Shown piece after piece: positions 1 to 29,543 of a stretch of DNA of 29,543 nucleotides; positions within the stretch are counted from its first letter, which is position 1, and the number at the start of each line of letters is the position of its first letter. Source of the DNA: a virus. The stretch lies in IMG/VR virus record IMGVR_UViG_3300037041_000539, positions 1 through 29,543 of that record; one strand, given 5' to 3'. Position numbers and translations under genes: made by a program. Below the pieces are notes generated by a model. It did no database searches, was not told where the DNA came from, and saw only the letters and a list, made by a program, of their open reading frames with translations.

Positions 1-2155
1 TACCCCCTCCTGTGTTAGTCCCTTGGAACCCGTAAATTCCTTTATTTGCTCTTGTTTGACCTGTAACTGTTAAATTACCATTAATGGTTCCTGATGTTCC
101 AGTAAATGCTTGTAAACTTGTATTTCCTGTTACGGTTAATTCACCATTAACAGTCCATCCTGTCACTGTATTAATAAGTGCGGTTAAATCTGACTGACCT
201 GTTTGTTTAATTGTGAAAACATTATTATTGTATGTAAAAGCAGTCACATAATAATTGGGGTCAACAGGTAAATTCTGATATGTTGTTGCCGATATTGTTG
301 TTGCGGTAATAGTATTTGCACTGATAGAACCATCAGCCCTAACAAACATTGTTACAGTTCCACCTGAATTTAACGTCTCAAATAAACTTGTAACGTTATC
401 GGCAGTTCCCGAACCATTCTTGATTGATACAGGTCCTAACGTTGAGTTAGTTATAATCTCAGGCGTTGTTGAGTTATTATATGCTTGTTGTAATGTTGTT
501 GTAGATAGACCCGCAGTACCACCTAATAATTCACCAAATTTAGAAACAGGTGTGAAAATCGCATAATCAGTATTGGTTAATGGTTGACCATCATCAACAA
601 TATCATTTCTTACCGAAATAATCCCAATTAAAACTCCTGTTGTTTTAGCATTCGGATAAACAACAAATGTTTCAGATTGAATTCCCGAAACCGCCTGAGC
701 TAAAGTATTATAAACAGTTTGACCGTATAATACATTAATAGTCCCTGTAGGGTATAAATAAACTCTCTGATTAGTTGCATCATTACTAGCAGCACCACCA
801 ACCGATGTAATAACACCACCAACATCATATTTTGTAGGGTCAATCACTGTAACAGCACTACTTGTCCCACCTGTTTGTGTTCTGTAAAAAAATGATGCTG
901 TCACTTTTGCCGAAATAGTAACACTATTTGGGTTTAATTCGTTTGTGGTCCAACCGATACCATTAGACCAAAGAGTTCCTGACGATGTATTAATATTTAA
1001 ATTAGACCCATTTGGTGTAACCAATACTCCGTCATTAATTATTTTGATAGGTGACCATAAATCACGCAACGCCGACATTGGTGATACATCATAATCAACG
1101 GTATTATTAACCGCAAGAATAGTTGACCTATTAGGATGAACAACTTTACCTAAAAATATATTTTCTCTCCTTTCTTGAGGTGATGGAAATGTCGTTTGTT
1201 GATATAATGTACCCCCACTATTAACTAAAAAGTACGTGGCATCCGCAGAACCAATATTAGTTATACCAACATTTGTTCCACCACTATAATAAATGTTTAA
1301 AACTAAAGGATTTGTTGCATTTTCATTTGTATTATAAACAACCCAACCCCTCATTGGTGACACATTAATAGTCGTTGTTGACGCAGTTGTTGCACCAGTA
1401 TAAAAATAAGCACCTGTTGATATTGTATTACCCAACAATACGTTAACCTCTTGTTGTGTTAAACTTTGTAATGGGTTTTCATTTGTGATTACAACAAGTA
1501 TTTTACCATTTGTTGGGCTTGACTCCAAGCAATAACCTACTGTTGAGATTCTTGATGTGAATTCTATATTATTTGGGTCATTTGTTAAAGCTCCATCAAT
1601 TGTATCAGATAAGAATACTTCTTGACCTACAGTAAATGCTGTTGTATTTAAATCTCTAACAATACCAAAATTAGTCATAAAACCATATTCACCACTTGGT
1701 ATGTCATGGGTTGCAACACCAGAAGTTTGAGCTAAACTATCTGTAAATGTTGCACCTAATTTTGAGGCGTTTGCTAATGCAACCGTAGGTACCCCACTAG
1801 TTGCACCCGTTATATGTAAAACCTGTCCGTTAAGTATTGTTGTAGGTAAACCATTATAAACCCTAATTAAAGATTCTTGACCCAAATTAACCGTAACATC
1901 ATTTTGATTAGTTATTGGTTTATATGATAACGCATTTTCATTATAATCATAGTACATTGTACCCCCCGTTGGACTAGTGGTACCTGAAGTATTAAAATCT
2001 ATTTGATTAACATTTTTTAATATATTATCTCTTGTTATCTGTTTGGAGCTACCCGTTGGGTCATCCGTTGGGTCACTGACATCAACCACATAAAATAAGG
2101 TATTACCTGACGCGGCGGATAATGAAGGTAATTGAGTTAATTTTTCGTTAGCCAT
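1..2155 (-). CDS. Tail fibre / virion structural protein, 5' part (runs off left edge)
   Basis: An open frame enters from the window edge and has its ATG at 2153-2155, giving at least 718 residues with no stop. The N-terminus (MANEKLTQLPSLSAASGNTL, then FYVVDVSD) is of the kind that opens many phage tail and appendage proteins. The rest is rich in Thr, Asn, Gly, Ser and Val, with repeated beta-type turns such as NGELTVTGNTS and NGNLTVTGQT near the edge, and the segment ATTYQNLPVD that I recall from tail proteins of environmental phages. This composition fits a trimeric beta-structured fibre or baseplate appendage. The C-terminal receptor-binding or chaperone part lies outside the window. An ATATTTAT box lies about 36 nt upstream, shared with other virion-like genes. 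The structural role is well supported. The exact component (fibre, whisker, adhesin) is not. Confidence 0.8.
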   Translation of the reverse strand, partial: MANEKLTQLPSLSAASGNTLFYVVDVSDPTDDPTGSSKQITRDNILKNVNQIDFNTSGTTSPTGGTMYYDYNENALSYKPITNQNDVTVNLGQESLIRVYNGLPTTILNGQVLHITGATSGVPTVALANASKLGATFTDSLAQTSGVATHDIPSGEYGFMTNFGIVRDLNTTAFTVGQEVFLSDTIDGALTNDPNNIEFTSRISTVGYCLESSPTNGKILVVITNENPLQSLTQQEVNVLLGNTISTGAYFYTGATTASTTTINVSPMRGWVVYNTNENATNPLVLNIYYSGGTNVGITNIGSADATYFLVNSGGTLYQQTTFPSPQERRENIFLGKVVHPNRSTILAVNNTVDYDVSPMSALRDLWSPIKIINDGVLVTPNGSNLNINTSSGTLWSNGIGWTTNELNPNSVTISAKVTASFFYRTQTGGTSSAVTVIDPTKYDVGGVITSVGGAASNDATNQRVYLYPTGTINVLYGQTVYNTLAQAVSGIQSETFVVYPNAKTTGVLIGIISVRNDIVDDGQPLTNTDYAIFTPVSKFGELLGGTAGLSTTTLQQAYNNSTTPEIITNSTLGPVSIKNGSGTADNVTSLFETLNSGGTVTMFVRADGSISANTITATTISATTYQNLPVDPNYYVTAFTYNNNVFTIKQTGQSDLTALINTVTGWTVNGELTVTGNTSLQAFTGTSGTINGNLTVTGQTRANKGIYGFQGTNTGGG

Positions 2156-2190
2156 CTATAATTGAGATATTGTTTTATTTATCTTTAATC

Positions 2191-2248
2191 ATAAATATAA
2201 CGATTGATGTAATTTTCCATATCAGTTATATATATTATACATATTTAT
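2191..2248. promoter_or_regulatory. Divergent intergenic region with two ATATTTAT boxes
   Basis: The 97-bp gap between the tail gene (minus) and the gene at 2253 (plus) carries ATATTTAT on the minus strand at 2191-2198, about 36 nt before the tail gene ATG. It also carries ATATTTAT on the plus strand at 2241-2248, ending 4 nt before the plus-strand ATG. The same 8-mer precedes several other genes here and is a candidate phage promoter element. There is no recognisable -33 element. Confidence 0.45.
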
Positions 2249-2252
2249 CAAT

Positions 2253-2786
2253 ATGAATAAAGAATCTTTGCTCAGGTTGGTTGAGAAAGTTGGTATTTGG
2301 GACGCCGCTAAAATGGTTGGTCTAAGTATTACCGAAATATTAACTATCACAAAATACCCATTATACCCTACGGAATCATACGAGGTGTTACTTGACCTTA
2401 TAAGTCATGAAGAGATTCCAACCAAATATAAAGAATTTATTATATCTGCAAACAGTTATGATGGCACCGTTAGTTGGACCCCTTTAACATCAATTAGAAC
2501 TGAATACAATGGTAGACGATTTACTGAAGGTATTATGATACTCGCAACACCATATTGGGATGGTAGGGCAATATTACCATACAATGTTGAATACTATGTA
2601 TTAAATATTAATGGATTACATGCGGCTAATGAAGAACAACCTGACTTTTATTTTGTTAAAAAAGTACCAGGTAAATTTAGAAATATTGAGGAATTACTTC
2701 AGTGGTATAAAGAAGTTTATCTACCAGGTGTTTATGATAACATTATGAACACAATTTTACCTCAATTAAGAGCCGAATATATTTAA
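2253..2786 (+). CDS. Conserved phage protein of unknown function (177 aa)
   Basis: Unrecognised 177-residue soluble protein. The N-terminal 30 residues (VEKVGIWDAAKMVGLSITEI) look like a short helix-turn-helix, similar in flavour to sigma-region-4 or Fis-type helices. The C-terminal part is mixed alpha/beta and ends in a helix rich in Leu and Tyr (EELLQWYKEVYLPGVYDNI). The ATG sits 4 nt after an ATATTTAT box, so the transcript may have little or no leader. It is a lone plus-strand gene between minus-strand blocks, and its last 4 nt overlap the end of the DUF3310 gene tail to tail. I can offer no function. DNA binding through the N-terminal helices is only a guess. Confidence 0.75.
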   Translation: MNKESLLRLVEKVGIWDAAKMVGLSITEILTITKYPLYPTESYEVLLDLISHEEIPTKYKEFIISANSYDGTVSWTPLTSIRTEYNGRRFTEGIMILATPYWDGRAILPYNVEYYVLNINGLHAANEEQPDFYFVKKVPGKFRNIEELLQWYKEVYLPGVYDNIMNTILPQLRAEYI

Positions 2787-3010
2787 TTTAAATTACCTTC
2801 AAGTAATTCTATTTTCCTCTCCAAATAAAATTTTGCCTTTTTTAAATCTTCAAGTTCTTTATCAGGATTTTTTTTACCCGCTCTACTAATGTATTTGAAG
2901 CAATTACCTAAATGAAAGTCAAAATTATAGACTTCTATAATTTTAATAACTTCGTATGTTTTGTCATTGCCGAATTGGTAATGTTCTGGATGGTTAACTT
3001 GTTCACTCAT
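2783..3010 (-). CDS. DUF3310 family protein
   Basis: 75 residues with the DUF3310 signature: VNHPEHY at residues 5-11, then YEVIKIIE, a central LGNCFKYISRAGKK (about residues 34-47) and the basic helix EDLKKAKFYLERKIELLE. The family is widespread in phages, and in T7 a DUF3310 segment is part of the gp1.7 nucleotide kinase, so a role in nucleotide metabolism is usually suspected but is not proven for stand-alone versions. The length is normal for a single-domain member. The ATG follows the glutamine synthetase stop by one base (TAA-A-ATG), so the two are probably translationally coupled and share a transcript. It ends tail to tail with the plus-strand gene at 2253-2786, overlapping by 4 nt, with no hairpin terminator between them. 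Confidence 0.88.
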   Translation of the reverse strand: MSEQVNHPEHYQFGNDKTYEVIKIIEVYNFDFHLGNCFKYISRAGKKNPDKELEDLKKAKFYLERKIELLEGNLN

Positions 3011-3011
3011 T

Positions 3012-4385
3012 TTATTTATTTTTATTAGAATCTTTAATTATTTGGTTTAATTTGCTCTCGTATTCTTCTTTTTTGGATACTCTATCTTCAACAATTTTAT
3101 TTTTAGTAACCATATCTTTAATTCTATCCGCCTTCATCATTCGTTCTAAAATCTCCTTTGGTATTTTTGTGGGACCTTCTTTTCCAAACGTAGCGTTAAA
3201 ATTAATTTTTTCTGTGGTTATATTGGACCCATCCATAGTTTCAGAGTCAATTTCATACTCCTCATCATCTCTATATTCTTTCAATAACTCATCATTACTC
3301 AATACCCCATTTAAATGTTGTTTTAAGACCTCATAATCTTTCACAACATAATTCATTTTATGCTTCATATCAAATATAGTTTCAGCATTATTAATGGATA
3401 AATCTATCTGATGAATAATTTTGTATGGGTCAGCATTTGACGCTGGTCGTCTATCTTCAATATAACCTTTCCATTCTTTTGCTGTTGATTGTGGAACTCT
3501 AATTGATGCTCCTCTGTCTGATACACCCCAACTAAACTTATCAATTGATTGTGTTTCAAACTTACCAGTTAATCTAAGTTCATTAGACGACCCATAATTT
3601 TTGATGTGTTCATAGTGTCTTGCCTCAAAACTTGAAAATAAAGATTGAAAATATTCTTCACCCCCAACTTCTCTCATATATTCTGTTGAGAAATTGGTAT
3701 GTAATCCCGACCCATTCCATTCTCCGTGTTGGATAGGTTTTGGGTGTAGTTCAATCTCATATCCATATTCTTCAGAAATTTTATGTAAGAAATATCTTGT
3801 CATCCAAAGGTCATCACCACCTTTCATCTTACCTTTTGAAAAGACTTGATATTCCCACTGTCCTAATGCAACCTCAGCATTTGTTCCCGTAATATTAATA
3901 CCATAATTTAAACACATGTTGGTATGTTTCTCCACAAATTCTCTACCAACAACATTTGCACCAACACCACAATAAAACTCACCTTGTTGATTACTATGTC
4001 TTCCACTATGACCCAACACTGGCATGTTTTTACCTTCACGAATAAAATATTCTTGTTCAAACCCAAACCACATTCCATTATCATCTTCTGTTATTTTAGC
4101 TCTTGTATTAGATTGATGTGGAGTTCCGTCAGAATTCATTACTTCACACAAAACATATACCGTAGATAACCTATCAGTCGTATAATGTCTTACAGGTTTT
4201 AAAATACAATCAGAATCACCTGTTTCAGCTTGATTAGTTGATGAACCATCAAAATTCCATTCAGGAAATTTACCTGTTAAAAACGCCTCACTTATATCGT
4301 CATGACTAACAATTTTAACTTTACTTCTTAGATTTGGTTCTGGTGTGTACCCATCAAGCCACACATATTCTAATTTAACTTTCAT
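3012..4385 (-). CDS. glnII: Type II glutamine synthetase with C-terminal extension
   Basis: ATP-dependent synthesis of glutamine from glutamate and ammonia. Residues 1-325 align by eye with the GSII (eukaryote-like) class: YVWLDGY near the start, the beta-grasp end WNFDGSST (43-50), the metal ligands in FGFEQEY (E110, E112), NAEVALGQWEYQ (E171, E178), the HTNFST loop (229-234), RLTG (271-274), SWG and DRGASIR (about 285-296) and the closing EDRRPASNADPY (310-321). All catalytic positions I can identify are intact. GSII enzymes are usually about 340-370 residues. This one has roughly 120 more, an acidic then lysine-rich tail (about 335-457) that ends in a predicted coiled coil. The gene follows a 63-residue unknown, overlapping it by 11 nt, and precedes DUF3310. 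In a phage it would be an auxiliary metabolic gene feeding nucleotide and amino-acid synthesis, though the tail suggests an added binding role. Confidence 0.95.
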   Translation of the reverse strand: MKVKLEYVWLDGYTPEPNLRSKVKIVSHDDISEAFLTGKFPEWNFDGSSTNQAETGDSDCILKPVRHYTTDRLSTVYVLCEVMNSDGTPHQSNTRAKITEDDNGMWFGFEQEYFIREGKNMPVLGHSGRHSNQQGEFYCGVGANVVGREFVEKHTNMCLNYGINITGTNAEVALGQWEYQVFSKGKMKGGDDLWMTRYFLHKISEEYGYEIELHPKPIQHGEWNGSGLHTNFSTEYMREVGGEEYFQSLFSSFEARHYEHIKNYGSSNELRLTGKFETQSIDKFSWGVSDRGASIRVPQSTAKEWKGYIEDRRPASNADPYKIIHQIDLSINNAETIFDMKHKMNYVVKDYEVLKQHLNGVLSNDELLKEYRDDEEYEIDSETMDGSNITTEKINFNATFGKEGPTKIPKEILERMMKADRIKDMVTKNKIVEDRVSKKEEYESKLNQIIKDSNKNK

Positions 4386-4566
4386 GATTATTATTAATGT
4401 AGTTTATTATTTCTTCTTCAGAAACATTGTTATTAAACATACGATACACTTCTTTTGAAAAGTCATCCGTTAAAAACACCACATCAGGTTTACCCAAATA
4501 ATTAGTCAGGTTATCAATGTTGGCAATAATGTTTTCTTTGTTTAAAAATCTTTTATTGAAACTCAT
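4375..4566 (-). CDS. Small protein of unknown function (63 aa)
   Basis: 63-residue, mostly helical and slightly acidic protein with no motif I recognise. It begins MSFNKRFLNKENIIANI and ends with two short Asn-rich helices. Its ATG touches the stop of the 258-residue gene upstream (shared base at 4566), and its 3' end overlaps the glutamine synthetase start by 11 nt, so the three genes form one translationally coupled unit. Invariant placement directly before glutamine synthetase would make it a candidate accessory to that enzyme, but nothing in the sequence shows this. Confidence 0.7.
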   Translation of the reverse strand: MSFNKRFLNKENIIANIDNLTNYLGKPDVVFLTDDFSKEVYRMFNNNVSEEEIINYINNNHES

Positions 4567-5342
4567 TACGCATAATTTTCAGAGTTAACCGTCCTTTCTT
4601 TTTGTTGATTAATGTAAGACAATATTTTTCTTTTAAAGATTGGTAATAATGTTTCTTTTAATGGGAACATATTGCTACAGCTCACTTCAAAAATAGGATA
4701 AGTCTTTTCATTATTCTTATCATATGTTTTAGAAAACATAGATATTATTTTCTCAACAGTCAACTCTTTTTCTTCACCTTTATAAATTTGTTTTAAATGA
4801 GTTTTAGTCTGATTATTTGTCTTATAAACTTTTTTGGTCGTATATTGCCAAATATATAAAACATCGTCATTTTTATAATAAAAGAACCCTGATTTAGATT
4901 TTATGTTTGACCTATTCTTTTTAACCTTTAGGTCAATTGATTCATAAACCACAGTCCATAATGATTTAGCAAAATTAAAGTAATCGTAAAGTTGTGGTTG
5001 CGAATTTTTTAATATCTTTTTATACTCATCAACTTCTTCTGTGGCCAACACTGGTATGTCCTTAACTTTTAAGTCTGATAATAACAACTCATCATCATTA
5101 GTTGAGAACTTTTTTTCAGTGTAAAGTATTTTGTTAGAATTTATTAATGTCTGAATATTCCCTAAATGTAAAGACAACTCAATAAACATCGGGTAAATCT
5201 TCATCTCTTCAAAATACTTATTTAACTTTTGGAAATAATCTAATAGGACATACTGTTTTTGTTCTGCGTCTAACACGCCATGGAATAACCAGTCGGTATC
5301 CATGATAAAATCAAATTTCTTTTTTGGTTTTTTTGTTGACAT
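4566..5342 (-). CDS. Conserved phage protein of unknown function (258 aa)
   Basis: 258-residue soluble protein. It has a lysine-rich start (STKKPKKKFDF), the segment IMDTDWLFHGVLDAEQKQYV (residues 14-33), a helical middle with YPMFIELSLHLGNIQTL (about 50-66), and a beta-rich KSGFFYYKNDDVLYIWQYTT region around residues 150-170. I recall related proteins in other large environmental phages but know no function. It is the first gene of the unit leading into the 63-residue protein and glutamine synthetase. A 37-nt gap separates it from the coiled-coil gene upstream, and that gap holds no hairpin. Its 5' region contains ATTTATGAT, a partial match to the ATATTTAT box. Confidence 0.75.
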   Translation of the reverse strand: MSTKKPKKKFDFIMDTDWLFHGVLDAEQKQYVLLDYFQKLNKYFEEMKIYPMFIELSLHLGNIQTLINSNKILYTEKKFSTNDDELLLSDLKVKDIPVLATEEVDEYKKILKNSQPQLYDYFNFAKSLWTVVYESIDLKVKKNRSNIKSKSGFFYYKNDDVLYIWQYTTKKVYKTNNQTKTHLKQIYKGEEKELTVEKIISMFSKTYDKNNEKTYPIFEVSCSNMFPLKETLLPIFKRKILSYINQQKERTVNSENYA

Positions 5343-5379
5343 GACATAAGTATAAGTAAAATTATCATAAATTGGTAGA

Positions 5380-6798
5380 TTAATTAATTCTCATAATATA
5401 ATATTCTTTACCATCAATCCTGTAGGTGTCGTATTGACCATCATATCCATTAATATCACCATAGTCACCGTTTTTTATAAGTATTTTAAGTATACAATCA
5501 TTATCAACAAATCTTATTATATCATTATCACTATATCCTAAATCTTTAAGATAATCTAATGGGTCTCGTCTAACTCTGTGAACTAATTCATCAACTTTAT
5601 TATCAACCATATCCTGAGTTACTTCTTTAGCAGAGTCATTTATACTTTCAATCTCATCTTCGGTATTAGATTTTTTATCTTCAGCATCGTCAATCATTTC
5701 TTGAACTTCATCATAAGCTTTAGAATACTCATCGGGTTCCTCAATTTCAGAATCTAACTCAGATTGTCTGTTTTCCATTCTTTCAATATATTCTTCCAAA
5801 CTTTTGATGTAATCATTAAGTTCATTAATTCTCTTTTCTTGCTCATCACTTAATTCATAATCATCGTCATCAAAATAAGATTCGGGATTATCCCATACAT
5901 CACGATTATAATCTTCCTCAGCCATTTCAACAATATAATCCTCATCAAGACAATCTTCAATAACCCATTTATTAAACGAACCCACACCATCATCTTCTAA
6001 ACGACCCTTATAATATTCTTCAAGAGCTTCATCCATTTCATCTTCTGTTGCCACGGTATATTCAACATAATTACTTCTAGTTCTTAATGGTATTATATTG
6101 AAGTCATCTAAACCATAATGTTTCCCATAAGGAACAATTGTATTATATAAATCATTATTTCTTTCTTCAAGACCTTCAATGTCACCCTCCAATTCGTTTA
6201 ATTTATCGTATAATTCACTCTCTTCTTCATCATCCTCGGTCTCATTATATTCCTTCTCAATTCTTTCGTATTTCTTTTTTAACTCAACCAATTCTTCCCT
6301 TTCATTATCATCTAATGTTTCAATTTCTCCAGAACCAACTAACCATTTAAATAGAGCGTTAACTTTATTTGCCTCATCACTTTCACCTATTTTCCACTCA
6401 CCACTTTCTTTCCTTTCTTGGTTTTCTGCCAACCATTTTTGGTCTTGTTTAATAAGTCGTTTGGATTCTCTTGGCGTTCCGTAGTCACTAATATATCCTT
6501 TGGTTATCCCATCAGGTAATTCAGAAATCTTTGTATTACTTATGTTCAATCCACCATCCACATAAGCAACATTACCTAGTGTTTTTATTGGTAATCCTCT
6601 AACATCTAAGTTACCCGTAATATATAGTGGTTTACCTCCGAACTTTTTGATTCTAGTAACACCAGGACTATTGTCAGAAAGTTTTAATAGTTCTAAGTAT
6701 TCTTCAGGTGATATACGATATACATCATCAGATACATCCTGCTCAACTAATAAATTAATGAACTTACGCAATTTGTTGTGGTTAATATTTGGTTTCAT
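5380..6798 (-). CDS. Coiled-coil virion-type protein with capsid-targeting-like N-terminus
   Basis: 472 residues from the ATG at 6796-6798. An in-frame ATG two codons earlier (6804) lies inside the ATATTTAT box, and using 6798 gives the same box-NNAT-ATG layout seen at 2253 and 6873. The first about 20 residues form a basic amphipathic helix ending LRKFINLLVEQ, which resembles a T4 capsid-targeting sequence cut after hydrophobic-x-Glu. Residues about 45-95 carry two leucine-rich-type strands (LYITGNLDVRGLPIKTL, then LNISNTKISELPDG). The rest is strongly acidic and largely coiled coil (two blocks, about 165-220 and 325-395). The C-terminus is a small beta-rich domain (YGDINGYDGQYDTYRIDGKE). 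It could be an internal head or scaffold protein, but no enzyme motif is visible. Confidence 0.75.
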   Translation of the reverse strand: MKPNINHNKLRKFINLLVEQDVSDDVYRISPEEYLELLKLSDNSPGVTRIKKFGGKPLYITGNLDVRGLPIKTLGNVAYVDGGLNISNTKISELPDGITKGYISDYGTPRESKRLIKQDQKWLAENQERKESGEWKIGESDEANKVNALFKWLVGSGEIETLDDNEREELVELKKKYERIEKEYNETEDDEEESELYDKLNELEGDIEGLEERNNDLYNTIVPYGKHYGLDDFNIIPLRTRSNYVEYTVATEDEMDEALEEYYKGRLEDDGVGSFNKWVIEDCLDEDYIVEMAEEDYNRDVWDNPESYFDDDDYELSDEQEKRINELNDYIKSLEEYIERMENRQSELDSEIEEPDEYSKAYDEVQEMIDDAEDKKSNTEDEIESINDSAKEVTQDMVDNKVDELVHRVRRDPLDYLKDLGYSDNDIIRFVDNDCILKILIKNGDYGDINGYDGQYDTYRIDGKEYYIMRIN

Positions 6799-6802
6799 AT
6801 CC

Positions 6803-6868
6803 ATAAATATTTTAAAATAAATTAAAACAAGGTTTTATTTACATATTACATCTCATTTAGATATTTAT
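6803..6868. promoter_or_regulatory. Divergent pair of ATATTTAT boxes
   Basis: ATATTTAT occurs on the minus strand at 6803-6810 (then GGAT-ATG of the coiled-coil gene) and on the plus strand at 6861-6868 (then TGAT-ATG of the GIY-YIG gene). Both boxes end exactly 4 nt before the start codon, as at 2241-2248. If they are promoter -10/-7 elements, the transcripts would be leaderless or nearly so. Confidence 0.45.
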
Positions 6869-6872
6869 TGAT

Positions 6873-7463
6873 ATGGGTTGCGGTATTTATAGTATTGTGA
6901 ATAATGTGAATAATAAAATTTACATAGGTAGTTCTATTAATTTAGAAAGTCGTAAATACAAACACTTTTGGTTACTATCTAAAAAAACTCACGATAATGA
7001 ATATCTACAGAAATCTTACAATAAATATGGTGAAGATTCTTTCTCATTCAATATTGTTGAGGAGTGCGATTCATCCATTCTTATAGACCGAGAGAATCAT
7101 TATATTAATTTATTTAAGTCAAATGATTTAAATTACGGCTACAATTTAGCAACAGTAAATGAATTTAGACGAAATACATATAATGATGAAGTTAAAATTA
7201 AACTTTCAAAATTTAATCTTAGAAAAAATAAAAACTTTACAAAATATTCATTAACAAATATATTAACTAATGAAACTTTAAGTTTTGATAATTTAGTTTC
7301 AGGAGCTAACTATTTAATTGAAAATGGGTTCACTACTGGTACCCCTAGAAATGTTAGAATGAAACTATCTAATTCTCTTAGAGGTAAAAAAGTTGACAAT
7401 GGACATAAAGGTTCCATTAGAAGAACTATTTATAAACATAGATTTGAAATAATAAACGATTAA
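6873..7463 (+). CDS. GIY-YIG family homing-type endonuclease
   Basis: 196 residues. The N-terminal GIY-YIG nuclease domain spans about residues 3-95: GIYSI (4-8), KIYIGSS (15-21), the conserved Arg (R27) and the catalytic Glu in the helix RENHYI (E74), closed by YGYNLA (about 89-93). The C-terminal half is basic and holds a putative DNA-binding region with RNVRMKLSNSLRGKK, typical of the NUMOD or helix-turn-helix tails of free-standing Seg-type phage endonucleases. It would cut DNA at a recognition site and promote its own spread between phages. It stands on the plus strand between two minus-strand blocks, with no intron visible around it. It is likely co-transcribed with the 47-residue gene 11 nt downstream and ended by the hairpin at 7641. 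Confidence 0.88.
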   Translation: MGCGIYSIVNNVNNKIYIGSSINLESRKYKHFWLLSKKTHDNEYLQKSYNKYGEDSFSFNIVEECDSSILIDRENHYINLFKSNDLNYGYNLATVNEFRRNTYNDEVKIKLSKFNLRKNKNFTKYSLTNILTNETLSFDNLVSGANYLIENGFTTGTPRNVRMKLSNSLRGKKVDNGHKGSIRRTIYKHRFEIIND

Positions 7464-7474
7464 AAAAAAGTAAT

Positions 7475-7618
7475 ATGTCGTGTGGATGTAAGAACAAAGG
7501 TAACCAATCACAACCAGCTCAACAAGGTGCAGCACCTCAAGCACAACCAACTAATAACACTTCTATTCAGGAGTCAATTAAGAAGGTTGTAGAGAAATAC
7601 TACACTAAGAAGAAGTAA
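7475..7618 (+). CDS. Small cysteine- and glutamine-rich protein (47 aa)
   Basis: Short ORF starting with an ATG at 7475 and ending TAA at 7616-7618. The protein opens MSCGCKNKGN, continues with a Gln/Ala/Pro linker (QPAQQGAAPQAQPT) and ends in a basic helix (SIQESIKKVVEKYYTKKK). The CGC start and low-complexity linker resemble small proteins I recall from other large phages of this kind. Cys3 and Cys5 could bind metal or be modified. It is downstream of the endonuclease by 11 nt and upstream of a strong terminator by 22 nt, which supports it being real. Function unknown. Confidence 0.65.
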   Translation: MSCGCKNKGNQSQPAQQGAAPQAQPTNNTSIQESIKKVVEKYYTKKK

Positions 7619-7640
7619 TTCTTGGTTTTCTAGAAAGGAT

Positions 7641-7668
7641 AGGAGGATATTGTATGTCCTCCTTTTTT
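7641..7668 (+). terminator. Rho-independent terminator
   Basis: A 10-bp stem (AGGAGGATAT paired with ATGTCCTCCT, one G-U pair), a 3-nt loop and then six T. It has no T-run on the other strand, so it acts on the plus-strand unit 6873-7618. Confidence 0.85.
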
Positions 7669-7726
7669 CATTTTACTATTTAAGGTATTAATAATTTTAG
7701 TTATTAATTGGTATAAATTTAACATT

Positions 7727-8542
7727 ATGAGATATATCAATCCAAATTCAAACAGAGGTCTTGTTAATAAAATGGCCGATTACATTTTAAAAAAATTAAC
7801 CCTTGATTACGATTCGGTTATTGAAGTAACTGATTGTGGAAAGTTCTTTGTTATTAATGGGATGACAAATCGTAAAGATATTTTGGAGATGTCAAAAGTC
7901 CAAGAGGAGTTTACTGAACAAAACAAAGAACTACTTTCAAAGTTCGGTTACGATAACATTAATGTAATTGACCTAATTATGTATGATGTTGAACTTGAAA
8001 GTAAAACTGATTATTCATTCACCTTTTATAATACCGAAAGACCGTCATTCTCTAAAAAACTACAAGAGTTTATAAAATCAAATGAACTTAATGTGTGGTC
8101 AGCATCAGATAACAATGGGTTACAAGTTGAGATTGACTATTCAGAAACAAAAACACCGTCGTTAATTAATTTCATTTATTCACCTTTATCAGTAACCTCC
8201 GAGTTTCCATACGGACATAGTTTAAATATGGGTAGATTACATTACTACTACTCCGAATACATCTGTAATCATCTATTTAATGTGATAAAATCAAATAAGA
8301 TAGACTTTAAAATATCAACCAAACTAAACGAAGAAGAGGATTTTGATATTGAACTGTATTCCGAAACAAAACATTACCCCGACAAGGTTGTTAAGTCATT
8401 AGTTTTAGACGTATTTGATTTTAAATTGGAGGACTTTAAATTCCTACTATCAACTTATAATTTAACGGAGGATTTAGATAAACCATTTTCACATAAACCT
8501 TGGCTTGTCAGAGACAAATTAGAGGAATTAGTTATTATGTAA
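7727..8542 (+). CDS. Conserved protein of unknown function (271 aa)
   Basis: 271-residue soluble, slightly acidic protein. The N-terminus reads INPNSNRGLVNKMADYILKK followed by EVTDCGKFFVINGMTN (about residues 33-48). The order helix-helix-strand-strand is faintly like the first domain of S-adenosylmethionine synthetase (PDKIADQI...ACETxVTTGxVxVxGEIT), but the key HPDK is absent and I would not assign it. The later part has aromatic-rich helices (RLHYYYSEYICNHLF, about 165-180). The start follows a terminator by about 60 nt and is preceded by GGTATAAATTTAAC, so it probably has its own promoter. It ends at a bidirectional terminator shared with the redox operon. Confidence 0.75.
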   Translation: MRYINPNSNRGLVNKMADYILKKLTLDYDSVIEVTDCGKFFVINGMTNRKDILEMSKVQEEFTEQNKELLSKFGYDNINVIDLIMYDVELESKTDYSFTFYNTERPSFSKKLQEFIKSNELNVWSASDNNGLQVEIDYSETKTPSLINFIYSPLSVTSEFPYGHSLNMGRLHYYYSEYICNHLFNVIKSNKIDFKISTKLNEEEDFDIELYSETKHYPDKVVKSLVLDVFDFKLEDFKFLLSTYNLTEDLDKPFSHKPWLVRDKLEELVIM

Positions 8543-8546
8543 AAGA

Positions 8547-8571
8547 AAACCCCACCTTGTGAGTGGGGTTT
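8547..8571. terminator. Bidirectional Rho-independent terminator
   Basis: A perfect 9-bp stem AAACCCCAC / GTGGGGTTT with a 7-nt loop lies between convergent genes (stops at 8542 and 8576). It is followed by a T-rich tract on the plus strand (TGTTATTATTTTT) and by TTTTCTTTTAC on the minus strand, so it can end both transcripts. Confidence 0.88.
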
Positions 8572-8575
8572 GTTA

Positions 8576-8860
8576 TTATTTTTGGAAGTGTTCTTTAACT
8601 ATTTTAACACCATCTTCAATCTCTTCAAAATCTCTACCAGGTGCAAATAACAATGAGTTTGGAACTTCGTTTGGTGATTCTACTATCATAAATGCTGGAA
8701 CATAATCATTTTCGGTAATCTCAACAAATAAATCATATTCGTCTTTATGTTCGTCAATATCTCTTTCATAGAACTCAAGGTTACTCTCCTTTAATTGTCC
8801 TTTAAATATTTCACAGAAAGGACATCCTTTCATTGTGAAAACAATTAATATCTTATCCAT
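8576..8860 (-). CDS. Glutaredoxin-like thiol oxidoreductase
   Basis: 94-residue thioredoxin-fold protein with a CPFC active site at residues 13-16 (FTMKGCPFCEIFK), matching the CPYC/CPFC class of glutaredoxins. The cis-proline segment is VPAF (about 54-57) in place of the usual TVP. It would reduce disulfides, most likely to support ribonucleotide reductase as phage glutaredoxins do. The family size is about 80-100 residues, so it is full length. It is the last gene of the operon starting at 11147, and its start overlaps the thioredoxin stop by 8 nt, indicating coupled translation. The operon ends at the hairpin immediately downstream. No glutathione-binding specificity can be read with confidence. 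Confidence 0.88.
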   Translation of the reverse strand: MDKILIVFTMKGCPFCEIFKGQLKESNLEFYERDIDEHKDEYDLFVEITENDYVPAFMIVESPNEVPNSLLFAPGRDFEEIEDGVKIVKEHFQK

Positions 8861-9167
8861 TTACAAGTTCTTTTGTTATTTGTTTAAGCACTTCTTCTTG
8901 TACAAGTCCTACTTTTGTATCAACTACTTGTCCTCCGTTGAAAACCTTAATCGTTGGAACGCTTCTAATACCTAATGAAACCGCAATGTCTCTATTGGTA
9001 TCAACATCCATCGTATACATTTGAACTTCAGTTGTATTTTCAGATGACACTTTCTCAAAAATTGGTTTCAACATCCTACAGGGGCCACACCAAGACGCCC
9101 AGAAATCAACCATAAGTTTATCCCCATTATTAATCTTTTCCTGTAATTCTTTCGCTGTTATTTCCAT
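8853..9167 (-). CDS. trxA: Thioredoxin
   Basis: 104 residues, the normal thioredoxin length. It shows DFWASWCGPCRMLKP (active site WCGPC at 26-30), the buried charge in VDFW (D21), the MDVDTN strand and the cis-proline motif SVPTIKVFNGG (about 69-79). It donates electrons to ribonucleotide reductase and other dithiol enzymes in the cytoplasm, and can act as a polymerase processivity factor in T7. Which applies here cannot be told. Its start lies 38 nt inside the preceding gene, and its end overlaps glutaredoxin by 8 nt. The catalytic region is intact and the protein looks functional. There is no matching thioredoxin reductase in the window, so it would rely on the host enzyme. Confidence 0.95.
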   Translation of the reverse strand: MEITAKELQEKINNGDKLMVDFWASWCGPCRMLKPIFEKVSSENTTEVQMYTMDVDTNRDIAVSLGIRSVPTIKVFNGGQVVDTKVGLVQEEVLKQITKELVNG

Positions 9168-9489
9168 AATTCTTATTTTGTTGTTTTATTGTGTATAATG
9201 TAAAATCAACAATATCTCTTTTGTCAATTTTAGATAATATAAATACATCGTATTCGTTGTTTTCAGATAGTGAATAGTAAATAAAAATACCTGTGATATC
9301 ATATACTAAAAACTCCTCAACCATTAGTGATTTATCGTAATTTGCATCCGTTAAATACCACAATGTTGTGGACTTAGTTAACATTTTAGTAAGAATTGAT
9401 TTATCTAAAATTCTGACATACGATATACAAGGGTATGAGCCAATCTCAACCTTAAACAAATCAATTATATATTCAGGTACTTTAATCAC
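9130..9489 (-). CDS. Unknown protein of the redox operon (119 aa)
   Basis: 119 residues with no recognised motif. It is hydrophobic in the middle (VEEFLVYDITGIFIYYSLSE) with alternating beta-type residues but no clear membrane segment. It starts in an ATGA overlap with the PcfJ-like gene (9486-9489), and its last 38 nt overlap the thioredoxin start in a different frame. The long overlap and conserved spacing suggest coupled translation. Function unknown. The operon context hints at a link to redox or nucleotide metabolism but does not show one. Confidence 0.68.
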   Translation of the reverse strand: MIKVPEYIIDLFKVEIGSYPCISYVRILDKSILTKMLTKSTTLWYLTDANYDKSLMVEEFLVYDITGIFIYYSLSENNEYDVFILSKIDKRDIVDFTLYTIKQQNKNYGNNSERITGKD

Positions 9490-11147
9490 GGTAAATCATC
9501 AAATTCATAAAAATTTAAACTATGTCCCGCTTGAACGGCTCGGTTATCCCACTGAATAAAACCATCGTCACCAATATTCAAACCACTTTCAATTTTTGAC
9601 ATATTCTTAAATGTAACTTGTATTTTAGGTAAGGTAAATAATTTCTGTTTACATAACTCCTTTATCCTCAAATCCAAAATTCTTAGAGGTTCATCCCATT
9701 CAGGTTCTGGAATCATATTTGATTTTCTCTTGGTTTGAACTCTTTTTAAGGTTATCTCTTTAGTTTCCCAATCAGTACATACCAAATTATATTCAATAGT
9801 TAATTTATTCTTACCTGTGTTTGAACCCTCCCTCAATGAGATTATCATCGCCGAAGGTTTATTAATATAAGTTCTAACACAGTTATTTTGTGTCATTGAC
9901 TCAAAGTTATACTCAGAACTGTTGGTTAATAAGACAGGGTAATAATCAATTTCATTCACCGCAATATTTTGTTCAACCCATCCCTTGAAATCGTTACCGT
10001 AAAATCTATCATATCTACATTTACTAAGGTCCGCAACTTTCTCACTCCATTCGTAATGCTCGTCATTAAAATCATCAAGAGTTTTAGATTTCCATTTCAC
10101 AGGATTAATATCCGATAATCTAAGTTTAAACCTTATGTGGTCTGTAAATGTGGAAAGGTCAATCTTTTCATCCAATATCAATTTAAAAATTTCATAAGCA
10201 TTATTTTTTTCAGCTTTAGTATAATCGTTCAAATTATAATATGTACCACCATAATAATTACTAAACTGTAGTATTTTAACAATGTCTTCGTCAGGTTTTG
10301 ATAGGATATATTTTTCACCAAATACTTGATATGCAAAGTGTAGATATTCAAGATTAATAACTTTAACCAAATGTAAACATCTTTTAATTTTATCACCTTT
10401 TAGTTTATGTAAATCCATATAAGAATCTATAAACTTGTAGTTAACTTTCTTTAGTAACTTTTTAGTAGGTTGTGGATAAACACAAATGAACGCATCCCAA
10501 TTGTTTGGTAGTTTAGCCCCGCTTTTCTCCAAGAAGTATTTATAGAATCTCATTTTGGGTTCTCCTGAATACTTTTCAGTGCCAGGAATACCATTAACAA
10601 ATGATTCAAGCATATTTGATTGACTATCTGAGTGTCCCAAACTACCATTAATATAACAATTGATTGACTCAAGCCAATCACTAGTTAATAAAACCCTGTT
10701 GCATTTTTTAATCGCCTTTCTCTTTAAGTGATAATTTATTATTTTACCATAATACAGGGCATTTGTCTTTATGTTATATGATATATATTCAAGGTTAGTT
10801 CTTACTCTGAAATACTTTTTACCAACATTTCTACCCCTACTGTATCTAAATATTTTAATACTAACCTTATCCTCGTTTTTTGTAACCGAGGCAATTCTCC
10901 TTGACATAGAAACTTTAGCAAAAGGATTTCCATAATTCCCCTTGAATGCTTCTTCGTTATTACTAATCGTTTTGTTTTTAAAAAACCCATTAGTTAACAT
11001 ATACCGTCTAGATTGACGCAATTTAACCCCAAAAGGTTCAGGGTATAAGTCATCTTCGGGAGTATCTACATACTCATCCAATGAGTTATTGTCATCGTAC
11101 AACCACACATCGTATGTAACCTTAATATCTTCAAAAAGTTTCTCCAT
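9486..11147 (-). CDS. PcfJ-like protein
   Basis: 553-residue protein. The C-terminal part carries the pattern seen in PcfJ-family proteins of plasmids and mobile elements: MTQNNCVRTYI (418-428), then PSAMIISLREG (431-441) and KLTIEYNL (448-455). This corresponds to the family HCVxxY...SLR...TIE core. The N-terminal 400 residues are basic and helical, without other motifs I can name. PcfJ was named from a conjugative plasmid and its biochemistry is unknown. It is the first gene of a four-gene overlapping operon with a 119-residue unknown, thioredoxin and glutaredoxin. The ATG (11145-11147) lies only 4 nt after a perfect TAnnTTTG box, suggesting a leaderless transcript. The assignment is by local pattern only and could be wrong. 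Confidence 0.6.
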   Translation of the reverse strand: MEKLFEDIKVTYDVWLYDDNNSLDEYVDTPEDDLYPEPFGVKLRQSRRYMLTNGFFKNKTISNNEEAFKGNYGNPFAKVSMSRRIASVTKNEDKVSIKIFRYSRGRNVGKKYFRVRTNLEYISYNIKTNALYYGKIINYHLKRKAIKKCNRVLLTSDWLESINCYINGSLGHSDSQSNMLESFVNGIPGTEKYSGEPKMRFYKYFLEKSGAKLPNNWDAFICVYPQPTKKLLKKVNYKFIDSYMDLHKLKGDKIKRCLHLVKVINLEYLHFAYQVFGEKYILSKPDEDIVKILQFSNYYGGTYYNLNDYTKAEKNNAYEIFKLILDEKIDLSTFTDHIRFKLRLSDINPVKWKSKTLDDFNDEHYEWSEKVADLSKCRYDRFYGNDFKGWVEQNIAVNEIDYYPVLLTNSSEYNFESMTQNNCVRTYINKPSAMIISLREGSNTGKNKLTIEYNLVCTDWETKEITLKRVQTKRKSNMIPEPEWDEPLRILDLRIKELCKQKLFTLPKIQVTFKNMSKIESGLNIGDDGFIQWDNRAVQAGHSLNFYEFDDLP

Positions 11148-11151
11148 ATCA

Positions 11152-11159
11152 CAAATATA
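11152..11159 (-). promoter_or_regulatory. Bacteroidota-type -7 box (TATATTTG)
   Basis: TATATTTG on the minus strand is a perfect match to the Bacteroidota TAnnTTTG element and ends 4 nt before the PcfJ-like ATG. No TTTG is visible at the expected -33 distance, where the DUF932 terminator sits instead. Its location right after that terminator fits a new transcription unit. Confidence 0.6.
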
Positions 11160-11184
11160 AGAAAAGATGGGGAATTAATCCCCA
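11159..11184 (-). terminator. Rho-independent terminator after DUF932 gene
   Basis: On the minus strand TGGGGA - TTAAT - TCCCCA forms a 6-bp GC-rich stem followed by TCTTTTCTT. It begins 6 nt after the DUF932 stop, and its T-tract abuts the next promoter box. Confidence 0.75.
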
Positions 11185-11189
11185 CCTTA

Positions 11190-11951
11190 TTAAATCATTG
11201 TTTCAGCAAGTTCCCAAAGTTGGGTGTTGATTTGATTCACCGCTGAGATACCTTTAAGTCCTTTAAGAGCGGTCTTTCTACCAGTTGGTGTCTCGTAAGA
11301 TAGTCCTCCACGAACATACTTCTCTTGAACCACATTCATTACTCTCCAAAGGTCGTCACCTTCATCGTCCACACGATTAGGAACCAATAGTCCCTCAACC
11401 TCCATTGCGGAAAGAACTTTACCTGTCTTCCATCGGAACTCAGCAGATTTTCTAACGAAATCAATCTTTTCGTCAGTAGTCATTATTTTTTCCATCATAC
11501 GACCAACAGATGTCTCAATTTTAGGAAGACGCTTTGCGAAAGTCTCAGTCAATCGTTTAACCTCATCCAAGTCAAACTTTTGGTGACGAACTTTAAGGGA
11601 GTCAGAGATTGCCGTAGGAACCGTAAGACCATTAGAACATACAAGGCGGTGTAGTCCCGCACTAACTTGGAATGTTGCAGTTCCATTATGAGAGTTTCGG
11701 ATGATAGCCTCAACCAAAGTATCACCAACTTTAGGTAATTCACCGTTACGGAATTTCAATTGGTGAAGTGCGTGAACACCTCTACCTGTTTGAGTTACAC
11801 TAGATAGTTCCCACCCTTCTCTTTGGAAGTTTTCAAGGATGTCTTGTGTTGGTACGAATACATACTTGTCAGACACCTTTGGTGAAGGACCTGTTGCGAA
11901 TACTGATGGTGCTAGTTCTTTGATTTTCTCTACGGTGAATTCTGCTTTCAT
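11190..11951 (-). CDS. DUF932 family protein
   Basis: 253 residues of the DUF932 type found in phages and plasmids. It contains YVFVPTQDILENFQREGWEL near residue 30, followed by an H-x-L-x-F strand, the central VSAGLHRLVCSNGL (about 97-110, the most conserved part of the family), and a helical C-terminus with the WRVMNVVQEKYVRGG segment. The biochemical role is unknown. It is transcribed alone, with a TAnnTTTG promoter 25 nt upstream and terminators on both sides. It stands out in base composition: a sample of its coding sequence is about 43% G+C against roughly 30% around it, with many CGT arginine codons. This suggests either selection for high expression or recent acquisition. Confidence 0.88.
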   Translation of the reverse strand: MKAEFTVEKIKELAPSVFATGPSPKVSDKYVFVPTQDILENFQREGWELSSVTQTGRGVHALHQLKFRNGELPKVGDTLVEAIIRNSHNGTATFQVSAGLHRLVCSNGLTVPTAISDSLKVRHQKFDLDEVKRLTETFAKRLPKIETSVGRMMEKIMTTDEKIDFVRKSAEFRWKTGKVLSAMEVEGLLVPNRVDDEGDDLWRVMNVVQEKYVRGGLSYETPTGRKTALKGLKGISAVNQINTQLWELAETMI

Positions 11952-11975
11952 ATATCTCTGTTTAAATTTGTTTTA

Positions 11976-11983
11976 CAAAGATA
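11976..11983 (-). promoter_or_regulatory. Bacteroidota-type -7 box (TATCTTTG) for DUF932
   Basis: TATCTTTG on the minus strand matches TAnnTTTG and would give a 5' leader of about 20 nt before the ATG at 11951. A TTG lies roughly 18-19 nt upstream within the preceding terminator stem. A monocistronic unit with flanking terminators supports it. Confidence 0.6.
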
Positions 11984-11994
11984 TACAAAAAAAC

Positions 11995-12020
11995 AAATCC
12001 TCCAACACTCTGGAGGATTT
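11995..12020. terminator. Bidirectional Rho-independent terminator
   Basis: A perfect 10-bp stem AAATCCTCCA / TGGAGGATTT with a 6-nt loop. On the minus strand it is followed by GTTTTTTTG and ends the unit 12026-13709. On the plus strand a run of nine or more T follows. Confidence 0.88.
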
Positions 12021-12025
12021 TTTTT

Positions 12026-12310
12026 TTAATTTAAACAAATAGTTCCGTATTTTGTTGATTCAAATATCTTGGATATTCGTTTCAAATCGGGTGAATCCTC
12101 ATTTCTAATCTCCAAAACAATCTCCATCATTTGTCTGTTAGTTAGAGAAATATCTCCACCTTTCTCGTAGTTTTCAATACACCTCATCCTTACTTTATCG
12201 TAGAATGTTTCTTTTAAAGTGTCCCCAATTAATTCAATCAAATCATTTGGGTTACTTTCAAAAAAGTTGATGAACTGATTCATATATAAGTCAATATCAA
12301 CACTTTTCAT
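12026..12310 (-). CDS. Conserved phage protein of unknown function (94 aa)
   Basis: 94-residue helical, acidic protein beginning MKSVDIDLYMNQFINFFESN, with a second block TNRQMMEIVLEIRNED. I recall related small proteins in similar phages but no function. It follows the WCT/LRR protein by 19 nt on the same strand and directly precedes a strong terminator, so it is the last gene of that two-gene unit. Confidence 0.72.
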   Translation of the reverse strand: MKSVDIDLYMNQFINFFESNPNDLIELIGDTLKETFYDKVRMRCIENYEKGGDISLTNRQMMEIVLEIRNEDSPDLKRISKIFESTKYGTICLN

Positions 12311-12329
12311 ATTTAAACTTTTTAATTAG

Positions 12330-13709
12330 TTATTGAACATAGTAAAAACCTTGACCTTCTTCAACCATCTTCTCGGCCAATCTTGGTGGTATTACCATGT
12401 TAGGAACATTTCTAATTGTTACAAATGATAAGTTAGGTAAATCAGCCAATGACTCAGGTAATTCTTTCAAATGCTTATTCTCAGATAACGTTAAGAACTG
12501 TAGGTTCTTCATATTACCAATACTGTCAGGTAAACTTTTAACAAGTTTAACAAGTAAAAGTGCCTCCACATTTGTAAATCTACCTATACTTTCTGGAACA
12601 TCCAATTGAATATCTTCGTTAGATGTATTACTAATCAACAAGTATTTAATATTTGTTGGCAAAGATTCAAACAATTCATCAAAACCATAAAGAGCAATGA
12701 ATTTACCTGCCGAACTTTGAGGGTAGTTAATCTCAACCTTTTCACCGTTACCAGTAACCAATCCTTTTGCAAACTCAGGTTTGAAATACTCTTTTAATTC
12801 CGCCATTGGTCCGTTTAACATTTCAACCAAGTTAACTGAACGGTCCATTCTATCCATAAACTGATTAGATGGGAAGTGGAACTGAAATCTTTCTTGAGGC
12901 AATCCCGTTCTACTACCTACCGAACCTTTATCATCGTTTGCCATAATAACATACAAAGGACCTTGTTTAGCGTAAGTCATAAAGTAGTTAGACCCTGGAG
13001 GTGATGTGCACCAATGTGATTCACCATTTTGATAATCATAGAATCCACCATACCATTGAGCGGCTTCTTGTTGTTGTGGTCCTGTACCATCTATTTTAAT
13101 AAGAGTATAGTTAGGACCCTCAAATATAATCTCACCACCTGGATGTGCAAATCTGTTTTCCTTCCTTTCTTGTCTAGCTTGAGACTTAACATCTTTTTTG
13201 TTGATTTTCTGTTTGACATCTTCAGGAAGATTCACGATAATATTCAACAATGAATTAGGAGTTAATTTATTAATGTCTCTTTGTTCTTGAGGGATGTATT
13301 GTTTAATCTTTTCAAACTTACTCAACATATCCGTGAACTTGAACAAGTCCTCAACGAATCGTCTCTTAAACTCTTTAATTGTGTTTTTGTATTCTGGTGA
13401 ATTAACATCAGATGTTCCGATATCATCCAAATCTTGACTTGATGGTTTAACAAAGTTCTTTAACATCCACTGTGTGAACTTACCCACTTTAACTTTATCC
13501 ATATCTTGGATTGATGCACCATCAACATCAAAGTTCTGAGGTGCCTTAGTAGTGGGGTCAGCAAATATAATTGACTTTAATGTATCAAAATCCATTATAC
13601 CCCTTCCTTTGGGGTCTTTTTTATTAGGTGCAACTAACTTGTCGTATAATACTTGGAATCTTGATTGCTCTTCTTTCAATAATTGTCTTAATACAGAATT
13701 AAATCTCAT
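12330..13709 (-). CDS. Leucine-rich-repeat protein with WCT domain and capsid-targeting-like N-terminus
   Basis: 459 residues in three parts. Residues 1-14 (MRFNSVLRQLLKEEQ) form a short amphipathic helix ending in hydrophobic-x-Glu, like T4 capsid-targeting sequences. Residues about 185-290 hold a domain I recall from other phage proteins, with SHWCTSPPG (231-239), YFMTYAKQGPLYVI (242-255) and FQFHFPSNQFMD (275-286). Its fold is unknown to me, and the invariant W-C-T and H look enzyme-like. Residues about 350-445 are four to five leucine-rich repeats (LPDSIGNMKNLQFLTLSEN is the clearest). The layout suggests a protein packaged in the head and delivered with DNA, able to bind a host partner through its repeats. 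Upstream are both a TATTTTTG box and an ATATTTAT box. Function unproven. Confidence 0.78.
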   Translation of the reverse strand: MRFNSVLRQLLKEEQSRFQVLYDKLVAPNKKDPKGRGIMDFDTLKSIIFADPTTKAPQNFDVDGASIQDMDKVKVGKFTQWMLKNFVKPSSQDLDDIGTSDVNSPEYKNTIKEFKRRFVEDLFKFTDMLSKFEKIKQYIPQEQRDINKLTPNSLLNIIVNLPEDVKQKINKKDVKSQARQERKENRFAHPGGEIIFEGPNYTLIKIDGTGPQQQEAAQWYGGFYDYQNGESHWCTSPPGSNYFMTYAKQGPLYVIMANDDKGSVGSRTGLPQERFQFHFPSNQFMDRMDRSVNLVEMLNGPMAELKEYFKPEFAKGLVTGNGEKVEINYPQSSAGKFIALYGFDELFESLPTNIKYLLISNTSNEDIQLDVPESIGRFTNVEALLLVKLVKSLPDSIGNMKNLQFLTLSENKHLKELPESLADLPNLSFVTIRNVPNMVIPPRLAEKMVEEGQGFYYVQ

Positions 13710-13726
13710 AACGATATTTTTTATTA

Positions 13727-13751
13727 ATAAATATTTCAGTTTTCAAAAATA
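13727..13751 (-). promoter_or_regulatory. Tandem TATTTTTG and ATATTTAT boxes
   Basis: In the 49-nt gap before the ATG at 13709 the minus strand carries TATTTTTG (13744-13751, a TAnnTTTG match) and ATATTTAT (13727-13734). The gene may be read from either class of promoter. No -33 TTTG is evident. Confidence 0.45.
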
Positions 13752-13758
13752 GTCATTT

Positions 13759-14601
13759 TTATTTATAATTCATAATGAGTAACTCTTCACCCATATTTTG
13801 TTTAGTCCCTTTTTTAGCCGCAGCGGCCTTTGCGAACTCTTTCATCTCCCAAGTATAAATGTCCTTTGGAAACCACTCAGATAATAAAGGAAAATCATAA
13901 TAAGATAATGAAAATTTACCTTTAACATGTTTCAAAACATTTGCCAATCTTTCGTGGTCCTCTCTATCAAAGTCGTGGTTGGAGTAATAGTTCTCAGTAC
14001 GATAATAAGGTGGGTCCAAATAGATATAGGTCTTTTCAGAATCATATTTGTTGATTACATCCTCAAAGTCCATATTCTCAACATCCGTTATTTTTAGGAA
14101 ATGCTCAACCCAATCAGGTTTACTCAACTTATCTCTGAATGTAAGATACTTTGATTTATATTTACCTTTTAGGTCAATGTAAGATGAGGTTTCAGGTTTG
14201 GACCCTGAGAATACTTGTGTTAAAATATAAACATACTTAGCCGCGGTTTCATAATCACCAGGGTTTACGCTGAAACCTTCGTTAAATATTTCAGCCTGAA
14301 AGCTGATAAATTGTTCTTTCAAATGAATAGGTGTATTCTCCACCCCTTGTTGTTGACACTCAATAGAGTTTATTGCTCTCAACAATTCCTGTGGATTCTG
14401 AACACATTTAAATAGATTATAATTGAGTGGATTGAAATCATTATAAACAACTCTTTTTAAATTGGGGAACTGCTTCAAATCCATATTAAAGAAACACCAG
14501 TACATTCCCCCAAATGTCTCCAAGTATGTTTCCATATCTTTATCATAGAAAGGGACAATCCACTTTCCAATCTTACTCTTACCTCCGATATAACTTAACA
14601 T
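13759..14601 (-). CDS. dam: DNA adenine methylase (D12 class)
   Basis: 280 residues from the ATG at 14599-14601. An upstream in-frame ATG at 14637 would add 12 residues, MVYLSYYCKKSK, that do not belong to the family. MLSYIGGKSKIGKWIVPFY is the typical D12-class opening, followed by ETYLETFGGMYWCFF (SAM-binding loop, an FxGGG variant), VYNDFNP (53-59) and the catalytic DPPYY at 196-200 (N6-adenine type). The C-terminus has the usual SLSYYDFP and late basic helices. It methylates adenine, GATC being the common target of this class, to protect phage DNA from restriction or mark it. Specificity cannot be read here. No partner endonuclease is adjacent. The upstream region has a TATTTATCG box. Confidence 0.93.
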   Translation of the reverse strand: MLSYIGGKSKIGKWIVPFYDKDMETYLETFGGMYWCFFNMDLKQFPNLKRVVYNDFNPLNYNLFKCVQNPQELLRAINSIECQQQGVENTPIHLKEQFISFQAEIFNEGFSVNPGDYETAAKYVYILTQVFSGSKPETSSYIDLKGKYKSKYLTFRDKLSKPDWVEHFLKITDVENMDFEDVINKYDSEKTYIYLDPPYYRTENYYSNHDFDREDHERLANVLKHVKGKFSLSYYDFPLLSEWFPKDIYTWEMKEFAKAAAAKKGTKQNMGEELLIMNYK

Positions 14602-14624
14602 TTTACTTTTTTTACAATAATACG

Positions 14625-14631
14625 ATAAATA
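14625..14631 (-). promoter_or_regulatory. TATTTAT box before the methylase
   Basis: TATTTAT on the minus strand lies 23 nt before the methylase ATG. It lacks the first A of the ATATTTAT 8-mer. A TATTATTG (one mismatch to TAnnTTTG) follows at about 14616-14623, so this gap may hold two overlapping promoter types. Confidence 0.35.
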
Positions 14632-14727
14632 AACCAAAAAAGCAAGTCCGAAAAAAAAAATTAAACAAAGATTCTCTATCCTATTATAAAAAGCGTTATA
14701 TTAGCATTATAATTAAAACCATTCACA

Positions 14728-15138
14728 ATGAAAACAATCTTAACTTATCTCATCGTAATCCTATCATTCAACTCCGTAGGTCAGACAACTGATTTTCTAA
14801 AACGACTTTTCTATGGAACGATTTCAAAAGATGAATTTTTGATTTCTCAAAAATATTCTGATATGGATTCTGTTCAAGGATTTTCATACAATCCATATAT
14901 CTACAATAAACGAGTAGAAATCGTTGATTGGGTTTGGACTACTGATTTCAAGCAATACCACGATACAACCAAATACTATGTGGTTTATGACTTAATTACA
15001 CCGTATGATAACAAATATGTGGAATATGTTGAAGTGTATGATAAAGTAACTATGTCTATGGTTAGAACATTTTCAGCACCATATTTAGAAAATACAAGTA
15101 TTATAGGTGTAATCTATGATACCGATTTGGGTAATTAA
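14728..15138 (+). CDS. Secreted protein of unknown function (136 aa)
   Basis: 136 residues with a clear Sec signal peptide: a short basic start (MKTILTYL), a hydrophobic core (LIVILSF) and a cleavage region NSVGQ-TTDF. Ending at Gly/Ala-Gln is typical of Bacteroidota signal peptides, so the mature protein should reach the periplasm. The mature part is Tyr- and Asp-rich with beta-type strands (WVWTTDFKQYHDTTKYYVVYD) and no known motif. It is a lone plus-strand gene with its own 126-nt upstream region (TATATTAG, one mismatch from TAnnTTTG). Its last 4 nt overlap the Q/A-rich gene tail to tail. A phage-encoded periplasmic protein could act in superinfection exclusion or lysis timing, or it could be a host-derived cargo gene. 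None of this is shown. Confidence 0.75.
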   Translation: MKTILTYLIVILSFNSVGQTTDFLKRLFYGTISKDEFLISQKYSDMDSVQGFSYNPYIYNKRVEIVDWVWTTDFKQYHDTTKYYVVYDLITPYDNKYVEYVEVYDKVTMSMVRTFSAPYLENTSIIGVIYDTDLGN

Positions 15139-15734
15139 GCTTTTTTGAAGTTTGGATTAATTCCTGACATAGCAATTGCTTCTTGATACTTCTTCAACTT
15201 ATTAGGGTCATTCTTAACGGCTGGCCCTATTTTATCAGGAGTTAAAGTACCGAAACTATTTTTGACATTTGTTTTAACCATCCCTAAAAATTGTGCAATT
15301 GTATTTGCTGGTATAGAACCATTATCATAATTATTAATAAACTCAACCCATCTGTATTCATTCCAACCTGATGGGTCTATAGGTTTAGAAACAGTTAAAG
15401 GTATTTGTTTTGTTGGGTCATTACTCGCTGGTAATACACCTACAAAAAGAAAAGGAGTCCCTTTAGAACCAACAACGATTGACGAATTTTCGCTATATTT
15501 TAATATAACAACTTGTGTTAATTGATATTCAGTTGTAACAAATAAATCTTTAAATACTTTGGCAGTATTTACAGGCATTTTAGGTATCTCCACATTAGCG
15601 GAAACCTTTGGTTGAGCCTGTGACTGAGCTTGTTGTTGGGCCTGTGGCTGAGCTTGTTGTTCAGAGATAACAACCCCCTTTTGATACCCCAAAAGGTATT
15701 TCATATAATTAAGTTCTTCATTAATTGCTTTCAT
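15135..15734 (-). CDS. Q/A-rich protein with capsid-targeting-like N-terminus
   Basis: 199 residues from the ATG at 15732-15734. The longer in-frame start at 15776 adds a Phe/Tyr/Lys-rich stretch that overlaps promoter-like sequence and is unlikely. The N-terminus (INEELNYMKYLLGYQKGVVI, then SEQQ) is a helix plus a hydrophobic-x-Glu site. The same EExNxxxxLLxY pattern recurs at the C-terminus of the 584-residue protein at 19429-21183. Next comes a Gln/Ala/Pro linker (about residues 25-42), then a folded domain to the C-terminus, with VVGSKGTPFLFVGVLPAS in its centre and a helical tail. It could be an internal virion protein whose leader is removed by the prohead protease. A TATTTAT box lies 12 nt upstream of the ATG. 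Function unknown. Confidence 0.72.
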   Translation of the reverse strand: MKAINEELNYMKYLLGYQKGVVISEQQAQPQAQQQAQSQAQPKVSANVEIPKMPVNTAKVFKDLFVTTEYQLTQVVILKYSENSSIVVGSKGTPFLFVGVLPASNDPTKQIPLTVSKPIDPSGWNEYRWVEFINNYDNGSIPANTIAQFLGMVKTNVKNSFGTLTPDKIGPAVKNDPNKLKKYQEAIAMSGINPNFKKA

Positions 15735-15746
15735 AATCTTTTTTTT

Positions 15747-15753
15747 ATAAATA
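15747..15753 (-). promoter_or_regulatory. TATTTAT box before the Q/A-rich gene
   Basis: TATTTAT (AACTATTTATAAAAAA on the minus strand) sits 12 nt before the ATG at 15734, in the same setting as the ATATTTAT boxes at 13727 and 21199, followed by an A-rich leader. Confidence 0.4.
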
Positions 15754-15776
15754 GTTAGATAATTAAAAAAAATCAT

Positions 15777-15784
15777 TACCTTTG
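15777..15784 (+). promoter_or_regulatory. Bacteroidota-type -7 box (TACCTTTG) for ncRNA
   Basis: TACCTTTG matches TAnnTTTG. A weak -33 match (TTAG) lies 18 nt upstream. No protein gene of normal length follows, but a structured region and a terminator do. Confidence 0.55.
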
Positions 15785-15789
15785 TATTG

Positions 15790-15940
15790 TTGTTATGATT
15801 GATTTCTCACAACAGGATGTCAGAACTCCTAACTAACAATCTGACCATCAAGTATCAGGTGAGGTGATACGGGTTGATTACCCCAACTTAATAAGTGAAA
15901 CAATCTGTTAAAACCCCATTGGTTCAATGGGGTTATTTTA
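15790..15940 (+). ncRNA. Candidate structured non-coding RNA
   Basis: About 150 nt between a TAnnTTTG box and a hairpin terminator, with only mini-ORFs of 13 and 16 codons, and visibly more GC-rich than its flanks. By eye it folds into a closing helix (15797-15810 with 15895-15905: GATTG/CAATC and TTTC/GAAA separated by bulges). This encloses three hairpins: 15816-15824 with 15840-15849 (GATGTCAGA / TCTGACCATC, one bulged C), 15852-15857 with 15865-15870 (GTATCA / TGATAC, loop GGTGAGG), and 15871-15874 with 15880-15883 (GGGT/ACCC). The terminator stem follows at 15912. It matches no RNA class I know. The same hairpin could also end dnaJ transcription from the other strand, so part of the structure might serve that role. 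Confidence 0.55.
15912..15940 (+). terminator. Rho-independent terminator of the ncRNA
   Basis: A perfect 9-bp stem AACCCCATT / AATGGGGTT with a 5-nt loop, then ATTTTATTT. On the minus strand TTTTAAC follows, so it may also stop readthrough from dnaJ. Confidence 0.78.
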
Positions 15941-15982
15941 TTTACTTATAAAATTATTAGTAATATAATTGTTTATTATTAA

Positions 15983-16147
15983 ATGAATTTTATGACACCA
16001 GAAACTAACACAGAATGTAAAACTTGTAAGAAAGGGTTAAGTACGTCACATTATCTGTTATTTGGATTTTCTCTTTTTATGTTATCAACATCAATTTATG
16101 GTACAATTAAATTAATTGGAAATATTATTACTTACTTCAGTCATTAA
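15983..16147 (+). CDS. Small CxxC membrane protein (54 aa)
   Basis: Short ORF of 54 residues with ATG at 15983 (a second ATG at codon 4). The N-terminus is hydrophilic with ECKTCKKG (a CxxC pair at residues 12 and 15). The remainder is one hydrophobic segment ([20 protein letters not shown]) and a short helix. I recall similar CxxC-plus-one-membrane-helix proteins in related phages. It would be a single-pass inner-membrane protein with a cytoplasmic or metal-binding Cys pair. It lies downstream of the ncRNA terminator by about 40 nt and overlaps the dnaJ stop by 4 nt tail to tail. Function unknown. A holin or antiholin role is conceivable but unsupported. Confidence 0.65.
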
Positions 16148-17052
16148 TCTTTCACAAATTTAACGTGTTGTTTTATAAAAAGGTCTCCACCGTGAAATCC
16201 CTTCCCCTTTACTCTTAAAGGTTTTGTTGTATCAAATTCTTTAGGTAAGTTAATTGAGATATCCCCATTAGGATGTGGAATATTAATAATATCACTTTGT
16301 AAATCACTTAAATCAAAGAATTTATTATATATTAAATCATTACCCAATTTTTCCCAATTTTCTTCAGGAATAATATTAAGTTTCATAACCAAATTCCCGT
16401 AACCAGAACTACTATAATCCCCGTAACCTTTCATCTTTAAAAACTGAGACTCATCCGCCCCATGAGGTATTTTAATTTTAATTTTCTCAATTATAGTATT
16501 TGTGGTTTTTCCATTACATTTAAAACAAGCCTTCGTGTAAACCATACCTGAACCTTTACAGTTATTACAAGCTTGTCTAACTATTTGACTAAACATACTC
16601 CCTCCTACGTTAAACGTTTGGTATCCAGCTCCTTGACACACATGACACGTTTCTTTATCTCCACCGCCACCATTACAATCTCCACACATAATCTCCCTTG
16701 AATATACAATTTCTTTCCCATCACCTCTGAACGACTCTAACACTCCGATGTTTACGTGTAATACCTTATCTGGAGCTCCTCTTCTAAATCCTTGGGAATA
16801 CATATTAAACATCTCTGAGAACGGGTTAAACCCTCCACCCATACCACCAAAAGGGTTGTTTTTTTGACTATCATATTGAGCCCTTTTATTTTCGTCACCT
16901 AAGACATCGTAAGCCTCAGAAATTTGTTTAAACGTATCTTCAGAACCACCCTTATCAGGATGATGTTTAACCGCCAATTTTCTATATGCCTTTTTTATCT
17001 CGTCCTGCGTGGCAGTTTCCGTAACCCCTAATGTTTCGTAAAAATTACTCAT
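16144..17052 (-). CDS. dnaJ: DnaJ (Hsp40) co-chaperone
   Basis: 302-residue type I Hsp40. The J domain is at about 3-62, with HPD at 31-33 and the QISEAYDVL helix. A short Gly/Phe region follows at about 66-85. The zinc-binding domain has all four CxxCxGxG repeats (C123/C126, C136/C139, C162/C165, C176/C179, the last ending GKT). The C-terminal substrate-binding domain includes [18 protein letters not shown] and LRVKGKGF. Cellular DnaJ is usually 370-390 residues, so the linker and end are shortened, but every functional element is present. It would stimulate host DnaK for folding or remodelling of phage proteins. No DnaK or GrpE is in the window. The start has a GGAA 3 nt before ATG. The gene is divergent to, and almost abuts, the plus-strand gene at 17070. 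Confidence 0.95.
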
Positions 17053-17069
17053 TTCCTTTTAGTATTGTT

Positions 17070-17723
17070 ATGTTAATTTTGTTTATGTATCAAATTGTTC
17101 TTTTTAAAAATAAGATAAAAAAGAAAATAATAAAGAAATTTAAAACGTCTAAACGAGCTGAAGATTGTTATAAATCTTTAATGGAGAAAAGTGATTCTGT
17201 TATATTTTCAAAACAATACGATAATGGTTTTGAATCCGATTATGAATTAGCTTTAATATCTCCAAAGAACATTAACTCAAGTAACTTATTTGTAAAAGAT
17301 GACTTTGGTAGACAAATAAAAATTGAGGTGGAGGATGGTGAACTCTCAATAAATAAAATATCAAAATATAATATTGATGAGTTTTTTGTTGATTACAATA
17401 AAAAATCAAAAATTAATACACTAACATTTATTAAAAAATACTTGGACCCTTCTGGTTTGAAATTGGTATCTAAACTTAATAATAAAATAGTAGTTCAAAA
17501 TGATGAGGTATTTAACCTCTTCACATTTAAGAATGATGACGACTCTTCAAGATTTATTGATTCTCTTTCAAATCATTTTTTAACATCTAAAAGAATGGAT
17601 TGTATCTTTGTTAAAGATTATGATAGAACACAAAGAAAATATCTGTATAGTTTATTAGTTGAGAAAGGATACCCTAAACATTACCTTTTTCGTCACTCAA
17701 CAACTCATCCAACAAAAATATAA
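17070..17723 (+). CDS. Conserved phage protein, possible N-terminal membrane anchor
   Basis: 217 residues from the ATG at 17070. Alternative in-frame starts are 17031, which would overlap the dnaJ start by 22 nt, and 17085. The first about 13 residues (MLILFMYQIVLFK) are hydrophobic and followed by a very basic stretch, which suggests a short anchor or signal-anchor, although it is at the lower length limit. The body is mixed alpha/beta with YELALISPKNI, LFVKDDFGRQIKIEVED, TFIKKYLDPSGLKLVSKLNN and a C-terminus with FVKDYDRTQRKYLYSLLVEK and FRHSTTHP. I recall this family from other environmental phages but know no function. It is a single plus-strand gene in a minus-strand region, and its 3' 50 nt overlap the gene at 17674. 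Confidence 0.72.
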   Translation: MLILFMYQIVLFKNKIKKKIIKKFKTSKRAEDCYKSLMEKSDSVIFSKQYDNGFESDYELALISPKNINSSNLFVKDDFGRQIKIEVEDGELSINKISKYNIDEFFVDYNKKSKINTLTFIKKYLDPSGLKLVSKLNNKIVVQNDEVFNLFTFKNDDDSSRFIDSLSNHFLTSKRMDCIFVKDYDRTQRKYLYSLLVEKGYPKHYLFRHSTTHPTKI

Positions 17724-17925
17724 ATTCAATACCTGAAATGTCTATTTTGAATTGTTTATGAGCACTGTCAACCTCTCTAAAATTTGATTGTACTTTTTTA
17801 AAATCGTCAGGTTTTAATTCAAACACAACCGCCTTTCTTCCTGTAGGAAATAAATCATCCATAGCATCAGATACCATAGCTAATTTTTCTATAATCCCAT
17901 CAACACTTTTTTGATTTTCTCCCAT
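17674..17925 (-). CDS. Conserved small protein of unknown function (83 aa)
   Basis: 83 residues: an N-terminal helix (VDGIIEKLAMVSDAMDDLFP), then GRKAVVFELKPDDFKKVQSNF and a hydrophobic DISGIEFIFLLDELL. No known domain. It stops with TAG, so amber is not reassigned here. The 3' end overlaps the plus-strand gene by 50 nt, and the 5' end overlaps the 66-residue gene by 37 nt, making this one of three consecutive overlaps. Confidence 0.7.
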   Translation of the reverse strand: MGENQKSVDGIIEKLAMVSDAMDDLFPTGRKAVVFELKPDDFKKVQSNFREVDSAHKQFKIDISGIEFIFLLDELLSDEKGNV

Positions 17926-18089
17926 ATTGTTAGTTTTTCAGGTTCTTTTTTTTGAGGTAAAACATCCTCTCGTTTCATTTTTTTAATTTGATTGATTAGT
18001 TCTTGTTTTTCCTTATCTAATTCAATCCTATCCTTCACCATTTGGGTTTCCAACCACTTCAGTTGGGTTGACTTCTTCTTCATCGTCAT
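17889..18089 (-). CDS. Small basic coiled-coil protein (66 aa)
   Basis: 66 residues, largely one basic coiled coil (LETQMVKDRIELDKEKQELI), ending in an amphipathic helix (LTIWEKIKKVLMGL). A later ATG at 18041 would shorten it to 50 residues and remove most of the 62-nt overlap with the upstream gene. The longer form keeps a continuous heptad pattern, so I prefer it weakly. The C-terminal helix could bind a membrane or a partner protein. Function unknown. Confidence 0.6.
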   Translation of the reverse strand: MTMKKKSTQLKWLETQMVKDRIELDKEKQELINQIKKMKREDVLPQKKEPEKLTIWEKIKKVLMGL

Positions 18090-18471
18090 CTAACTCAATT
18101 TTTTTTAAATTTAACTGAAATTTTAGATTTTTAAGACTCTTCAAATTTTGTTTCTCAAAAATAGTTTTAAGTTCGGTAACTTTATCTTCAAACAATCTTT
18201 CTTTTTCTTCTCTCTCTAAATTGTATCTAACAATGTTCTTAATATTAGAGGACGTTCTTTCAACATCTTCTTCATTTATCTCACTAACAAATGAAAAAAA
18301 TCTATATCCAGATGTTTTAGATTCTTGTTCAACAACCCTATCTTCATCAACATACTTTTTAGGTAATTTCCAAGTTGTTGGGAATAATACGTCAAAACTA
18401 AAATAATCTTTCAATTTTCTTACTGATTGTAAGTAAGGTAACAGGTTTGAAAACTCTTTGTATAAACTCAT
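18028..18471 (-). CDS. Unknown protein with acidic tail (147 aa)
   Basis: 147 residues with a helical start (LYKEFSNLLPYLQSVRKLKD), a short FFSFVSEINEEDVERT region in the middle, a charged helical stretch (about 85-125) and an acidic tail (LDDDEEEVNPTEVV). No motif recognised. It follows the two-helix membrane protein by 1 nt and its 3' 62 nt overlap the 66-residue gene. It is part of a compact run 18840-17674 that is likely co-transcribed. Confidence 0.7.
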   Translation of the reverse strand: MSLYKEFSNLLPYLQSVRKLKDYFSFDVLFPTTWKLPKKYVDEDRVVEQESKTSGYRFFSFVSEINEEDVERTSSNIKNIVRYNLEREEKERLFEDKVTELKTIFEKQNLKSLKNLKFQLNLKKIELDDDEEEVNPTEVVGNPNGEG

Positions 18472-18472
18472 T

Positions 18473-18661
18473 TTATGATTTTATTAAATATGTTATGATG
18501 TAGGACACTGATAATCCCAAGTAAATGATTACCCTATCACTTAATACCATTCTTTCAGGATTATCTTGTGATAGGGTAATTACAAACCTAAATGCTATTC
18601 TTAATATAGCAAGAACTGAAAATATAAAAATAAATAAAAATATAGTTTCAATTTTATACAT
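18473..18661 (-). CDS. Small two-helix membrane protein (62 aa)
   Basis: 62 residues with two hydrophobic segments: IETIFLFIFIFSVLAILRIA (about 4-23) and VIIYLGLSVSYIITYL (about 44-59), joined by a polar loop. The start overlaps the histone-like gene stop in TAATG, so translation is coupled. The coding sequence contains a perfect 13-bp inverted repeat (see separate entry). I do not know the family. A small bitopic pair like this could be a holin, but it lies away from the endolysin. Confidence 0.68.
   Translation of the reverse strand: MYKIETIFLFIFIFSVLAILRIAFRFVITLSQDNPERMVLSDRVIIYLGLSVSYIITYLIKS
18528..18580. repeat. Perfect 13-bp inverted repeat with 27-nt loop, inside a coding sequence
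   Basis: ATTACCCTATCAC (18528-18540) is repeated as its exact complement GTGATAGGGTAAT (18568-18580). One G-U and one further pair extend it in RNA. It lies within the two-helix membrane protein gene, with no T-tract, so it is not a normal terminator. Confidence 0.8.
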
Positions 18662-18840
18662 TATTCAGCAGTTTTTCTTTCTTCCAAAACTTCTTTTCTT
18701 AGAGTTTGTAATAAATCTTTTAATTCCTGAGCTAATTTACGAGCTCTTGTACCAGCACTTTTATTACCACTCTTAAAGAACTTAGTTGCGTCAACTGATA
18801 ATTCTTCAGTCAATGTTTTGATTTTTTCTAATGTTTCCAT
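18661..18840 (-). CDS. Histone H1-like DNA-binding protein (59 aa)
   Basis: A 59-residue ORF between 18838-18840 (ATG) and 18661-18663 (TAA). The protein METLEKIKTLTEEL continues with SGNKSAGTRARKLAQELKDL and a basic end (RKEVLEERKT). The N-K-x-A-G-T-R-A-R-K signature and the about 58-60 residue length match the small histone-H1-like proteins common in Bacteroidota, which bind DNA non-specifically and help compact the nucleoid. In a phage it could package DNA, organise the infected-cell genome or compete with the host protein. It heads the run of small genes 18840-17674, with the TAATG overlap to the next. I have no doubt that it is a gene. The family assignment is by motif and length. Confidence 0.82.
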   Translation of the reverse strand: METLEKIKTLTEELSVDATKFFKSGNKSAGTRARKLAQELKDLLQTLRKEVLEERKTAE

Positions 18841-18910
18841 TTAAGTTAAATTTTAGTAAATTTTATTTTGTAAGTAAAATGTAATTTTATTTGACCTATA
18901 GTAAATAGAA

Positions 18911-19381
18911 TCAAACTTTTTTAATATTCTTATCTAAGTATTTGTAAATACTTGAGACCACATCTAAATCAGATTTAGTAAATGGTTTTTGAGTATCAAA
19001 TAAATCTTTAAAGAACTCACCTACAGAATTCTTTAAATACTCCTCTCTTTGATTATAATAAATGTCAAAAAAGAATGTTTTGAAATACTCATAATGCTCT
19101 CCTTCTTGTGAAAACTTAATGCCCTCTTTGCTGAAGTTGTCTAATGTCTTTTTCCAACACCAATCAAAATGTTTTAGATTATCATCATCACTTAATGTTA
19201 TTTTGGTATCATTAGGAAGATTACTTTCACCTAAATAAGTTTTTCTTATTAAGTCATATAGAGATAATGAAAAATCAGAAAACAGTTCTAATTTTTCGTA
19301 GATTATATTATTCGCTTCAAACCATATCAACACATCTTCAGTTGATATTAGTTTTGTTAAGTAATTAAAAAAATTCTCCAT
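18911..19381 (-). CDS. Conserved phage protein of unknown function (156 aa)
   Basis: 156 residues, helical and rich in aromatic residues. It opens MENFFNYLTKL and contains LKHFDWCWKKTLDNFSKEGI (about 69-88) and EYFKTFFFDIYYNQREEYL. I recall the HFDWCW core from other large phages but no role. There is no other Met in the protein, so the ATG at 19379-19381 is very probably the start. That ATG lies in the 3' arm of the terminator hairpin that follows the 584-residue gene, and codons 3-5 (AAT TTT TTT) form its T-tract. The gene is thus likely to be translated only when the hairpin is open or when transcription starts inside or after it. Confidence 0.76.
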   Translation of the reverse strand: MENFFNYLTKLISTEDVLIWFEANNIIYEKLELFSDFSLSLYDLIRKTYLGESNLPNDTKITLSDDDNLKHFDWCWKKTLDNFSKEGIKFSQEGEHYEYFKTFFFDIYYNQREEYLKNSVGEFFKDLFDTQKPFTKSDLDVVSSIYKYLDKNIKKV

Positions 19382-19400
19382 AGAGTTCGTCTATGGAGAA
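19367..19400 (-). terminator. Terminator hairpin overlapping the next start codon
   Basis: A perfect 10-bp stem (19374-19383 with 19391-19400, TTCTCCATAG / CTATGGAGAA, 7-nt loop) followed on the minus strand by seven T. It lies 28 nt after the stop of the 584-residue gene. The ATG of the following gene sits in the stem. Confidence 0.85.
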
Positions 19401-19428
19401 ATAATAATTGATAATATGTTATTGTAAA

Positions 19429-21183
19429 TTATTGAGTTTTTCTGTCGTAATTCATTAAATGTTGAATCTTGTTGAACTCTTCGTTCAATACTTTACTTTC
19501 TTTGGTGTCAGATTCTTTAATGTGTATACCTGAACCTGAATTTTCACCAGTACCGTCACTAACAGGGACTCTAGTTTTTCTATAAGCAGTTTCTTTAGCT
19601 TTATGAAATTTCTTATCTTTTCTTTTCTTATTAATTTTTTTACCCAAATCAGTTTCTTCAGCATTCGCCCATTCTGGATTATTTCCTGTTCTTGAGGAGC
19701 CTTCAATAGAGTCAGATACCCAATCTTCATCGTATTCAATTTCTTCAGGTACTAAATCCTCCATTCCAGGTCTCATATAACTATTAAGGAAATCATTACC
19801 ATCATCAGACATAGTGTATTTTTTAGCCTTCATTTTTGCTAATTGACCATTTCCTTTAGGAAAATGTTTAGGACTTTCACTATATTCACCTTTAGAGCCG
19901 TCTTTCAAGTATTCTTTCATTTTAGCAGCAACTGATTTCAAATATTCATCATTTTCTTTACCATCTTTTTTATGAACCTCTTCATACTTAGTAAGACCTT
20001 TAGGTTTTCCACCAATAACTTTCAACTTCTCTTCTTCTTTGATAATATTCTCAATCAACTCAATCATTTCATCTTCAGTAAGTTGTACAGATTCTTTAAC
20101 ATGTTTCTTTTTAACGTCTTTAGATGCTTTCTTCATTGATTCTTTCTTATTACCGTCCTTATCTAAATCTAAGAAATCAGGTTTAACGGATTCTTTAGTT
20201 TCAGATTTTTTACCTCGTAACATTTTAAAGTCCTCAGCATCAATTTTATTATTTTTGTTTTTGTCCAAAACTCTTTGTCTACCATGAAGTCTCTCGGTCA
20301 TTTCCGACTTACAATCATATCTTTTCATAAGTTCCTTATCTAAATCAGTGACTTTACCTCCTTGATTACGGATGGTATCTTTAACCGCTTTACACCCACC
20401 AACATTTGACTCATTACTAGTGTAGTCAAACTCTTCATCACCTTCTTCATCAAATACACCTTCTTCTACGTAGTCAAATTCATTAGAATCGTCTAAATCA
20501 TCAACATCATAAATGTCTTCATCCATCATACTATATGATTTACCACATTCCATACATTCACCTTCATACATATTTCCACCACATTCACAAAGTGATTTTT
20601 CCATTTCTGATACTAAATCGCCACCATCATCATCACCAAAGTCATAATCGTAATCGTCATCTTCATCATCACGGAAGTGTCTCTTAAATAAATCAGAAAT
20701 ATCGTTCATTTTATTTCCAAGATATTTACCAGGTGTTATTGAGTCATCTCTTAAATTTCTCATATCTACAGGTCTACCTTTAGGTATTTTTTTAAACTCT
20801 TTTGATGAATAATCCTTCCCACCTCTCTCTCTTTGGATAAATGGGTCGTCAAATCCCTCATCCAACTCTGTATCGGAATCAATATCAAGTTCAGTCCATT
20901 CATCGTCACCCGAATCTTCATCATCAAAGAAACGACCTCTCATTGTTTCATCTTCTTCTTCATCAGAATCAACATAATCATTCATTAATGCGTCAATTTC
21001 TTCTCGTGACATTTTTGAGAAATTTAATTTACCAAACTTAGGATGGTCGTCTTCCATACCACCAAGTTCATTAACATTAGTCTTTATCTTTGACATAAGT
21101 TCGTCAGCCCTTTCTTCTAAATTCTCATTTAAAAATTTACTAACGATAGAATTAATATAACTTTCATTTAGTCTTCTTTTCAT
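19429..21183 (-). CDS. Acidic virion/scaffold-type protein with zinc-ribbon and EF-hand-like motifs
   Basis: 584 residues. The N-terminus (KRRLNESYINSIVSKFLNEN, 2-21) is a capsid-targeting-like helix ending hydrophobic-x-Glu. Residues 60-255 are extremely Asp/Glu-rich, interrupted by a zinc-ribbon-like CECGG...CMECGK (C199, C201, C210, C213). An EF-hand-type loop DKNKNNKIDAEDF (307-319) is followed by a second, imperfect one, DLDKDGNKKES (339-349). Residues 366-385 (VQLTEDEMIELIENIIKEEE) form an LTExE...IIKEE helix that I recall at the N-termini of many phage proteins. The middle is Lys-rich, and the C-terminus (LNEEFNKIQHLMNYDRKT) repeats the helix found at the start of the 15135-15734 protein. 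This points to a head scaffold or internal protein with several protease-removable targeting segments. No enzyme motif. The ATATTTAT box is 15 nt upstream. Confidence 0.78.
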   Translation of the reverse strand: MKRRLNESYINSIVSKFLNENLEERADELMSKIKTNVNELGGMEDDHPKFGKLNFSKMSREEIDALMNDYVDSDEEEDETMRGRFFDDEDSGDDEWTELDIDSDTELDEGFDDPFIQRERGGKDYSSKEFKKIPKGRPVDMRNLRDDSITPGKYLGNKMNDISDLFKRHFRDDEDDDYDYDFGDDDGGDLVSEMEKSLCECGGNMYEGECMECGKSYSMMDEDIYDVDDLDDSNEFDYVEEGVFDEEGDEEFDYTSNESNVGGCKAVKDTIRNQGGKVTDLDKELMKRYDCKSEMTERLHGRQRVLDKNKNNKIDAEDFKMLRGKKSETKESVKPDFLDLDKDGNKKESMKKASKDVKKKHVKESVQLTEDEMIELIENIIKEEEKLKVIGGKPKGLTKYEEVHKKDGKENDEYLKSVAAKMKEYLKDGSKGEYSESPKHFPKGNGQLAKMKAKKYTMSDDGNDFLNSYMRPGMEDLVPEEIEYDEDWVSDSIEGSSRTGNNPEWANAEETDLGKKINKKRKDKKFHKAKETAYRKTRVPVSDGTGENSGSGIHIKESDTKESKVLNEEFNKIQHLMNYDRKTQ

Positions 21184-21198
21184 TGTTTTGTTTTTTAT

Positions 21199-21206
21199 AT
21201 AAATAT
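21199..21206 (-). promoter_or_regulatory. ATATTTAT box before the 584-residue gene
   Basis: GATATTTAT on the minus strand lies 15 nt before the ATG, followed by an A-rich leader (ATAAAAAACAAAACA). The context matches the boxes at 13727 and 15747. Confidence 0.45.
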
Positions 21207-21220
21207 CACCATAGATGGGT

Positions 21221-21799
21221 TTATTTTTTTATATCATAGTGTTTAGATAAAATATCTCTAATAATACTTTCTTTTAAATTGTATTTTTCACTTAATCTTT
21301 TTATCACATTATCCGCAACATTTTCATTTGTAAATTTTAATGCTCCAATATCACCTTGATTACAATATGGGAATTTTTTACACTTCTTTTTTACTTGGAC
21401 GAATTTACCTCCAGGTATTTGTGTTTTAGATTTACCTCTCCAATCTTTCTTCTTAGTTGATTTGGCCCAAGCGGCCGTTGTCACATAAGAACCTGATGAA
21501 ACGGAACCTGTCGCTTCTTTTGTCTCAACTTTAGTTACATCCTCAATGTCTTTCTTTTTAACACTAAATAAAGGTTGTGAAAATCCACCAGCACCTACCG
21601 CACCCATCGCTTCATCAGTTTCACCATCTTTCTTTTTTTTCTTAGTTTCACCCAGTTCTTTTTTTAATTTAGACATACTCTTAATTATCTCGGTAGCGGC
21701 ATTTGAGGTTTGACCGTACATACCTTTAGCACCAATTTCATCTCCGATAGCGGAAATCAAATCATCTTTTATCGCTTCTTTAATTTTCATATTAGGCAT
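21221..21799 (-). CDS. Conserved lysine-rich phage protein (192 aa)
   Basis: 192 residues: a helical N-terminus (KIKEAIKDDLISAIGDEIGA), a Lys-rich linker (KKKKKDGETDEAMGAVGAGG), two Gly/Ser-rich joints (FSQPLFSVKK and EATGSVSSGSY), a conserved patch AKSTKKKDWRGKSKTQIPGG and FVQVKKKCKKFPYCNQGDIG (about 132-151), and a C-terminal helix-turn-helix-like NLKESIIRDILSKHY. I recall the CKKFPYCNQGD patch from other environmental phages. The two Cys are too few for a zinc site alone. Alternating basic and flexible segments fit a structural or assembly protein. It overlaps the 81-residue gene by 8 nt upstream. A second Met at codon 4 (MKIKEAI) is an alternative start. Confidence 0.74.
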   Translation of the reverse strand: MPNMKIKEAIKDDLISAIGDEIGAKGMYGQTSNAATEIIKSMSKLKKELGETKKKKKDGETDEAMGAVGAGGFSQPLFSVKKKDIEDVTKVETKEATGSVSSGSYVTTAAWAKSTKKKDWRGKSKTQIPGGKFVQVKKKCKKFPYCNQGDIGALKFTNENVADNVIKRLSEKYNLKESIIRDILSKHYDIKK

Positions 21800-22037
21800 T
21801 TTTTAATCTTGGTTCCCAATATCCTCTTTGGGTCCACATAAAATTATAGAACTCTCTGAACACTCTAATAACAACGTCTTTAACATCACCTTGTACTTTA
21901 CCTCTACTAATCTCTTTAGCCAAAATAGTTAATAACTTATCTTCGTATTGTTTCATAGTATTACTACCAATAAAGTCTTTGATTTCTTTACGAATCATTA
22001 CTTCAATTTCTTTTTTTTCCGTTGCAGTAAGTGCCAT
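21792..22037 (-). CDS. Conserved small phage protein (81 aa)
   Basis: 81-residue, almost entirely helical protein: ATEKKEIEVMIRKEIKDFIG, NTMKQYEDKLLTILAKEISR, and the aromatic end FYNFMWTQRGYWEPRLKN. I recall close relatives at similar positions in other large phages, without a function. It starts one base after the stop of the membrane-anchored gene at 22039 and overlaps the Lys-rich gene by 8 nt, so it belongs to the 25038-21221 unit. The even helical pattern suggests an oligomeric structural part. Confidence 0.75.
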   Translation of the reverse strand: MALTATEKKEIEVMIRKEIKDFIGSNTMKQYEDKLLTILAKEISRGKVQGDVKDVVIRVFREFYNFMWTQRGYWEPRLKNA

Positions 22038-22038
22038 A

Positions 22039-22665
22039 TTATTTCTTTAGTCTAATTAATCTATAAATACTCCCTTGAAACAAAACTTCTTTTCCTGTAC
22101 CCACACCAATTCCGAGATTAAGAGTATTTTCTTTTTTATTTTTTAACATAATTGTAGGTCCAAGATATACGCTATTTAAGCCTGAGTTATACCCTCCAAA
22201 TCCTCCAACAAAAAATTGTAATCTTGGGTTTTCTTTTAAATAAAGAGTTTCTTTAACCGTAATTTTATTTACATAAGATTCCCACTTCCTATTTAAAATG
22301 GAATTATTAAAAATAGTATCAACAACAGAGATATAACCTAAACTATCACCAAGTTTTAATGTGTCTTTATAAACAACCTGACTGTAATAATTTCTGATAA
22401 TACCGTTTGTGTCAACATTTGACGGTACATCAACATAAATCGTATTTTCACGATATATTTCTTTACCATCTTTATATATAACTTGTTTTACAGGTACTAA
22501 TACAGTATCTATTTCATGTTTAATTATCGTATAAGTTTTACCACCAATTTTAACTTTTTTACCATCATCACTAATATCTGTTGAGCACATGTTCAACAAA
22601 AATAGGACAACGATTAATCCTAAAATTATTATTGATTTTATATCTATTTTAAATAAATTATTCAC
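22039..22665 (-). CDS. Membrane-anchored periplasmic protein, possible spanin-like
   Basis: 208 residues. One N-terminal hydrophobic segment (SIIILGLIVVLFLLNMC, about 11-27) is followed by a periplasmic domain. The Cys after LNM is not a good lipobox (Met at -1), so a plain signal-anchor is more likely. The domain has repeated D-T-V/L segments (HEIDTVLVPVKQVIYKDGKE, YKDTLKLGDSLGYISVVDT). The C-terminal 60 residues alternate aromatic and Gly residues (LQFFVGGFGGYNSGLNSVYL) like outer-membrane beta-hairpins. An inner-membrane anchor plus a possible outer-membrane-interacting end, three genes from the endolysin, would fit a single-protein spanin. It could equally be a superinfection or transport protein. 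Confidence 0.7.
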   Translation of the reverse strand: MNNLFKIDIKSIIILGLIVVLFLLNMCSTDISDDGKKVKIGGKTYTIIKHEIDTVLVPVKQVIYKDGKEIYRENTIYVDVPSNVDTNGIIRNYYSQVVYKDTLKLGDSLGYISVVDTIFNNSILNRKWESYVNKITVKETLYLKENPRLQFFVGGFGGYNSGLNSVYLGPTIMLKNKKENTLNLGIGVGTGKEVLFQGSIYRLIRLKK

Positions 22666-23239
22666 TTGGTGATGTTTTTTTTCTTGATGCTAAAACTTTA
22701 GCCCATTTTGATTTGAATTTTTCGTAATAAACTTTTAATTTATTAATCATCTCTAAAAATTCTTCATCGGTTTTAATCATGTCCCCTTGAATGTATACTC
22801 CGTTTTCTTCACCTATTGAGTAAAAGAATTCAATGTCAAAGTTGATAATCTTACCTGACCATTCAACATTTCTTTCATATACATTTAAACGATTAAAATC
22901 TACTAAGTCGGAAACCTCCGCAACAAATTCATCCATAGTTTCTTGGAACGCGATTTTTTCGTCAGTTGTTAACTCAACATCTGTCTCGTCCTTACCGTGT
23001 AAAACTAAAATACCACCCGATATTCTATATGCTTGTTTTTTTTCTTTTCCTTTTTCTTCATCATCTTCAATAGTATCATCAACTGACTTAGCAACATCAT
23101 ATCGTTTAGTAATATCTTCTTCATTTAACATACCATATACACTTTTAATTCTATTGGTATCTTCTTTAACCAACGAATTTGATAACATATTTCTAGATGC
23201 CTTTAACAAATTTTTAATTTCATCATGTTTGTTTTTCAT
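22658..23239 (-). CDS. Conserved phage protein, possible head or core component (193 aa)
   Basis: 193 residues. The first about 40 (KHDEIKNLLKASRNMLSN, then DTNRIKSVYGMLNEED) hold two amphipathic helices each ending hydrophobic-x-Glu, again like a processed targeting segment. An acidic linker leads to a conserved core: YRISGGILVLHGKDETDVEL (71-90), QETMDEFVAEVSDLVDFNRL, YERNVEWSGKIINFDIEFFY and a C-terminal basic helix YYEKFKSKWAKVLASRKK. I recall the RISGGILVLHGK core from other environmental phages. Function unknown. It overlaps the endolysin gene by 17 nt at its start and the membrane protein gene by 8 nt at its end. Confidence 0.74.
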   Translation of the reverse strand: MKNKHDEIKNLLKASRNMLSNSLVKEDTNRIKSVYGMLNEEDITKRYDVAKSVDDTIEDDEEKGKEKKQAYRISGGILVLHGKDETDVELTTDEKIAFQETMDEFVAEVSDLVDFNRLNVYERNVEWSGKIINFDIEFFYSIGEENGVYIQGDMIKTDEEFLEMINKLKVYYEKFKSKWAKVLASRKKTSPSE

Positions 23240-23825
23240 ATTCTATTTTTTTTAAAAACTCTTCAAAATTAAAGGCTGGACTTAAATCTGTATTTTCAAT
23301 ACTGAAATTACTTCTAGTAACCACACCTTCATATCTATGAACTCCATTTATCTTTGTATTGTGACCGATAATACTAACAGGTATTGACATCATTTTACAC
23401 ACTTCCTTACACAGTTCAACAGTGGACTTTAGTTGTTTTTCAGTATATGGTTGCCAAAAATAATGGTCTCTCCATTTTTTTTCGTACACATTACCTTTAT
23501 AAATATCACCAATCCAGTTAACGTAATAGTCGGTTAGCGGTTCTTTTTCTAACCACCCTAAATTTTCAAGTGTGATGATAACTGAATTACGGTTAATATT
23601 TGGTTCCCCGAAATAATTAGTATGTTCGTGATTTTCTAATAATTTGAGAATTTCACCCTCTCGTGTTATAATATAATTGGGAACTCTTTTGAAATCCCCA
23701 TTATATCTGTATTTTAATGTTTGTAGATATTCACTAACAATTCTTGATGTATGTGTTAGTATTATTTGATGCTTTTTCTTTTGTTTGCCAGTTGGTTTAA
23801 AGTTTCCATATTCTGTAATAACCAT
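23223..23825 (-). CDS. Endolysin: N-acetylmuramoyl-L-alanine amidase (PGRP/Amidase_2 type)
   Basis: 200 residues of a single Amidase_2 domain, which cuts the bond between MurNAc and L-Ala in peptidoglycan. Zinc ligands are H25 in IILTHTSR, H155 in SIIGHNTKI and the Asp/Cys-type third ligand D180 in ENTDLSPAFNFEEF, the counterpart of the KxDPGPxFxW end of the family. VPNYIITREGEILKL (48-62) is the typical core strand pair and VIITLENLGWL the second. There is no signal peptide and no cell-wall-binding domain, so release would need a holin or membrane disruption. Two membrane proteins precede it and one follows in the same operon. It starts 2 nt after the upstream membrane gene. Confidence 0.85.
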   Translation of the reverse strand: MVITEYGNFKPTGKQKKKHQIILTHTSRIVSEYLQTLKYRYNGDFKRVPNYIITREGEILKLLENHEHTNYFGEPNINRNSVIITLENLGWLEKEPLTDYYVNWIGDIYKGNVYEKKWRDHYFWQPYTEKQLKSTVELCKEVCKMMSIPVSIIGHNTKINGVHRYEGVVTRSNFSIENTDLSPAFNFEEFLKKIEYEKQT

Positions 23826-23827
23826 AC

Positions 23828-24712
23828 TTAAATGTTTTTAACATAACTCAATCTTCTAATACCATCATTAGTGGTTGTGGTGGTTGTCATTAAATCGTCA
23901 AATTCCAACATTTTATCTATTGGAAACTTAGTATTCTCCGATTGAACTTTTTCTTCAGTGGTTTCTTCTTCTAACACCTCTTCTAACCCATCAGTGATTA
24001 ATGTTTCTTCAGGTGTTTCTAAAGTCTCATCAATTTCATAAGGTGTAAACGCTAATGCTGTTGGTTCTTCAACAAGTTCTTCCTCAGTAGGAGATGGAGG
24101 TAACTTACCTTCCTCTCTTAATTCATTAACTTTTTCCCAAACTTTTTTAGCATTTATTAAGTTTTCATTCGGTTCTGAATACTCAATATCATCATCCTCC
24201 TCACTTATACCCTCATTTACACCATCAGTTGTTCCCTCATTTACAGTGTTATTACTTTCATACTTAACAAAGAAATGTAATGATGTTAATGAGATTACTG
24301 GTAATAAACCACCTTCTAAGAAGGCCAACCATCGTTTCATTGAAACCACGTCTGTCGGGTCAGACCCCATCATTTCCCATAATGGGCCTGTTAACTCAAC
24401 CCACGATTTAAATAGATTACCATTAGCATCAATTTCTTTAAAGGAAAAGAATATGTTACCTATCATTTGGATTAATGTGATTAACCCAAACATAAACCAT
24501 ACCCCTCCTTTGATTTTATTGGTTGCGGCAACAAGTGCTGTCATTGCACCAACTTCAATTGCTATTGATAGATATATCGCCCAACTAAAAGGGTTTGCAA
24601 TATCATACCAACTTACAACGTGTGAAATAGAAATACCTGCAACCAATATAATTGGTAACAGAAACATACTTCTATTCGGATTATCTTTTACCCAATTAAA
24701 TATTTTTTTCAT
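23828..24712 (-). CDS. Four-helix membrane protein with long acidic tail
   Basis: 294 residues. Four hydrophobic segments fill the first about 155 residues: SMFLLPIILVAGISISHVV (about 15-33), PFSWAIYLSIAIEVGAMTAL (41-60), WFMFGLITLIQMIGNIFFS (about 72-90) and FLEGGLLPVISLTSLHFF (about 131-148). The remaining 140 residues are an acidic, Pro/Thr-rich cytoplasmic or periplasmic tail without motifs, ending RRLSYVKNI. It overlaps the preceding spanin-like gene by 4 nt and is 2 nt from the endolysin. A holin or lysis regulator is plausible by position, but it is large for a holin, and another membrane role cannot be excluded. No family recognised. Confidence 0.7.
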   Translation of the reverse strand: MKKIFNWVKDNPNRSMFLLPIILVAGISISHVVSWYDIANPFSWAIYLSIAIEVGAMTALVAATNKIKGGVWFMFGLITLIQMIGNIFFSFKEIDANGNLFKSWVELTGPLWEMMGSDPTDVVSMKRWLAFLEGGLLPVISLTSLHFFVKYESNNTVNEGTTDGVNEGISEEDDDIEYSEPNENLINAKKVWEKVNELREEGKLPPSPTEEELVEEPTALAFTPYEIDETLETPEETLITDGLEEVLEEETTEEKVQSENTKFPIDKMLEFDDLMTTTTTTNDGIRRLSYVKNI

Positions 24713-25038
24713 TTTTCAAGTTCTTGAATGTTTTTCTTTACAACCGCATGTAATTCCATAAGTTGCGGTCCCCTATCTTTTGAGGAAATGTAATCATCAT
24801 AACCTCTATGGACTTTTATTTTTTCTTGTCTAATAACTTCAGATATATTGTTAATAGTATCTTTTTGACCATTAACAAGTTGTCTTAAACTATCAATAAC
24901 AATTTCATTAGTAGTTTTAACTTTTTCTAATTTTCTAACTTCACCTGATTTAATACAAGAACGCATAAAGAAAATAATTAGAAATAGCCCTAAAATGTGT
25001 ATTTTAAACTTTTTAACAAAATCAATAACTTTTTTCAT
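24709..25038 (-). CDS. Single-pass membrane protein with coiled coil, Rz/i-spanin-like
   Basis: 109 residues from the ATG at 25036-25038. An in-frame ATG at 25077 lies in the loop of the preceding terminator and would add a Phe/Ile-rich stretch read from its T-tract, so I reject it. The structure is a basic start (MKKVIDFVKKFK), one membrane helix (IHILGLFLIIFFM, about 13-25) followed by RSC, then about 75 residues of charged coiled coil with SLRQLVNGQKDTINNISEVI. This is the usual layout of an inner-membrane spanin subunit. It is the first gene of the 25038-21221 unit, followed by a four-helix membrane protein and the endolysin. The family is inferred from topology and context only. Confidence 0.68.
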   Translation of the reverse strand: MKKVIDFVKKFKIHILGLFLIIFFMRSCIKSGEVRKLEKVKTTNEIVIDSLRQLVNGQKDTINNISEVIRQEKIKVHRGYDDYISSKDRGPQLMELHAVVKKNIQELEK

Positions 25039-25055
25039 AACAATAATTTTTATTA

Positions 25056-25094
25056 AAATAAAAAAACCTTCTATCATAATAAATAGAAGGTTTT
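25056..25094 (-). terminator. Rho-independent terminator after the sigma-factor gene
   Basis: On the minus strand a perfect 12-bp stem (AAAACCTTCTAT / ATAGAAGGTTTT, 25083-25094 with 25063-25074) has an 8-nt loop and is followed by a T-rich tract (TTTATTTTAATA). It separates the sigma unit from the lysis-type unit. Confidence 0.88.
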
Positions 25095-25101
25095 ACTTTT
25101 T

Positions 25102-25902
25102 TTATAGATAGTCAAACAAAACCGAACTTTCATTCCTTAATTTTCTAAGAGCCTTTTCTTTAATCTGTCTAACTCTTTCTTTAGTTAAATCAAAATCAGT
25201 CCCGATATCTTCTAATGTTCTTGGGGTACCAGTCAACCCAAAATAATCACCAATGATTACTCTTTCTCTATCATCCAAAATATCAAGGATTTCAATTAAT
25301 TTTTGTTTAAGAATATCTTTACTATTAAAGACCTCATCTGGCATCTCAGCATCATCATTTTTAATAATATCAACCAATGTATCACCCTCCTCATTGATGT
25401 TCATATCCAAATCAATCATGCTTGGTAAATTTTGGAATTTATCATCTAATTTACCTCCATTAGCTTCAACTTCTTTCTTGGCTTTATGTAAGTCTTGGAC
25501 AACGTTAACTGGAAGTCTAATTGTTCTCGCGTTATCGTTTAGGGACTGTAAGATTGATTGTTTAACCCACCATACCGCATATGAAATAAAACGTAAGTCT
25601 TTACTCCAATCAAAGTTTTTAATGGCCTTCATAAGTCCTAAATTACCCTCAGCAACTAAATCAGGGAAATCTAATCCTTGATTTTGATATTGTTTTGCCA
25701 CCGTAATAACAAATCGCAGGTTACCTTCCAATAATTCTTTATAAACTTTGTTTTTCTGACTATCGGATAAATCACCTGTCTTCATCAAGTTAGATAGTTC
25801 TTTTTCTCTTTCAGGTGTCATCACTTTTATCTTACGAATATCTTTAAGATAAAGTTGGATTTCTTCTTGATTAATCGGAATTGATAAGTTTTTTTCTTTC
25901 AT
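25102..25902 (-). CDS. Phage-encoded sigma-70 factor of the primary (RpoD) type
   Basis: 266 residues. Region 1.2 is at about 13-40 (EIQLYLKDIRKIKVMTPERE). Region 2 is at 60-130 with NLRFVITVAKQYQNQGL, DLVAEGNLGLMKAI, RFISYAVWWVKQSI and TIRLP. Region 4 is at 200-266 with DDRERVIIGDYFGL and the helix-turn-helix TLEDIGTDFDLTKERVRQIK (229-248). This matches the short group-1 sigma of Bacteroidota (about 287 residues). Region 3 is reduced: only about 70 residues separate regions 2.4 and 4, and they do not keep the usual region 3.0-3.1 pattern. The conserved -10-reading residues suggest it recognises TAnnTTTG-like boxes, perhaps with altered specificity. It is transcribed behind the 177-residue gene from a strong host-type promoter, ending at a terminator. 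Confidence 0.94.
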   Translation of the reverse strand: MKEKNLSIPINQEEIQLYLKDIRKIKVMTPEREKELSNLMKTGDLSDSQKNKVYKELLEGNLRFVITVAKQYQNQGLDFPDLVAEGNLGLMKAIKNFDWSKDLRFISYAVWWVKQSILQSLNDNARTIRLPVNVVQDLHKAKKEVEANGGKLDDKFQNLPSMIDLDMNINEEGDTLVDIIKNDDAEMPDEVFNSKDILKQKLIEILDILDDRERVIIGDYFGLTGTPRTLEDIGTDFDLTKERVRQIKEKALRKLRNESSVLFDYL

Positions 25903-25906
25903 ATGA

Positions 25907-26440
25907 TTATAGTTGTTTTGCGTAATTATCTAATATAGTCTTTTCTTTTTTAGTTAACGATTTAATTCCTGTATCTCTAATCTTATCAAGAATATCGTTA
26001 ACTGACGGTTCATACGGTTTTGACTTTAATTTTTCAATTTCATTGTCTTCGTCATCAAAATCTTCGTGTATTAAATCCTCAAACATTTCATTAATTCTAT
26101 TTATTTTAGAAATGCTTGTAGGTTTAATAACTAAAGGAGTGTTTCCAAATAAATGTTTATCAACTTCTTCCCCAAAACCTGAAGTCATGTTTTCTTTGTC
26201 CAAAGGTAGTAACATAAATGGAATTTTTTCCATCTCAAACATAATTTTAATGAATTCAGATAAATTTTTAAATTTCTCATCTGATGTGAATACATATACC
26301 GCAGATTGTGGTCCGTAATAATATCTCACATCAGTTGACATTGCCAACATTGATATCTCTTCACCTAACGTTGTAACAAACTTATCTTGGTCCTCATCAA
26401 CAACAAAGACAAATAAGATGTATGTGTTTTTAGTTTTCAT
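25907..26440 (-). CDS. Unknown acidic protein with SLT-type C-terminal helix motif
   Basis: 177 residues. The N-terminal about 110 look like an alpha/beta domain (KTKNTYILFVFVVDEDQDKF, then DVRYYYGPQSAVYVFTSDEK). An acidic linker (EDFDDEDNEIEKL) leads to the C-terminus VNDILDKIRDTGIKSLTKKE, a motif I know from the C-termini of Bacteroidota membrane proteases and other proteins of that phylum (ILDKIxxxGxxSLTxxE). It is 4 nt upstream of the sigma-factor gene and shares its transcript, from a near-perfect host-type promoter. A regulator or partner of the sigma factor is a reasonable guess from position, with no direct evidence. Confidence 0.75.
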   Translation of the reverse strand: MKTKNTYILFVFVVDEDQDKFVTTLGEEISMLAMSTDVRYYYGPQSAVYVFTSDEKFKNLSEFIKIMFEMEKIPFMLLPLDKENMTSGFGEEVDKHLFGNTPLVIKPTSISKINRINEMFEDLIHEDFDDEDNEIEKLKSKPYEPSVNDILDKIRDTGIKSLTKKEKTILDNYAKQL

Positions 26441-26454
26441 GTTCTTTATTTTTA

Positions 26455-26485
26455 CAAATATATAAACTTTTTACTGACCAACAAA
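26455..26485 (-). promoter_or_regulatory. Near-consensus Bacteroidota promoter (TTTG-N19-TATATTTG)
   Basis: On the minus strand TTTG (26482-26485), exactly 19 nt, then TATATTTG (26455-26462), followed by a 14-nt gap to the ATG at 26440. This fits the TTTG/TAnnTTTG promoters of Bacteroidota. It overlaps the 3' end of the gp46-like gene and drives the sigma-factor pair. Confidence 0.75.
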
Positions 26486-28843
26486 ACTAATATTTTCTTC
26501 TTTTCTAATTTTAATTACATTGTCCGCCCAATTTGTAACCAATGGATTATGCGTAATTACAAATATTTTTTCAAAATACTCCTTAATTTTAACAAAAAAT
26601 TCAGAAACCATATCTAAATTATCATTTGATATCTTACCGAATACTTCATCAAAGACGATGATATTTGGTTTTGGTAGTGAACAAATTTTACTTAATACTG
26701 CTCTTAATGATAATGACGCAATTGTTCTCTCATAACCAGAACCTGAAGCCATATTTTTTTCAACCTGAGTATTATTATCAATCATAACAAAATCAACTTC
26801 ATTCTTATCGTTAATCCTAATCTCTAGTCTGAAATGTGAACTATCCTCAAGTAACCTTTGTAATTCAGAGTTAATTAATGGCATCATAGTCCTCATAATC
26901 ATTTTGGTGATACCATTCTTACCATAAATTTCCAAGTAGATTTTATATATCTTTTCTTGTTCACCCTCCTGTTCAATCTTTTTAATCTTATCAAGATTAT
27001 TATTAATTTCTTGAGTCAAGGTTTCTATCTTATAGGTATTTGTTGAAATTATTTTTTCTGTTGAGCTTTTTAGTAAGTTAAGTTCATCCATTCTTAAACT
27101 TGACTTAACTAATAAACCATCAATCTTTTCATTTTCAGCAATTTTATCTTGAACCTCATTATATTTTTTAATCTTGTCTTTTAGATTGTTAATCTTAAGG
27201 TCACAACTTTCAATATTTAGCTCATACTTTTCTTTAATAAGTTTGTTCTTTTCATACTCATCAAACTCCTTCTTTAATCTAACGAATGTTTGCTCAATGC
27301 TCGTTAAAACCTGCATTGTTGTCCAAATAGTGTCTTTTTGCACGATAAATCCGTCAAGTTCGGCAATTTTTGCATTGGTGATTGCAGCATTCATTAACTC
27401 AATACCACAATGTTCGCATTTAATTCCCCCCTCAACAGAACTCTTTAATTTCTCAACCTCTTCTATTTTGGTTTCAAGTTGAATTAACTCTTTGTTAAGT
27501 TTGGTGTATTCTTCTTTAACTTTATCGTGTTCATCCTCTTTGTAAAATTCAGTTGGTTCAATAACATTAAGCTCCTCAATTTGTTTAACTATACCTTCTT
27601 TTGTCTTTTCAAGTTTTTCAATCTCAGTTGTTACAGTTGTTGGGACCAATGAACTTATCTCGGTATCTATATCATTATGTTTTTGTTTTAACAATCCATC
27701 ACGATACTCTTGTCCTTTGATAATTCTATTTTGAATATCAATAAGTGATGTGTTTGCAGTTTCAATCTCAGTCTTTAACTCATCAATAGATTTATTTTTC
27801 TCTTCATTATCGGTCTTTAGTTTCTCACTACTATAGACATTAGATATCATTGATTTGGAGAACTCACCATAGATTTCTTTCCCAATCTCTTCTTTTCTTT
27901 TTAGAAACTCAAGCCCCATAAATCTTGATAGGACCTGACCTCTTGCCGTTGGTTTTGAATCAATCAGGTCCTCCAAGTTTGTTGCGGTGGTAAGAATCGT
28001 CATTAAGAAATCTTCTTTTGTACCAATAGATGTCTTTATAAATTTTTCAGTCTCTCTTCTTTGTTCACCAGTAAAATTCTGTAAACTACCATCAGATAAT
28101 CTTTTGTAGAAATCCAATTCAGTTTTAACATTCCAATCCCCACTCTTAGATTTTTTACGCTCAATATTTCTTAGGATGATATATTCTTCACCATCAATTA
28201 ATACCTCACCTTTAACCGCAACCTTGTTCTTATCTGTAAACCTATTAAAGATTTCTTCTGCTTTAGTTGTTTTTGTTGTTTCGTTAAAGAATAAGAACAA
28301 TAATAAATCTACTGTTAAGACCGTCTTTCCACCAAAGTTTGGCGGATTTGACTCCACCACCGATATCCCATTACACTTATCAAAATCAATCTTTTGATTC
28401 TCACCATAAGAAAGGAAATTTGAAAACTCAATGTTCTTAATGAACCATCTTTTAAATGGTTGAGCCTCATCATCGTTCAATGACATTTTGTTGTCAACCG
28501 CAGAATCAATAGCTAAAACTTTATCTAGATAATCAGTTAAATTCTTATTTTCTAGATATTGTTTAGCTAATTCCTGTTGATAATTCTTATCCAAGATGTT
28601 AAATGAAATGTCAACATTATGTGTCGTTTCCTTATCAACTTTGGTTTTGGTAATTACATTAACATTAGTTGTTTCATATTTCTTTTGGAAATAATGTCTA
28701 ACACTTTTAATCTTCTCTTGTGTAAAGTTTTCAGCGTAGTCCTCCCACACCACTTGTATGTATGGATTATCTAAAGTTGTTAATGTTACTTCTTCTGTCA
28801 TTTTTGTGTAATTAAATTTTGGTGGTGGATTAAATAAATCCAT
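26471..28843 (-). CDS. SbcC/Rad50-like recombination ATPase (T4 gp46 type)
   Basis: 790 residues. ATPase halves flank a long coiled coil: an N-terminal nucleotide site at 164-174 (ESNPPNFGGKT), a zinc-hook CEHC at 476-479 in the coiled-coil apex, the ABC-type signature ASGSGYERTIASLSLR (699-714), Walker B NIIVFDEVF (727-735) and an H-loop VITHN (762-766). With the gp47 (SbcD) nuclease it would resect DNA ends for phage recombination-dependent replication. Two oddities are visible. There is an extra N-terminal region of about 130 residues before the usual FIKNIEFSNFLSYGE start. The P-loop also lacks the first Gly (Pro at that position). GAAGGG sits 9 nt before the chosen ATG, and the upstream gene ends 7 nt away. 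No gp47 is in the window. Confidence 0.92.
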   Translation of the reverse strand: MDLFNPPPKFNYTKMTEEVTLTTLDNPYIQVVWEDYAENFTQEKIKSVRHYFQKKYETTNVNVITKTKVDKETTHNVDISFNILDKNYQQELAKQYLENKNLTDYLDKVLAIDSAVDNKMSLNDDEAQPFKRWFIKNIEFSNFLSYGENQKIDFDKCNGISVVESNPPNFGGKTVLTVDLLLFLFFNETTKTTKAEEIFNRFTDKNKVAVKGEVLIDGEEYIILRNIERKKSKSGDWNVKTELDFYKRLSDGSLQNFTGEQRRETEKFIKTSIGTKEDFLMTILTTATNLEDLIDSKPTARGQVLSRFMGLEFLKRKEEIGKEIYGEFSKSMISNVYSSEKLKTDNEEKNKSIDELKTEIETANTSLIDIQNRIIKGQEYRDGLLKQKHNDIDTEISSLVPTTVTTEIEKLEKTKEGIVKQIEELNVIEPTEFYKEDEHDKVKEEYTKLNKELIQLETKIEEVEKLKSSVEGGIKCEHCGIELMNAAITNAKIAELDGFIVQKDTIWTTMQVLTSIEQTFVRLKKEFDEYEKNKLIKEKYELNIESCDLKINNLKDKIKKYNEVQDKIAENEKIDGLLVKSSLRMDELNLLKSSTEKIISTNTYKIETLTQEINNNLDKIKKIEQEGEQEKIYKIYLEIYGKNGITKMIMRTMMPLINSELQRLLEDSSHFRLEIRINDKNEVDFVMIDNNTQVEKNMASGSGYERTIASLSLRAVLSKICSLPKPNIIVFDEVFGKISNDNLDMVSEFFVKIKEYFEKIFVITHNPLVTNWADNVIKIRKEENISFVGQ

Positions 28844-28849
28844 AGTTTA

Positions 28850-29107
28850 TTACCCTTCTTGGTCTGGTAATGTTTCATCAACGATTGTTGCATCTTCAAC
28901 TTCTTCAGATTTTTCCATAACAGAAACACCATTCTCAATCATGTCAACAACTTCCGCACCTTCAATTTCGTTAAAGTTTTTTGTTAATTCCTCAAACTTT
29001 TCTTTCATCATTTTTTCATAATTTTTTTGAAATTGTTTTTTCGCAATTGCAATTCGTTGATTTCTTTTCGCAACTTTTGCTCTGTGTTCTTTCTTTGCCT
29101 TTCCCAT
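28850..29107 (-). CDS. Small protein with basic N-half and acidic C-half (85 aa)
   Basis: 85 residues. The first half is strongly basic and helical (GKAKKEHRAKVAKRNQRI and KKQFQKNYEKMMKEKFEEL), the second acidic (VVDMIENGVSVMEKSEEVED). The bipolar layout could bind nucleic acid or a capsid interior with the basic part. I recall similar proteins in related phages. It lies between a membrane protein (12 nt upstream) and the gp46-like gene (6 nt downstream), all on one strand. Function unknown. Confidence 0.73.
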   Translation of the reverse strand: MGKAKKEHRAKVAKRNQRIAIAKKQFQKNYEKMMKEKFEELTKNFNEIEGAEVVDMIENGVSVMEKSEEVEDATIVDETLPDQEG

Positions 29108-29119
29108 TTTTATTTTAAA

Positions 29120-29524
29120 TTAACCATTAATAATTTCATTACCCTCTTCATCTTTTACAATGTAAGTTAACTCTTGTTTCTGATTTGACATTCTGTTCTC
29201 CTCAAACCATTCCACAATCGCATTGATTACCCATACCGCACCTGACGCTAACATACCATCAAAAAATATAGATAAATATTGATTTAATCCAACTATTTCA
29301 CACCAAGGCGAATATGACACTAATGACATAAAAAATCCAACCCAAGTACTTGTACACATCATACAGGACAATAAATCCGATATAAAATTAAATAAATCAC
29401 CAATTACCGGGATTTTACTATCACCAATTTTTCTAAATGAATCTCTCATTCCTTGAAATATTGACCCGTAGACCAATATATTTGACATTCCGTATGCCGC
29501 CAATACCCATATTAATACTATCAT
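29120..29524 (-). CDS. Membrane protein, DUF1360-like (134 aa)
   Basis: 134 residues with about three hydrophobic segments: 1-20 (IVLIWVLAAYGMSNILVYGS), about 60-73 after the conserved CMMCTSTWVGFF (54-65), and about 85-108. It has a charged C-terminal tail (ENRMSNQKQELTYIVKDEEG). The CxxC-x-x-x-W-x-G-F pattern is like that of DUF1360 phage and spore-related membrane proteins, whose role is unknown. It starts near the right edge of the window. The sequence upstream (AAAATTTATAAAG) is a partial match to the ATATTTAT box, so this may be the first gene of the unit, though what lies beyond 29543 is not visible. Confidence 0.68.
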   Translation of the reverse strand: MIVLIWVLAAYGMSNILVYGSIFQGMRDSFRKIGDSKIPVIGDLFNFISDLLSCMMCTSTWVGFFMSLVSYSPWCEIVGLNQYLSIFFDGMLASGAVWVINAIVEWFEENRMSNQKQELTYIVKDEEGNEIING

Positions 29525-29543
29525 AACTTTATAAATTTTCGTT

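Follow-up and report, generated by a model that had tools for sequence, protein, structure and literature searches.

A putative pseudoknotted small RNA family with a predicted promoter and terminator in uncultured phages

Phages encode structured, stable non-coding RNAs such as T4 RNAs C and D and the phi29 pRNA. The window analyzed here, the whole 29.5-kb virus record IMGVR_UViG_3300037041_000539 from IMG/VR, raises the question of whether another such RNA is encoded on the plus strand between two minus-strand genes, one for a 213-aa protein (15135–15776) and dnaJ (16144–17052), and what it might do. The initial annotation proposed a new structured RNA with a promoter and terminator in this gap, where it saw no gene of normal size. 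The latter holds, although a conserved 54-aa gene (15983–16147, plus strand) follows the terminator of the RNA unit; its product has a CxxC pair and probably a membrane segment, and the gene is kept beside dnaJ in related phages. Relatives of the 213-aa gene were sought among viral sequences, and none were found.

The RNA core of the window (88 nt; 15814–15901, plus strand), delimited with covariance models R1 and R2, is predicted to fold into an H-type pseudoknot and three further hairpins, with an accessory 5′ hairpin ahead of them. In the pseudoknot, AGGA (15814–15817) pairs with UCCU (15827–15830) to form stem S1; the UCCU strand lies in the loop of helix P1/S2 (GUCAGA/UCUGAC, 15819–15824 with 15840–15845). 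Hairpin P2 (GUAUCA/UGAUAC with the 7-nt loop GGUGAGG, 15852–15870) is followed by P3 (GGGU/ACCC, 15871–15883, placed from the type A alignment described below), P4 (ACUU/AAGU, 15886–15896), and, directly after P4, a conserved unpaired GAAA (15897–15900). The fold energy of the single window sequence is weakly unusual (z = −1.84).

Relatives were gathered with pattern scans, covariance models, and a structural descriptor and were found on about 90 uncultured phage contigs: approximately 21 of type A, the type of the window (a count that includes the partly degenerate L265 and L303), approximately 66 of type B, and 3 of type C. Two viral contigs reached via dnaJ (L002 and L003) carry the same RNA as the window, and an exact pattern retrieved L082, in which two complete units stand head to tail behind one promoter. 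Model R1, built from four units, recovered L013 and L033 besides L044 and L084, and when entire records were scanned it also gave L103 and another unit in L013; a degenerate P2-P3-P4 pattern yielded L109, L111, L113, L116, L117, L121, L122, L124, and L125. Type B was detected by an architecture-only script in L083, which comes from the same phage as type A contig L044. The type A model also matched a type B locus, L146, and a pattern drawn from L083 and L146 matched 61 stretches, all real except L167; a search with the phage sigma gene discussed below gave six more type B contigs with small core changes, for a total of approximately 66. The type B model led to type C, with its differing P1 (CUUAAU/AUUAAG), and placed its type A matches precisely on the known loci, with E values from 0.007 to approximately 1. 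Because the type B model scores type A in place and the type A model scored L146, the subtypes were taken to be homologous, and we regard them as a previously uncatalogued RNA family with at least three subtypes.

In 2.1 Mb, every match of the architecture descriptor was a family member, and 0.5 Mb of shuffled sequence gave none. Some pattern matches were dismissed as chance since they lacked the architecture, namely six from genome_contigs (L126–L131) and the viral matches L114, L115, L120, and L167; a match of model R3 within the window (11138–11243, minus strand) overlaps coding sequence and was also taken as chance. In L103, a 19-codon open reading frame upstream of position 1500 (plus strand) sits behind a TATCTTTG box, and its stop codon overlaps the RNA core; the same reading frame occurs in L111 with one silent change. 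Separately, L217 has an approximately 200-nt stretch (around 1300–1640, minus strand) with tRNA-like ends (AGUCAGG...CCUGACU) that ARAGORN did not call and that is perhaps an intron-bearing tRNA.

Types A, B, and C share one architecture, an H-type pseudoknot followed by P2, P3, P4, and GAAA. In the first four type A units, all alignment cells pair, with two-sided changes at 5 of 20 pairs. Eight distinct type A rows gave 98% of cells paired, compared with 30%–41% when the 3′ partners were slid, and two-sided changes at 11 of 20 pairs (3/6 in P1, 4/6 in P2, and 3/4 in P4); the eight-row alignment was fitted to the covariance model and hence favors the fold, whereas the four-unit alignment was not. 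In type B, P2, P3, and P4 covary, and 10 pairs have two-sided changes. An absence of covariation had been named in advance as grounds for abandoning the structure; the relatives covary against shuffled and slid controls, which excludes this, and a chance fold was rejected. S1 reads AGGA/UCCU, GGGA/UCCC, or GGGA/UCCU in type A members and GGGU/ACCC in types B and C, with a clear two-sided change at one position within type A. Since shuffled sequence yields S1-like pairing in 3%–33% of trials per subtype, the case for the pseudoknot is that all subtypes have it. Compared with the fold initially annotated, the comparative model gains this pseudoknot and loses the bulged closing helix (GAUUG/CAAUC), which most relatives lack. 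A P2-P3 loop-loop contact and mimicry of the 16S anti-Shine-Dalgarno by ACCUC were considered by eye, and both were inconsistent across subtypes.

Conservation is concentrated in the core. Between the window and L002, identity is 98% in the core, 88% in the terminator and 3′ flank, 56% in the 54-aa gene, and 38% in the 213-aa gene region. Type B cores hardly vary across 36 nt, which partly reflects a scan pattern that fixed more than half of these bases; five P1 positions that the pattern left free are also invariant, and the sigma protein encoded alongside is approximately 70%–82% identical to that of the window. The sequence of the P2 loop varies among members.

A Bacteroidota-type −7 box, TACCTTTG, is located at 15777–15784 (plus strand). 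The box alone is not significant (58 occurrences of TANNTTTG in the window versus 47 expected), and the upstream TTTG-type element of the window is weak. Many relatives' copies are preceded, at a consistent distance, by a TAnnTTTG box, with +1 five bases past the box and mostly with TTTG approximately 20 nt further upstream, which agrees with the promoter as first annotated. Applying the published position of this box, −12 to −5 relative to +1 (PMC9723704), places the predicted +1 of the window at 15789, which is exactly where a 25-nt leader hairpin begins (GUUGU/ACAAC, 15789–15813, plus strand). The leader hairpin is flush with the predicted +1 in the window, L002, L082, L121, L044, and L084, with differing paired sequence (in L002, GUUG/CAAC was read by eye, but the script favored another pairing). 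Other promoter-driven copies, including those of type B, have no such hairpin. The type of promoter suggests a Bacteroidota host.

At the other end, a predicted intrinsic terminator (15912–15943, plus strand) comprises a 10-bp stem (15912–15921 with 15925–15934) and a U-rich run, as the initial annotation had described. Terminators follow 14 of 14 terminal type A units and 38 of 41 distinct type B copies, compared with 1.75% of random positions; the script did not class the type C one as a terminator. L161, L177, and L198 are type B variants with no nearby terminator according to the script, and GGAA replaces GAAA in L161 and L177. The minus strand also folds (z = −2.26), and the terminator could act on both strands. 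Transcription from the minus strand only, as a dnaJ 3′ UTR, had been put forward as a finding that would undo the annotation; this reading was discounted, as the recurring plus-strand promoter, the flush 5′ hairpin, and the terminator speak against it.

Searches of known RNAs gave no counterpart. No Rfam 15 family, ribozymes and abiF (RF03085) included, reached the covariance-model gathering threshold, and the best sub-threshold matches in the window had E values of 2 or worse. It is this Rfam result only that sets the RNA apart from T4 RNAs C and D and phi29 pRNA, which are likewise structured non-coding phage RNAs. No convincing homolog was found in isolate phages by blastn with four queries, in plasmids searched with type B, or in a literature search for a type B sequence; 395 Bacteroidota genomes gave no matches to R3 or a 17-base type B pattern, in a weak search with no positive control. 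From sequence comparison, a new structured RNA with a promoter and terminator, absent from Rfam, is thus well supported, and the detail of the annotated fold was partly wrong. With this RNA, a clade of uncultured phages, probably of Bacteroidota, gains a covariation-supported family. Metagenomic candidate structured RNAs (PMC2864571) and GOLLD and ROOL (PMC12286853) were likewise recognized by comparative genomics and covariation, with function unknown at discovery; the RNA described here is much smaller than GOLLD and ROOL (PMC12286853) and is not in the Rfam catalog searched.

The genomic setting of the RNA is variable except for one association. dnaJ adjoins the RNA in some phages and is 34–65 kb away in others, and RNA copies occur alone, in 3′ UTRs, or as tandem doubles with two units in one transcript. 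Type B copies start just past a stop codon or behind their own promoter; the gene downstream of them varies and, at about half of the loci, is oriented toward the RNA. In all 44 type B loci with a visible sigma-70 gene, that gene precedes the RNA on the same strand at a distance of 5 to 2904 nt, and at least 12 type B copies begin 2–17 nt after its stop codon, with more after other genes. The window has its own sigma-70 gene (25102–25902, minus strand; Pfam regions 1.2, 2, and 4; phrog_351), which is 76% identical to that of L163 and has no RNA copy behind it, although its relatives stand directly upstream of type B copies. Type B is present at 7 of the 80 sigma loci nearest to that of the window, so the RNA is inessential to the clade as a whole. 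Twelve of the searched type A or type C records carry the sigma gene, and for this reason the RNA family appears to belong to one clade of phages with their own sigma factor.

By sequence, the window's unit has what is expected of a stand-alone small RNA: its own promoter, its own terminator, and a conserved fold. We hypothesize that 15789–15943 (plus strand) encodes a stable, trans-acting small RNA of approximately 150 nt whose folded module binds a conserved partner, a reading to which we give an even chance. Action in trans is suggested because the location of the RNA moves, the downstream genes vary and are often convergent, and stand-alone copies exist; binding of a partner is suggested because conservation sits in the folded core, with no conserved single-stranded seed, and units are doubled. 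The single conserved partner would most likely be a host or phage protein that the core titrates or directs. Tandem doubling would provide more sites for binding, and the RNA ends would be shielded by the 5′ hairpin on one side and the terminator on the other. From the position of type B behind the sigma gene, which is an association only, the phage transcription apparatus is a candidate for both the partner and the timing cue. A bolder reading, which we consider possible but improbable, is that the family forms a functional class of its own among phage RNAs, as a new ribozyme that cleaves itself or as an RNA that captures core host machinery, for instance RNA polymerase, in connection with the phage sigma factor. 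The near-invariant pseudoknot, the tandem doubles, and the place behind a phage sigma gene make specific, inexpensive tests feasible.

Several other functions were weighed against the partner-binding small RNA. A regulatory RNA whose loops base-pair with phage or host mRNAs is unlikely: the promoter, terminator, and 3′ UTR positions are typical of such RNAs and the variable P2 loop is compatible with pairing, but conservation lies in the folded core rather than in an unstructured seed.

A decoy antitoxin, directed against a host RNA-neutralized toxin or abortive-infection nuclease (type III toxin-antitoxin or AbiF-like), is the next in order of probability and is rather unlikely. ToxI, CptI, and the AbiF antitoxin RNA (RF03085) likewise consist of units with pseudoknots or hairpins, in some cases arranged in tandem, and have an intrinsic terminator after them. 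With type III antitoxins the family shares an H-type pseudoknot, judged from complementarity in types A, B, and C, as well as one or two units and a terminator after the array (PMC5086642); it also resembles the two-motif AbiF antitoxin RNA (PMC12373285), and phages are known to evolve pseudo-ToxI (PMC5086642). Its units are approximately 92 nt with three extra hairpins, however, in one or two copies rather than a tandem array of 34–50-nt pseudoknot repeats, and abiF was not matched. In place of the downstream toxin gene of type III systems, the next gene is often convergent, and Pfam and PADLOC found nothing toxin-like among the downstream proteins examined. Racrs are likewise small, promoter-driven phage RNAs and work as decoys, but they copy CRISPR repeats (PMC10651486); the present RNA has a more complex fold.

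Strong conservation and tandem copies are equally compatible with a ribozyme and with a binding module. A new self-cleaving ribozyme, with a pseudoknotted core that cuts its own transcript to process 3′ UTRs or tandem units, would also account for the size of approximately 90 nt and the many invariant unpaired bases. It is nevertheless improbable, given the separate promoter and terminator around many single copies, the lack of an inferable cleavage site, and the lack of a match to any Rfam ribozyme. An element that stabilizes or terminates mRNA 3′ ends, acting only in cis, would explain the type B copies immediately past sigma and other stop codons, but for many copies a dedicated promoter lies a short way upstream, which makes this improbable. 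It is very improbable that the RNA is a riboswitch or attenuator controlling the following gene in cis (the 54-aa gene at 15983 in the case of the window). In the window and several relatives, a same-strand gene does lie beyond the terminator, but the RNA moves among varied settings, and at many loci the genes that follow it are unrelated or convergent, with no constant class of regulated gene and, by eye, no conserved pairing alternative to the terminator.

Two further genes of the window have relatives near RNA loci elsewhere. One encodes an SbcC-like recombination nuclease subunit (phrog_77; 26471–28843, minus strand) that is 67% identical to one near a type B locus, and the other a D12-class adenine methyltransferase (13759–14637, minus strand) whose relatives in other phages lie close to RNA loci.
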